From Buttiauxella selenatireducens (GTDB lineage: Bacteria; Pseudomonadota; Gammaproteobacteria; Enterobacterales; Enterobacteriaceae), in assembly GCF_031432975.1 (NCBI RefSeq), contig NZ_CP133838.1, forward strand, positions 1,736,001-1,800,000: 64,000 nucleotides of DNA. Reading direction: 5' to 3'. The position numbers and the translations under genes are program-made. The notes under the pieces were generated by a model. That model was not told the DNA's origin, did no database searches, and was given only the letters and a program-made list of their open reading frames with translations. Shown piece after piece: positions 1 to 64,000 of the stretch. Each line of letters starts with the position of its first letter. The stretch's first letter is position 1.

Positions 1-44
1 AAGACAGCGTACTGAATCAATTTATTACTGACATTCGGGGTTAA
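1..44 (+). CDS. wcaI: Colanic acid glycosyltransferase WcaI, C-terminal end only
   Basis: The window opens inside a gene. Reading from base 3, the frame gives [13 protein letters not shown] followed by a TAA stop at 42-44. This resembles the C-terminus of E. coli WcaI, which directly precedes manC in the colanic acid operon. Only 13 residues are visible, so the call rests on that short match plus gene order. The stop lies two bases before the manC start, the tight spacing expected inside the operon. Confidence 0.6.
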
Positions 45-46
45 AA

Positions 47-1477
47 ATGAGCCAACTTTATCCGGTGATCATGGCTGGCGGGAACGGTAGCCGTTTATGG
101 CCGTTGTCCCGCGTGCTTTACCCGAAACAGTTCCTGTGTCTGAAAGGGGAGCTGACCATGCTGCAAACCACCATTAGCCGTTTGAACGGTGTGGCGTGCG
201 AAAGCCCGGTGGTGATTTGCAACGAAGAACATCGTTTTATCGTGGCTGAACAGCTACGTGAGCTAAACAAGCTGACGGAAAATATCGTTCTGGAACCCGC
301 TGGCCGTAACACGGCCCCTGCAATTGCGCTGGCAGCCCTCGCGGCATTACGCAATCAGCCGGAACACGATCCGCTGATGCTGATCCTCGCGGCCGATCAT
401 GTGATTCAAAACGAAGAGGCATTTCGCGAAGCGGTTCGCAGCGCGCTGCCGTTTGCCGAAGCGGGGAAACTGGTGACGTTTGGTATCGTTCCTGACCTGC
501 CGGAAACCGGTTATGGCTATATTCGCCGTGGGCAACCGCAGGCGGCAGAGACGGATGCGGTTGCGTTTAGTGTCGCGCAGTTCGTGGAAAAACCAGATTT
601 ATCAACCGCACAGGCGTACATCGCCAGCGGTGAGTATTACTGGAACAGCGGTATGTTCCTGTTCCGCGCCGGGCGCTACCTTGAAGAACTGAAAAAATTC
701 CGCCCGGATATTCTCAGCGCCTGTGAAAAAGCGATGGCAAACGTAGACCCGGACCTGGATTTTGTCCGCGTGGACGAAGCGGCCTTCCTGAGCTGCCCGG
801 ATGAGTCTATCGACTATGCCGTGATGGAAAAAACCGCTGATGCCGTTGTCGTGCCGATGGATGCAGGCTGGAGCGACGTGGGCTCGTGGTCATCTCTGTG
901 GGAAATCAGCACCAAAAACTCACAGGGCAATGTGCATCACGGCGATGTGATCAGTCACGATACTGAAAACAGCTATATCTATGCGGAGTCAGGGCTTGTC
1001 ACCACCGTTGGTGTGAAAGACTTAGTCATCGTGCAGACCAAAGATGCGGTACTGATTGCCGACCGCGACCACGTGCAAAGCGTGAAAAAAGTGGTTGAGC
1101 AAATCAAGTTTGATGGCCGCCACGAACACCACAATCATCGCGAAGTGTATCGCCCGTGGGGAAAATACGACTCCATCGATGAAGGCGAGCGCTACCAGGT
1201 GAAACGCATTACCGTCAAGCCAGGCGAAGGGTTGTCTTTGCAGATGCATCACCACCGTGCTGAGCACTGGATTGTGGTGGCGGGCACCGCAAAAGTCACG
1301 TTGGGTGAAGAGACAAAATTGCTGGGCGAGAACGAGTCCATCTACATTCCTCTGGGCGTGACGCATTGCCTGGAAAACCCCGGAAAAATCCCGCTCGATC
1401 TGATTGAAGTGCGTTCCGGCACTTACCTCGCAGAAGACGATATCGTTCGTTTCGAAGACCGTTACGGGCGTATCTAA
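47..1477 (+). CDS. manC: Mannose-1-phosphate guanylyltransferase (colanic acid)
   Basis: This enzyme makes GDP-mannose from mannose-1-phosphate and GTP, the precursor of GDP-fucose for colanic acid. The 476-residue product has the nucleotidyltransferase signature [12 protein letters not shown] at residues 11-22, a FVEKP motif near residue 180, and a C-terminal cupin-type isomerase-like domain ([13 protein letters not shown]) typical of the type II GMP/ManC family. Length matches E. coli CpsB (478). It starts two bases after the wcaI stop, with a GGGG stretch as ribosome binding site. manB follows after a 73-base gap. Confidence 0.95.
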
Positions 1478-1498
1478 CCCCATCACAATTTAATCATT

Positions 1499-1521
1499 CC
1501 CGCAGCCCGCGAGCCTGCGGG
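1499..1521 (+). other. Short hairpin in the manC-manB gap
   Basis: CCCGCAG at 1499-1505 pairs with CTGCGGG at 1515-1521. No T-run follows, so it is more likely an mRNA processing or stability hairpin than a terminator. Confidence 0.4.
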
Positions 1522-1550
1522 TTGGGTAACTGTTGCCCGAAGGAGTGGAT

Positions 1551-2924
1551 ATGACACAGAAATTAACCTGTTTTAAAGCCTACGACATCCGTGGAAAGCT
1601 GGGTGAAGAGCTGAACGAAGAGATAGCCGAACGTATTGGCCGCGCTTATGGCGAGTACCTGAAACCGAAGACCATTGTGCTGGGCGGTGATGTGCGCCTG
1701 ACAAGCGAGCGGCTTAAGTTAGCGCTGGCAAAAGGGTTGCAGGATGCGGGCGTGGACGTGCTGGATATCGGCCTGTCCGGCACCGAAGAGATCTACTTCG
1801 CCACCTGGCATCTGGGCGTGGACGGTGGCATTGAAGTGACCGCCAGCCATAACCCGATGGACTACAACGGTATGAAACTGGTGCGCGAAGGTGCGCGCCC
1901 CATCAGTGGTGACACCGGCCTGCGCGATGTGCAGCGTCTGGCGGAAGCCAATGACTTCCAGCCTGTTGATGCAACCCAACGAGGTCGTTACCAGAAGATT
2001 TCCGTGGTTGAAGCCTACATTGACCACCTGTTCTCGTACATCAACGTCAACAATATCAAGCCGCTGAAGCTGGTGATTAACTCCGGTAACGGCGCGGCGG
2101 GCCCGATTATTGATGTCATCGAAGCACGCTTTAAGGCACTCAACGTGCCGCTGACGTTTATCAAAGTCCATAACACCCCGGACGGACATTTCCCGAACGG
2201 TATCCCGAATCCACTGCTGCCGGAGTGCCGCGCAGACACCCGCAACGCGGTGATTGAACACGGCGCGGACATGGGGATTGCCTTTGACGGCGATTTTGAC
2301 CGCTGCTTCCTGTTCGATGAGCAAGGGCAATTTATCGAGGGTTACTACATCGTTGGCCTGCTGGCGGCGGCGTTCCTCGAAAAGCAGCCGGGGGCGAAGA
2401 TTATTCATGATCCGCGTCTGTCGTGGAACACGGTGGATATCGTGGAGCGCGCAGGCGGCACGCCGGTGATGTCAAAAACCGGGCATGCGTTTATCAAAGA
2501 GCGTATGCGCCAGGAAGATGCGATTTACGGCGGCGAAATGAGTGCCCATCACTATTTCCGTGATTTTGCTTACTGCGACAGCGGGATGATCCCGTGGCTG
2601 CTGGTGACGGAGCTGTTGTGCCTGAAAGGGAAAACCCTGGGGGAGCTGGTGCACGACCGTATGGCGGCGTGGCCGGCAAGCGGGGAAATCAACAGCAAGC
2701 TGGCGGACCCGAAAGTGGCCATCGCCCGGGTGCAGCAGCATTTTGCGCCTCATGCTACAGAGGTGGACCACACCGATGGCGTGAGCATGGCGTTCGCGGA
2801 GTGGCGCTTTAACCTGCGGAGCTCCAACACCGAGCCGGTGGTGCGCCTGAATGTGGAATCTAAGCGCAATGAACCACTGATGCAGGCGCGAATACAAGAA
2901 ATTATGGAACTGTTGAATCAGTGA
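1551..2924 (+). CDS. manB: Phosphomannomutase (colanic acid)
   Basis: It converts mannose-6-phosphate to mannose-1-phosphate, feeding ManC. The protein is 457 residues, close to E. coli CpsG (456). Visible signatures are the phosphoserine loop TASHNP at residues 97-102 and the metal-binding DGDFDR at 246-251. The start at 1551 (MTQKL) is preferred over an upstream alternative because AGGAG lies at 1541-1545 and the N-terminus then matches CpsG. It forms the GDP-mannose supply pair with manC. A tandem repeat block separates it from wcaJ. Confidence 0.95.
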
Positions 2925-2946
2925 TTTGGGGAACGGATTAAGACAA

Positions 2947-3174
2947 CCCTCACCCCGGCCCTCTCCCTGAGGGCGAGGGGGAAAACCTTACGATCCCCTC
3001 TATATGGGGTGAGGGGGAAAACCTTACGATCCCCTCTATATGGGGGAGAGGGGGAAAACCTTACGATCCCCTCTATATGGGGGAGAGGGGGAAAACCTTA
3101 CGATCCCCTCTATATGGGGGAGAGGGAGAAAACCTTACGATCCCCTCTCCTGGGGGAGAGGGTTAGGGTGAGGG
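2947..3174 (+). repeat. Tandem repeat block A (about five 36-37-bp units) between manB and wcaJ
   Basis: The outer arms are CCCTCACCCCGGCCCTCTCC on the left and its approximate complement GGGAGAGGGTTAGGGTGAGGG on the right end, the familiar enterobacterial intergenic palindrome style. Inside, a unit containing GAAAACCTTACGATCCCCTC recurs with starts at 2981, 3017, 3054, 3091 and 3128. Each unit can itself fold, because CCCCTC pairs with GAGGGG. Open frames across it are repeat artefacts. It fills nearly the whole 286-base gap before wcaJ. Confidence 0.9.
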
Positions 3175-3210
3175 CGCTTATCCCGTATCATCTTGAATAA
3201 AGGTAAAACG

Positions 3211-4605
3211 ATGACAAACCTAAAAAAGCGCGAGCTACCAAAAACGAACGCATCGTTAATCTCTATGGTGCAACGTTTTTCTGACATCACCATTATGTTT
3301 GTTGGGTTATGGATTGTGTGTCAGGTCAACGCGTTACCGTTTTTGTACATGCATTTACTGATGGCCTTACTGGCCCTTGTGGTTTTCCAGATGATTGGCG
3401 GCATGACCGATTTTTACCGTTCATGGCGCGGGGTGAAGATTTCCAGCGAACTGATGTTGTTGCTGCAAAACTGGACATTGAGCCTGATTTTTAGTGCCGG
3501 TTTACTGGCCTTTAATCCTGATTTTGACGGGTCTTTCTGGGTCTATCTCGCCTGGTATGTGTTGACCAGTTTCGGCATGATGTTCTGCCGCTCGTTTATC
3601 CGCCTGGGCGCCGGTTGGTTGCGCAATATGGGGTACAACACGCGCCGCATTGCAATCGCGGGTTCGATGCCCGTGGGCTATGCGCTTGCCGAGAGTTTCC
3701 GCAACGAGCCGTGGTTGGGATTTGATGTCAAGGGTGTGTATGACGACCAACAGCCGGAATCACCCCATGGCGATTATGCGGGCTGTTTCGCAGATTTGGT
3801 GGAACAAGCGCGGGCAGGGCGCATCGATAATATCTATATCGCGATGACCATGAGCGAAGAGGCGCGGATTAAATCACTGGTGCGTGAACTGACCGATACC
3901 ACCTGCTCAGTGCTGCTGATCCCGGATGTTTTCACCTTCAATATTCTTAACGCCCGCACCGAGGAAGTGAACGGCGTACCGGTTGTGCCTCTTTTTGAAA
4001 CCCCGTTAAACGGCATTAACCGTGTTCTGAAACGTCTCGAAGATATTGTGCTTGCTTCGCTGATCCTGCTGTTTATTTCGCCGGTGCTGTTGTGTATCAG
4101 CGCAGCGGTGAAATTGACCTCTCCTGGCCCCGTTATCTTCCGCCAGACGCGCTACGGCATGGACGGGAAGCCGATCAAAGTGTGGAAATTCCGCTCCATG
4201 AAAGTGATGGAAAATGACGCGGTCGTCACTCAGGCCACCAAGGGTGATAAGCGCATTACGCCAGTCGGTAATTTCTTGCGTCGTACCTCTCTGGATGAGT
4301 TGCCGCAATTTATCAATGTGCTAATGGGCGAGATGTCGATTGTCGGGCCGCGCCCGCATGCAGTGGCGCATAACGAGCAATATCGCTCGCTGATTGAAGG
4401 CTACATGCTGCGCCATAAAGTGAAACCGGGCATCACGGGCTGGGCACAAATCAACGGCTGGCGCGGTGAAACTGACACGCTGGAGAAAATGGAAAAGCGT
4501 GTTGAGTTTGATCTGGAATACATCCGCGAATGGAGCCTGTGGTTTGACATCAAAATTGTCTTTCTGACCATTTTCAAAGGCTTTGTTAACAAAGCCGCCT
4601 ATTGA
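3211..4605 (+). CDS. wcaJ: Undecaprenyl-phosphate glucose phosphotransferase
   Basis: WcaJ starts colanic acid repeat synthesis by transferring glucose-1-phosphate from UDP-glucose to undecaprenyl phosphate at the inner membrane. The 464-residue length equals that of E. coli WcaJ. The N-terminal half is hydrophobic with several membrane helices. The C-terminal third is the polyprenyl glycosylphosphotransferase domain, with SSPGPVIFRQ-like (here TSPGPVIFRQ), KFRSM, RRTSLDELPQ and SIVGPRP motifs. The start at 3211 (MTNLKKRE) follows AAAGG and matches E. coli. It overlaps no neighbour; wzxC begins 11 bases after the stop. Confidence 0.95.
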   Translation: MTNLKKRELPKTNASLISMVQRFSDITIMFVGLWIVCQVNALPFLYMHLLMALLALVVFQMIGGMTDFYRSWRGVKISSELMLLLQNWTLSLIFSAGLLAFNPDFDGSFWVYLAWYVLTSFGMMFCRSFIRLGAGWLRNMGYNTRRIAIAGSMPVGYALAESFRNEPWLGFDVKGVYDDQQPESPHGDYAGCFADLVEQARAGRIDNIYIAMTMSEEARIKSLVRELTDTTCSVLLIPDVFTFNILNARTEEVNGVPVVPLFETPLNGINRVLKRLEDIVLASLILLFISPVLLCISAAVKLTSPGPVIFRQTRYGMDGKPIKVWKFRSMKVMENDAVVTQATKGDKRITPVGNFLRRTSLDELPQFINVLMGEMSIVGPRPHAVAHNEQYRSLIEGYMLRHKVKPGITGWAQINGWRGETDTLEKMEKRVEFDLEYIREWSLWFDIKIVFLTIFKGFVNKAAY

Positions 4606-4616
4606 GTGAGTCCGCA

Positions 4617-6104
4617 ATGAGTCTGAGAGAAAAAACCATCAGCGGTGCCAAATGGTCTGCCATCGCCACGGTGATTATTATTAGCCTTGGCCTGGTGCAG
4701 ATGACCGTGCTGGCACGGGTTGTCGACAATCACGAGTTTGGCCTGCTGACGGTTTCGCTTGTGATCATCGCGCTGGCCGATACGTTGTCAGATTTTGGCA
4801 TTGCCAACTCGATTATCCAGCGCAAAGAGATAAGCCACCTCGAGCTAACCACGTTGTATTGGCTGAATGTCGGCCTTGGGCTTGCGGTATTCGCGGTGGT
4901 GTTTTTACTAAGCGATGTTATCGCTTCGGTACTGAATACCGCAGCGCTTGCACCACTGATTAAAACACTGTCGTTCGCTTTTATCGTTATCCCACACGGG
5001 CAGCAGTTCCGCGCACTAATGCAAAAGGAACTGGAGTTTTCAAAGATTGGCTCGATTGAAACGGTATCGGTCATAGCGGGCTTTACCGTGACGGTTGGGG
5101 CTGCGATGGTTTACCCGTTCGCCATGACGGCGATCATCGGTTATCTGGTTAACACCGTGGTTCGCACCTCGCTGTTTGGTTTCTTTGGCCGCAAAATTTA
5201 TCGCCCTGGCCTGCACTTTTCCCTGAAATCTGTCAGCTCGAATCTGAAGTTCGGTGCATGGCTAACGGCTGACAGCATTATCAATTATGTGAATACCAAT
5301 CTCTCAACGTTAGTGCTGGCGCGAATTCTTGGTGCCAGCATCGCTGGGGGCTACAACCTCGCCTATAACGTGGCGGTGGTACCACCGATGAAGCTGAATC
5401 CGATTATCACCCGCGTGCTGTTTCCTGCTTTTGCCAAGATTCAGGACGATACCGACAAGTTACGTGTCAACTTCTACAAATTGCTGTCGATTGTCGGGAT
5501 TATTAACTTCCCGGCGCTGCTCGGCCTGCTGGTGGTTTCGAATAATTTTGTGCCGCTGGTGTTTGGTGAGAAATGGCAGTTTATTACGCCGATCCTGCAA
5601 CTGCTGTGTGTGGTTGGCCTGTTGCGCTCCATTGGTAACCCGATTGGATCGCTGTTGATGGCAAAAGCACGTGTCGATATCAGCTTTAAATTCAATGTAT
5701 TCAAAACCTGCTTGTTTATCCCCGCGATTATTATCGGCGGCCATATGGCGGGTGCGCTGGGCGTCACGCTGGGTTTTTTGTTGGTGCAGGTAGTGAACAC
5801 CGTACTGAGCTATTTCGTGATGATTAGGCCGGTGCTCGGCGCAAGCTTCCGCCAGTACATTCAAAGTATCTGGCTGCCGTTTTACCTTTCTATTCCAACC
5901 ATTGTGATCAGTGGCTCGCTGGGCTTTGCCCTGAAAGGGCTGCTCTCGCTCGGCTTGTTGTTGGGCGTACAAATTGCGGCTGGAGTGTTGGCCTTTATCG
6001 TCATGCTGGCGCTGTCGCGCAATGCGCTAGTGGTAGAGATGAAACGCCAGTTTATTCGAACGCCCCCTCACCCTAACCCTCTCCCTCAAGGGAGAGGGGA
6101 CTGA
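4617..6104 (+). CDS. wzxC: Colanic acid lipid-linked repeat flippase
   Basis: This polytopic MOP/PST-family membrane protein exports the undecaprenyl-linked colanic acid repeat to the periplasm. The 495-residue product is hydrophobic throughout, with about 12-14 predicted helices, and begins MSLREKTISGAKWS like E. coli WzxC. An in-frame TTG at 4602 is less likely than the ATG at 4617. The last 13 or so residues (PPHPNPLPQGRGD) are encoded by the left arm of repeat block B, so the native C-terminus has been replaced or extended by repeat sequence. Confidence 0.92.
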   Translation: MSLREKTISGAKWSAIATVIIISLGLVQMTVLARVVDNHEFGLLTVSLVIIALADTLSDFGIANSIIQRKEISHLELTTLYWLNVGLGLAVFAVVFLLSDVIASVLNTAALAPLIKTLSFAFIVIPHGQQFRALMQKELEFSKIGSIETVSVIAGFTVTVGAAMVYPFAMTAIIGYLVNTVVRTSLFGFFGRKIYRPGLHFSLKSVSSNLKFGAWLTADSIINYVNTNLSTLVLARILGASIAGGYNLAYNVAVVPPMKLNPIITRVLFPAFAKIQDDTDKLRVNFYKLLSIVGIINFPALLGLLVVSNNFVPLVFGEKWQFITPILQLLCVVGLLRSIGNPIGSLLMAKARVDISFKFNVFKTCLFIPAIIIGGHMAGALGVTLGFLLVQVVNTVLSYFVMIRPVLGASFRQYIQSIWLPFYLSIPTIVISGSLGFALKGLLSLGLLLGVQIAAGVLAFIVMLALSRNALVVEMKRQFIRTPPHPNPLPQGRGD

Positions 6105-6286
6105 ACGTTTTCTCCCTCGCCTTAGAGAGAGAGGACTGACCGGTTTTCTCCCTCGCCTTAGATAGAGGGGACTGACCGGTTTTCTCCCTCGCCTGAGAGA
6201 GGGGACTGACCGTTTTCTCCCTCGCCTAAGAGAGAGGGGACTAACCGGTTTTCTCCCTCTCCTGGGGGAGAGGGCTGGGGTGAGGG
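6065..6286 (+). repeat. Tandem repeat block B (about five 33-36-bp units), inverted relative to block A
   Basis: The block starts CCCTCACCCTAACCCTCTCC and ends GGGAGAGGGCTGGGGTGAGGG. The internal motif TTTTCTCCCTC recurs at 6108, 6144, 6180, 6213 and 6249, so the period is 36, 36, 33 and 36. The reverse complement of its unit (GAGGGAGAAAACCGG) resembles the GAGGGGGAAAACC of the block before wcaJ, so the two are related copies in opposite orientation. The left arm is translated as the end of wzxC. Confidence 0.9.
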
Positions 6287-6310
6287 CATACATTTAAGAA
6301 CGAGGTCTGT

Positions 6311-7591
6311 ATGAAATTATTGATTCTTGGCAACCACACGTGCGGCAACCGTGGTGATAGCGCCATTTTGCGCGGACTGATTGATGCGATTACTACCATT
6401 GATGACACCGTGCAGGTTGATGTGATGAGCCGCTATCCGGTGAGTTCCGCGTGGCTGTTGGGTCGCCCGGTTCTGGGGGACACCCTGTATAAGCAGATGA
6501 AGCAACATAACAATGCGGTTGGGTTGATGGGGCGGGTTAAAAAAGTCCTGCGCCGCAAGTATCAGCACCAGGTTTTGCTGGCGAAAGCCACTGATAACGG
6601 GCGGCTGCGTAATATTTCCATCCCACAAGGATTTATCGATTTCGTTAAGTCGCTGCAAACCTATGACGCGATTATTCAGGTCGGCGGTTCGTTTTTTGTC
6701 GATTTATACGGTGTTTCGCAGTTTGAACATGCGCTGTGCAGCTTTATGGCGAAAAAGCCGGTTTACATGATTGGCCACAGCGTAGGGCCGTTCCAGGATC
6801 CGCAGTTTAATCACCTGGCAAGCTATGTCTTCGGCAATACGGAGTCGCTGATTTTGCGTGAATCCGTCAGCCTCGATTTGATGAAAAGAAGCAATATTGA
6901 TTGCAGCAAAGTGGAGCAGGGTGTGGATACGGCCTGGCTTGTAGAACATCACAATGACAGCTTCGTGCCGAGCTACGCCGTGCAGCATTGGTTCAATACC
7001 ATCAAACGCAAGAAAACGGTGGCGATTACGCTGCGTGAGCTGGCGCCTTTTGATAAGCGCCTGGGCACCACTCAGCAAGCCTATGAGCAGGCGTTTGCCT
7101 CTGTGGTGAACCGCATTATTGAACAGGGTTATCAGGTGCTGGCACTTTCGACCTGTACGGGCATCGACAGCTACAACAAAGATGACCGGATGGTGGCGCT
7201 AAATCTTCGCCAGTACATCAATAACCCCGAGGAATACCACGTGGTGATGGATGAGCTTAATGACCTTGAAATGGGCAAAATTCTCGGAGAATGTGAGCTG
7301 ACAGTCGGCACGCGCCTGCATTCAGCCATTATTTCCATGAACTTTGGTACGCCTGCCATTGCTATCAATTATGAACACAAATCCGCGGGCATCATGCAGC
7401 AGCTTGGCATGCCGGAAATGGCAATTGAAATCCGCCAGCTTCTGAATGGTTCCCTTCAAAGTGTGGTGGCCGACGTCTTAGGGCAACTACCGGCAATCAA
7501 TGAACGCCTCGCTTACGCGGTACGTGCCGAACGTGCTGATGGTCGGCGCATGGTGGAGTCAGTTCTGGCGCGAGTGAAGGGGGCTAAATGA
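6311..7591 (+). CDS. wcaK: Colanic acid pyruvyl transferase WcaK
   Basis: This member of the polysaccharide pyruvyl transferase family (PF04230 type) is predicted to add the pyruvate ketal to the colanic acid side chain. The product has 426 residues, as in E. coli. Visible features are the N-terminal LILGNHTCGNRGDSAI segment and a C-terminal region with VGTRLHSAI, where the conserved RLH is typical of the family. It starts after repeat block B with GAGG just upstream, and its stop overlaps the wcaL start by four bases. Confidence 0.93.
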   Translation: MKLLILGNHTCGNRGDSAILRGLIDAITTIDDTVQVDVMSRYPVSSAWLLGRPVLGDTLYKQMKQHNNAVGLMGRVKKVLRRKYQHQVLLAKATDNGRLRNISIPQGFIDFVKSLQTYDAIIQVGGSFFVDLYGVSQFEHALCSFMAKKPVYMIGHSVGPFQDPQFNHLASYVFGNTESLILRESVSLDLMKRSNIDCSKVEQGVDTAWLVEHHNDSFVPSYAVQHWFNTIKRKKTVAITLRELAPFDKRLGTTQQAYEQAFASVVNRIIEQGYQVLALSTCTGIDSYNKDDRMVALNLRQYINNPEEYHVVMDELNDLEMGKILGECELTVGTRLHSAIISMNFGTPAIAINYEHKSAGIMQQLGMPEMAIEIRQLLNGSLQSVVADVLGQLPAINERLAYAVRAERADGRRMVESVLARVKGAK

Positions 7592-8808
7592 AAGTCGGCT
7601 TCTTCTTGCTTAAATTCCCTGTGGCATCCGAAACCTTCGTGCTCAACCAGATCGTTGCATTTATTGATATGGGTTATGAGGTGGAAATCGTTGCTATCCA
7701 GAAGGGAGATTTGAACCATACCCACTCGGCATTCAAAGAGTACAAGCTTGCGGAAAAAACCACCTGGCTGATGGATGAACCCGCAGGCAAGGCGGCAAAA
7801 CTGCAATCCCGAGCGCTGAATACGCTACGTGGTGCGCTGCGTCCACGAACCTGGAAGGCGTTGAATACGAAACGCTATGGCGAGGAAGCTCGCAATTTAA
7901 TTCTTTCCTCCATTTGTGGCCGTAACTCTCAGCCAGTGCAGGCTGATGTCTTTATTGCTCATTTCGGCCCTGCCGGTGTGACGGCGGCAAAATTACGCGA
8001 GCTTGGGTTGCTGAGAGGCAAAATTGCCACGGTATTCCATGGGATTGATATTTCAGGACGTGAGGCGCTGGCGCACTACACCCCTGAATATCAAAAGCTC
8101 TTTGCCCGTGGTGATTTGATGTTGCCGATAAGCGAATTGTGGGCAGGACGCTTGCAAAAAATGGGCTGTCCGGCCAACAAAATTACCGTCTCGCGCATGG
8201 GCGTGAATATGGAACGGTTTTCGCAACGCGCCGTTAAAAAGCCGGCGAAAACGCTGGAGATTATCTCGGTGGCTCGGTTGACCGAGAAGAAAGGATTGCA
8301 TGTGGCGATTGATGCCTGCGCGTTGTTAAAAGAACGAGGCGTGAGTTTTCGTTACAACATCCTTGGTATTGGCCCATGGGAAACGCGGTTGCGTACGCTT
8401 ATCGAACAAAATCAACTCGATGATGTGGTGTTTATGCCGGGCTTTAAGCCGAACCACGAAGTTAAAACGATGCTCGATGAGGCCGATTTGTTCCTACTTC
8501 CATCGGTCACGGGCGTTGACGGCGATATGGAAGGGATCCCTGTGGCTCTGATGGAAGCGATGGCGGTGGGTATCCCGGTTCTGTCTACCGTGCATAGCGG
8601 TATCCCGGAGTTAATTGATTCGGGACGTTCCGGCTGGCTGGTGCCCGAAAACGATGCGGGAGCGCTCGCCGATAGCTTACAGGCCTTCGGTCATATCGAT
8701 GAAAGTGAACTCAAACCCATGTTGCAACTGGCGCGTGAAAAAGTTGAAACCGAGTTCAATCAGCACGTTATCTATCAGCAGTTAGCTCGTCAGCTACAGA
8801 CGCTGTAA
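7588..8808 (+). CDS. wcaL: Colanic acid glycosyltransferase WcaL (GT4)
   Basis: This GT4-family (GT-B fold) cytoplasmic glycosyltransferase is predicted to add a sugar to the colanic acid repeat. It has 406 residues, the same as E. coli WcaL. The N-terminal domain begins [18 protein letters not shown]. The C-terminal domain has [31 protein letters not shown] (the EX7E-type sugar-nucleotide segment) and [11 protein letters not shown]. The ATGA overlap with wcaK indicates translational coupling. wcaM follows after 29 bases. Confidence 0.93.
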
Positions 8809-8837
8809 ACCCATTTAGTGAAGCTTCACGGGGATGT

Positions 8838-10265
8838 ATGCGCAAAAAATTTGAATTGACCAACCCTTCATTTTCCTCCTCCCGTCGCAAGTTACTCAAA
8901 GCCAGCTCTGTTCTGGCTGCGGTACCCTTCATATTGCCCCGTAGTGTGTTAGCTGGGGCAGGCAACAGCGAGGTTAGTGTCCAGAAATTCTATAGCGGCG
9001 ACTGGATTGCCGCCTTTAAACAAGCTTTCTCAGCCGCTGATGTCGTATCTGTCCCTGCCGATTTAGTCTGTGACAACATCAATACCGCCATTTTTATGCC
9101 ACAAGGTAAAACCTTACAGGTTGCTGGTGGCTTAAAAGGTAATGGTAAAGGGCGTTTTGTGATGCAGGACGGCTGCCAGATTTTGGGGGGAAAGGGAGGG
9201 CGGTTTCACAATATCATCCTTGATGTGCGGGGCTCAGACTGCACTATCAAAGGTATTGATATGAGCGGTTTTGTGCCGGTGACTCAAATCTACATCGGCG
9301 GAAAAGATAAGCGCACCATGCGCAACCTGGTGATTGATAACATTCGGGTGCACGATGCGAACTACGCCATTTTGCGGCAAGGGTTCCACAATCGCATGGA
9401 AAACGTCAGGATTACCAACGGCCACTTCAGTCGTTTGCAGGGTGATGCTATCGAATGGAATGTGGCGATAAACGACCACGACTTGCTTATCTCCGACCAT
9501 GTGATTGAAAACATTGATTGCACCAATGGAAAGGTCAACTGGGGGATTGGTATTGGGCTTGCGGGAAGTACCTATGACAATGACTATCCCGAAGATCAGG
9601 CGGTAAAAAATTTTGTTGTTGCCAATATTACCGGCAGCAACTGTCGTCAGTTGGTTCATGTCGAAAACGGCAAACACTTTATCATTCGCAATATAAAGGC
9701 GCGGAATATCAATCACACGTTTAGTAAGAACGCGGGGATCGATAACGCGACAGTCGCAATTTATGGGTGTGATAACTTCGTCATTGATAATGTTGATATG
9801 GTCGACAGTGCGGGATTTCTGATTGGTTATGGTGTTATCAAAGGTAAGTATTTGTCTATTCCACAAAATTTTAAGCTTAACGACATTGCGCTGGATAACA
9901 CCCAAATGCCTTATAAAAGTCGTGGAATCCAGATTTCGTCGGGCAATGCGACCTCTTTTGTGGCAATCACCGATGTGGCGATGAAACGAGCAACGCTTGA
10001 ACTGCATAACAAACCGCAACACTTGTTTCTGAGAAACGTCGACGTGATGCAGTATTCTGCTGTAGGTCCCGCGTTGAAGCTAAACTTTGACCTGCGCAAA
10101 GATGTGCGTGGCCGTTTTATGGCCAAAGACGACACGTTGCTTTCGCTTGCTAATGTGCGGGCTGTGAACGAAAAAGGGCACAGTTCGGTAGATATCGACA
10201 GGGTGGATCAGCAGCATGTGAATACCCATGGGTTGAATTTTGCTCTGCCAATGGTTAATAAATAA
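8838..10265 (+). CDS. wcaM: Colanic acid protein WcaM, Tat-type signal, right-handed beta-helix
   Basis: This is the last gene of the colanic acid operon. The 475-residue protein is slightly longer than E. coli WcaM (464). It has a twin-arginine motif (SRRKLLK, arginines 16-17), a hydrophobic stretch to about residue 36 and a cleavage-like LAGA, so export is expected. The rest, rich in repeats such as NITGSNC and IDNVDM, suits a parallel beta-helix as in pectate-lyase-like polysaccharide enzymes. The exact role in colanic acid assembly or turnover is not shown by the sequence. It ends the AT-balanced part of the cluster, 174 bases before galF. Confidence 0.9.
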
Positions 10266-10381
10266 ATCGTCAAGTCACTTTGCGATTTATCTGAGGGTTC
10301 AGGCGTATTAAAAAAAGGTTTTTAGTTTTGTAGGCTTTGTTGAGGAAGTTAAAATGACGTACTACTTTGGCTCAATTCATG

Positions 10382-10410
10382 CTGGCATCAAAGCACGAAA
10401 AGACTATAAT
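10382..10410 (+). promoter_or_regulatory. Likely galF promoter
   Basis: A perfect TATAAT lies at 10405-10410. A weak -35 CTGGCA lies 17 bases upstream at 10382-10387. The position, about 30 bases before the galF start, suits a sigma-70 promoter. No data beyond the motif. Confidence 0.5.
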
Positions 10411-10439
10411 CCTCCAACCATTTCGAGGTGGGTTTGAAT

Positions 10440-11336
10440 ATGATTAATTTGAAAGCAGTTATTCCGGTAGCAGGTTTGGGTATGCATATGTTGCCCGCAA
10501 CAAAGGCTATTCCAAAGGAAATGCTACCGATCGTTGATAAGCCGATGATTCAATACATCGTCGACGAGATCGTAGCTGCAGGAATCAAAGAAATCGTATT
10601 GGTGACGCACTCTTCAAAGAATGCGGTTGAAAACCATTTCGACACCTCCTATGAACTGGAAGCTCTGCTTGAGCAACGCGTGAAGCGCCAGTTGCTTGCC
10701 GAAGTCCAGTCCATTTGCCCTCCTGGCGTGACCATCATGAATGTGCGTCAGGCTCAGCCCTTAGGCTTGGGTCATTCTATTTTGTGCGCCCATCCGATTA
10801 TTGGCGACAATCCATTTGTTGTTGTATTACCTGACGTTATACTTGATGGCGCCAGCGCTGACCCATTGCGCTATAATTTGGCGGCAATTGTTGAGCGTTT
10901 CAAAGAAACTGGGCGCAGCCAGGTGCTGGCAAAACGTATGCCTAACGAAGACTTGTCCGAGTATTCGGTTATCACCACTGAAGAACCGTTAAACAATGAT
11001 GGGCAGATTGGTCGCATTGTTGATTTCGTGGAGAAACCCGATCAGCCACAGACTTTAGATTCTGACCTGGCGGCTGTGGGCCGTTATGTTCTGTCTGCTG
11101 ATATCTGGCCTGAGCTTGAGAAAACAGAGCCAGGTGCTTGGGGACGAATCCAACTGACAGACGCCATTGCTGCATTGAATCAAAAGCAAGCGGTTGAAGC
11201 GGCTTTGATGACTGGCGAAAGCTATGACTGCGGTAAGAAAATGGGTTACATGAAGGCGTTTGTTAATTATGGTTTGCGCAACCATAAAGAAGGCCAGAAG
11301 TTCAGGGACAGCATTCAGAAATTACTGGCTCGTTGA
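10440..11336 (+). CDS. galF: GalF, UTP-glucose-1-phosphate uridylyltransferase-like protein
   Basis: GalF is the GalU paralogue that marks the left border of enterobacterial O-antigen clusters and is thought to modulate UDP-glucose levels. The 298-residue product begins [20 protein letters not shown]; the loop reads GLGMHMLP where GalU enzymes have GLGTRMLP, the usual difference that distinguishes GalF. VEKP and GKKMGYM motifs are present. The start at 10440 is chosen over an in-frame upstream codon at 10428 because it matches E. coli GalF and has GAGGTG upstream. Confidence 0.95.
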
Positions 11337-11374
11337 TTTTTTTCAATCAATGATGACCAAAGTCTGATGAAAAG

Positions 11375-11444
11375 AACGGCAGTCAAAAGTGGCAGTACGG
11401 TTACATGTTTGTAATTGTGCTGCTGCAGACTGCCGTTTTTTTTG
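11375..11444 (+). terminator. Rho-independent terminator after galF
   Basis: AACGGCAGTC at 11375-11384 pairs with GACTGCCGTT at 11428-11437, followed by a run of T. The loop is long (43 bases) and contains further complementary stretches, so the fold is branched. Confidence 0.7.
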
Positions 11445-11605
11445 AGATGATTTTGAGACAAAAATTTTACGGGCAGCAGTATCACATTCCAATGAAAGAC
11501 ATAAAAACACTGGTTAAATAATCAGTTTCTAACAGTTGAGTTCATTCGAATGTGTTGCAAAAATTTAGCCATGCGCCAGCCTACTCGGTGGCATGTGAAA
11601 AGTAT
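11445..11605. other. Gene-free leader region before the O-antigen genes
   Basis: Together with the flanking bases this forms a 424-base gap between galF and rmlB. No convincing ORF or strong promoter hexamer pair was seen in this part. The O-antigen operon promoter is expected here because the JUMPstart element lies just downstream and must be in the transcript. Confidence 0.4.
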
Positions 11606-11645
11606 CAGTACACTGGTAGCTGTTGAGCCAGGGGCGGTAGCATGG
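11606..11645 (+). promoter_or_regulatory. JUMPstart element with ops (RfaH recruitment)
   Basis: The segment reads close to the 39-bp JUMPstart consensus: CAGTA-CACTGGTAGCTG, then GAGCCAGGGGCGGTAGC. The ops core GGCGGTAG is at 11633-11640, followed by CATGG instead of the more usual CGTGC. In E. coli and Salmonella, ops pauses RNA polymerase and loads RfaH, which allows long surface-polysaccharide operons to be read through. It lies 115 bases upstream of rmlB in the transcribed leader. Confidence 0.88.
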
Positions 11646-11760
11646 CTATAGCAAAATTTCATATTTCTTAATTTTATTCCTCATTACCTGAAGTAAAATC
11701 ATACATCCGATAATTATTTATCGAGAAAAAATTTTACGAGATTATAGAGAGATTTTACCC

Positions 11761-12846
11761 GTGAAAATTCTTGTTACTGGTGGCGCTGGTTTTATAGGTT
11801 CAGCGGTCGTTCGTCATATCATAAATAACACCCAAGACAGCGTCGTTAACGTCGACAAATTAACCTATGCAGGTAATCTTGAATCGTTGGCCGACGTCTC
11901 TGAAAATGGTCGTTATGCCTTTGTTCAGGCAGATATCTGCGACAGAAATGCAATGGACGCAATTTTTGCAGAACATCAGCCGGATGCCGTTATGCATTTG
12001 GCTGCTGAAAGTCACGTTGACCGTTCAATCTCTGGTCCTGCTGAATTTATCGAAACCAATATCGTTGGTACTTATACACTGCTTGAAGCAGCTCGCGCTT
12101 ATTGGTCGCAAATGAATGATGAACGCAAGGCAACTTTCCGTTTCCATCATATTTCTACTGACGAAGTTTACGGTGATTTGCCGCATCCGGATGAATGCTC
12201 GGCAGGGGAGGTCCTTCCTCTATTTACCGAAACAACGTCTTATGCACCAAGTAGCCCTTATTCAGCGTCAAAAGCTTCGAGCGATCATTTAGTTCGCGCC
12301 TGGCAGCGGACTTATGGTCTTCCTTGCATCGTAACTAATTGCTCGAATAACTATGGGCCGTATCACTTCCCGGAAAAGTTAATTCCATTGGTTATTTTGA
12401 ACGCGCTTGAAGGTAAGAATCTGCCTGTTTACGGGAAAGGCGACCAGATTCGTGACTGGTTATACGTTGAAGATCACGCTCGAGCACTGTATACCGTGGT
12501 GACTCAAGGCACATTGGGTGAGACTTACAACATCGGTGGTCATAATGAGAAGAAAAACCTTGATGTGGTGCTGACTATTTGTGATCTGCTGGATGAGTTA
12601 GTTCCTAAGAATACCTCATATCGTGAGCAAATTACTTATGTTGCTGACCGTCCTGGTCACGATCGCCGTTATGCTATTGATGCCAGCAAAATAAGCCATG
12701 ATTTGAACTGGAAACCGCAAGAAACTTTCGAAAGTGGAATTCGTAAAACGGTTGAATGGTATCTAACCCATCAACAATGGGTCGATAATATTAAAAGCGG
12801 CACCTATAAATCATGGATTGAGAAAAATTACGGTGAACGTAAATGA
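11761..12846 (+). CDS. rmlB: dTDP-glucose 4,6-dehydratase
   Basis: This enzyme converts dTDP-glucose to dTDP-4-keto-6-deoxyglucose, step two of dTDP-L-rhamnose synthesis. The 361-residue extended-SDR protein has the NAD-binding GGAGFIGS at residues 7-14, the catalytic TDE at 133-135 and YxxxK (Tyr167, Lys171). It is very close to Salmonella and E. coli RmlB. It is the first gene after the JUMPstart leader. The start codon is GTG at 11761. Its ATGA end overlaps rmlD. Confidence 0.95.
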
Positions 12847-13745
12847 TTATTTTATTGTTCGGTAAAACAGGGCAGGTAGGTTGGGAATTACAACGTTCAC
12901 TGGCGCCACTTGGGAATGTCATCGCAGTCGATGTCCATTCGACTGAATACTGTGGTGATTTCAGTAATCCAGAAGGGGTTGCTGAAACAGTACGACGCGT
13001 GAAACCAGATGTGATCGTGAATGCGGCAGCGCATACCGCAGTCGATAAAGCAGAAAGTGAGCGTGATTTTGCGCAACTGCTCAATGCGACAAGTGTGGAA
13101 GCGATTGCAAAAGAAGCAGAAAAAATTAATGCCTGGCTTGTCCACTACTCCACAGATTATGTATTCCCAGGCGATGGTGAAAAACCTTGGGTCGAGTCTG
13201 ATGCCACTGCGCCATTAAATATCTATGGTGAAACGAAGCTTGCTGGTGAAATTGCTGTGCAGCAGCATTGTAAAAAACACCTCATTTTTCGCACGAGTTG
13301 GGTATTTGCTGGTAAAGGTAATAACTTCGCAAAAACAATGTTGCGCCTGGCTAAAGAACGCGAAGAACTTTCTATTATTAGCGATCAATTTGGTGCGCCG
13401 ACAGGTGCCGAGCTATTAGCAGATTGCACGGCGCACGCTATTGCGACCGCAATGCGTAAACCGGACGTAGCCGGGCTGTATCATTTGGTGGCATCAGGAA
13501 CAACAACCTGGTTTGATTATGCCAATCTGGTATTTGCTGAAGCTGAAAAAGCAGGTTTGGTATTAGCGGTAAATAAAACGAATCCGGTACCGACGACAGC
13601 ATATCCGACACCTGCCCGACGTCCTCATAACTCGCGGCTTGATACCCGTAAATTCCAGCAGACTTTTGGTTTAACCTTACCTGCATGGGATGTGGGCGTT
13701 AAACGAATGCTCGCTGAGATTTTTGCTGCAGCAAATGCTCAATAA
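12843..13745 (+). CDS. rmlD: dTDP-4-dehydrorhamnose reductase
   Basis: This is the last step of dTDP-L-rhamnose synthesis, an NADPH-dependent reduction of dTDP-4-dehydrorhamnose. It has 300 residues with GKTGQVG at 7-13 and YGETK (Tyr128, Lys132), and reads much like Salmonella RfbD over the full length. Its substrate is made by RmlC, whose gene is not found in this cluster, so the reductase would depend on an epimerase encoded elsewhere. The start overlaps the rmlB stop by four bases. Confidence 0.94.
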
Positions 13746-13801
13746 ATAAGATTAATCAGTGGCCTCGATGCAGGGCGCTTCAATAAATTGGAATATAAAA
13801 T

Positions 13802-14674
13802 ATGACTTCACGTAAAGGGATTATTCTTGCAGGTGGTTCTGGTACTCGTTTGTATCCGGTAACCATGGCTGTCAGCAAACAGTTACTACCTATTTATGAC
13901 AAGCCTATGATTTATTATCCGTTGAGCACACTGATGCTGGCGGGTATTCGTGATATTTTAATTATTAGTACCCCGCAAGATACTCCACGCTTTGAACAAT
14001 TGCTTGGCGATGGTTCGCAATGGGGTATCAACTTGCAATATAAAGTTCAGGAAAGTCCTGATGGTTTGGCTCAGGCCTTCATCATCGGTGAAGAGTTTAT
14101 TGGTAATGATGATTGTGCTTTGGTACTGGGCGATAACATCTTCTACGGCCATGATCTTCAGAAGCAGCTCGAAAATGCTGTAGCTAAAGAATCCGGAGCA
14201 ACGGTATTTGCATACCATGTACATGACCCTGAACGTTATGGTGTCGTTGAATTCGATAAAGCCGGTAAAGCTATTTCTCTTGAAGAAAAACCTCTTGAAC
14301 CGAAAAGTAATTACGCGGTTACTGGCCTATATTTCTACGATAACAGTGTTGTCGAAATGGCGAAAACCCTTAAGCCTTCACCACGTGGTGAATTAGAAAT
14401 TACTGATATCAACCGTATCTATATGGAACAGGGTCGTATGTCTGTTGCCATGATGGGGCGCGGTTATGCATGGTTGGATACTGGTACACATCAGAGTTTA
14501 ATTGAAGCAAGTAATTTCATTCAGACTATTGAGTTACGCCAGGGGTTGAAGGTTGCATGCCCTGAAGAGATTGCATTCCGTAAAGGCTTTATTGATGCGG
14601 AGCAGGTTAAGAAATTGGCGGCACCATTAATTAAGAATGATTATGGGCAGTATTTGCTGAAGATGATTAAATAA
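13802..14674 (+). CDS. rmlA: Glucose-1-phosphate thymidylyltransferase
   Basis: It makes dTDP-glucose from glucose-1-phosphate and dTTP, the first step to dTDP-rhamnose. The product has 290 residues (family about 290-293) with GGSGTRLYP at 11-19, [16 protein letters not shown] and the [10 protein letters not shown] segment. It lies 56 bases after rmlD. In most enterobacterial clusters rmlC follows immediately; here a 307-base AT-rich non-coding gap follows instead. Confidence 0.95.
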
Positions 14675-14681
14675 AACTAAG

Positions 14682-14732
14682 TTGCCGGTAAGATGTACAT
14701 CTTATATTTATAACGAATAAACTTACCGGCAA
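14682..14732. repeat. 11-bp inverted repeat downstream of rmlA
   Basis: TTGCCGGTAAG at 14682-14692 is perfectly complementary to CTTACCGGCAA at 14722-14732, with a 29-base AT-rich loop. It could be a long-loop terminator or a remnant of the junction where the cluster was reassembled. It sits exactly where rmlC would normally begin. Confidence 0.55.
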
Positions 14733-14981
14733 GAAAATTTCTTTGCTAACTTAACTTTTAGATGTCTTGTTGATTTTTATTTTTAAGGTTTTTTATTCGT
14801 GCCCTTATTGATTTTATTTTACACAAATATTTTTTAAAAGTATATGCTGCGATTTTCGGTTTTTTAGGTTTTTATTTTGAGTTGAATGTTATTATTTTAT
14901 TTTTTAAGTGCGTCATGTTAAATCCATTAAATCCATAAAATCTATTTATACTTTTATTTTACAATTACATTTAGGCTAAAA
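14733..14981. other. AT-rich gene-free gap between rmlA and wzx
   Basis: This stretch is strongly AT-rich with several T-runs and no coding frame. No trace of an rmlC reading frame was seen in it. It marks the compositional border between the rml genes and the AT-rich variable block. Confidence 0.5.
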
Positions 14982-16241
14982 ATGAGTCTTATTAAAAATA
15001 GCGTCTGGAATTTGGCCGGATATGTTATACCTACTGCAATAGCAATACCTGCACTAGGATACTTGGCAAGAGTATTAGGATTGGAGTTATTTGGAATTTA
15101 TACTTTAGCTATTGCTATTGTTGGTTATGCCGGTATTTTTGATGTGGGTTTAACAAGAGCTATAGTAAGGGAGATTGCATTATTTAGAGATGAGCCAGAC
15201 GAAAGAAAACTCATTATTTCAACGTCTACGATTTTTATCCTCCTGTTTGGTTCTTTGGGAATGCTTGTTATATATATGTTCATCCCAAACATTGTCCATA
15301 TGTTAAACATTTCCAGCTTGCATATTCATGAAGTAGAGATTTCTCTTAAAATTCTGGTATTCTCTATCCCTTTATTTCTTCTGAACCAGCTTTGGATGTC
15401 GATTCTGGAAGGGGATGAAAAATTCTCCATACTAAATATACAAAGGAGTATTGGTAGTTCAGTAATCGCAGGGCTTCCGGCACTATTTGTATGGTTAGAA
15501 CATAGCTTAGTATATGCGATAATAGGTTTACTAGTTGGGAGAGGAATTTCATTTATTATTTCATTTGTCATAGTGAGAGGGGAAATTATAAGTGCAAAAC
15601 TGCGGTTTAATCCTTCCACGTTTAAAAGGCTTATATTTTTTGGTGGTTGGATTACTGTGAGCAATATTATTAGCCCAGTAATGGTTTATTTTGATAGGTT
15701 CGTAATATCAAATTTGTTGGGGGCGAAATTTGTAAGTTACTACACTGCGCCATCCGAGGCCGTGTCTCGTTTAGGCTTGATCCCTGGAGCCTTATCCAGA
15801 GCTGTTTATCCCCGATTAAGCAATACTACTAATAAAGATGAATTCCGCAAGCAATTGAAGTTCTCCTATAAATTAATGATGCTAGGTTGTTTACCTATTG
15901 TTATTTTTGGAATTGTATTTTCCAAAAACATTCTTGGTATCTGGATGGGGCAGGAATATGCAATTCACTCGTATTACATTTTATGTATATTACTTATAGG
16001 CTTCTTTTTTAATTCAATTGCACAAATTCCATTTACCGCAATACAGTCTGTAGGAAAGGCGAAAGTAACTGCATTGCTGCATTGTATAGAAATAATTCCA
16101 TATCTGTGTGTGTTATATTATTTTGTCAAATGGTATGGGATTACTGGTGCAGCTTATGCATGGTGCCTCCGTGTTGTACTGGATTGCTTATTTTTAGTAT
16201 TGATCTCAAATGTGTATACCAATAGGCACCGAGGGATATAA
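14982..16241 (+). CDS. wzx: O-antigen repeat-unit flippase Wzx
   Basis: This 419-residue polytopic membrane protein has about 12 hydrophobic segments. It starts MSLIKNSVWNLAGYVIPTAI, a typical opening for Wzx of the MOP superfamily, and carries GLELFGIYTLA-like N-terminal and FDRFVISNLLG mid-protein segments. It is expected to flip the undecaprenyl-linked O-unit across the inner membrane. Codon use is strongly AT-rich compared with the flanking genes, usual for horizontally exchanged O-antigen genes. It overlaps the next gene by one base (TAATG). Confidence 0.88.
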   Translation: MSLIKNSVWNLAGYVIPTAIAIPALGYLARVLGLELFGIYTLAIAIVGYAGIFDVGLTRAIVREIALFRDEPDERKLIISTSTIFILLFGSLGMLVIYMFIPNIVHMLNISSLHIHEVEISLKILVFSIPLFLLNQLWMSILEGDEKFSILNIQRSIGSSVIAGLPALFVWLEHSLVYAIIGLLVGRGISFIISFVIVRGEIISAKLRFNPSTFKRLIFFGGWITVSNIISPVMVYFDRFVISNLLGAKFVSYYTAPSEAVSRLGLIPGALSRAVYPRLSNTTNKDEFRKQLKFSYKLMMLGCLPIVIFGIVFSKNILGIWMGQEYAIHSYYILCILLIGFFFNSIAQIPFTAIQSVGKAKVTALLHCIEIIPYLCVLYYFVKWYGITGAAYAWCLRVVLDCLFLVLISNVYTNRHRGI

Positions 16242-17227
16242 TGAATTATGATGTGGTTTTAGCGTCTTATAATGGTGCTAGTTATATTGTTGAACAACTG
16301 GATAGCATTGCACAGCAAACATTTTTACCATATAGCGTAATAATCAGAGACGATGGCTCAACTGATAATACGGTGGAAATTATTGAAGCGTATATAACAA
16401 CATCACATTTAAATATAAAAATAATTAAAGATGGGGTAAATGTTGGTTATATAAAAAACTTTGAAGTTTTAATCCAGCAGTGTACGTCCGAAATGGTTTT
16501 TTTCAGTGACCAAGATGATATTTGGGATAAACATAAAGCTGAAGTTATATGTAATAAATTTAAAGATAATCCAAATGCAAATGCCATTTTTACTGATGCG
16601 TATCTGATCAATAACTCCAAAACTATTATTGGGGAGTTATGGGAGCATGTCAACTTCAAACCTTTTGAACAAGCGTTGTCTTTAGAAAGAATCTTAGCTG
16701 CTAATGTTGTAACAGGGGCAACTTTAGCTACTAGAAGAGATTTTCTGATTAGGTTAATACCGTTTCCTAAACTCGTTCCACATGATTATTGGATTGCTAC
16801 CAATGCTGTTATTTGTAATAGCCTTAATTACTGTGAAGATAAGTTAATTTTATACAGACAACATGATAATAATCAAATTGGAGCTAAAAGAACCAATATT
16901 ATACAAAAGGTAAAGAACGCGATAAATTTAGCGAAACTAACTCGACGGTTGGAACATTATAGACAATCAGACGAGTTACTTAACAACTTGCTTTCAAGAA
17001 ATATTATAAATGCTAACAGTAGTGTAATTAAAAATCATATACATTACCTTCATCTTATGGATATTATTTACTCTGGAAGAATAAGTAACAGTGATTTAGT
17101 AGAAACAAAAAATCTTTTTTATGTTTTTACTAATGTTGATTATTTAAGAAATAAAAAATTAAAAATATTTTTAACTGATTTATTAGATGCAATATTGTTG
17201 CGCACATTTTATAAACAAAAATATTAA
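16241..17227 (+). CDS. O-antigen GT2 glycosyltransferase 1
   Basis: This GT-A fold, family 2 glycosyltransferase has 328 residues. The N-terminus reads MNYDVVLASYNGASYIVEQL, the nucleotide-binding DDGSTD lies at residues 37-42, and the metal site FFSDQDDIWDK near residue 90-100 is the DxDD variant common in rhamnosyltransferase-like enzymes. No membrane segment is obvious. Because only dTDP-rhamnose genes are present, transfer of rhamnose is a reasonable guess, but donor and linkage cannot be read from the sequence. Very AT-rich. Confidence 0.82.
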   Translation: MNYDVVLASYNGASYIVEQLDSIAQQTFLPYSVIIRDDGSTDNTVEIIEAYITTSHLNIKIIKDGVNVGYIKNFEVLIQQCTSEMVFFSDQDDIWDKHKAEVICNKFKDNPNANAIFTDAYLINNSKTIIGELWEHVNFKPFEQALSLERILAANVVTGATLATRRDFLIRLIPFPKLVPHDYWIATNAVICNSLNYCEDKLILYRQHDNNQIGAKRTNIIQKVKNAINLAKLTRRLEHYRQSDELLNNLLSRNIINANSSVIKNHIHYLHLMDIIYSGRISNSDLVETKNLFYVFTNVDYLRNKKLKIFLTDLLDAILLRTFYKQKY

Positions 17228-17276
17228 ATAATGTTGAATGATATTTATCTGGAAAATAAGAGAATTAAATTTATCA

Positions 17277-18173
17277 ATGAAAAATCCAAGTAACAATCTA
17301 TGCGCAATTATAGTTACATATAATCCTTCAGTAGAGCACGTGATAGGATTAGCAAGTAATCTTCGTGAACAAAACAGTGATGTTTTAATTGTAGATAACA
17401 GCCCCTCAATTAACGAGTTACTAGCAAATCATAACGTTTTTAATTATATTTGGTTGGGAGGAAATAAAGGTATTGCTGCAGCACAAAATGTTGGAATTAA
17501 AAAATGTTTAGATGAACATTATGAATACCTTATTTTCTTTGATCAAGATAGTAAAATTAGCAGTCATTTTATCAGTTCATTATCAAACCCAATGATCGAT
17601 AACCAATATCAAGTATGTGCTCCTGTATTTTTTGATGAAACAAGAGGTTTCGAATATGCGATTACCGATATCAGAAAAAATGGGAAACGTGTGAAACTTT
17701 ACTCTAAAAATTCTACTGAACCTTTTACCTCATCAGTTGTTATTTCATCTGGTACTTTGGTTAGAAAAGATGTGTTTAATACAGTCGGTCTAATGGATGA
17801 AGGTTTATTTATCGATTATGTTGATACCGAATGGTGCCTTAGATGTTTTGATAAAGGCATACTAGTTTATATCATCCCTCAGGCAAAAATGCTCCATTCA
17901 ATTGGTGATCGTTCCTTTGATATTTTTGGATTTTGTGTGCCTGTTCATTCCGCTGTTCGTCGGTATTATAGAGTGCGAAACTCCATTCATCTTTTAAAAT
18001 ATCCACATGTGCCAAAATTGCTTGCGGCAAGAGAAATTGTTTTTAGTTTTATACACTCGATGATACTGGTGATTAAACAACCAGACAAAAAAAGTTATTT
18101 AAAATCATTCCTTACAGCCTTAATAGATGGTGTTAGGGGCGTCAGAGGCGAAAACCCGCGAACACATCGATAA
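17277..18173 (+). CDS. O-antigen GT2 glycosyltransferase 2, rhamnosyltransferase-like
   Basis: This family 2 glycosyltransferase of the RfbN/WbbL-like rhamnosyltransferase group has about 298 residues from the ATG at 17277. An earlier in-frame ATG at 17238 has no ribosome site and adds 13 residues outside the domain. Features: IIVTYNPS near the start, GGNKGIAAAQNVGI, FFDQDS around residue 88, and DEGLFIDYVDTEWCLR, where the FIDYVDTEW block is characteristic of rhamnosyltransferases. It lies between two other GT2 genes in the Wzx-Wzy block. Confidence 0.82.
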   Translation: MKNPSNNLCAIIVTYNPSVEHVIGLASNLREQNSDVLIVDNSPSINELLANHNVFNYIWLGGNKGIAAAQNVGIKKCLDEHYEYLIFFDQDSKISSHFISSLSNPMIDNQYQVCAPVFFDETRGFEYAITDIRKNGKRVKLYSKNSTEPFTSSVVISSGTLVRKDVFNTVGLMDEGLFIDYVDTEWCLRCFDKGILVYIIPQAKMLHSIGDRSFDIFGFCVPVHSAVRRYYRVRNSIHLLKYPHVPKLLAAREIVFSFIHSMILVIKQPDKKSYLKSFLTALIDGVRGVRGENPRTHR

Positions 18174-18218
18174 ATAAAAATATATGTGTTACTGAATTTT
18201 ATATTTGAGAATCAATTA

Positions 18219-19109
18219 ATGGAAAGAGTAGCAATATTGCTTGCGGTATATAATGGTCGTCAATGGATTGATGAGCAACTCCAATCAATCTTAGAGCAAA
18301 AAAATGTAGGCTTAGATGTCTATATTAGTGTTGATCTTTCAGATGATGGGTCTTACGAACATTTAGTAACTACATATTCACATTTGCCAAATATTCATAT
18401 TTTAGACTATGGAAAAAGATATGGATCTGCAGGAAGTAATTTTTATCGTTTAGTACTTGATTCTCCTATCGATAAGTATGATTACGTGTCTTTTTGTGAT
18501 CAAGATGATGTCTGGTTTGATAATAAAATTCAGCGTGCTATTAAAATGATCGAACAAAAGCACGTTGATGCTTACTCTGGCAATGTTGTTGCCTTTTGGG
18601 AAAATGGTAAAGAATGTTTAATAAGTAAGTCTCAACCACAGGTTGAGTATGATTTTCTTTTTGAAGCAGCCGGGCCTGGATGCACCTATGTATTCAAACG
18701 TTCTTTGGCATGTGATTTCAAACAATTTCTTTTAAATTCGACCGATGCGGTTAATGTTGCCCTGCACGATTGGTTATTATATTCATTTTCACGGGTCAAT
18801 AATTATACATGGTATATTGATGATGTACCTTTTATGAAGTATAGGCAGCATGCTAGCAATCAAGTCGGTGCAAACAATAGTATCAAGGCTGGTTTTAAAA
18901 GGCTAAAACTAGCTAAGTGTGGTTGGTATAAAAACGAAGTCAATAAACTATGTGTAGTCTTAAAATTTGAAAATGATCCTATTGTAGATATGATTAAAAG
19001 AAATGATTTTAAACGCACGCTTCTAATGTTGTTGAATATTACAAAGTTTAGACGACGTTTTCGCGATAGATTGATGTTGGCAGTTTTTATATTATTGCGA
19101 TGGGTGTAA
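18219..19109 (+). CDS. O-antigen GT2 glycosyltransferase 3
   Basis: A third family 2 enzyme, 296 residues from the ATG at 18219 (MERVAILLAVYNG). This start is preferred to 18186 because it places the domain at the N-terminus and has TTGAGA upstream. Signatures: DDGS at 42-45, FCDQDDVWFDNK near residue 100 and YRQHASNQVGAN near the C-terminal part, all shared with glycosyltransferase 1. The two may be distant paralogues. Donor and acceptor are unknown. Confidence 0.82.
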   Translation: MERVAILLAVYNGRQWIDEQLQSILEQKNVGLDVYISVDLSDDGSYEHLVTTYSHLPNIHILDYGKRYGSAGSNFYRLVLDSPIDKYDYVSFCDQDDVWFDNKIQRAIKMIEQKHVDAYSGNVVAFWENGKECLISKSQPQVEYDFLFEAAGPGCTYVFKRSLACDFKQFLLNSTDAVNVALHDWLLYSFSRVNNYTWYIDDVPFMKYRQHASNQVGANNSIKAGFKRLKLAKCGWYKNEVNKLCVVLKFENDPIVDMIKRNDFKRTLLMLLNITKFRRRFRDRLMLAVFILLRWV

Positions 19110-19190
19110 TTGCTTTAGCAAACAATCATCTATATGCAATGTTTTAATTCCTGCACCATAAATGAATAATTTAAAAGCCTTGAAAACATC

Positions 19191-20348
19191 ATGATTAATC
19201 TAAATAAAATATTATTATTTCTTTTGACTTTCGAAATTATTTTTGGTGGCGGTGGAAGAATGTTTGAGCCTCTGGGGATATTTCCAGTTAGGTATTTATT
19301 ATTTGCACTTGCTTTAGCGCTCTTTGTTTTTAACGTTATAACTAAACTTTCTAAAACAACTCCTCGCAATTTATTTCTGGTGAGCTCAGTTCTGTTTCTT
19401 CCATTATATGGCGTTATAGTTGGGGTCATGGTAGGTAATAGTTTAACTGATATTTTGTTCGATCTACAACCCTACATATACACCCTTGTTATATTATTTT
19501 TATGCTTTAATGATATGTCAATCAGAAAATATGCATTATATATTTTTCTAAAGACAACAAAATATTACGCGATAATTGCTTCTTGTGTGTATATTGCATA
19601 CATAATTTTATTACGCGTTGGGGTTATCAATTTCGGGTATGTTTACAGTATACTTTCAACCTCAAGTGAGTTTTTCTTTAGGCCGGGTGGTGCGTTTTTT
19701 GCAAAATCTTTCTTTTTCATTGGTGTTGGTGCAATAATTTTTTTCTCCGAGAAGAAAAATTATTTGTTCTTACTGTGCATGATGGCTCTTTTCTTAACTG
19801 AAACAAGGGGAGTTTTCCTTTTTACAGGGGTTGCGGCTTTAATTGTTAGTTGCAGAATTAATAGTTTTATTAAAAATTTTTCTTTGGTTTCAATTGCTAT
19901 AATAGCATGTGTTGCGCTTCTAATAATTGTTGGAGGAAGGGCTGGGGATTCAGACTCTGTTCGATTGAATGACTTTTATTATATAGTGAAGGGTATGACT
20001 TCGACTTCTTTAATCTTCGGAGAAGGGTTTGGTTCTGCTATTCTAGGAAGAGGCAGGATAGAAGTGGTTCCTTTGGAATTACTTTACAAAACAGGTGCAA
20101 TTGGTATCTTTTTGTCTATGCTCCCATTATTAGTTGTAATCTATAAAGGCATAGTTAAATCTTCAAGAATTGAAGACTTACAGGTATCCTGCATTCTTAT
20201 TTTTGCTGCAGGGGTATCTCTGACAAATCCTTTCCTTTATACCCCTATGGGTATTTACATTATTGGTATAGCTATACTAAGCCTTGAAGTTTATCGTCCG
20301 GTTGCTAATTTTAATAAAAATAATCTAACAATCTCGGATAATAGATGA
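19191..20348 (+). CDS. wzy: O-antigen polymerase Wzy
   Basis: This 385-residue protein is almost entirely membrane-spanning (about 10-11 segments), with a long periplasmic-loop-like region around residues 250-300 (GDSDSVRLNDFYYIVKGM, then FGEGFGS). That layout and the TETRGVFLF segment fit O-antigen ligase/polymerase family proteins. It is expected to polymerise O-units in the periplasm. Sequence conservation among Wzy proteins is very low, so the call relies on topology, position next to wzx and lack of any other candidate. Confidence 0.82.
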   Translation: MINLNKILLFLLTFEIIFGGGGRMFEPLGIFPVRYLLFALALALFVFNVITKLSKTTPRNLFLVSSVLFLPLYGVIVGVMVGNSLTDILFDLQPYIYTLVILFLCFNDMSIRKYALYIFLKTTKYYAIIASCVYIAYIILLRVGVINFGYVYSILSTSSEFFFRPGGAFFAKSFFFIGVGAIIFFSEKKNYLFLLCMMALFLTETRGVFLFTGVAALIVSCRINSFIKNFSLVSIAIIACVALLIIVGGRAGDSDSVRLNDFYYIVKGMTSTSLIFGEGFGSAILGRGRIEVVPLELLYKTGAIGIFLSMLPLLVVIYKGIVKSSRIEDLQVSCILIFAAGVSLTNPFLYTPMGIYIIGIAILSLEVYRPVANFNKNNLTISDNR

Positions 20349-20504
20349 TTTATATACAGGCATCGTGATTATATATTTTCTTCGCGATGGACCTAAAGCT
20401 GATTTTTTGTTATTGATACAATTAATGACAAACCTGAGTTAACATCAACAGAACATTAGTACGGCGTTGAAGTCGTAGTAACCTTCCAAAGACAGGAGTA
20501 AGTA

Positions 20505-21914
20505 ATGTCCAAACAGCAAATCGGTGTCGTTGGCATGGCAGTAATGGGGCGTAACCTCGCGCTGAACATTGAAAGCCGTGGCTATACCGTTTCCGTGTTC
20601 AACCGTTCAGGCGATAAAACTGAAGAAGTCATCGCTGAGAACCCGGGCAAGAAGCTGGTTCCTTACTATACCGTGCAAGAGTTTGTCGAATCTCTGGAAA
20701 CTCCACGTCGTATCTTATTGATGGTTAAGGCGGGTGAAGCTACGGACAAAACCATCGACTCCCTGAAGCCGTATCTTGAGAAAGGCGATATCTTGATTGA
20801 TGGTGGTAACACCTTCTACCACGATACCATTCGTCGTAACCGTGAACTGTCTGCTGAAGGGTTCAACTTCATCGGTACTGGTGTATCCGGTGGCGAAGAA
20901 GGGGCGCTCAAAGGCCCATCCATCATGCCTGGTGGTCAGAAAGAAGCATACGAACTTGTTGCCCCTATCCTCAAACAGATTGCTGCTGTTGCTGAAGACG
21001 GCGAACCCTGTGTGACATATATCGGTGCAGATGGCGCTGGTCACTATGTGAAGATGGTTCACAACGGTATCGAATACGGCGATATGCAGTTAATTGCTGA
21101 AGCCTATTCACTACTCAAGCATGGTCTGAATCTTTCTAACGAAGAGCTCGCTACTACTTTCACTGAATGGAATGAAGGTGAGCTTAGCAGTTATCTGATC
21201 GACATCACCAAAGATATCTTCACTAAGAAAGACGAAGACGGTAAATATCTGGTTGATGTGATTCTGGATGAAGCAGCCAACAAAGGTACAGGTAAATGGA
21301 CCAGCCAGAGCTCTCTTGACCTTGGTGAGCCGCTGTCCCTGATCACCGAGTCTGTTTTCGCGCGTTATATTTCTTCTTTGAAAGAACAACGTGTGGCTGC
21401 ATCTAAAGTGCTGAGTGGACCACAGGCTAAGCCGTTTGCTGGCGATAAAACTGAGTTTGCTGAGAAAGTACGCCGTGCTTTATATCTGGGTAAAATCGTT
21501 TCTTATGCTCAGGGCTTCTCACAGCTTCGTGCTGCATCTGAAGAAAATAACTGGGATCTCAACTACGGTGAGATTGCTAAGATCTTCCGTGCTGGCTGTA
21601 TCATTCGTGCTCAATTCCTGCAAAAAATTACCGATGCTTACGCAGAGAATGCTGCGATTGCAAACCTGTTGTTAGCACCGTACTTCAAGAAGATTGCCGA
21701 TGAGTACCAGCAAGCACTTCGCGATGTGGTTTCTTACGCAGTGCAAAATGGCATCCCAACGCCGACCTTCTCCGCTGCTATCTCTTACTATGATAGCTAC
21801 CGAGCCGCTGTGTTGCCTGCGAACCTGATTCAGGCACAACGCGACTATTTCGGTGCGCATACTTATAAGCGCATTGATAAAGAAGGCGTATTCCATACGG
21901 AATGGCTTGATTAA
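20505..21914 (+). CDS. gnd: 6-phosphogluconate dehydrogenase, decarboxylating
   Basis: This is the pentose phosphate enzyme that oxidises 6-phosphogluconate to ribulose-5-phosphate with NADP. The 469-residue protein has [14 protein letters not shown] at the N-terminus, GGNTFYHDT near residue 100 and [11 protein letters not shown] near 126. It marks the right border of the O-antigen cluster and is commonly exchanged along with it. AGGAG lies just before the ATG. In E. coli and Salmonella ugd normally follows; here wzz follows directly. Confidence 0.97.
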
Positions 21915-21939
21915 AAGTATTTAGGCTAACCTATAGAAT

Positions 21940-21964
21940 AGCCCTCCACTGTGAGGGCTTTTTT
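21940..21964 (+). terminator. Rho-independent terminator after gnd
   Basis: AGCCCTC at 21940-21946 pairs with GAGGGCT at 21953-21959 across a 6-base loop, followed by TTTTT. Confidence 0.9.
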
Positions 21965-22107
21965 AGAAAATTCTGTTGGTATTCCTCGCTATAAATGATT
22001 GTTAAATGCGTAAACCAGCAAAGCGCTAACTTTTTCTTCTATTGTAAAATCTTAACTTCGTTACATTTGTACTGATGTTATGTAAATAAGCACTTTCCAG
22101 GATAACC

Positions 22108-23094
22108 ATGAATCCAAATAACAGTAATATGAGCTCTGGCAACCGCAATGATTCGGATGAATCAACTGATTTAATTGATCTTTTAATGCAGCTTTGGAGA
22201 GACAAGGCAACCATCATCGCTTTTGCCGTCGGAGCTATTATCCTGGGCGTTATCTATCTATTTGTGGCTAAAGAGAAATGGACCTCTGAAGCTATCGTTA
22301 CATTGCCAGATTCTGGGCAAACCGCGAATTATAATAACGCGATGAATATTCTATATGGTGCCGGTGCTCCGACGATTGTCGATATTCAAGAACGCTTCTT
22401 TGGTCGCTTCAGTTCAGCATTATCAGCTTTGTCTGAACAGTTAGATAATCAGGAAAAGCCAGAAAAACTGACTATTGTGCAATCAGTTAAAGATCAGCCC
22501 GCTCCATTGAAAGTGAGTTATGTAGCGAAAAGTGCTGCTGAGGCACAAAAAACACTCACCACTTACCTTCAACAAATTAATAAGCGTGTGGTCACTGAAC
22601 TTGATGATGACTTAAACACTAGCATCAATTCTAAAATTAACGATCTCAAAATCGATTTGACAACTAAAGAGAAAATTGCTCAGGAGAAAAAAGACAAACG
22701 TCTTGAAATCCTGAATCAGGCATTAATTGTTGCGCAGCAATCCAATATCAAAAACACGCTGGTTCAGCAGGCTGAAACATTGTCGGAAGATACGCTTTTT
22801 GTGCTAGGAAGCGATGCGCTTTCAGCAACCATCAAAAATGAAGCAACGCGTCCATTACCTTTGGATGACTTATACTTTAATGCTCGCTCAACCCTGTTAG
22901 CGATTAGCGCATTGAAATCTAACCCTGATACGACTTATGCATTCCGTTATGTCATGAAACCTAATTTGCCTATCCGCCGTGATAGTCCTAAAAAGGGTCT
23001 GACACTGGTGTTAGCTGCTTTGGTTGGTTTGATTCTTGGTTCAGGTGTGGTGTTAGGTCGCAACGCAATGCGTCACTACAAGCCAGTAGCTTAA
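22108..23094 (+). CDS. wzzB: O-antigen chain-length determinant WzzB
   Basis: This inner-membrane polysaccharide co-polymerase sets O-antigen modal length with Wzy. The 328-residue protein (E. coli 325) has a first membrane helix at about 35-53 (after DLIDLLMQLWR), a large periplasmic coiled-coil-rich domain, and a second helix near 300-320 after the proline-rich RYVMKPNLPIRRDSPKK motif typical of the family. It lies directly after gnd with its own upstream region and converges with hisI. Confidence 0.95.
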   Translation: MNPNNSNMSSGNRNDSDESTDLIDLLMQLWRDKATIIAFAVGAIILGVIYLFVAKEKWTSEAIVTLPDSGQTANYNNAMNILYGAGAPTIVDIQERFFGRFSSALSALSEQLDNQEKPEKLTIVQSVKDQPAPLKVSYVAKSAAEAQKTLTTYLQQINKRVVTELDDDLNTSINSKINDLKIDLTTKEKIAQEKKDKRLEILNQALIVAQQSNIKNTLVQQAETLSEDTLFVLGSDALSATIKNEATRPLPLDDLYFNARSTLLAISALKSNPDTTYAFRYVMKPNLPIRRDSPKKGLTLVLAALVGLILGSGVVLGRNAMRHYKPVA

Positions 23095-23114
23095 GATTTT
23101 ACTGCAGCATACAA

Positions 23115-23136
23115 AAAGGCCGCATCAGCGGCCTTT
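23115..23136. terminator. Bidirectional terminator between wzzB and hisI
   Basis: AAAGGCCGC at 23115-23123 pairs perfectly with GCGGCCTTT at 23128-23136 across a 4-base loop. A-run on the left and T-run on the right allow function for both convergent transcripts. Confidence 0.85.
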
Positions 23137-23161
23137 CTCACATCAAAACTTCCGCACAACC

Positions 23162-23766
23162 CTACTTATGCCTTTCTCTTAAATTCTCAATCACCGCGCT
23201 TAAATCCAATTCCTGATCCTGCAATAACACCAGCAAGTGATAAACCAAATCCGACGCTTCGTTTTTCAGTTCATGGCGGTCATTAACCGTAGCAGCCAGC
23301 GCTGTTTCCACACCTTCTTCGCCCACTTTCTGAGCAATCCGCTTGGTTCCACTTGCATACAACTTCGCAGTATATGAACTCTCTGGGTCGGCACTTTTTC
23401 GCGAGGCCAGCAGTTGCTCAAGCTGATACAAGAAGTGCCAGTCGTGATGGGTCTCACCGAAGCAGCTTGATGTGCCGAGATGACAGGTTGGGCCAATTGG
23501 GTTTGCCAGAACCAGCAGCGTGTCGTTATCGCAATCAGGGGCGATTTTTACCACGTTGAGGAAATTACCTGAGCTTTCGCCCTTGGTCCACAAACGCTGT
23601 TTGGTGCGCGAGAAAAATGTCACTTTCCCGCTTTGTTCAGTCTGTGCCAGTGCTTCAGTATTCATGTACCCCAGCATCAACACTTCACCTGAAACAGCAT
23701 GCTGGACGATTACCGGCATCAGGCCATCGGTTTTTTCCCAGTCCAGTTGGTCTCGTTGCTCTTGTG

Positions 23767-23773
<7 letters not shown>
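23162..23773 (-). CDS. hisI: Bifunctional phosphoribosyl-AMP cyclohydrolase / phosphoribosyl-ATP pyrophosphohydrolase
   Basis: HisIE catalyses steps two and three of histidine synthesis. The 203-residue protein has the cyclohydrolase domain at about 1-110 ([23 protein letters not shown], and zinc-ligand cysteines in DCDNDT and CHLGTSSCF) and the pyrophosphohydrolase domain at about 115-203 ([31 protein letters not shown]). It is the last gene of the operon and overlaps hisF by 7 bases. Confidence 0.97.
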
Positions 23774-29308
<5,535 letters not shown>

Positions 29309-29312
29309 GGTG

Positions 29313-30212
29313 TTACTCCATCATCTTCTCAATTGGCAACACCAGAATGGAACTGGCACCCAGCGCTTTCAGTTTTTCCATGGTTTCCCAGAACAGGGTT
29401 TCGCTACTGACCATGTGCATCGCGACGCGCTGCTGGTCGCCTGCGAGCGGCAGAATTGTTGGGCGTTCAGCACCTGGGAGCAGAGCAACGATTTCGTCCA
29501 GACGCTCGCTTGGTGCATGGAGCATGATGTATTTCGATTCACGCGCCTGAATCACGCCCTGAATACGGGTCATTAATTTGTCGATAAGCTGTTGTTTCGC
29601 CGAATCCATTTCACCATCACGCTGAATCAGGCACGCTTTAGAGCGGTAAATCACTTCAACTTCACGCAGGCCGTTGGCTTCAAGCGTTGCTCCTGTCGAA
29701 ACCAGGTCGCAAATAGCGTCAGCAAGACCGGCACGTGGAGCCACTTCAACAGAACCGTTTAATAAGCAGGATTTAAATTGCACGCCTTTACTGTCAAGGT
29801 AGCGCTTGAGGATGTGAGGGTAAGAGGTCGCAATGCGCTTATTGTTAAGGCTTGCTGGACCATCCCAAGGGTCATCAACGGAAATCGCCAGTGAAAAACG
29901 ACAGCCGCCGAAATCAAGACGACGCAGGGTGAAGTAACGCGGGTCATCGCCCTGAGCGCGGCGGTTCAGTAGCTCTTCTTCCAGTACGTTTTCGCCAATA
30001 ATACCGAGGTCCACGACACCGTCCATCACAAGCCCAGGGATGTCGTCATCACGCACACGCAGAATATCAATGGGCATGTTTTCTGCCATGGCAATCAGGC
30101 GCTGGGTGTGCAAGTTAATTTTTATGCCGCAGCGAGCCAGTAATTCGCGTGAGTCATCGCTCAAACGACCAGATTTCTGAATAGCTATGCGTAAACGTGT
30201 GTTGTCTAACAT
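29313..30212 (-). CDS. hisG: ATP phosphoribosyltransferase
   Basis: HisG is the first, feedback-inhibited enzyme of histidine synthesis. It is the long form of 299 residues with a C-terminal regulatory ACT-like domain, as in E. coli. The catalytic domain shows [26 protein letters not shown] and the PRPP loop [14 protein letters not shown]. It is the first structural gene after the leader peptide and attenuator. Confidence 0.97.
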
Positions 30213-30246
30213 TGGAAAATCCCCTTATCAATTCTTGTCTGACGTC

Positions 30247-30282
30247 CAAAAAAAAGCCCCGGAAGAAATCTTCCGGGGGCTT
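30247..30282 (-). terminator. his operon attenuator
   Basis: On the minus strand AGCCCCCGGAAGA pairs with TCTTCCGGGGCT across a two-base loop (one bulged base) and is followed by eight U. It lies between hisL and hisG, exactly where the E. coli attenuator sits. Ribosome stalling at the leader histidines is known to prevent its formation in E. coli and Salmonella. Confidence 0.92.
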
Positions 30283-30344
30283 ATTGACTCGTTCATGCAC
30301 CACTGGAAGATCTTTTCGTCTCCCAGCACACATCGCCTGAAAGA

Positions 30345-30395
30345 CTAGTCAGGATGATGGTGATGATGGTGGAAAGCATTTTGAACGCGTGTCAT
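30345..30395 (-). CDS. hisL: his operon leader peptide
   Basis: Reading leftwards from the ATG at 30395 gives MTRVQNAFHHHHHHPD and a TAG stop. Six consecutive histidine codons are present where E. coli and Salmonella have seven. The residues NAF before the run differ from the E. coli KH-containing version, so one histidine position is effectively lost. It senses charged tRNA-His for attenuation of the his operon. Confidence 0.95.
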   Translation of the reverse strand: MTRVQNAFHHHHHHPD

Positions 30396-30434
30396 AAAAT
30401 TCTCGTATGAATGATTATTCATGTGTGTGCAATT

Positions 30435-30464
30435 AACGTAAACCAGATTCGCCTTTCAGTGCAA
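30435..30464 (-). promoter_or_regulatory. Likely his operon promoter
   Basis: On the minus strand TTGCAC (30464-30459) and TACGTT (30440-30435) are separated by 18 bases and lie about 40 bases before the hisL start. Spacing and position fit sigma-70; the -10 is weak. Confidence 0.45.
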
Positions 30465-30593
30465 GGGCTTTTTATCCTCTCAATTAATATTCTGTTTAGC
30501 GCCACTGATTGTTAGTTGTCGTAACGTGGCGTAGCCTTATTACAGGGTTCAAAAGTACAGCAGAGAGATATGCTGCAATCCAGGAGAGAAGAC

Positions 30594-31421
30594 ATGAAAA
30601 AGGTTGCGATTGTCGGGTTAGGGTGGCTTGGGATGCCGCTTGCGATGTCTTTATCAGCGCGCGGCTGGCAAGTGACAGGCAGTAAAACCACACTCGACGG
30701 AGTAGAGGCTGCACGGATGAGTGGAATCGACAGCTATCAATTGCAGCTGACGCCTGAACTGATCTGCGACAGTGACGATCTCGATGCGCTGCTCGATGTT
30801 GATGCGCTGGTGATTACTCTGCCCGCTCGCCGTACGGGTGAAGGCGACGATTTCTATCTGCAGGCGGTGCAGGAAATTGTCGATAGCGCGTTAGCGCACG
30901 ATATTCCGCGCATCATTTTTACTAGTTCCACCTCGGTGTATGGCGAAAGAGAAGGGGTGGTGAAAGAAACGTCTCTGCTTGAGCCGGTTACCGCCAGTGG
31001 CCGCGTACTTAAAGAGCTCGAAACCTGGTTGCATGATTTACCGGGAACGTCGGTCGATATTCTGCGTCTGGCGGGTTTGGTCGGGCCGGAACGCCATCCA
31101 GGACGCTTTTTAGCAGGAAAAACGGATGTGGCGAATGGGGCGCATGGCGTCAATCTGGTGCATCTGGAAGATGTCATTTCAGCAATTACACTGTTGTTAC
31201 AGGCTCCAAAGGGCGGTCACATCTATAATTTATGTGCGCCCGATCACCCATCGCGTGCCGAATTCTATTCTTTGATGGCACGCCAGATGAATCTCGATGC
31301 ACCAAATTTCCGAACTGAAGCGCAAAATGGCCGCGGTAAGCTGGTGGATGGCAACCGTATCTGCAACGAACTTGGGTTTGAATATCAGTATCCAAACCCG
31401 CTGGTAATGCCCATGCAGTAA
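30594..31421 (+). CDS. yeeZ: NAD(P)-binding epimerase-like protein YeeZ
   Basis: This 275-residue extended-SDR-like protein (E. coli 274) has a nucleotide-binding GLGWLGMPLA at 8-17 and a YGEREG segment near residue 116. The physiological substrate is not established. The ATG at 30594 follows AGGAGAG. It lies divergent to the his operon. The yefM-yoeB toxin-antitoxin pair, present between hisL and yeeZ in E. coli K-12, is absent. Confidence 0.9.
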   Translation: MKKVAIVGLGWLGMPLAMSLSARGWQVTGSKTTLDGVEAARMSGIDSYQLQLTPELICDSDDLDALLDVDALVITLPARRTGEGDDFYLQAVQEIVDSALAHDIPRIIFTSSTSVYGEREGVVKETSLLEPVTASGRVLKELETWLHDLPGTSVDILRLAGLVGPERHPGRFLAGKTDVANGAHGVNLVHLEDVISAITLLLQAPKGGHIYNLCAPDHPSRAEFYSLMARQMNLDAPNFRTEAQNGRGKLVDGNRICNELGFEYQYPNPLVMPMQ

Positions 31422-31459
31422 CCGCTGTGGGGCATTACTCGTGACTGTCAGGAACGAGT

Positions 31460-32377
31460 ATGAAACCACTGCTGGATGTGCTGATAATTCTCGATACCCT
31501 CGATAAAGAAGGGAGCTTTGCTGCGGCGGCAACAAAGCTCTTTAAAACCCCTTCCGCGCTCAGTTACACCGTGCAAAAACTCGAAAACGATCTCAATATC
31601 CAGATCCTCGATCGCTCAGGTCATCGTGCGCGATTTACGCGAACGGGTCAGCTTCTTCTGGAAAAAGGTCGGGAAGTGCTGCATACCGTACGCGAACTTG
31701 AACAACAAGCCATCAAGCTTCATCAGGGATGGGAGAACGAACTGGTAATCGGGGTGGACGATTCATTTCCTTTTTCACTGCTGACACCTCTCATCGAAGC
31801 GTTCTATAAAAGTTACAGCGTGACACGGCTGAAATTCATCAATGGCGTGTTGGGTGGTTCATGGGAAGCGCTTACCGAAGGGCGAGCAGATATTATTGTT
31901 GGTGCAATGAGCGACCCGCCATCCATCAGTGGCTTCGGGTTTACCTTGCTCGGCCAGCTTGAAAGCGTGTTTGTCGTCGCCCCGCACCACCCGCTGGCTG
32001 ACGCCGAAGAGCCGTTGAATCGTCGCGTGATAAAACGCAGTCGTGCAGTCATCGTGGGGGATACTTCCCGCCTTGAACCGTCACGTTCAATGCATTTACT
32101 CGAAGATCAAGATGCTATCACGGTCTTTGACTTCAAAACCAAGCTCGAATTACAGATAAGCGGCATCGGATGCGGCTACGTTCCCCGTTACATGGCGCAG
32201 CGTTTTATTGAAAGTGGAGTGCTGGTCGAAAAACAAGTCATTTCCCATGTGCCGTTTGTCCCAGTGTGGATTGGCTGGAACGAACAAACGGCAGGCCTTG
32301 CCAGCGAGTGGTGGCGGGAGCAAATTACCACGAATAGCGCCATTTCACGCATTTATGCGCAGGAAATGGGTCGTTAA
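31460..32377 (+). CDS. yeeY: LysR-family transcriptional regulator YeeY
   Basis: The 305-residue protein has an N-terminal winged helix (residues about 5-62: LDKEGSFAAAATKLFKTPSA, then QKLENDLNIQILDR) and a LysR substrate-binding domain. E. coli YeeY is an uncharacterised LysR protein at the same locus. Its target and inducer are unknown. It starts 38 bases after yeeZ. The downstream neighbour in E. coli is plaP, but here an AT-rich island intervenes. Confidence 0.9.
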   Translation: MKPLLDVLIILDTLDKEGSFAAAATKLFKTPSALSYTVQKLENDLNIQILDRSGHRARFTRTGQLLLEKGREVLHTVRELEQQAIKLHQGWENELVIGVDDSFPFSLLTPLIEAFYKSYSVTRLKFINGVLGGSWEALTEGRADIIVGAMSDPPSISGFGFTLLGQLESVFVVAPHHPLADAEEPLNRRVIKRSRAVIVGDTSRLEPSRSMHLLEDQDAITVFDFKTKLELQISGIGCGYVPRYMAQRFIESGVLVEKQVISHVPFVPVWIGWNEQTAGLASEWWREQITTNSAISRIYAQEMGR

Positions 32378-32513
32378 GAATATTCTCAACTGGAGGATAT
32401 TTAGGTTATAAATATCATTCAGAATAATAATTGAAAGCGATTTTTAAAAGGATGCGATAGAATTCACAACTCAAATTGGATACTTTTAATTATTTGAATA
32501 AGGTGTTGGGAAC

Positions 32514-33479
32514 TTGAAATTAATCATACAAATCCCCTGTTTTAATGAAGCAGAAACACTGGCCATAGCGCTCAATGCGTTACCAAGGCATGTTGAAGGA
32601 TTCGACGTGGTTGAATGGCTCGTTATTGATGATGGTAGTACTGACGACACCATTAGTGTAGCCAAACAGAACGGTGTGGACCATATCGTCAAGCACACTG
32701 GCAATAAAGGACTAGCTAAGGCCTTTATGACAGGACTTGATGCTTGTTTAAGTCTTGATGCTGATGTCATTATTAACACGGATGCTGACAATCAATATTG
32801 CGCTGAAGATATTCCGTTATTAGTGGCACCAATACTGGAGCATCGGGCAGAGATGGTGATTGGCGAGCGTCCGATAGCTGCTATCGAGCACTTTTCACCA
32901 ATAAAAAAATGCCTGCAAAAATTGGGAAGTTGGGTTGTTCGTGTTGCAAGTAAAACAGATATTCCTGATGCACCAAGTGGTTTTAGAGCGATGTCCAGAG
33001 CTACCGCGCAGAAACTAATGGTGTTCAATGACTATACATATACATTAGAAACGATCATTCAGGCAGGCCAAAAAAATATAACCATTACATCGGTTCCTGT
33101 TCGTGTTAATGAAGATTTACGTCCCTCGCGCTTAGTGAAAAGTATTTCGTCGTACATCAAAAGAAGCATTGTTACTATTGTTCGTATTTTTGTCATATAT
33201 CGTCCGTTCCGATTTTTTGGAGCAATAGGCGCAGTATTGTTTTTTGCGGGTTTTTTGCTGGGTGTTCGTTTTCTTTATAAATATCTTACCGGTGATGGTA
33301 ATGGTTATATCCAATCCTTAATTTTAGCGTCTGTGCTAATGGGGATGGGATTTCAAACACTATTAATAGCATTTGTTACTGATTTGCTCTCAGCTAATAG
33401 AAAGTTACTTGAAGATTTGCGATTCAAGGTGGCACAAATAAATACCGATCCGATTAAAAAAAGTGATCAAAATAAATAG
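32514..33479 (+). CDS. DPM/GtrB-like GT2 glycosyltransferase with C-terminal membrane helices
   Basis: This 321-residue protein starts at TTG 32514, preceded by AAGGTG at good spacing; no ATG is available near the domain start. The N-terminal 220 residues form a family 2 domain of the dolichyl-phosphate-mannose-synthase type: QIPCFNEAETL, DDGSTDDT at 39-46, DADNQ at 90-94, PSGFRAMSR. Two hydrophobic helices follow at about 230-252 and 265-290, as in GtrB and ArnC-like enzymes that charge undecaprenyl phosphate with one sugar. It is the first gene of the AT-rich island and is probably co-transcribed with the next three. Confidence 0.82.
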   Translation: MKLIIQIPCFNEAETLAIALNALPRHVEGFDVVEWLVIDDGSTDDTISVAKQNGVDHIVKHTGNKGLAKAFMTGLDACLSLDADVIINTDADNQYCAEDIPLLVAPILEHRAEMVIGERPIAAIEHFSPIKKCLQKLGSWVVRVASKTDIPDAPSGFRAMSRATAQKLMVFNDYTYTLETIIQAGQKNITITSVPVRVNEDLRPSRLVKSISSYIKRSIVTIVRIFVIYRPFRFFGAIGAVLFFAGFLLGVRFLYKYLTGDGNGYIQSLILASVLMGMGFQTLLIAFVTDLLSANRKLLEDLRFKVAQINTDPIKKSDQNK

Positions 33480-33502
33480 CTTTATATTTCTTTGAGGTAT
33501 GT

Positions 33503-34150
33503 ATGAGTTTTAAAGTTTCTGGTGGTAAAGTAGAGGATGGGGTTGTATTTGGAAATACGTTCGATAAATACGGATCCAAAAATCCTATTGTAAGATGGAT
33601 GATGAGTGGGTTCGATTCCTCGCTTGAAAAATTTGTTGCCCAAGCCAATCCTAAAACCATTCATGAAGTTGGGTGTGGTGAGGGTTTTTGGGTTAATAAA
33701 TGGAATGAGAATGGCCTAAAAGCCGTTGGTAGTGATTTTTCACATGATGTAATATCAATTGCTAAAGAAAATGCGCTAAGTAAAAAGCTAACACCAGAAG
33801 TTTTTAATATTAAAAGCATTTATGATCTAACGCCAGAAACCGATAGTGCTGATTTGATTGTATGTTGTGAAGTTATGGAACATCTGGAAGATCCAGAAAG
33901 GGCCATGAAAATCTTGCAGAGTCTGGTCGATAAATATCTTATTATCAGTGTTCCACGTGAACCTGTGTGGTGCGCGCTCAATATGGCTCGGGGAAAGTAT
34001 ATAAAGGATTTTGGTAATACACCGGGGCATATACAACATTGGTCAAAAAAATCCTTTGTAAAATTTACCGAAAAATATTTCAAAATAATTGAAGTAACGT
34101 CGCCATTTCCGTGGACTATGTTGTTATGTGTGCCTTATGAAAAAAATTAA
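33503..34150 (+). CDS. Class I SAM-dependent methyltransferase
   Basis: The 215-residue protein has motif I HEVGCGEGFW near residue 54, an acidic motif II (VGSDFS) and DLIVCCEVMEHLEDPE, the post-motif of Methyltransf_11/23-type enzymes. No membrane segment is present. In this setting a sugar or lipid-linked glycan is the likely substrate, but UbiG-like proteins act on many small molecules, so this remains inference. The end overlaps the next gene by 14 bases. Confidence 0.8.
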   Translation: MSFKVSGGKVEDGVVFGNTFDKYGSKNPIVRWMMSGFDSSLEKFVAQANPKTIHEVGCGEGFWVNKWNENGLKAVGSDFSHDVISIAKENALSKKLTPEVFNIKSIYDLTPETDSADLIVCCEVMEHLEDPERAMKILQSLVDKYLIISVPREPVWCALNMARGKYIKDFGNTPGHIQHWSKKSFVKFTEKYFKIIEVTSPFPWTMLLCVPYEKN

Positions 34151-35009
34151 CCTACGGAAATGGCTTAATTACTTAGGGAGCATAATCGCACTATTAAGTA
34201 TAGTATTTGTTGCGCATAGAATAACCAAATATTGGGCGCAGATTCCCGATGGTACTTTTACATTAAAATTATTTTTAATAATTATATTGTTGGCAGGTGC
34301 TTATGGTGCAGCCAATTTTATTCTTGCTGCAGCATGGAAAATATTAATGGTTGGTTTGCATCAACACATTAGTCATCGTGTTGCAACAAGGATTTACGGC
34401 ATGACACAATTGGCTAAGTACGTGCCGGGTAACATTTTTCAATTTGCAGGTAGACAGTTACTTACAATGTCTTATGGTTTTTCAGGAAAAGCGATTGCCA
34501 AAAGTACTTTTCTTGAATTATTGCTTTTGATTATAACTGGGGCTATTTATATATTTTGGATGCTACCACTGTTATATCCTGGATTTAGTGTCGTTTATGG
34601 TCTTTCCCTATTTATAGTTACCATAGTCGGGCTTGTTTTAGGGCTTGAATGGCAAGGTAAGGGTAATTTAATTAAGGTTGTAATTAAATACCTTTTATTC
34701 TTATTTATATCTGGAGGGGTTTTCCTCTGCGTATTGTATTCGATTGTGGATAATTGGGTGGTGACACCTGTATTGATATTTCCTTTAATTGGTGCATACG
34801 TCATCTCATGGCTTGTAGGGCTAGTCACACCTGGCTCTCCAGCTGGTGTAGGTGTCAGAGAGTTTTTACTGATATTATTTTTGAAGCCATTATTCACTGA
34901 GGTTGATATTATTATGGCTGTCGTATTAGGTCGAGTGGTAACAATTATTGGTGACTGCTTTTTCTACTTATATTCATTCTCGTTAAGACAAGATGATTAT
35001 TATGAATAA
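34137..35009 (+). CDS. UPF0104 / lysylphosphatidylglycerol synthase TM-like membrane protein
   Basis: About 290 residues with around eight membrane segments. LVGLVTPGSPAGVGVREFLL near the C-terminal part is the P-G-x-x-G-x-R/E block typical of UPF0104/LPG_synthase_TM (AglD-like) proteins, often found beside lipid-linked glycosyltransferases. It may move or present a lipid-linked sugar, a role filled by GtrA in gtr operons. The ATG at 34137 lies inside the end of the methyltransferase gene, implying coupling. Confidence 0.72.
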   Translation: MKKINLRKWLNYLGSIIALLSIVFVAHRITKYWAQIPDGTFTLKLFLIIILLAGAYGAANFILAAAWKILMVGLHQHISHRVATRIYGMTQLAKYVPGNIFQFAGRQLLTMSYGFSGKAIAKSTFLELLLLIITGAIYIFWMLPLLYPGFSVVYGLSLFIVTIVGLVLGLEWQGKGNLIKVVIKYLLFLFISGGVFLCVLYSIVDNWVVTPVLIFPLIGAYVISWLVGLVTPGSPAGVGVREFLLILFLKPLFTEVDIIMAVVLGRVVTIIGDCFFYLYSFSLRQDDYYE

Positions 35010-36765
35010 ACAAAATTCAGGTGTTGTTTTTGTTACGGTTTTTCTTTCGTTGTTTTTTCTTGTGTTAGCAATAGGATATGCACATTCATATAATCCAGGG
35101 TTCTTTCCCGATGAATTTGCTCATATGGGATATGTGGTTGATGTTATTAAAAATAAATTTCCAGATTATAATAATGGTCTTGTTTTTTCAAGTAATAAAC
35201 TAAACTACCTTAATCATCCTGCACTGTATTATGTGATTGTTGGCGAACTGGCTAGTCTTTTACATTTACAAGATATGTATGCAAATGTAGGGCGATATGT
35301 GAATATGATTATTTCTATTATAATAATTATACTTACATGCAGAATGTTATATGCAACCACTAAATCCATGTTGGCTACTTTTACTGGGGGCGCCTTTTTA
35401 TTGGTTATCCCAATGTTTGTAGTTTTAGGAAGCGCAATTAATAATGATCAAATTAATGTTCTTGGTTGCACGCTTGTAATCTATGGATTGCTAGGTTTGA
35501 TAGAGGTTGAAAGAAAAAATAAATCTTTGACTTCAAGTGTGATTATAATTTGCATTGGCGGAATTGTTGCTTCACTGAGCAAGGCGACTGGTTCTTTGGT
35601 CATCGTATGCTTGTTAGTGTCCGTTGCTCTATTCAATTTTTCCACTTTTATAAAAATAATAAAGAAAATATCGTTAAAAGAATGGTTGCTTATAATATTA
35701 TCAATTTTAATTATTATATTTTACTTTGCTTGTGTACATGCCATATATGATGATTTTTATCCAGCTCCACAAGGTAATCCTGCGCTGTGGTTTTTTATTG
35801 AGAATCCAAATGCAAAAAGACTAGATTTTTTAGAATTCTTGGTAAATTTCTTTAAATCTAACTTAGTTACTATTACTATACCTTATGGGCATGTTCCTAT
35901 TATTGATAGTGAAACTAGAATTGTTATCTTAAAATCTATTTTAATTATGTTAGGGGGCATGAGTAGCTATATACTGGCGATGAAGCTATCAAAAAATAAT
36001 ACTTTTTTCAATCTTGAGTTTTCTTTTATTATTGCTTTTGCCATTTATATTACTGTGTATGTTTTTACAATCAGACAGTTACATCTGAATACTGGGTATA
36101 TGGGAGCGATGCAGGCTAGGTATTTCTTTGGTTTTTTGCCCGTGTGTTCTTTAGTCATTGGTAAATTCATATGTTATGTCAATAGCAAAATATTTCAAAT
36201 AATAGTATTTATGTTGATGGTGTCAGGGTTGATAACTTCTATTTATCCAGCGCTGGTGAAATTTACTGACTTACGAATGTTGCAATCAACTATAATTATA
36301 GAGCAACCACTTTATAACACTAGCTATGGATATCTTACAAAAGGTCGTGGCTTTGAACAGGCAATTCTGGCTGAATCAAACTCCCTTAATGGGGTTGAAT
36401 TGATGCTGGCTACGTATGCACGAAATAATCATGGAGCATTGATTCTTGAACTACTTGATGGTTCTGGTGTGATAATTGCTAGTGATATAGTAAAAATGGA
36501 GACCATTAAGGATAATTCATATACATGGTTTGATTTTAATAATGTGAAGTTGAAAAAGAATCAGAAGTATCTATTAAGGTTGAAATGTAATGATTGCACT
36601 CAAAGTAATGCTATTACATGGTGGGCTGTGAAAAAGGAGGTTGAGTCGCATGTTTTTTTACTTACGAAGTTTGGGCCTGGCGCGGGGGATGCGTATTCCA
36701 AAGGTGAGGCATATGTAGACGGGGCTAAAATTGGTGGCGCATTTGCATTTCGCTTGTATTTTTAA
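34993..36765 (+). CDS. GT-C-like polytopic glycosyltransferase
   Basis: A 590-residue protein with about 10-12 membrane segments over the first 430 residues, then a soluble C-terminal domain of about 150 residues rich in beta-strand-like sequence. The first periplasmic loop contains FFPDEFAHMGY, with Asp40-Glu41 at the place of the catalytic acidic motif of GT-C/PMT-like (DUF2142-type) enzymes. It would transfer a sugar from a lipid carrier to a periplasmic acceptor. The start may be 34993 or the ATG at 35002. Very AT-rich; last gene of the island. Confidence 0.72.
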   Translation: MIIMNKQNSGVVFVTVFLSLFFLVLAIGYAHSYNPGFFPDEFAHMGYVVDVIKNKFPDYNNGLVFSSNKLNYLNHPALYYVIVGELASLLHLQDMYANVGRYVNMIISIIIIILTCRMLYATTKSMLATFTGGAFLLVIPMFVVLGSAINNDQINVLGCTLVIYGLLGLIEVERKNKSLTSSVIIICIGGIVASLSKATGSLVIVCLLVSVALFNFSTFIKIIKKISLKEWLLIILSILIIIFYFACVHAIYDDFYPAPQGNPALWFFIENPNAKRLDFLEFLVNFFKSNLVTITIPYGHVPIIDSETRIVILKSILIMLGGMSSYILAMKLSKNNTFFNLEFSFIIAFAIYITVYVFTIRQLHLNTGYMGAMQARYFFGFLPVCSLVIGKFICYVNSKIFQIIVFMLMVSGLITSIYPALVKFTDLRMLQSTIIIEQPLYNTSYGYLTKGRGFEQAILAESNSLNGVELMLATYARNNHGALILELLDGSGVIIASDIVKMETIKDNSYTWFDFNNVKLKKNQKYLLRLKCNDCTQSNAITWWAVKKEVESHVFLLTKFGPGAGDAYSKGEAYVDGAKIGGAFAFRLYF

Positions 36766-36977
36766 TTAATACGTTGGCGGGTTATTATTGTTAACCCGCT
36801 TTAGTATGTTCGAAATTTTACTGCATTAATAGTTGATATAGCGTCATTCTAGTCTAATCTTTAAATCTTGTCTCATCGTGTTTTTCTGAGCACTCAATGC
36901 TGCATCGCAGTCAATATAATTCACTTTCTTAAACAGCCTAAACTTTAAATCAAACTTTTTGTGCGCAAGGAGTCTGT

Positions 36978-38276
36978 ATGAAGCAAACCAATCAGCAATG
37001 GCAGTCACGGCGTGAGCAAGCAGTTCCGCATGGAGTCGGCAATGCGTTGCCGGTCTATATTGAGAAAGCGAAAAATGCGGAAATTTGGGACGTTGAAGGC
37101 AAGCGCTATATTGATTTCGCTTCTGGTATTGCGGTGCTGAATACCGGGCATAACCATCCCGCAGTGATTGACGCAGTGCGTCAACAGCTTGAACAATTTA
37201 CCCATCCTTGTTTCCAGGTCACGCCTTATGGGAATTATATCGAGCTTGCCGAACGGCTTAATCAACTGGTGCCGATTAGCGAGCCTTGTCAGACTTTGTT
37301 CCTGACAACGGGGGCGGAGGCGGTCGAAAATGCCATCAAAGTGGCACGTATTGCGACCGGGCGCTCGGCTATAATTGCGTTTCGTGGTGCGTTCCATGGT
37401 CGTACTCTGCTGGGCATGGCATTAACCGGTAAAGTTCAGCCCTATAAAAAAGGCTATGGCCCATTCCCGGCCGGAATTTATCACGCGCCTTATCCTGCGG
37501 CTTATCTCGGTGTGAGCGACACTCAGGCACTGGCGTCACTGGCGGGTATTTTTGCTGCGGATGTTTCTCCTGACGAAGTTGCCGCCATCATTATTGAACC
37601 GGTGCAGGGGGAAGGGGGCTTTTATGCGGCCTCAACGTCCTTTATGAAACAACTGCGCACCTTATGCGACAAGCATGGGATCGTATTGATTGCCGACGAA
37701 ATTCAAAGTGGTTTCTGCCGGACCGGTAAAACCTTTGCCATAGAACACAGCGGCGTGGAACCGGATCTCGTCACCATGGCGAAAAGCCTGGCCGGTGGCT
37801 TCCCGCTGTCTGCGCTAGTCGGCAAGAAATCACTGTTTGATAAAGCGATGCCGGGCGGTCTGGGCGGCACTTATGCCGGGTCGCCTGTGGCGATTGCGGC
37901 GGCGCTGGCGGTCACTGACATAATAGAGAAAGAAAATCTCAATCAACGCGCGCAGATCATTGGCGAGCAAATCACCCATCGTTTACAGAAAATGGCAGAG
38001 CAATTTGACTGCATTGGCGATGTGCGTGGATACGGCGCGATGATTGCGATGGAGCTGGTCGAAGAGCGTGACAGCCATCGTCCGAATAAAGAATTAACTC
38101 AGGCACTTGTCAAAGAAGCAGGCAAGCAGGGGTTGGTTTTATTGTCCTGTGGGGTGCGTGCGAATGTGATTCGTTTTCTTGTCCCATTAACAGCTGAAAA
38201 AGAAATTGTTAATGAGGGCCTCAACATCTTGTCTTCTTGCCTCGAATTAGTGCAAAATACGCGCCTCACTAAATGA
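36978..38276 (+). CDS. 4-aminobutyrate aminotransferase (GabT/PuuE family)
   Basis: This class III PLP aminotransferase has 432 residues. It shows TTGAEAVENAIKVAR, FHGRTLLGMALTGKV, EPVQGEGGFYA, IADEIQSGFCRTG, the PLP lysine in MAKSLAGGFPLS, and GGLGGTYAGSP. It resembles both GabT and PuuE about equally, so no symbol is assigned. It converts GABA and 2-oxoglutarate to succinate semialdehyde and glutamate. Being next to the putrescine importer PlaP suggests a role in putrescine-derived GABA use. AAGGAG precedes the ATG. This gene is not at this locus in E. coli. Confidence 0.85.
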   Translation: MKQTNQQWQSRREQAVPHGVGNALPVYIEKAKNAEIWDVEGKRYIDFASGIAVLNTGHNHPAVIDAVRQQLEQFTHPCFQVTPYGNYIELAERLNQLVPISEPCQTLFLTTGAEAVENAIKVARIATGRSAIIAFRGAFHGRTLLGMALTGKVQPYKKGYGPFPAGIYHAPYPAAYLGVSDTQALASLAGIFAADVSPDEVAAIIIEPVQGEGGFYAASTSFMKQLRTLCDKHGIVLIADEIQSGFCRTGKTFAIEHSGVEPDLVTMAKSLAGGFPLSALVGKKSLFDKAMPGGLGGTYAGSPVAIAAALAVTDIIEKENLNQRAQIIGEQITHRLQKMAEQFDCIGDVRGYGAMIAMELVEERDSHRPNKELTQALVKEAGKQGLVLLSCGVRANVIRFLVPLTAEKEIVNEGLNILSSCLELVQNTRLTK

Positions 38277-38284
38277 GAACAAAA

Positions 38285-38315
38285 AACCGACGTTAAACGC
38301 GTCGGTTATTTTTTT
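38285..38315 (+). terminator. Terminator after the aminotransferase gene
   Basis: AACCGACG at 38285-38292 pairs with CGTCGGTT at 38300-38307, followed by ATTTTTTTT. A plaP transcript therefore probably starts downstream. Confidence 0.85.
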
Positions 38316-38430
38316 GCATTAAGTTCAAGCAGTCAAACAGGCATCCGCCAAAAAAACCAAGAGGCCGGGCTTCGTACCGGATAGATACTAGCTTTTAAAA
38401 AACGACAGTCGTGTCGCCGAGGAAATTTAG

Positions 38431-38493
38431 ATGGGGCAGCTTTTTGCTTTTGCGCATGTATTCGCCGTTTGGGGGAATGACCATGTCGCTTAA
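38431..38493 (+). CDS. Candidate 20-residue leader peptide overlapping the plaP start
   Basis: An ATG at 38431 follows GAGGAA (38419-38424) at six-base spacing, a stronger ribosome site than most genes here. It encodes 20 residues beginning [11 protein letters not shown] and ends TAA at 38493, 11 bases inside plaP in another frame. That arrangement suggests translational coupling or a polyamine- or amino-acid-responsive leader peptide for the importer. Nearby CGACA/TGTCG at 38402-38415 can form a small hairpin. Function is inferred; only the ORF, ribosome site and overlap are seen. Confidence 0.5.
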
Positions 38494-39847
38494 CGTCACC
38501 GCAGGTGCAAAATCTCGTGTTGAACTCCGTAAGAGCCTTACGCTCATTCCGGTAGTTATGATGGGTCTGGCTTATATGCAGCCGATGACCTTGTTCGATA
38601 CATTTGGGATAGTATCTGGCCTTACCGACGGACATGTCGCTACGGCTTACGCGTTTGCCCTTGTGGCAATTTTGTTCACCGCGTTAAGTTATGGAAAGCT
38701 AGTACGCCGCTTCCCGTCTGCGGGTTCCGCTTATACCTACGCTCAAAAAGCAATCCACCCGGTGGTGGGCTTTATGGTGGGCTGGTCGGCGTTGCTTGAT
38801 TATCTGTTTATGCCGATGATCAACATTCTGCTGGCTAAAATCTATTTTGAAGCCTTAGTACCGTCTATCCCGTCGTGGATTTTCGTGGTGCTTCTGGTTG
38901 GCTTCATGACTATCTCCAACCTGCGCGGCATTAAAACCGTGGCAAACTTCAACAGCCTTATTGTTGTGTTGCAGATGGTTGTGATGGTTGTGATTACCGG
39001 TCTGGTGATTTACGGCGTTGCCAATGGCGAAGGTGCCGGCACGTTAGCCAGTACGCGTCCATTCTGGTCTGAGAACGCAAACGTGGTGCCGATGATCACC
39101 GGCGCGACCATATTATGCTTCTCGTTCCTCGGATTTGACGGTATTAGCTCGCTGTCTGAAGAAACCAAAGATGCAGGCCGTGTCATCCCGAAAGCGATTT
39201 TCCTGACTGCCCTGATTGGCGGGGTGATCTTCGTTGTGGTGTCTTACTTCCTGCAACTGTACTTCCCGGATATTTCTCGCTTCCAGGATCCGGATGCGTC
39301 ACAGCCAGAAATTATGCTGTTCGTGGCAGGCAAAGCCTTCCAGTTCGGTATCCTGATTTTCTCCTGTGTTACCGTTCTGGCTTCAGGTATGGCGGCACAT
39401 GCGGGTGTTTCTCGCTTGATGTATGTTATGGGCCGTGATGGCGTGTTCCCGGAGCGTTTCTTCGGTTACATTCATCCGAAATGGCGTACTCCTGCGCTAA
39501 ACGTGGTTCTGGTGGGTATCATTGCGCTGTTCGCCGTGAAGTTTGACCTGGTAACCGCAACAGCACTGATTAACTTTGGTGCGCTGGTGGCGTTCACCTT
39601 CGTTAACCTGTCGGTGATTTCCCAGTTCTGGATCCGCGAAGGCCGTAACAAAACTATCAAAGATCACATCAACTATCTGGTGCTGCCAACATGTGGCGCA
39701 CTGACAGTAGGTGCGTTGTGGATTAACCTGGAAGAAAGCTCGATGATTCTGGGCCTGATTTGGGCGGCTATTGGCCTGACCTATCTGGCATTCGTGACTC
39801 GTCGCTTCCGTAACCCAGTTCCACAATTCAACGAAGACTTAGCGTAA
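38483..39847 (+). CDS. plaP: Putrescine importer PlaP
   Basis: This low-affinity putrescine:H+ symporter of the APC family, described in E. coli as YeeF/PlaP, has 454 residues (E. coli 452) and 12 hydrophobic segments. It starts [20 protein letters not shown] and contains [17 protein letters not shown], matching E. coli almost without gaps. The ATG at 38483 is chosen because GGGGGA lies six bases upstream; an ATG two codons earlier is possible. It is followed by a bidirectional terminator shared with sbcB. Confidence 0.93.
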
Positions 39848-39860
39848 AGCTTACGTCGAA

Positions 39861-39890
39861 AAAAAGGCTCTCGAATCGAGAGCCTTTTTT
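39861..39890. terminator. Bidirectional terminator between plaP and sbcB
   Basis: GGCTCTCG at 39866-39873 pairs with CGAGAGCC at 39877-39884, loop AAT, with A-run before and T-run after, serving convergent plaP and sbcB. Confidence 0.92.
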
Positions 39891-39913
39891 GTATCTGTCT
39901 TCCCACCAGGTCG

Positions 39914-41341
39914 TTAACCTACCAGAAACTGCGCGTACTCAAACAATGCCTTAAGTAACGCGGTCTTTTCTTTATCATCTTCATGCAGGTTATAGAGCGC
40001 TTCCAGTTCTTGCGCGTAGGCTTGTAACGCTTCCTGAGACAACACATCGCGACGGTGCTGCAACCAGCGCTGCTGCTCGGCCTCATCCAATGTGCCAGGG
40101 AAGTTACGCGCCCGATAATTGAACAGCAATTTTTCAATACGCTTATCGGCAAACGTAATATCCAGCGCGGGCAAATTCTGCGGATCGGTTTGCAGCACAA
40201 TGCGCATGGCTGCGCGGTCGGCGTCGCTGAAAAAGCCATTGTACAGTTGTGCATCAACATTATCAGAAGGCACAAAAGGCTCTGCTTCAGCAAAAATCGC
40301 CACGGCTTTTTCGCGTACGGAAGGGTGCTCACGCAACAATTTCAGGTTTTCCAGGCAACGCTTGCGATCGATACCTAAACGTTCTGCATCTTCCGGTCGG
40401 AGGGTGTTGGCCACTGCCAGCACCGGACATTTATTAAGATGCACCAGTTTGATAGGTACGGCTGCCGTATCACCCAGTGCGGATTTCGGCGTATACAACC
40501 GCTCGCGCAACGCATCAGCATCCAGTTCCAGCAACGGTGAAATATCACCCGCCAAATCGACCATTATTACTGCATTTCGATTATCAGGATGCCAGGCGAG
40601 CGGGGCAATCCAGCTGGTGTTACCGCGCCACGCGCCAAACATGCCCGAAACATGTACCAGCGGTTTCATCTGCACAATATCAATCAATGTGGTGAGTTTG
40701 TGCTTTGAGCGGTGGCTGTAGAGATAATCAAACAGGCGCGGCTGGCGAGTTTTGACCAGTTGCGCCATTGCGATGGTGGCGTATACGTCCGACATGGCAT
40801 CATGCGCGTTAGCATGCTCAATACCGTTGGCCTTGGTCAAATGTTCGAGGCGGAAACTCGGCAACCCTTCATCGTTCTCCGGCCAGACAATGCCTTCCGG
40901 TCGAAGTGCATAGCAGGCGCGCATGACATCGAGCAAATCCCAGCGCGAGTTATCGTTCTGCCAGCTCCAGCCATACGGATCATAAAAGTTACGATAGAAA
41001 ATATTGCGTGTAACTTCGTCATCGAAACGCACATTGTTGTAGCCGACAACACACGTCTTCGGCAGGGTAAAAATTGAATGGATGCGCTTGGCAAAATCCG
41101 CTTCATTTACGCCACGCGCCAGGGCTAGTTGCGGCGTAATACCGGTAATCATTACCGCTTCAGGCTGAGGCAGATAGTCATCCGCCGGTTTGCAGTAAAA
41201 GACTTCCGGCTCGCCAATAACATTAAATTCAGAGTCAGTGCGGATGGCCGCGAATTGCGCAGGGCGGTCAAGTGACGGGCTTTTACCGAAAGTTTCGTAG
41301 TCATGAAAAAGGAAGGTCGGTTGTTGCGTTGTATTGTCCAC
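39914..41341 (-). CDS. sbcB: Exodeoxyribonuclease I
   Basis: ExoI degrades single-stranded DNA 3' to 5' in mismatch repair and recombination. It has 475 residues, equal to E. coli. The DnaQ-like exonuclease domain begins with DYETFG at 14-19 (catalytic Asp14 and Glu16), with VGYNNVRFDDEV and HANAHDAMSDV following. The SH3-like and C-terminal helical domains follow. It is transcribed away from dacD. Confidence 0.96.
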   Translation of the reverse strand: MDNTTQQPTFLFHDYETFGKSPSLDRPAQFAAIRTDSEFNVIGEPEVFYCKPADDYLPQPEAVMITGITPQLALARGVNEADFAKRIHSIFTLPKTCVVGYNNVRFDDEVTRNIFYRNFYDPYGWSWQNDNSRWDLLDVMRACYALRPEGIVWPENDEGLPSFRLEHLTKANGIEHANAHDAMSDVYATIAMAQLVKTRQPRLFDYLYSHRSKHKLTTLIDIVQMKPLVHVSGMFGAWRGNTSWIAPLAWHPDNRNAVIMVDLAGDISPLLELDADALRERLYTPKSALGDTAAVPIKLVHLNKCPVLAVANTLRPEDAERLGIDRKRCLENLKLLREHPSVREKAVAIFAEAEPFVPSDNVDAQLYNGFFSDADRAAMRIVLQTDPQNLPALDITFADKRIEKLLFNYRARNFPGTLDEAEQQRWLQHRRDVLSQEALQAYAQELEALYNLHEDDKEKTALLKALFEYAQFLVG

Positions 41342-41617
41342 GGTTTACTTCCGCCCTTGAGTGTTGTTTAACGTGCTGTTATTAAACTGAAATCCCACTA
41401 AAACCCTCTCCATGTGTCAATCATTGCTGTCGGGTGTTGCATAAGCCAATGGTAAACCATTAACAGCCTTGCAAGAAGTCTCCGCAATGACTGAATAATG
41501 TATTCGTCAAAGGTATGTGAGTGAGCGCATTCATATCTTTTTGCAATTTAATTGCGAAAAAAGTCACAAACTGCAGTAAAAGAGGCGGCTGAATTAATTG
41601 TTACCGAGGATATATCG

Positions 41618-42784
41618 TTGAAGATCCGTCTGTTTGCTGTTTGTACCTTGCTTTCATTTTCTGTTCACTCCGCTTTTGCCGACGACACCTTTGTTAATGC
41701 ACCAGCTCCACCACAAATTCAGGCGGGCTCGTGGGTATTGATGGATTACACCACCGGGCAAATTCTGGCTGCGGAAAATGAGCATGTGCGACGCAATCCA
41801 GCGAGTCTGACCAAACTGATGACCGGCTACGTGGTCGATCGTGCGATTGATAGCGGCCGGATCTCGGCAAACGATATGGTGACCGTCGGTAAGGATGCCT
41901 GGGCAAAAGGCAATCCGGTATTTGATGGCTCGTCGCTGATGTTCCTGAAAGCGGGCGACCGCTTGACCGTGCATGACTTGAGTCGTGGGCTGATTATTGA
42001 CTCCGGAAATGATGCCTGTGTTGCGCTTGCCGATTATGTGGCCGGTGGACAGCCGCAATTTGTGGCAATGATGAATAAATACGTGCAACAACTCCACCTG
42101 CGCGACACCCATTTCGAAACGGTTCATGGCCTGGATGCCCCAGGCCAGCACAGCACCGCTTATGATCTTGCTGTACTTTCCCGAGCGATAATCCACGGCG
42201 AACCCGATTTTTATCACATGTACAGCGAGCGCAGCCTCACCTGGAACGGTATCACGCAACAAAACCGTAATGGCTTGTTGTGGGACAAAGGGCTGAATGT
42301 GGATGGGCTGAAAACCGGCCACACCGCGAGTGCTGGTTTTAACCTTATCGCCTCGAGCGTCGTCGGCGAGCGCCGTTTGATTGCCGTGGTGATGGGGGCG
42401 GAAAGTCCAAAAGGGCGCGAAGATCAGGCGCGTAAACTGCTGCATTGGGGCCAGGATAACTTCGATACCGTGCAGGTTCTGCATAAAGGCAAAAAAATCG
42501 GTACTGAAGCTATCTGGTATGGCGATAAAAAGCAGATCGAAGTCGGGACCAATCAGGATGTTTATCTGGCTCTGCCAAAGTCTGAAGTCCCGAACATTAA
42601 AGCCAAATATATTCTCGATAATCAGGAGATTGAAGCGCCAATTGCCGCCAATCAACATGTGGGGGAAATCGAGCTCTTTGATCGCGACAAACTCATTGCG
42701 CACTGGCCGTTGGTGACGCTAACTGACGTCAAAAAGGGCAGTACCTGGTCGCGCCTGGGTGACTATATCAGCCACAAACTGTAA
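41618..42784 (+). CDS. dacD: D-alanyl-D-alanine carboxypeptidase DacD (PBP6b)
   Basis: This periplasmic low-molecular-weight penicillin-binding protein trims pentapeptide side chains. From TTG at 41618 it has 388 residues, exactly the E. coli length, and begins with a signal peptide (IRLFAVCTLLSFSVHSAFA, cut near residue 21). An upstream TTG at 41552 would put 22 extra residues before the signal. Active-site motifs: SLTK at 63-66, SGN at 128-130, KTG at 231-233. The C-terminus can form an amphipathic anchor. CCGAGGA supports the TTG start. Confidence 0.94.
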   Translation: MKIRLFAVCTLLSFSVHSAFADDTFVNAPAPPQIQAGSWVLMDYTTGQILAAENEHVRRNPASLTKLMTGYVVDRAIDSGRISANDMVTVGKDAWAKGNPVFDGSSLMFLKAGDRLTVHDLSRGLIIDSGNDACVALADYVAGGQPQFVAMMNKYVQQLHLRDTHFETVHGLDAPGQHSTAYDLAVLSRAIIHGEPDFYHMYSERSLTWNGITQQNRNGLLWDKGLNVDGLKTGHTASAGFNLIASSVVGERRLIAVVMGAESPKGREDQARKLLHWGQDNFDTVQVLHKGKKIGTEAIWYGDKKQIEVGTNQDVYLALPKSEVPNIKAKYILDNQEIEAPIAANQHVGEIELFDRDKLIAHWPLVTLTDVKKGSTWSRLGDYISHKL

Positions 42785-42802
42785 TTCATTACACGCGTAC
42801 AC

Positions 42803-42836
42803 AACGGGCCGGCAGGAATGTCGGCCCGTTTTTATT
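42803..42836 (+). terminator. Terminator after dacD
   Basis: AACGGGCCG at 42803-42811 pairs with CGGCCCGTT at 42822-42830, followed by TTTATT. Confidence 0.9.
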
Positions 42837-42957
42837 GGCTGTACTATGCTCTACAACGATGCTTTACGACGGCGCTCAACCAACGATGACTAAACGGTCG
42901 GAAGTTTTGCGAAAAGCGATCATGCTCGCAAAGTAACCACATCACCCTGACAAAGGA

Positions 42958-42996
42958 TTGTTTCCCTGCACTAGAGTGGTGTATAAACATACAGTA
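42958..42996 (+). promoter_or_regulatory. sbmC promoter with LexA-like box
   Basis: TTGTTT at 42958-42963 and TATAAA at 42982-42987 are 18 bases apart. Bases 42977-42996 read TGGTGTATAAACATACAGTA, matching the LexA consensus at 16 of 20 positions with the N10-spaced CAG half intact and CTG changed to GTG. sbmC is an SOS gene in E. coli, so LexA control is expected. Confidence 0.68.
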
Positions 42997-43021
42997 TTTT
43001 TTAATCAGGTCAGGAGGTCAT

Positions 43022-43492
43022 ATGGAATTTAACGTACAACAAGTCCACGAGCGTAAAGTTGCCGGTTTTCATATGGTTGGGCCGTGGGAGCAAACGGTTC
43101 ATCAAGGTTTTGAACAACTTGCCATGTGGGTAAAAACCCACAAAATCGTCGGTGAGGAGTGGCTGGCGGTTTATTACGATAATCCCGATTTGGTGCCTGC
43201 GGAGAAATTACGTTGCGACACCGTTGTCTCGGTGAGTGAAAACTTTACCGTGCCGGATAACAGCGAAGGCGTCATCGTCACCGGTATTCAGGGGGGGCAG
43301 TATGCGGTGGCCCGTGCCCGCGTTGACGACGGCGATTTTGCGAAACCGTGGAATCTCTTTTTTGACAGCGTTCTTGCCAGCAATAGCTACCAGATAACCG
43401 GTAAACCCTGCTTTGAACACTATCTGAACGACGGCTCAGAAAGTGGCGTGTGGGAAATAGACATGTATATTCCGGTGGCAGATCAAGTCTGA
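43022..43492 (+). CDS. sbmC: DNA gyrase inhibitor SbmC (GyrI)
   Basis: This GyrI-like small-molecule-binding protein of 156 residues (E. coli 157) protects gyrase from microcin B17 and other poisons and is SOS-induced. It starts [22 protein letters not shown], with the GyrI fold (two beta-alpha-beta repeats) suggested by [16 protein letters not shown] and [15 protein letters not shown] lies before the ATG, and the LexA-like box is 26 bases upstream of it. Confidence 0.94.
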
Positions 43493-43498
43493 TGCTAA

Positions 43499-43516
43499 AG
43501 GGGGCATACGCCCCCT
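43499..43516 (+). terminator. GC hairpin after sbmC
   Basis: AGGGGGC at 43499-43505 pairs with GCCCCCT at 43510-43516, loop ATAC. Only a short T-poor tail follows, so termination would be weak. Confidence 0.6.
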
Positions 43517-43581
43517 AACTTTGTGATGTCCACTCAAAAAAAACAGGTACAATCCCGTTTTTATTTCCAGGGGAGCTGAGT

Positions 43582-44640
43582 GTGCGTCCAGATAAATCAC
43601 TAAGCCCATTTGAGATCCGCATTTACCGCAACTACCGGACAGTGCATGGTATCCGCATCGCGCTGGCATTTGTTCTCACATTTTTGATTGTTCATCTTCT
43701 GAAAGTGCCCGAAGGAACGTGGCCGCTAATCACACTCGTGGTTGTGATGGGGCCGATCTCTTTCTGGGGCAACGTCGTGCCCCGCGCCTTTGAGCGTATT
43801 GGGGGAACGATTTGCGGTGCTGCCATGGGGCTTGTGGCGCTGAAACTTGAACTGTTTTCGCTCCCGCTCATGTTGGTCTGGTGTGCAATCGCCATGTTTA
43901 TCTGCGGCTATCTGGCTTTGGGGAAACGTCCGTACCAGGCTCTGCTGATTGGGATCACTCTTGCCGTCGTGGTGGGGGCTCCAGCGGGGGACATGGAGAT
44001 TGCCCTTTGGCGTAGCGGCGACGTTATCTTTGGCTCACTACTGGCCATGCTCTTTACCAGCATTTATCCCCAGCGCGCCTTTATCCACTGGCGCATACAA
44101 ATGGCAAACTTCGTCACTGCCTTTGGCCGGGTTTACAACGCCGGATTTTCACCTAACTTATTAGAGCGCCCGCGCCTGGAAAAACACTTACAGAAGGTGC
44201 TTGGCGATGTGGTGAGAATGCGGGCGCTGATTGGCCCGAGCAGTAAAGAGACGCACATTCAAAAGTCGATTTTAGAGGCGATTCAGACGGTTAGTCGCAA
44301 TATGGTGTGCACGCTCGAGCTGCAGGTCAACGCTTATTGGGCATCCAGGGAAAGCCATTTTCTGATGATCAATGCCCACACTTTGCGCGAAACGCAACAA
44401 ATGACCCAGGGCACGCTTGCCGCTATCGCTCGGGCGTTACACGATGGCAACCCGTCACCGATTTCGGCAAACAATGAAAAACTGAGTGAAATCGTCAGTG
44501 AGCTGCACGAGCTGATGCAAAATGGCCAAAATGGGAAACTTCAGGAAACACCGATTCATGGTTACGTCTGGTTGAGTCTGGAGCTTGCTCGTCAACTAGA
44601 ATTGCTTTCGCAGTTGATCTGTCGCGCGTTACGTAAATAA
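43582..44640 (+). CDS. yeeA: FUSC-family inner membrane protein YeeA
   Basis: The 352-residue protein (same as E. coli) begins with a GTG start. It has five to six hydrophobic helices in residues about 25-165 and a cytoplasmic alpha-helical domain after that. The family contains aromatic acid exporter and fusaric acid resistance-like proteins (YccS/FUSC), but no substrate of YeeA is known. GGGGAGC lies just upstream of the GTG. Confidence 0.92.
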   Translation: MRPDKSLSPFEIRIYRNYRTVHGIRIALAFVLTFLIVHLLKVPEGTWPLITLVVVMGPISFWGNVVPRAFERIGGTICGAAMGLVALKLELFSLPLMLVWCAIAMFICGYLALGKRPYQALLIGITLAVVVGAPAGDMEIALWRSGDVIFGSLLAMLFTSIYPQRAFIHWRIQMANFVTAFGRVYNAGFSPNLLERPRLEKHLQKVLGDVVRMRALIGPSSKETHIQKSILEAIQTVSRNMVCTLELQVNAYWASRESHFLMINAHTLRETQQMTQGTLAAIARALHDGNPSPISANNEKLSEIVSELHELMQNGQNGKLQETPIHGYVWLSLELARQLELLSQLICRALRK

Positions 44641-44880
44641 TTGCTTAACCTGAGGTGAATTGCTGGTTTCGATTCAGCAGCTTTTGAGGTTAAGATAGCG
44701 AAATACACCAATCGCCTGTACTGTTCGGGTTGTCGCCTTGTATCACGCAGCTTGAAGTCGTACGGAGCATCCCCAAGTATGATGGGGTAAAAGAATTGTC
44801 AGCGGCCGCCGCTACCATTAAAGTAATCTGATGGCGGCTGTCTTAACGAATCCGAGTATGAAATTAGCAGGGGTATAAAA

Positions 44881-45201
44881 ATGGAACCAACCAAACCATC
44901 TTTCCAGGACGTGCTTGAGTTCGTGCGTCTGTTCCGTCGCAAAAACAAACTGCAGCGTGAAATCCAGGACGTTCAGAAAAAGATCCGTGATAACTCAAAA
45001 CGTGTTCTGCTGCTTGATAACCTGAGCGACTACATCAAACCAGGTATGAGCATCGAAGCGATTCAGGGCATCATCGCCAGCATGAAGACTGACTATGAAG
45101 ACCGTGTTGATGACTACATCATCAAAAACGCAGAGCTCTCCAAAGAACGTCGTGAAATTTCCAAAAAACTTAAAGTCATGGGCGAAATCAAAGCCGACTG
45201 A
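44881..45201 (+). CDS. tmaR: PTS system regulator TmaR (YeeX)
   Basis: This is a 106-residue, highly charged coiled-coil protein that localises EI of the PTS to the pole in E. coli. It starts [20 protein letters not shown] and has a helical [18 protein letters not shown]. The sequence is almost identical to E. coli TmaR (109 residues). GCAGGGGTATAAAA precedes the ATG. Confidence 0.95.
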
Positions 45202-45265
45202 TATCCGTCATCGTTCCGCTGCCACGATGCAGTTCGAATGATTTAGGGTATAAATGATTTATTGT

Positions 45266-45296
45266 AAAAACCGCCGCTTTGGCGGTTTTTTTTATC
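45266..45296 (+). terminator. Terminator after tmaR
   Basis: AAAAACCGCC at 45266-45275 pairs with GGCGGTTTTT at 45281-45290, loop GCTTT, followed by TTT. Confidence 0.92.
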
Positions 45297-45589
45297 GCGA
45301 GAAAGCGTGCGCTGCCCTCAATCTAGCCCTGAACCCACTCACCACAAGATGCTTGGCTGCATGCTACAGCTATCATGTTGGTCACTGACTTTCATCGTGA
45401 AATTCCTTTTATCTTCTTCAGACAGGGTTAAAAAATCAGTAAAAATTGTTATAGCGCAACATAGGATTTCTTATAGCTTTTACACTGTGTCCGCGTTTAT
45501 GTATTCATGCACATGATTTTTTAGTCATCATGTGCCAGGCCGGTAAATATATCCGGCACAAAATTGTATCGACAACTGACTCGTTTATG
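45297..45589. other. Gene-free upstream region of the cbi operon
   Basis: No supportable gene. An 8-bp hairpin lies at 45509-45516/45528-45535 (GCACATGA / TCATGTGC, 11-base loop), overlapping an alternative pairing of GTGCC (45532) with GGCAC (45555). The cbi promoter is expected here but no clear hexamer pair was identified. pocR and the pdu genes, which flank cbi in Salmonella, are not in this gap. Confidence 0.45.
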
Positions 45590-45840
45590 CCACGCGATTT
45601 ACCCAAATAATCCGTGGCTGGGAAGGGGGTGAAAATCCCCCGCAGCCCCCGCTGCTGTAATGCCGACGAACCCGCGTAACCACTGATCTGTTGATTGGGA
45701 AGGGCGGGTGAGAATGACGCTTAGCCAGAAGACCGACTAGTCAGATTTACCCGTCATCCTTCAATTTGCAGGTGTGTTAACCGCACCTCGAATTTTTGGG
45801 TATGACACTAAACAACTCCTTCGGTGGGAAGTCAGTTGTC
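45571..45840. repeat. 10-bp inverted repeat enclosing the riboswitch
   Basis: GACAACTGAC at 45571-45580 is the exact reverse complement of GTCAGTTGTC at 45831-45840, 250 bases apart, with the whole riboswitch core between. It could form a closing stem or a switch helix in the cbi leader RNA. Confidence 0.6.
45590..45770 (+). promoter_or_regulatory. Adenosylcobalamin riboswitch
   Basis: Characteristic blocks appear in order: GGGAAGGGGGTGAAAATCCC (45620-45639), then CGCAGCCCCCGCTGCTGTAA, GACGAACCC, CCACTG, GGGAAGG, and the B12 box AGCCAGAAGACC at 45723-45734. In Salmonella the equivalent leader represses cbiA expression when adenosylcobalamin is bound. The expression platform extends toward cbiA and contains a 10-bp stem at 45848-45857/45861-45870 (one GU pair). 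Confidence 0.95.
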
Positions 45841-45913
45841 ATCAGATACGTGCAGCCTCAGGCTGCGCGTACGAGCTGACATCCGCGCTTTGCCGAAATG
45901 TAATAAGGCAAAT

Positions 45914-47296
45914 ATGGCAGCGGTAGCGAAACACGCATTCGTCATTGCAGGCACCAGCAGCGGCTGTGGCAAAACCACCGTTACGCTCGGATTGCTCCGC
46001 GCCCTCATGCAACGCAGCCTTCGCGTTCAACCTTTCAAAATTGGCCCCGATTATCTCGACAGCGGTTGGCACAGCGCCGTGACCGGCATTGCCTCGCGTA
46101 ATCTCGATGCTTTCATGCTGCCGACGACCACGCTAAATGGCCTGTTTTCAAAACAGATGCAACAGGCGGATGTTGCCGTCATCGAAGGTGTGATGGGTTT
46201 GTACGACGGCTACGGAACCGATCCGAACTATTGCAGCAGCGCGGCAATGGCAAAACAACTGGGTTGTCCGGTGATTTTGCTGGTGGACGGTAAAGCGGTC
46301 TCTACTTCTATTGCCGCGACGGTCATGGGGTTCCAGCGCTTTGACCCGCGGCTTAACATCGCGGGCGTGATCCTCAATCGCGTCAACAGCGACAGCCATT
46401 ATCAACTGCTTGCCGAAGCCATCACGCGTTATTGCGGGCTGCCCGTCTTAGGGCGTGTGCCAACAATGGCGGACGTGGCTTTGCCGTCACGCCATCTCGG
46501 GTTAGTTCCTGCGCAAGAAAATGCCCAGCATGATGAACGCTGGCAGAATCTGGCACAACAGCTCGAACAAACCGTGGATATTGACCGCTTACTCGCGCTA
46601 TCTCATCTGAATTCTCTGCCACAGGGTGAAGCGCCCGCGATCCCTGATCCCGCGCTGGCTGAAGGTCTTACACTCGCGCTTGCCGAAGACGAAGCCTTCA
46701 ACTTTTACTATCCCGATAACCTTGAAATGCTTGAGCAAGCCGGAGTGAAAATCCAGCGCTTCAGCCCGTTGCATGACACAAAAGTGCCTGACTGCCAGAT
46801 GATTTGGCTCGGTGGCGGTTATCCCGAAGTCCATGCCACAAAACTCGCCGCGAATATCCGCATGCGTGAATCCCTGCAAGACGCCCATCAACGTCGTATC
46901 CCGCTTTACGCCGAATGCGGCGGCTTAATGTATCTCGGGGAATCTCTTACCGATGGCGAAGGGGAAGTTCACGCTATGTGCGGAGTGCTACCAGGCCACA
47001 GCCAAATGGGCAAACGCCTGGCCCGTTTTGGCTACTGCGAATCCACCGCGATTCAAAACACGTTACTGGCCAAAAAAGGTGAAACCTTGCGCGGCCACGA
47101 GTTTCATTACTCCGATTTCAACGGCCCATTACCCGCCGCATTCGATTGCTGCAAATGGCGTGACGGCGTCGCCGTTTCCCGCTGGCAGGGGGGCGTCCAG
47201 CATCAGGCAACATTTGCCAGTTATCTGCATGTGCATTTTGCCCAACGTCCTGGTTTGCTCAACCAGTGGTTATCTTTTGCGAGGAACTCTCTATGA
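45914..47296 (+). CDS. cbiA: Cobyrinate a,c-diamide synthase
   Basis: It amidates the a and c side chains of cobyrinic acid using glutamine and ATP. From ATG 45914 the protein is 460 residues (Salmonella 459); longer upstream in-frame starts lie in the riboswitch leader. P-loop GTSSGCGKTT is at 13-22, and the glutaminase cysteine is in YAECGGLMYLG near residue 337. TAAGGCA is the ribosome site. It is the first gene of the cbi operon and overlaps cbiB by 4 bases. Confidence 0.96.
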   Translation: MAAVAKHAFVIAGTSSGCGKTTVTLGLLRALMQRSLRVQPFKIGPDYLDSGWHSAVTGIASRNLDAFMLPTTTLNGLFSKQMQQADVAVIEGVMGLYDGYGTDPNYCSSAAMAKQLGCPVILLVDGKAVSTSIAATVMGFQRFDPRLNIAGVILNRVNSDSHYQLLAEAITRYCGLPVLGRVPTMADVALPSRHLGLVPAQENAQHDERWQNLAQQLEQTVDIDRLLALSHLNSLPQGEAPAIPDPALAEGLTLALAEDEAFNFYYPDNLEMLEQAGVKIQRFSPLHDTKVPDCQMIWLGGGYPEVHATKLAANIRMRESLQDAHQRRIPLYAECGGLMYLGESLTDGEGEVHAMCGVLPGHSQMGKRLARFGYCESTAIQNTLLAKKGETLRGHEFHYSDFNGPLPAAFDCCKWRDGVAVSRWQGGVQHQATFASYLHVHFAQRPGLLNQWLSFARNSL

Positions 47297-48255
47297 CATT
47301 GCTTGCCTGGGGTGCGGCCTGGTTATTGGATTTCTGGCTCGGCGATCCACCGCACTGGCCGCATCCGGTTCGCTGGATTGGCAACTTGATTAATTTCATG
47401 CAGCGCAAGATACGACAGTTTTGTAAAAGCGACCGTGCGCTGAAAATCGGTGGTGGCGTGCTTTGGCTGGTCGTCGTGGGCATGACATGGGGCGTGAGTT
47501 GGGGCGTATTACACCTCGCCAATCTGGTGCATCCGTGGCTTGGCTGGTTGGTGGAAGTGTGGATGATTTACACCGTGCTTGCCGCCCGTTGTCTGAGCGA
47601 TGCCGCACTCGAAGTGTATCGCGCCTTGAAAGAGGGAACGCTTGCCGAAAGCCGGGAAAAACTGTCGTGGATAGTGGGGCGCGATACATCGCAACTGGAA
47701 CGCCCGCAAATTACCCGTGCGGTTGTGGAAACCGTGGCGGAAAACAGTGTCGATGGCGTGATTGCACCGCTGTTTTTCCTGATGCTTGGCGGCGCACCGC
47801 TGGCGATGGCCTATAAAGCGGTCAATACGCTGGACTCGATGGTGGGGTACAAAACCGAAAAGTACCGCGCGATAGGTTATGTCAGCGCCCGTCTTGATGA
47901 TCTCGCCAACTATCTTCCTGCTCGCCTGAGTTGGCTGCTGCTGAGCTTCGCCGCTTTTTGCTTACGCTCCAACCCGCGTCAGGCCTTACGCATTGGCTGG
48001 CGTGATCGCTACCAACACAGCAGCCCAAACTGCGCCTGGCCTGAAGCGACGGTCGCAGGTGCACTTGGGATCCGACTCGGCGGGCCGAACACCTATTTTG
48101 GCGAACGGGTAGAAAAACCGTGGATGGGGGATGAGCAGCGTGGCGTTGCCCTTGACGACATAACCCGCGCCATTCAACTCATGATGTTGGCGTCCCTGTT
48201 GGCCTTGCTGCTGTTTGCCGCAATGCGCTGGCTGACGCTTGGCATAGGCTCTTAA
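47293..48255 (+). CDS. cbiB: Adenosylcobinamide-phosphate synthase
   Basis: This membrane enzyme attaches aminopropanol phosphate to cobyric acid. It has 320 residues with several membrane segments and the conserved ENSVDGVIAPLFF and KAVNTLDSMVGYK motifs. The ATG at 47293 (MTLLAWGAA) overlaps cbiA (ATGA), matching Salmonella CbiB length 319. cbiC follows after nine bases. Confidence 0.95.
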   Translation: MTLLAWGAAWLLDFWLGDPPHWPHPVRWIGNLINFMQRKIRQFCKSDRALKIGGGVLWLVVVGMTWGVSWGVLHLANLVHPWLGWLVEVWMIYTVLAARCLSDAALEVYRALKEGTLAESREKLSWIVGRDTSQLERPQITRAVVETVAENSVDGVIAPLFFLMLGGAPLAMAYKAVNTLDSMVGYKTEKYRAIGYVSARLDDLANYLPARLSWLLLSFAAFCLRSNPRQALRIGWRDRYQHSSPNCAWPEATVAGALGIRLGGPNTYFGERVEKPWMGDEQRGVALDDITRAIQLMMLASLLALLLFAAMRWLTLGIGS

Positions 48256-48264
48256 GGACTCCCG

Positions 48265-48897
48265 ATGAATTACCTGCAACAACCCCAGCTTATTGAACAA
48301 CATAGTTTTGAAATCATCAGCGAAATCATCGCACAACAGTATCCCGAATACCGTTTTCACGATGCGATTCAGGAAGCGATGATCAAGCGCGTTATCCATA
48401 CCACTGCCGATTTTGAGTGGCTGGATATTTTATGGTTCTCGCCGGATGTCATCGAACAACTTAGTCACAGTTTGCAGCGTGGCTGCACCTTGTACACCGA
48501 CACCACCATGGCGTTATCGGGAATTAACAAAACCTTGCTGGCGCAATTCGGATGCAGTTGCCGTTGCTTTATCAGCGACCCGCGCGTGGTGGCGCATGCC
48601 AAAGAGCAGAGCATTACCCGTTCGATGGCAGCGGTAGATCTCGCATTGCAGGAAGAAGGCGAGAAGATCTTCGTCTTTGGTAACGCGCCGACAGCCCTGT
48701 TCCGGCTGCTGGAAAAAGACGCGAAACCGTCTGCTGTTATCGGTGTACCGGTCGGTTTTGTCGGTGCCGAAGAGTCTAAAGAAGCGCTGATAGAAAGCGG
48801 TTTACCGGCAATTGCCGCTCGTGGGCGCAAAGGCGGCAGCAACGTCGCGGCGGCCATTGTCAACGCGCTGCTTTATCGCTTACGGGAGGCTCAGTGA
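48265..48897 (+). CDS. cbiC: Cobalt-precorrin-8 methylmutase
   Basis: It moves the C-11 methyl group to C-12, forming cobyrinic acid. It has 210 residues, the same as Salmonella. Catalytic histidine in [12 protein letters not shown] (His45), [12 protein letters not shown] and GNAPTALF are seen. Its stop overlaps the GTG of cbiD (GTGA). Confidence 0.95.
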
Positions 48898-50030
48898 GCG
48901 AACAGCAAGCCGACTGCATCTGGCATAAAGGCAAAGCTTACCGCAAAGGATACACCACCGGATCCTGCGCCACCGCGGCGGCTCGCGTCGCGGCGCTGAT
49001 GGTGTTGCGCCAGCACGTCATCGACCAGGTTTCTATTGTCACGCCATCTGGCGTCACGCTGCATCTCAATGTCGAAATGCCGATGATTGAAGGCCAGCAA
49101 GCGACGGCGGCCATCCGCAAAGACGGCGGCGACGACGTTGACGCTACCCACGGCATGCTGATTTTCGCCCGCGTGCAGCTCAACGACAGCGGGATTATCA
49201 CATTGCGCGGCGGCACGGGGATTGGCGTGGTCACGCGCAAAGGAATTGGTTTGCCGATTGGTGAGTCTGCCATTAACCGCACGCCGCGTCAGACCATTGT
49301 TGCCGGGGTGCGTGAAGTCATCGGCGCGGAGCGCGGTGCAGAGATAGAAATTTTCGCCCCGGAAGGTATCGAGCGGGCTAAAAAAACCTATAACCACCGT
49401 CTCGGCATTCTGGGTGGAATTTCCATTATTGGCACCACAGGCATTGTGATGCCGATGTCAGAAGAGAGCTGGAAGCGCTCGCTGGCGCTGGAACTTGAAA
49501 TGAAACGCGCCGCAGGTCTCGATAAAGTGGTTCTGGTGCCTGGCAATCACGGCGAGCGCTTTGTGCGCGAACAACTGCAGTTGGACAGTGAATGTGTGGT
49601 GACGATGAGCAATTTCGTTGGCTACATGATTCAGGAGGCCGTCCGCCTGGAGTATCGCCACATTGTTCTGATTGGCCACCCTGGAAAGCTGGTGAAAGTG
49701 GCCGCCGGAATATTCCACACCCACAGCCACATTGCCGACGGACGCATGGAAACGCTGGTCGCCCATCTGGCCTTAATGGGCGCGCCGTTTGCACTGCTCG
49801 AAGCCGTCAGCCTTTGCGACACCACTGAAGCGGCACTCGAAATCATCACAGAACAGGGCTGGCAAGGGGTGTTTGAACGCCTGGCATCACGCATCTGTGA
49901 ACGCGTTGAAGAGATGCTGCGCTTTACTCAATCGCCACCAAAATGCGATGCCATTTTATTTTCCTTTGATAACCAGGTTTTAGGTAGCAGCCGCCCCGTG
50001 GCTGATATTGCGCAGGCGTTGCGATGCTAA
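48894..50030 (+). CDS. cbiD: Cobalt-precorrin-5B C1-methyltransferase
   Basis: It methylates C-1 in the anaerobic corrin pathway. The 378-residue protein starts at GTG 48894, overlapping cbiC by four bases. [12 protein letters not shown] near residues 19-30, [19 protein letters not shown] and GNHGERF are family motifs. The end overlaps cbiE by seven bases. Confidence 0.95.
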
Positions 50031-50626
50031 CCGTGGTGGGCATCGGCCCAGGCGCTACTGAACTCCTGACCGTCCAGGCGCGGGCTGAGATTGATGACGC
50101 GGAGATCCTGGTTGGAGGGGCCAGACAACTTGCGCTGTTTAATGATTTTCGTGGTGAAACGCGTTTGCTGACGGGCGATCTCGATGAGCTTATGGCCTGG
50201 ATTCGGGAACGCCTCAACCAGCAAATCGTTGTGCTGGCTTCGGGCGATCCGCTGATTTATGGCATCGGCAAGCGCCTGGCGGCGAACGTCCCCCCGGAAC
50301 ATCTGCGCATTATTCCGGGTATCAGCTCGATTCAATATCTGTGCGCCAAAGCGGCGGTCGATATGAACGACATCTGGATAACCAGTAGCCATGGCCGCGA
50401 GCCAGATTTTCAGGCGATTGCCGCGCACCAAAAGGTGGCAATGGTGACTGACAACATCATCGGGCCTTATGCCATCGCTCAGGCTTTGCTGGCACGCGGC
50501 CTGAATCCCACGCTAATTATTGGCGAAAATCTCACGTCGGCAGATGAACGAATCCATCGCCTGGCGGCCTGCGATGTCGCGCAACGCTACGCGATGAATG
50601 TGGTGGTTATCCTGAATGAAAGATGA
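50024..50626 (+). CDS. cbiE: Cobalt-precorrin-7 C5-methyltransferase
   Basis: This SAM-dependent tetrapyrrole methylase acts at C-5. It has 200 residues (Salmonella 201). The N-terminal [11 protein letters not shown] and the [11 protein letters not shown] motif mark the family. It works with CbiT, which is encoded next and overlaps by 11 bases; in other bacteria the two are fused as CobL. Confidence 0.95.
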
Positions 50627-51194
50627 GCTTTTCTTACGGGGTGCGCGCGTCCCGATGACCAAAGAGGTGGTGCGAACTCAGGCGCTGGAGCGCTTGCAAT
50701 TGCAGAATGCACAACGGTTTATCGACATCGGTGCGGGCACTGGCAGCGTGTCGCTTGAAGCGGCCATGCGTTACCCGCAATTACGCGTCACGGCGATTGA
50801 ACGCAATCCCGACGCGCTGGCGTTAATGGCAGAAAACCGCGAGCGTTTTGCTTGTCCAAATATTGAGATTATCAACGGCTATGCGCCCATTGAGCTCGAT
50901 GCGATAGCCGATGCGGTCTTTATCGGTGGCAGCGGTGGGCAGTTAACCGAGCTTATCGACTGGTCGCTGGCACATTTGCACCCCGGCGGGCGTCTGGTGA
51001 TGACCTTTATCCTGCTGGAAAATTTAACCTGCGCGTTAACCCACCTCGAGCAGTGCGCCATTCACGATTTTGATTGCCTGCAACTTCAGGTTGCAAGCCT
51101 CGCTACGCTTGGCAGCGGCCACTACTTCAAACCGAACAACCCCACTTTTTTGATTTCTTGCCTCAAGGAGGGAAGCCATGACTCAAATTTATGA
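50616..51194 (+). CDS. cbiT: Cobalt-precorrin-6B C15-methyltransferase (decarboxylating)
   Basis: It methylates C-15 and removes the acetate carboxyl at C-12. The 192-residue Rossmann methyltransferase has [14 protein letters not shown] near residue 38 and AVFIGGSGG. Length equals Salmonella CbiT. It overlaps both neighbours (11 and 17 bases). Confidence 0.95.
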
Positions 51195-51951
51195 TACCCG
51201 TAAGGTCTGGTTCGTCGGTGCCGGCCCTGGCGACAAAGAACTGATCACCCTCAAAGGCTATCGCATCTTGCAGCAGGCGGAAGTGGTGATTTATGCCGGT
51301 TCGCTCATCAACCCTGAACTGCTGGATTACTGCCCGGAAGGGGCGGAGTGCCACGACAGCGCTGCGTTAAACCTTGAGCAAATTATCGAGCTGATGGAAA
51401 ACGGCGTGAGGGCAGGCAAGCTGGTGGTGCGCTTACAAACCGGCGACCTTTCACTGTACGGCTCGATTCGCGAGCAGGGTGAAGTGCTCACCGAGCGCGG
51501 TATTGGCTATGAATCGGTGCCGGGCATCAGCGCATTTTTGGGTGCCGCCGCGCAGCTTGGCGTGGAATACACCGTACCGGAAGTCTCACAAAGCCTGATC
51601 ATCACGCGTATCGAAGGCCGCACGCCGATGCCACCGCTTGAACAGCTTGAATCTTTTGCCCGGCATCAGACCTCAATGGCGATTTTCCTCTCGGTGCAGC
51701 GTATTCACCGCGTGGCTGAACGCCTGATTGAAGGCGGTTATCCCGCGGATACGCCAGTCGCCGTGGTTTACAAAGCCACCTGGCCGGATTGCCAGACTGT
51801 GCGCGGCACGCTTGCAGACATCGCAGAACAGGTGCGGGAAGCGGGCATTCGCAAAACGGCGCTCATCATGGTGGGCGCATTTCTTGGCGAGGAATATCAC
51901 TATTCCAAACTCTACGATGCAGGATTCAGTCATGAATACCGCAAGGCCTGA
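51178..51951 (+). CDS. cbiF: Cobalt-precorrin-4 C11-methyltransferase
   Basis: This tetrapyrrole methylase has 257 residues, the same as Salmonella. Signatures: [15 protein letters not shown] near the N-terminus, [12 protein letters not shown] and [18 protein letters not shown] lies upstream inside cbiT. Its stop overlaps cbiG by 20 bases. Confidence 0.95.
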
Positions 51952-52993
51952 TTCGATAGCACTGTTTTGCCTGACGCCCGGAGGCGTGGCATTAGCGCAA
52001 CGTCTGCGCGACCTGGTACCGCTCACCTGTTTTACCAGTGAAAAGCTGCTGCAACCGGGCTTTATTCCGTTCGGTGGCAGTTTTGCACGGACCGTAGAAC
52101 AGGCATTTAGCGAATATTCTGCGCTGGTGTTTATCGCCGCCACGGGCATTGTGGTGCGCGTAATTGCTCCATTGTTGAACGACAAGCTGCACGATCCTGC
52201 GGTTGTTGTAATGGATGAACGCGCGGAACACGTTATCAGCCTGCTTTCCGGGCATCTGGGCGGTGCCAACGAATTAACCCGTCAAATTGCCCAACTGTTA
52301 AACGCCGATCCGGTGATCACCACCGCAACCGACGTTAACCAACTGGCGGCGCTGGATACGTTGGCGGCGAAACTTGACGCCACCCTGTTGGATTTTCGCC
52401 AGACGGTGAAAACCATTAATCAGATGCTGGTGAGTCAGAAGCGCGTAGGGCTGTGGTGGGACAGGGATTTTACCCAGAACGCCGAAAGTTACGACACCCG
52501 AGGTTTTATCCCCGTCGACAATCTCGACGTGCTGCCAGCGCTTGATGCCCTGGTGTGCGTCACGCTGCGTGATGACCTGCCGACACAAGCTATTCCGCTT
52601 TATAAGCTGGTGCCAAAACGCGTCGTGGCGGGAATAGGCTGCCGCCGTGACACACCGCCGCAAACCGTGGCGAAGCTATTAAATCAGCAACTGGCTGAGA
52701 ACCACTTTGACCCGCTGGCTTTGCGCGCCATTGGCAGTGTGTCTCTCAAACAGGACGAACCGGCGTTACTTGAATTGGCACAACGTTGCCAAATCCCATT
52801 CAACATTTTTAGCGTTGACCAACTTGCGGAACATGAAAAGCGCTTTCCGGCATCCGAATTTGTGCGTCATACCGTGGGCGTGGGCAGCGTGTCACAACCG
52901 GCTGCGTGGCTGATGAGTAACGGAAATCTGGTTGGCAACACCCTGCGCGAACAGGGCGTCACTATCACTTTAGGAGTTTCAGACAGATGTTAA
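51932..52993 (+). CDS. cbiG: Cobalt-precorrin-5A hydrolase
   Basis: It opens the delta-lactone ring of cobalt-precorrin-5A, releasing acetaldehyde. From ATG 51932 the protein is 353 residues (Salmonella 351), starting [18 protein letters not shown]; the open frame runs further upstream inside cbi[15 protein letters not shown] and [17 protein letters not shown] are characteristic. Its stop codon lies within the first codons of cbiH (ATG at 52987). Confidence 0.94.
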
Positions 52994-53711
52994 CGGTAAT
53001 CGGGATTGGCCCGGCAGTGAAGCCATGATGACTCAGGAAGCGATAGCGGCATTGCAGGAAGCTGAAATTGTGGTGGGTTATAAAACCTACACCCACCTGG
53101 TGAAGCCCCTGACGGGGGACAAGCAGGTTATCAAAACGGGCATGTGCAAAGAGATTGAACGCTGCCAGACCGCCATCGAACTGGCGCAGGCCGGGCACAA
53201 CGTGGCGTTAATCAGCAGCGGCGATGCCGGAATCTACGGCATGGCGGGCCTGGTGCTGGAGCTGGTGACATCGCAGCAACTGGATATCGAAGTGCGCCTG
53301 GTTGCCGGGATAACCGCCAGCATTGCCGCCGCGTCATTGCTCGGTGCGCCGCTGATGCACGATTTTTGCCATATCAGCCTCAGCGACTTACTGACACCGT
53401 GGCCGGTAATCGAAAAACGCATTATCGCCGCCGCTTCTGCCGACTTTGTTATCTGTTTCTACAACCCGCGCAGCCGTGGCCGCGAAGGGCATCTGGCGCG
53501 TGCATTTGAATTAATGCGCGAATTTACCCAACCGCAAACGCCCGTTGGCGTGGTGAAAGCCGCCGGGCGCAAAAAAGAGCAAAAATGGCTAACGACATTT
53601 GGCGAGATGGACTTCGAACCTGTTGATATGACCAGCCTGGTCATTGTTGGCAACAAAACGAGCTATGTCCGTGAAGGCCTGATGATCACTCCGCGAGGTT
53701 ATGAACTGTGA
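52987..53711 (+). pseudogene. cbiH: Cobalt-precorrin-3 C17-methyltransferase, frameshifted near the start
   Basis: CbiH methylates C-17 and contracts the ring. The expected start at 52987 gives MLTVIGIGP, but then reads AVKP and stops at TGA 53026. Restoring one G in CCGG at 53011-53014 would give GIGPGSEAMMTQEA, as in Salmonella CbiH. The remaining frame from ATG 53025 is intact for 228 residues to TGA 53711. So there is one missing base, either a real mutation or a sequencing error in a G run. Restart at the ATGA (53025-53028) would give a protein lacking the first strand and the GxGPG SAM-site motif. Confidence 0.88.
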
Positions 53712-54499
53712 GTGAGCCGCAGGTGATGGTGTTTGGTGGAACCAGTGATGCCCGGTTTATTTGCCAGATCCTCGATGAACATCGCATTACCTACACGCAT
53801 TCGGTAGCGACGGCGGTCGGCAAAGAGCTGGCGGGTAATATCAGCGGCAAGATCCGCGTCGGGCGTATCGACGCCGACGAAATTGCCGACTTGTTGATGA
53901 GCAGCGCCGTGCGCTGGGTGATTGATGCCTCGCATCCGTATGCAGAGTTGCTGGGGCGCAATATTCATCAGGCCTGCGAAACCGTGGGTGTGCCCCTAAG
54001 CCGTTATCAACGCCGCAGCGAACTCAACGACCTGGAACACCCGCAGTTGCACAAAGTGGCGAACCTGCAAGCTGCGTGTTCCGTGGCTTTGCAATATGGC
54101 CCGCGCGTACTGCTGACCACCGGCAGCAAAGAGCTTGCGGCGTATCAGCAAGGTTTACCTGGAAAAACGCTGCTGGCGCGGGTTTTGCCCACCAGCGAAG
54201 TGATGGCCGAATGCGAAGCGCTGGGCCTCGGCGTGGATAACATCATTGCGCTGCGCGGCCCGTTTAGCGCCGAGTTTAACGACGCTATCTATGCCTTTTG
54301 CTCGCCGGATGTGGTGATCACTAAAGAGTCCGGCGCAGAAGGGGGGTATCTCGACAAAGTCACTCCGGCGTTGGCGCGGGGCATCCCCTGTATCGTTGTG
54401 ACGCGCCCGCAGCCTCGGGTCAGTGGCGCTGAATTATTAGCAAGCCGTGATGATGTGTGCCGCCGTGTCACACGCTGGCTGCAAGAGAGGAAAGAATGA
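53708..54499 (+). CDS. cbiJ: Cobalt-precorrin-6A reductase
   Basis: It reduces cobalt-precorrin-6A using NAD(P)H. The 263-residue protein starts at GTG 53708, overlapping cbiH by four bases. FGGTSDARFICQIL at the N-terminus, DASHPYAE and TGSKELAAYQ are family motifs. It ends four bases into cbiK. Confidence 0.94.
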   Translation: MSEPQVMVFGGTSDARFICQILDEHRITYTHSVATAVGKELAGNISGKIRVGRIDADEIADLLMSSAVRWVIDASHPYAELLGRNIHQACETVGVPLSRYQRRSELNDLEHPQLHKVANLQAACSVALQYGPRVLLTTGSKELAAYQQGLPGKTLLARVLPTSEVMAECEALGLGVDNIIALRGPFSAEFNDAIYAFCSPDVVITKESGAEGGYLDKVTPALARGIPCIVVTRPQPRVSGAELLASRDDVCRRVTRWLQERKE

Positions 54500-55293
54500 A
54501 GAAAGCTCTATTGGTTATCAGTTTTGGCACCAGCTACCACGACACCTGTGGCAAAAATATTGTTGCATGTGAAGAACAACTCGCCAGCACTTTTGCTGAC
54601 CGCGACCTGTTCCGCGCGTTCACCTCCGGCATGATTATTCGCAAATTAAAAAGCCGCGATAATCTGGATATCGATTCACCTGCGCAGGCGTTACGCCGCC
54701 TGGCCGAGTTGGGATATCAGGACGTTGCCGTTCAGTCGCTGCACGTCATTAATGGCGACGAGTACGAAAAAATTGCCCGTGAGGTGCAAGCCCATCGTCA
54801 CCTGTTCCAGCGCCTGGCATTAGGTAACGCATTATTGAGTGATTTCAACGACTACGAATGGTTACTTAGCGCCTTGCAAAGCCAGATGCCACCGCTTGAA
54901 GCCGACGAACGCGTGGTGTTTATGGGCCACGGTGCCAGCCATCACGCGTTTTCAGCCTATGCCTGTCTCGATCATCTAATGGTGGCACGCCGTATTCCTG
55001 CTCGGGTTGGCGCAGTAGAAAGCTATCCAGAAATCGACCTTATCGTGCGCGGTTTGCAGCAAGACAATGTCCGTAAAGTCCACCTGATGCCATTAATGCT
55101 GGTGGCTGGTGATCATGCGATTAATGACATGGCGTCTGACGAAGAGGACTCCTGGAAAACACAGTTGCAGGAAGCAGGAATAGAAGCCCAGCCCTGGTTA
55201 CAAGGACTGGGAGAAAACCCGCAAATTCGCGCGATGTTCGTTAATCATTTGCAGCGTGCGCTGGAGAAATCAGCAAACGAGGTGGCAGCATGA
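54496..55293 (+). CDS. cbiK: Anaerobic cobalt chelatase
   Basis: It inserts Co2+ into sirohydrochlorin, the entry step of the anaerobic pathway. It has 265 residues (Salmonella 264) from ATG 54496 (MKKALLVISFGTS). The catalytic histidines fall exactly at His145 (FMGHGASHH) and His207 (VAGDHAIND), as in Salmonella CbiK. GAGAGGAAAG is the ribosome site. Confidence 0.96.
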   Translation: MKKALLVISFGTSYHDTCGKNIVACEEQLASTFADRDLFRAFTSGMIIRKLKSRDNLDIDSPAQALRRLAELGYQDVAVQSLHVINGDEYEKIAREVQAHRHLFQRLALGNALLSDFNDYEWLLSALQSQMPPLEADERVVFMGHGASHHAFSAYACLDHLMVARRIPARVGAVESYPEIDLIVRGLQQDNVRKVHLMPLMLVAGDHAINDMASDEEDSWKTQLQEAGIEAQPWLQGLGENPQIRAMFVNHLQRALEKSANEVAA

Positions 55294-56003
55294 GCGGCCG
55301 TTTATATGCCCTCGGCACCGGCCCGGGTGCCAGCGACCTGATCACCGTACGCGCAGCGCGCATCATCGGCAAACTGGATGTTTTGTACGCCCCGGCTGGC
55401 CGCAAAGGCGGTGACAGCCTGGCACTTTCGATTGTGCGCGAATACCTCAGCGACACCACCGAAGTGCGCACCTGCCACTTCCCGATGAGCGCCGATAACG
55501 ACGAAAAAGCGCGGGTGTGGGATGAAACCGCAGCCGCCTTACAGCATGAAGTTGAACAAGGAAAACAGGTCGGGTTTATCACGCTCGGGGACTCGATGTT
55601 ATTCAGCACCTGGGTGTTTTTGCTGGCGCGAATGGGCAACCCGGAATGGCTGGAAATTGTCCCTGGCGTCACCTCTTTTGCCGCCATTGCCTCACGTGCG
55701 CAATTGCCGCTGGCGATGGAACAACAATCGCTGGCGGTGATGTCTTGCACTGCTTCGCATCAGGCGTTGACGGAGGCGTTGCGCTCGCATGACTGCGTGG
55801 TGCTGATGAAAGTCTACGGGCGGTTCGCGCAAATCAAAGCGTTGCTGCAACACCTCGGGCTTATCGACCATGCGCTGTTAATGGCAGAAGCAACATTACC
55901 GGGTGAGCAATGTTTCCGAAATCTGGAAGAGGTGCCGGACGACCAGACGCTGCCGTATTTCTCGACCATTCTGGTGAATAAACAGTGGAGTCCTCGCCGT
56001 TAA
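55290..56003 (+). CDS. cbiL: Cobalt-precorrin-2 C20-methyltransferase
   Basis: This is the first methylation after cobalt insertion. The tetrapyrrole methylase has 237 residues, equal to Salmonella. [26 protein letters not shown] and [11 protein letters not shown] are seen. It overlaps cbiK by four bases and precedes the cobalt transporter genes. Confidence 0.95.
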
Positions 56004-56016
56004 GCAAGGGAAAACC

Positions 56017-56748
56017 ATGGAAAAATTACTTAAAAAACTCTCGCTAAGCGGTCTTGGCATGGGGATGTTGCTGCTCATCGTGCCGCAAGAAGCGTTCGCC
56101 ATGCATATCATGGAAGGATTCTTACCGCCAGTGTGGGCGCTGGCGTGGTGGATTTTGTTCCTGCCATGCCTGTATGTCGGGCTGGTTCGTTTGCGCCAAA
56201 TCGTTGCGCACGACAGCAACCAGAAAGTGCTGCTGGCGTTATGCGGTGCCTTTATTTTTGTGCTCTCGGCGCTAAAAATCCCCTCGGTCACTGGAAGCTG
56301 TTCGCACCCAACTGGCGTGGGTCTGGCGGTTATTTTGTTCGGCCCAGGTGTCGTGGCAGTGCTGGGCGCCATCGTGCTGCTGTTCCAGGCATTGTTACTG
56401 GCACACGGCGGCCTGACAACGCTGGGTGCCAATGGGATGTCGATGGCGGTGATTGGGCCGGTGGTGGGGTATCTGGTCTGGAAGCTGGCCTGTAAAGCGG
56501 GCTTTCGCCGGGACGTCAGCGTCTTCCTGTGCGCCATGGTCGCTGACCTGATGACCTATTTCGTCACTTCAATTCAGCTCGGCGTCGCGTTCCCCGACCC
56601 GCACTTTGGCATCACCGGTTCGTCGTTGAAATTCATGAGCATCTTCTGCCTGACGCAAATCCCGATTGCGATTGCTGAAGGCTTGCTGACGGTCATGATT
56701 TACGACCAGCTCACGAAGCGACAACTGCTACCCGCCCGGAGTCAATAA
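56017..56748 (+). CDS. cbiM: Cobalt ECF transporter S-component CbiM
   Basis: This substrate-specific membrane subunit for Co2+ uptake has 243 residues. A signal-like segment (residues 1-28, ending EAFA) would leave mature Met29-His30, MHIMEGFLP, where the N-terminal Met-His is known to bind cobalt in the family. About six to seven helices follow, with HPTGVGL near residue 92. It is followed by cbiN one base later. Confidence 0.95.
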
Positions 56749-56749
56749 C

Positions 56750-57031
56750 ATGAAGAAAACGCTGATTTTGCTCGCCCTGGTGGTGGGATTAATGATTGTG
56801 CCGTTTTTTGTTCCTCACGGCGGTGAATACGGTGGCTCAGATGACCAGGCGGAAAGCCAGATTTTGGTCGTCGCCCCACACTACAAACCGTGGTTCCAGC
56901 CGCTTTATGAGCCGGCCAGCAGCGAAATTGAAAGTCTGTTGTTCACCTTGCAAGGTTCAATCGGTACGGCGGTGATTTTCTACATTTTGGGCTTCTATCG
57001 GGGCAGACGCGAAGACCATGCTGGGGATTGA
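56750..57031 (+). CDS. cbiN: Cobalt transporter accessory protein CbiN
   Basis: The 93-residue protein has two membrane helices (about 5-22 and 66-84) and a periplasmic loop containing GGEYGGSDDQAE. It assists CbiM in cobalt loading. It overlaps cbiQ by 14 bases. Confidence 0.94.
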   Translation: MKKTLILLALVVGLMIVPFFVPHGGEYGGSDDQAESQILVVAPHYKPWFQPLYEPASSEIESLLFTLQGSIGTAVIFYILGFYRGRREDHAGD

Positions 57032-57695
57032 TAAACTCAGCTACCAGAGTCGCTGGTGCCGGGTCTCCCCGCTGCGCAAATTCGCACTGTATCTGGTGAT
57101 GTTGGTGCTGGCGTTTGCGCTGCCGCCCGTCGGGCAGGCCGCTTTATTGCTGGTGATTGCGGTTTTTACCTGCTGGCTGCTGCGCGTCGGCCCACGGCGA
57201 TATTTACGCTGGCTGGCGGTGCCGCTGGGTTTTTTAGTGATGGGCGTGGGGACGATTATCCTGAGTGTTGCGCATCACCCGCAATCTTTGTTGTTGAGCG
57301 TACCGATCGGCTCATTTTATCTCGGCATTGATGCGCAAGGGCTGGCGATGGCGAATCAGACTTTCTGGCGCAGCCTTGCCGCACTGGCCGCAACTTACTG
57401 GCTGGTACTGAACCTGCCGTTTGGGCAATTAATCATCCTCTTACAGCGCTTAAGAGTGCCACGATTATTAATCGAGCAAATCCTGCTCACCTGGCGTTTT
57501 ATTTTTATCCTGTTGGACGAGGCGCAGGCCATTCACCGTGCTCAGACATTACGTTTCGGTTATCGTACCTTGCCCGGTGGCTACCGCTCGTTTGCTATGT
57601 TGGTGAGCATGCTGTTTTCCCGCGTGCTGCTGCGTTACCAACAAATGGTCACCACGCTGGATATCAAACTTTACCAGGGGGATTTCCACCTGTGA
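57018..57695 (+). CDS. cbiQ: Cobalt ECF transporter T-component CbiQ
   Basis: The 225-residue membrane coupling subunit links CbiM to the ATPase. It begins MLGIDKLSYQSRWCRVSPLRK. Coupling-helix-like motif QTLRFGYRT and the C-terminal [20 protein letters not shown] match Salmonella CbiQ closely. It shares GTGA with cbiO. Confidence 0.94.
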   Translation: MLGIDKLSYQSRWCRVSPLRKFALYLVMLVLAFALPPVGQAALLLVIAVFTCWLLRVGPRRYLRWLAVPLGFLVMGVGTIILSVAHHPQSLLLSVPIGSFYLGIDAQGLAMANQTFWRSLAALAATYWLVLNLPFGQLIILLQRLRVPRLLIEQILLTWRFIFILLDEAQAIHRAQTLRFGYRTLPGGYRSFAMLVSMLFSRVLLRYQQMVTTLDIKLYQGDFHL

Positions 57696-58516
57696 GAACC
57701 GCACCGATGCTGACAACCCAGAATGTCTCTTTTTGCTACCAGGACGATGTTGTTCTGCATGACTTAACCTTCGATTTTGGCGCATATCCGGTGACGGGCA
57801 TCGTCGGCAAAAATGGCTGCGGAAAATCCACGCTGTTCATGAATCTCAACGGCGTTTTACGCCCGCAAAAAGGCGCGGTGTTATGGCAGGGCAAACCCAT
57901 AAATACCAGCAAAAGTGGGTTGATTGAGCACCGCCAGCGCGTCACGACCGTATTCCAGGACCCCGAGCAGCAAATCTTTTACACCGATATTGATAGCGAT
58001 ATTGCGTTTAGCTTGCGTAACCTTGGCGTCAACGAAGCCGAGATTACCCGCCGTGTGGAGCAGGCGATTCAACTGGTGGATGCGCAGGCTTTTCGCCATC
58101 AGCCGATTCAGTATTTAAGCCACGGGCAAAAGAAGCGCGTGGCGATTGCCGGTGCGCTGGTGATGGAAGCCGACTACTTGTTGCTGGATGAACCGACGGC
58201 AGGGCTTGACCCATCCGGTCGGCAGCAAATGATTGAAATCATTGCGCGCATTGCTTCCCAGGGTAAGCATGTGGTTATCTCAAGCCATGATATTGATTTG
58301 ATTTACGAAGTTTGCGACGGTGTCTACGTCCTGAAAGACGGGAAAATTATGGCCACGGGTGCGCCCGGTGACGTTTTCAGCCAGGCCGACATGCTGCACG
58401 ATGCCGGGTTGGTGCAGCCGTGGTTAGTGAAATTGCACAGTGAGCTCGGGTTCCCGCTGTGTAAAACCGAAACTCAATTGTTCAACGCCTTACGCGTTTC
58501 AAAGGAAGCTTTATGA
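57692..58516 (+). CDS. cbiO: Cobalt transporter ATPase CbiO
   Basis: This ABC ATPase powers cobalt import. Walker [11 protein letters not shown]-loop in [10 protein letters not shown], signature LSHGQKKR and Walker [13 protein letters not shown] are present. The GTG at 57692 (274 residues) fits the operon's four-base overlap pattern and has GGGGG upstream; the ATG at 57707 (269 residues) aligns better with the Salmonella N-terminus. Either start leaves the domain complete. Confidence 0.94.
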
Positions 58517-60048
58517 GCCTTGCGATAATGATTCAGGGCACCGCCTCAGATGTCGGGAAAAGCATGCTGGTGGCCGGATTGTGTCGAATTTTTGTCCAGG
58601 ACGGCCAGCGCACCGCGCCGTTTAAATCCCAGAATATGGCGCTTAATTCTGGCATTACGCCGGATGGCAAAGAGATGGGCAGGGCGCAGATTTTCCAGGC
58701 TGAAGCGGCGGGTATCGCCCCTGATGTGCGCATGAATCCGGTGTTGCTCAAACCGACCAGTGACTGCAAAGCGCAGGTGGTGCTGATGGGCAAAGTCGCG
58801 ACAAATATGGATGCGGTCACTTATCACAATTACAAACCGCAGTTGAAAACGCAAATCCGCGAGGTTTACCAAAGCCTTGCGTCAGAGCACGACGTGATGG
58901 TACTGGAAGGGGCTGGAAGCCCGGCGGAAATTAATCTGCGCGATCGCGATATCGTCAATATGGGCATGGCGGAACTGGCTGAATGCCCGGTGGTGCTGGT
59001 GGCAGACATCGATCGCGGCGGTGTTTTCGCCGCGATCTACGGCACCATTGCGTTGCTGCTTGAGCATGAAAAATGGCGCGTAAAAGGGGTCATCATCAAT
59101 AAGTTTCGCGGCGATGTGGCGCTGCTTTATTCCGGCATCGAGCAAATCGAAGCGTTAACCGGTGTGCCGGTTTTAGGGGTAATGCCGTGGCTGAATGTCG
59201 ATCTCGAAGATGAAGACAGCGTGGTACTGGATCGTGGGAAATATGATTCGGTTAGCGCAAAAGATCTGGATATTGCGGTGCTGCAACTGCCGTACATGTC
59301 GAACTTCACCGATTTTAATGCGCTGGCGGCGCAACCGGACGTGCGTCTGCGTTATGTCGTCAAACCTGATGAGCTGGCAAACAGTGACCTGGTGATTGTG
59401 CCGGGGAGTAAAAATACGCTCGGCGATTTGCGCTGGGTGCGAGAAAACGGTCTTGAGCAGGCGTTACTTGCGCACCATCGGCGCGGCGGTGCAGTGCTGG
59501 GGATTTGCGGCGGCTATCAGATGCTCGGGCAGCATATTTACGATGAAGTGGAGTCGGGGCTTGGCGAAATGCCGGGCATGGGGCTGCTGGATGTCATCAC
59601 CCGTTTTGCCAATGAAAAAACTACTACCCGCGTGTTCGGACACGTTCAAAGGTCGCTGCCTGGCGTGTTTGCCGCAAGCGCAGGCCGTGCGCTTGCGGGT
59701 TATGAAATCCATATGGGTGAGACTCAGCGCGGAGCAAAAACTTCTCCTTTTGCAACGTTTACTGAGTGTAATACTCAGCCTTATCATAATCTTGATGGCG
59801 CGGTCAGCGAGGATGGGCGCGTGCTGGGGACGTATCTTCATGGCGTGTTTGATAGCGGTGAGTTTACCCGCAGCCTGCTGGACAGTTTACGCCTGCGCAA
59901 AGGGCTGACACCGTGGGAAGGCGAGCGCTTCGACTATCAACAACATAAAGAGCAGCAGTTTAATATTCTGGCTGACGCGATGCGCGAACACATCGATATT
60001 GCGCAGATTTACCAGATTATGCGGGAGCATCAGGAGCAATCGGTATGA
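58513..60048 (+). CDS. cbiP: Cobyric acid synthase
   Basis: It amidates side chains b, d, e and g of adenosylcobyrinate a,c-diamide. It has 511 residues (Salmonella 506). P-loop-like GTASDVGKS at 9-17, DIDRGGVFA, and the glutaminase nucleophile in [10 protein letters not shown] are seen, with a histidine in TYLHGVFD. It overlaps cbiO and cobU by four bases each. Confidence 0.96.
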
Positions 60049-60587
60049 AGTTAGTCACGGGCGGCGCCCGTAGCGGGAAAAGCCGCCATGCAGAACAGTT
60101 GGCGGCAAATTTCGAGTGCGTACTGTATATCGCCACCTCGAAAATTTTCGACAGTGAAATGGCGCAGCGTATTCAGCATCATCGCGACAGCCGTCCTGCA
60201 CACTGGCGTACCGTCGAGCAGTATCGTGATTTAAATACCGTGATTACGCCAGATAACGAAGCGCATGAAGCCGTGCTGCTGGAGTGTATTACCACATTGA
60301 TTACCAACGTGATGTACGATGCTGCCGGGGAAAAGCCAGAGGACGACTGGGATTTTGCCGTGATGGAGCAGGTGGTGAATCAACAGATCGATATTTTGCT
60401 GGACGCCTGTGCGGAAAGTCCGGCGGAAGTGATTTTAGTGACGAACGAAGTGGGAATGGGCATTGTGCCGGAAAACCGCCTGGCGCGGCATTTCCGCGAT
60501 ATTGCCGGACGTATCAATCAGCGTCTGGCGCAAAATGCAGATGAAGTCTGGCTGGTGGTCTCAGGGATAGGAGTAAAAATTAAATGA
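60045..60587 (+). CDS. cobU: Adenosylcobinamide kinase / guanylyltransferase
   Basis: It phosphorylates adenosylcobinamide and transfers GMP to it. It has 180 residues (E. coli 181). P-loop GGARSGKS at 6-13, the GMP-accepting histidine region [12 protein letters not shown], and [11 protein letters not shown] are present. It overlaps cobS by four bases. Confidence 0.96.
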
Positions 60588-61330
60588 TCTTCCGTTTGTT
60601 CTTCGCCACGTTGCAGTTTATGAGTCGCATTCCGGTACCGGTTCGTTGGGCCGAAGGGATTGAAACCCATCAATATGTGCGCGGTATTGTCACTTTTCCG
60701 TTTGTCGGCCTGGTGCTGGGCGCATTAGCGGGCGTGGTGTTTACGCTGTTGCAGCCGTGGGCAGGATTACCCCTGGCAGCACTCGGTTACGTGCTTGCCC
60801 TCGCACTGCTGACCGGCGGTTTCCATCTTGATGGTCTGGCGGATACCTGCGACGGTATTTTCTCGGCTCGCACTCGCGACCGGATGCTGGAAATCATGCG
60901 TGACAGCCGTCTCGGAACGCACGGCGGCCTGGCGCTTATCTTTGTGATTGTGATGAAAGTGCTGGTGGTCAGCGAGTTGGCACTGCGCGGGGGTAGCATG
61001 CTGGCGGTATTAGCCGCGGCATCCGTAGCCGGGCGCACCGCCAGTGTACTGCTGATGTATCACCATCAATACGCCCGTGAAAAAGGGCTGGGCAATCTGT
61101 TTATCGGCAAAGTGACGGGAACACAAACCTTCCTGACGCTGCTCGGCGGGGCGGTGTTATGTACTCTTTTGCTGCCAACCACTGGCCTTATCGCGTTGGT
61201 GTTAACCCTGCTGGCTGTTTTTGGCCTGGGCTGGATGTTGCGCCGCACCCTCGGCGGGCAAACGGGCGACACGCTCGGTGCCGCCATCGAACTGGGCGAA
61301 GTGGTTTTCCTGCTGGCGTTACTGCGATAA
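60584..61330 (+). CDS. cobS: Adenosylcobinamide-GDP ribazoletransferase (cobalamin synthase)
   Basis: This integral membrane enzyme joins adenosylcobinamide-GDP to alpha-ribazole(-phosphate). The 248-residue protein has six to seven helices and [11 protein letters not shown] at 81-91, the metal-binding family motif. It is followed by cobT after 35 bases. Confidence 0.95.
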
Positions 61331-61365
61331 CACCTCATTTTCATACCTGTGTATCAGAGAAAAAA

Positions 61366-62418
61366 ATGCAAACACTGAATTCTTTACTGGCAATGATTTC
61401 CCCGCTTGATAGCGAAGCAATGGCACGTGCGCAGAAGCATATTGATGGGCTGCTAAAACCGTTCGGCAGCCTTGGGCGCCTGGAGTCGTTAGCGGTGCAA
61501 TTGGCGGGTATGCCGGGGATGAAAAACGGCCTGACGACTCAGCGCAAAGCGATCCTCGTAATGTGCGCTGACCACGGCGTTTATGCCGAAGGCGTGGCGA
61601 TTTCCCCGCAAATTGTTACGGCCATTCAGGCGATGAACATGACGCGTCATAACACCGGTGTCTGCGTATTGGGTGCGACGGTGGGTGCCGATATTCATGT
61701 GGTTGATGTCGGTATCGATAGCGACGCATTGCCGGGCGTGCTGGATATGAAAGTGGCGCGAGGCAGTGGCAACATCGCCCAGGGCCCAGCGATGAGCCGT
61801 GAGCAGGCAGAAAATTTACTGCTGGCGACCATGAAACTCACCATGGAAAAAGCGGCTGAAGGCGTGACGCTGTTTGGCGTTGGCGAATTAGGGATGGCGA
61901 ATACAACGCCTGCGGCGGCGATGGTCAGCGTGTTGACCGACAGTTCACCGGATGATGTGGTCGGGATGGGCGCGAATTTCCCCGCCGAGCAGATGAACCA
62001 CAAAATCGCCGTGGTGCGTAAAGCAATTGCGACCAACCAGCCGGATGCCACAGACGGTATTGATGTCTTAGCAAAAGTCGGTGGTTTTGACCTGGTCGGC
62101 ATGACCGGCGTGATGTTGGGTGCCGCCGCAGCCGGTCTTCCGGTGGTGCTTGATGGCTTCCTGTCTTACGCCTCGGCACTCGCGGCCTGCCAGATTGCGC
62201 CAGGTGTACGTGATTATTTAATCCCGTCACATTTGTCTGCTGAAAAAGGCGCGGTGATTGCGATGAATAAGCTGGGGCTTGAGCCGTATTTACAGATGGG
62301 TATGCGTCTGGGCGAAGGGAGCGGGGCGGCGCTGGCGATGCACCTGGTGGATGCAGCATGTGCAATGCACAATGAAATGGGGTCGTTGGCGGAGAGTAAT
62401 ATTGTGTTGCCGGGGTGA
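61366..62418 (+). CDS. cobT: Nicotinate-nucleotide--DMB phosphoribosyltransferase
   Basis: It makes alpha-ribazole phosphate, the lower-ligand precursor. From ATG 61366 ([14 protein letters not shown]) it has 350 residues (Salmonella 356). [32 protein letters not shown] and the catalytic-glutamate block [10 protein letters not shown] near the C-terminus are clear. It is the last gene of the operon. An earlier in-frame start at 61159 lies within cobS and is not used. Confidence 0.95.
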
Positions 62419-62510
62419 TTTCAGAGGTAGGTTTTTGGGGATTATGGGCTTGAGTTTGTTCCGTTCACCTTTGCGTTCAGCTATTCATTAAACACTTGCT
62501 AATGGTGAAC

Positions 62511-62870
62511 GTGTCAGGGGGATTACGACATCCCCCTGACAACCCCGTCGCCCGGTTTTAAATTGCCGCTTCGCGGTAAACCCCCGCTTTTCCCCAACGT
62601 TCAGGGTCGTTCGCGATTCGCTCCCGGCGATCGCTCTCTGGCGCCGTTCCCGACGGCGCCACCCCTACTTATGGGGAACGCGGGGGCAATTTATACCGGG
62701 AACAAAGTCAAAACCGATCTGGTTTTTGACCTTTAGTCCGGCATAAATCGCCTTCATTTTTACTTTAACGGACGGGTCACGTCGTTGGGAACTACGTCCA
62801 ACTAGCAAACGGAACCATTCCGAGCTAGCAAAACTCCCCAACAACGCCCCCGTTGCAACCCGCATAATCA
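62511..62870. repeat. Highly palindromic, gene-free element between cobT and acuI
   Basis: About 360 bases contain several nested hairpins: GTCAGGGGGAT (62513), TGGCGCCGT at 62639-62647 with ACGGCGCCA at 62653-62661, and a long imperfect stem around 62685-62752 with AAAGTCAAAACC (62704) against GGTTTTTGACCTTT (62721) inside matching ATTTATaCCGG / CCGGcATAAAT arms. A 66-codon minus-strand frame (62865-62665) overlaps it but looks like a by-product. It resembles a dispersed intergenic repeat or structured RNA; identity not established. Confidence 0.6.
62513..62540. terminator. Perfect 11-bp hairpin downstream of cobT
   Basis: GTCAGGGGGAT at 62513-62523 and ATCCCCCTGAC at 62530-62540 enclose a 6-base loop. 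It is strong, but no T-run follows on either strand. It may end the cob transcript with Rho help, or be the left edge of the palindromic element that follows. Confidence 0.55.
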
Positions 62871-62872
62871 GA

Positions 62873-63847
62873 TCAACGAACCTTCACCAGCGTACGTCCC
62901 TGAATCTCATTACTCATAAAGCTCTTAGCCACAGCAGGCGCCTGCTCCAGGCTAATTTCCGTTGTCGCTCTCTCGTAGAAACTCTCTGGCAGCAACTCGG
63001 CCAGGCGTTTCCATGCGCTAATACGACGCTCTTGCGGGGCGCTGACGGAATCCACACCTTGCAGACGCACGTTACGCAGAATAAATGGCATTACCGTCGT
63101 TGGCAGAGCGAATCCGCCCGCCAAACCGCATGCGGCGACACAACCGGAATAATTCATCTGCGCCAGCAGTTTGGCTAACACATTGCCGCCCACGGTATCC
63201 ACCGCACCGGCCCAAACCTGTTTTTCCAGTGGGCGTGTTTCGGCAAATTCGCTGCGCGGCAAAATACGGCTGGCACCTAACTGGCGTAAATACTCGTGAG
63301 TGGACTCTCGGCCAGAAACGGCAACAACCTGGTAGCCCAGAGCGTGGAGCAGGGCGATTGCCGTGCTGCCTACGCCACCGCTGGCACCGGTCACCACCAC
63401 TTCACCACTGGCAGGCGTAACACCCGCTTCTTCCAGCGCCATCACACATAACATGGCGGTAAAGCCTGCGGTGCCGACGATCATCGCTTTGCGTGCCGTT
63501 AAACCCGCAGGCAATGGAACCAGCCATTCGGATTTCACTCGAGCCTGCTCGGCAAGGCCACCCCAATGGTTTTCACCCACGCCCCAACCGGTTAACACCA
63601 CTTCCTGACCTGCGACAAATGCAGCATCGTGGCTTGTGTTTACACGACCAGCGAAATCAATCCCAGGCACCATCGGGAAATTACGGATGATTTTCCCAGT
63701 CCCGGTAATCGCCAGCGCGTCTTTATAGTTCAGGCTTGACCACTCAACATCGACCAGCACATTTCCCAGGTCTTCGGCCGGCGCAGCGATTTGCTTTATC
63801 TCTGCCTGAGTCTGGCCTTCAACTTGTTCAAGTACGACTGCTTTCAT
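62873..63847 (-). CDS. acuI: Acrylyl-CoA reductase (NADPH), AcuI/YhdH
   Basis: This MDR-family quinone-oxidoreductase-like enzyme reduces acryloyl-CoA to propionyl-CoA. It has 324 residues, as in E. coli YhdH. SSLNYKDALAITG, GIDFAGRV, the cofactor loop GASGGVGSTA and VAVSGRESTHEYLRQLGAS are characteristic. In E. coli the gene lies far away near accBC, so its position beside cobT is a rearrangement. It is transcribed toward the cob operon. Confidence 0.94.
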   Translation of the reverse strand: MKAVVLEQVEGQTQAEIKQIAAPAEDLGNVLVDVEWSSLNYKDALAITGTGKIIRNFPMVPGIDFAGRVNTSHDAAFVAGQEVVLTGWGVGENHWGGLAEQARVKSEWLVPLPAGLTARKAMIVGTAGFTAMLCVMALEEAGVTPASGEVVVTGASGGVGSTAIALLHALGYQVVAVSGRESTHEYLRQLGASRILPRSEFAETRPLEKQVWAGAVDTVGGNVLAKLLAQMNYSGCVAACGLAGGFALPTTVMPFILRNVRLQGVDSVSAPQERRISAWKRLAELLPESFYERATTEISLEQAPAVAKSFMSNEIQGRTLVKVR

Positions 63848-63958
63848 AGTAAATCCTCATTCTTTGAACCGAGCGTTTCGGTTGAGATGTTTCTAATGCC
63901 CAACACGGTATACCCGAAGCTCGTGAGAATAAAGAACACCAACGCTATTCCAGCGTAA

Positions 63959-63980
63959 TAACCTGCTTTTTAGCAGGTTA
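63959..63980. terminator. Hairpin near the right window edge
   Basis: TAACCTGC at 63959-63966 pairs with GCAGGTTA at 63973-63980, loop TTTTTA. No gene using it is visible inside the window; it may end a transcript coming from the right. Confidence 0.45.
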
Positions 63981-64000
63981 TACGATTTTCATATTCTGAG

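Follow-up and report, generated by a model that had tools for sequence, protein, structure and literature searches.

The closest described relatives of the locus reported here are lipid-linked glycosylation systems. In the gtrABC systems of Shigella and Salmonella, which glucosylate the O-antigen, a GT2 loader acts with membrane proteins and a last enzyme of GT-C type, the most variable of the components, and presence among genomes is patchy. A four-gene cassette in the stretch of Buttiauxella selenatireducens DNA analysed here (64,000 nucleotides, hereafter the window) shares these features, but it lacks GtrA and a GtrII-type transferase, contains an additional methyltransferase and a UPF0104-like flippase candidate, and has no phage carrier that we could find. 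Citrobacter youngae O1/O2 has a three-component system for pentofuranose (GT136), located at the O-antigen locus, in which a PRPP-based synthase works with a MATE flippase (PMC11127046). The flippase of this system is likewise not GtrA, some versions include a donor-tailoring enzyme (there an epimerase), and its GT-C ends in a beta-rich domain, which in that system is a CBM. The catalytic Asp near its first membrane helix and its Arg-Tyr pair may be compared, by eye, with D40 and R376-Y377 of the cassette enzyme. The cassette differs in its methyltransferase and in lying outside the O-antigen locus; in place of a PRPP-dependent synthase and a MATE flippase, it has a GT2 and a UPF0104-like protein.

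Two further systems resemble the cassette through their UPF0104 proteins. The gpgSDF genes of P. aeruginosa encode a GT4 acting on phosphatidylglycerol, a deacetylase and a UPF0104 protein in one predicted operon (PMC12713373). The grouping of a glycosyltransferase, a sugar-modifying enzyme and a UPF0104 protein is common to both; the GT4, the deacetylase and the lack of a GT-C set gpgSDF apart. Archaeal AglD/UPF0104 proteins bring a lipid-sugar glycosyltransferase together with a membrane domain of UPF0104/COG0392 type (PMC5898192), but they concern archaeal N-glycosylation, their flippase role is a prediction only, and the accessible part of that source mentions no methyltransferase. Among the matches listed from the open-licence literature, no paper describes a three-component system that includes both a methyltransferase and a UPF0104 protein.

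Gene content of the cassette

The cassette and its surroundings comprise the following features:
32326..36955, + strand: whole inserted or exchanged block, 4630 bp, replacing ~165 bp of empty site
32514-33479, + strand: GT2 gene, 321 aa, TTG start
33503-34150, + strand: methyltransferase gene, 215 aa
34128-35009, + strand: third gene, UPF0104-like membrane protein, 293 aa, starting at GTG 34128 or ATG 34137
34993-36765, + strand: fourth gene, GT-C-type protein, 590 aa, starting at ATG 34993 or 35002
36777..36802, + strand: possible terminator hairpin 3' of the last gene, GCGGGTTA..TAACCCGC followed by a short T tail, read by eye
11606..20348, + strand: O-antigen cluster with JUMPstart, rmlBDA, wzx, three GT2 genes and a putative wzy, outside the block

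The initial annotation had described four AT-rich, closely packed genes, and the ORF coordinates bear this out: a 23-base gap is followed by overlaps of 23 and 17 bases, and the GC content of the genes in order is 39.6, 36.6, 35.6 and 32.8%, with 51.2% in the flanking yeeY and 51.7% in the flanking aminotransferase gene. The genes had also been placed between yeeY and plaP, which do flank the locus, but the aminotransferase gene (36978-38276) separates the block from plaP. That E. coli has yeeY directly beside plaP largely holds, with yoeI intervening in NCTC9104 (yeeY-yoeI-plaP). The hairpin has a visible counterpart in B. brennerae L006 and is absent from the output of the terminator scan, which returned 3 sites against 3.0 in shuffled sequences; the promoter scan returned 22 against 20.5, again with no excess, and neither scan enters any interpretation given here.

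The first protein matches PF00535 (6e-20), the GtrB-like phrog_841 (2.5e-25) and the dolichol-P-mannose synthase structure 5mlz in the PDB (2.5e-10), and hydropathy places hydrophobic segments at ~225-293, consistent with two C-terminal membrane helices. These matches point to a polyprenyl-phosphate sugar synthase of GtrB/DPM-like type, one of the parts expected of a three-component system. The second protein matches PF13489 (8.8e-16; 58.5 bits against a cut-off of 27) and in the alignment has EVGCGEG at residues 55-61, which we take to be the SAM motif of a methyltransferase. It is predicted to be a class I SAM-dependent methyltransferase, with generic Pfam and NCBIfam matches; since hydropathy reveals no membrane segment, it probably works in the cytoplasm.

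The third protein scores 25.9 bits against PF03706 (LPG_synthase_TM/UPF0104), below the gathering cut-off of 33.4. This cut-off is exceeded by one of the 15 homologues scanned, and a Silvania homologue with 73% identity reaches 37.4 bits. From these scores we infer a relative of the UPF0104/LPG_synthase_TM family (the MprF flippase domain) and a putative flippase of lipid-linked sugars. Sequence searches of solved structures recovered no match for either the third or the fourth protein.

The structure of the fourth protein was modelled with low confidence (mean pLDDT 54.8). In the structural comparison made with this model, ranks 1 to 28 are all GT-C enzymes or complexes holding a GT-C-fold subunit, the lipid A enzyme ArnT being among the matches. 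This agrees with the GT-C fold anticipated in the initial annotation. The protein is best modelled as a GT-C-type enzyme, again as in three-component systems, with a membrane part (~6-425) and a C-terminal beta-sandwich (~434-544), whose best structural match is a carbohydrate-binding module, non-carbohydrate sandwiches matching too. Two of eight homologues match Pfam PMT, which is above its cut-off in a homologue, and none of the eight matches the known Gtr transferase family PF14264, which the same Pfam scan detects in L079. The DE motif reported for the first loop held in part: D40 is invariant in 8/8 sequences, but E41 is replaced by G in G712. The model loop bearing D40 and H75 has pLDDT <50.

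Insertion of the block

The extent first assigned to the island (32514..36765) fits the genes, but the inserted block is larger and takes in roughly the final 16 codons of yeeY. Comparison of the yeeY-plaP junction across relatives found the empty site in 10 of 12 Buttiauxella genomes, one of them conspecific, and the cassette in the other two, a patchy distribution. Alignments to all ten empty sites match up to 32325 and resume from 36956 or 36957, and the B. brennerae L006 locus has identical breakpoints against each of the three empty sites tried.

The block ends share no repeats of 8-14 bp, the 64-kb window contains no tRNA, and no integrase ORF was seen inside the block; insertion by a transposon or a site-specific recombinase was rejected on these grounds. 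Arrival by allele exchange through homologous recombination seems likelier.

Searches gave no support to a phage or plasmid origin, with no close relative in phage or viral collections. The GT-C has no relatives in phages, plasmids or viral contigs, and no phage relatives of the third protein were found. The methyltransferase has a single phage match (26% identity), three plasmid matches (27-32%) and none among viral contigs; the GT2 has distant matches in 25 phage records, at 24-28% identity in the 12 listed, and no confirmed match among viral contigs. In E. coli DNA, a near-relative search gave no match to the block and a distant-relative search none to its first two genes. Taken jointly with the full mechanism proposed below, it is probable that the block is a cassette for glycan decoration that has moved horizontally.

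Conservation of the cassette and exchange of its last enzyme

Leclercia, Silvania and other Enterobacteriaceae also carry the four-gene cassette, elsewhere in their genomes and with its order kept. In relatives carrying the same GT-C the genes stay together, as a single module would have it, with all four open and in the same order at 5/5 named loci found. The first three genes are also found beside other membrane enzymes: the final enzyme differs among loci, and its replacements have no detectable similarity. Four distant loci (G598, G650, G844 and G975), with relatives of the cassette proteins at 23-38% identity, cluster a GT2 and a methyltransferase with a large membrane protein; the last enzyme is another one, with weak TPR matches, and tblastn finds a third-protein relative at three of the four. 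Pilin genes, identified by ORF reading, adjoin three of these four loci.

Wherever the methyltransferase was found (19 loci), a GT2 lies within 1.1 kb of it, and a relative of the third protein is present at 17 of the 19; in G1042 the GT2-methyltransferase pair has no recognisable third gene adjacent. The constant proximity ties the methyltransferase to the donor side. Gene linkage by itself does not give a substrate and the family matches are generic, so that the enzyme could instead methylate a nucleotide sugar, an intracellular glycan or something unrelated. We consider this unlikely, although it is the strongest of the alternatives: the methyltransferase keeps to the GT2 whatever the final enzyme, even where no third gene is recognised, the block encodes no nucleotide-sugar enzyme, and the protein is probably cytoplasmic.

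More tentatively, and with somewhat less than even confidence, we suggest that the GT2, the methyltransferase and the UPF0104-like protein form a portable module, which would make a methylated undecaprenyl-phosphate sugar, flip it by an MprF-type flippase, and be joined to at least three dissimilar final transferases serving Wzx/Wzy O-antigens, ABC-exported O-antigens and, in distant relatives, type IV pilins.

Acceptor and proposed mechanism

The O-antigen is the likeliest acceptor, and the cluster at 11606..20348 the likely acceptor pathway. Its JUMPstart is an Rfam match; wzx, the GT2 genes and the rmlA-type gene were assigned by Pfam, and rmlB, rmlD and wzy were named by reading. Three genomes with the same type of GT-C have 5/5 O-antigen core proteins in common, and 3/4 of the genomes examined in which the locus has another final enzyme possess a different kind of O-antigen cluster, counts that mix kinship with function. 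Among 392 genomes of the family, the Wzy type is present in 5, the GT-C in 4 and both in 2 (hypergeometric 8e-4), a weak association since both double carriers belong to one genus. G712, outside this sample, also has both, and three genomes have the same Wzy type with no methyltransferase match.

Leclercia is an exception. Its O-antigen clusters have no core protein in common with that of the window (40% cut-off), yet its GT-C is 63-66% identical to the window's, as similar as those of G007 and G712 (62-65%), which have the same O-antigen; acceptor specificity is therefore not clean. If the O-antigen is the acceptor, the Leclercia case would have to involve a common feature, for example a rhamnose residue, an explanation against which it counts that rml genes also occur in 2/3 cassette-free Buttiauxella examined (G006 and G009). 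The same exception, with the structural match to ArnT, speaks for a GT-C that adds the lipid-linked sugar to a conserved envelope glycan, namely the LPS core, lipid A or the enterobacterial common antigen. We judge this improbable in view of the patchy presence of the cassette within the genus and its co-variation with the O-antigen on both counts above. That co-variation, and the lack of a candidate substrate gene in the block, argue also against a PMT-kind protein O-glycosyltransferase modifying a secreted protein; GT-C folds are common to glycan- and protein-modifying enzymes, so the fold match is not decisive, and we regard this reading as quite improbable. A glycolipid pathway like gpgSDF, with the sugar on phosphatidylglycerol or diacylglycerol rather than undecaprenyl phosphate, has an equivalent published three-part logic with a UPF0104 protein (PMC12713373), but is very improbable for a cassette whose first enzyme is a polyprenyl-phosphate-type GT2, not a GT4, and whose last is of GT-C type.

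Our preferred reading, which we consider probable, is that the cassette encodes a variant form of three-component, gtr-like glycosylation in the periplasm: an MprF-like protein would flip a methylated lipid-linked sugar, which would then be joined to the O-antigen. The GT2, working at the cytoplasmic face, would transfer a sugar from a nucleotide donor to undecaprenyl phosphate, and either this lipid-linked sugar or a precursor of it would be the substrate of the methyltransferase. Passage to the periplasm would fall to the MprF/UPF0104-like protein, and there the GT-C enzyme would attach the sugar to the rhamnose-containing O-antigen, its C-terminal domain perhaps holding the acceptor. The gene content, the operon layout, the insertion, a GT-C-type fold (in a low-confidence model), the tight linkage of GT2 and methyltransferase (almost always with the third protein) and the exchange of the last enzyme are computational observations. 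From them we infer the lipid carrier, the acceptor, the sequence of the steps with methylation ahead of flipping, and the flippase activity itself.

The initial annotation had proposed a gtr-like module with a different flippase and an added methyltransferase, decorating O-antigen, LPS core or another surface glycan. The UPF0104-like candidate and the PF13489 methyltransferase support the module, as does the lack of a match to GtrA (PF04138) in the whole genome (G000), in a search that was positive in 4/8 genomes and 7/14 controls; B. brennerae has a canonical gtrABC copy (L079). For decoration of a surface glycan the evidence is indirect, namely the co-variation with the O-antigen, which is the likeliest target.

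If true, this reading would add a donor-methylation step and a new type of flippase to the three-component glycosylation systems, and the methyltransferase family would provide a sequence handle for detecting them. It would also offer a route to testing MprF-like UPF0104 proteins as undecaprenyl-phosphate sugar flippases, and would explain O-antigen variation that is encoded away from the O-antigen locus.

Gene content and insertion site

The cassette consists of four genes identified by ORF calling:

32514-33479, +, GT2 glycosyltransferase (ORF 1)
33503-34150, +, methyltransferase (ORF 2)
34128-35009, +, third protein, a UPF0104/MprF-like candidate flippase (ORF 3)
34993-36765, +, 590-aa GT-C enzyme (ORF 4)

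ORFs 1 and 2 are 23 bases apart, ORFs 2 and 3 overlap by 23 bases, and ORFs 3 and 4 by 17. Their GC content runs from 39.6 to 32.8%, against 51-52% in both neighbouring genes. The window (G000:C1:1736001-1800000) belongs to a genome of 5.22 Mb.

All 12 genomes of the genus searched have yeeY, and the cassette lies downstream of it in two, the window's and B. brennerae (G007). In the other ten, among them G060 of the same species, yeeY is followed directly by an aminotransferase gene (36978-38276 in the window; this name, like most neighbour names at other loci, comes from ORF reading with no search behind it). The alignment of all ten empty sites matches up to 32325 and resumes at 36956 or 36957: 4630 bp replaces ∼165 bp, including approximately the last 16 codons of yeeY. 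Compared with three of three empty sites tried, B. brennerae (locus L006) has the same breakpoints. Neither G060 nor the nine other cassette-free genomes of the genus gave a match to the methyltransferase, and a search for end repeats of 8-14 bp at the block ends found none. The gene order in E. coli NCTC9104 is hisG-hisL-yeeZ-yeeY-yoeI-plaP-tsuAB-sbcB. An Rfam STnc240 sRNA match (38242-38317) spans the aminotransferase gene's 3' end, and a cobalamin riboswitch (45564-45755) precedes a long series of + strand ORFs.

Occurrence of the module and its final enzymes

A scan of named genomes recovered five loci, in two Leclercia (LEC4, LEC7), Silvania, B. brennerae and an uncultured Enterobacterales bacterium (G033). 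All five have the same gene order, in line with the initial annotation's single-module idea. The methyltransferase query matched 9 of 392 family genomes (1e-40) and, in the order and class samples, 6 of 394 (1e-30) and 5 of 293 (1e-28) respectively; with three further named loci, these overlapping samples give 19 distinct methyltransferase loci. When the window's proteins are used as tblastn queries, all 19 loci have a GT2 no more than 1.1 kb from the methyltransferase and 17 have a third-protein relative; none was found by this search at the G1042 locus, which carries a 749-aa protein, and that of G975 was recognised by eye only. The 590-aa GT-C type occurs at eight loci, the G033 and G353 copies being 36% identical to the window's. 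Flanks are yeeY/aminotransferase in the window and G007; Leclercia, G712 and Silvania have a regulator there, with ychF or a lac-like gene group, and elsewhere the flanks differ again.

Four genomes (G175, G246, G318, G137) encode, in place of GT-C, two membrane proteins of ∼672-693 and 458-472 aa (first starts provisional). At G935 a protein related to the 458-aa one is encoded nearby (28% identical). tblastn with the window GT-C found nothing at loci with other final enzymes, which is the sense in which these are without detectable similarity. Since the methyltransferase is kept with GT2 whatever the final enzyme, it probably acts on the donor side. In G175 an additional methyltransferase gene (L042:6222-6800) sits between GT2 and the usual one, which suggests a doubly methylated sugar. 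G313 holds a decayed core copy (L046:4057-6522) near a UDP-glucose-dehydrogenase-like gene, named from ORF reading.

Four loci are distant (L051, L052, L077, L078; genomes G598, G650, G844, G975), with methyltransferase 34-38% and GT2 24-28% identical and large membrane proteins present, those of G844 being similar to G650's by tblastn. Pilin and pilus genes, type IV by ORF reading, lie beside three (G598, G650, G975); these loci are possible pilin glycosylation systems.

Divergence and the candidate acceptor

Identity to the window's proteins (GT2/methyltransferase/third protein/GT-C)
G007: 90/83/71/65%
Two Leclercia: 86/79/71/63% and 87/82/72/66%
Silvania: 87/78/73/62%
G712: 86/81/72/62%
G033: 76/60/37/36%
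G353: 79/62/37/36%

Across these carriers the loading enzyme GT2 is the most conserved protein and the GT-C transferase the least. Between the window and G007, host genes (yeeY, hisG, aminotransferase) show ∼96% identity, so the cassette is far more diverged than its neighbours. GT-C identity is 76% between LEC4 and LEC7 and 59-60% between Leclercia and G712, although GT2 is 90-94% identical in all three pairs; a transferase that tracks its acceptor would be expected to give this pattern. Counting against it, the Leclercia GT-C proteins and the G007 and G712 ones are equally near to the window's.

We compared regions upstream of gnd in the window and 13 other genomes (40% identity over 60% of length; rml, galF and gnd excluded). 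The window, G007 and G712 have 5/5 core O-antigen proteins in common; Silvania has two of these five. LEC4 and LEC7 have 6/6 in common and share no core protein with the window. Of the four genomes with the two-protein replacement, the three compared (G175, G137 and G246) share five or six proteins with one another, in a cluster with apparent ABC-transporter genes (ORF reading). G353 shares one protein with each of six genomes; at this cut-off G033 shares none, nor do the three cassette-free Buttiauxella compared, out of ten (G060, G006, G009), with the window. The fetched stretches of 11/11 carriers contain rml-like genes (Silvania rmlB only, G246 just two); among cassette-free genomes they are absent from the G060 stretch and present in G006 and G009. 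Wzy occurs in 5 of 392 family genomes, two of them among the four GT-C carriers; the other three have no methyltransferase match. The window's cluster has rmlB, rmlD and rmlA, named from reading, with no rmlC ORF seen (14674-14982); one rmlC-type gene sits at another genomic position (G000:C1:619146-619667).

Relation to three-component glycosylation systems

Passages of PMC8035078 and PMC11127046 give GtrA/SMR, Wzx-type or MATE proteins as flippases of three-component systems; UPF0104 proteins appear as predicted flippases in passages on archaeal glycosylation (PMC5898192) and gpgSDF (PMC12713373). Among eight genomes searched, GtrA (PF04138) was found in G007, G353, G137 and G175, and had no match in G000, G060, G712 and G033. 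The G007 match is part of a canonical gtrABC (GtrA, GtrB and a GtrII-type protein, PF14264 at 92 bits; L079:3842-6623) that adjoins sbcB, apart from the cassette. The start of sbcB is matched a second time over a short stretch (L079:3514-3594), as if an element had integrated at this point.

GtrA and PF14264 were both tested for in the cassette and neither was found, so it is not a canonical gtrABC. By comparison, it would work like a three-component glycosylation system, its predicted product most likely a methylated sugar on O-antigen. As a whole, an O-antigen-decorating, three-component-like cassette with donor methylation is the best explanation and a reasonably likely one, tempered slightly by C-terminal domain matches that are less than clearly carbohydrate-binding and by the rml genes of two genomes lacking the cassette.
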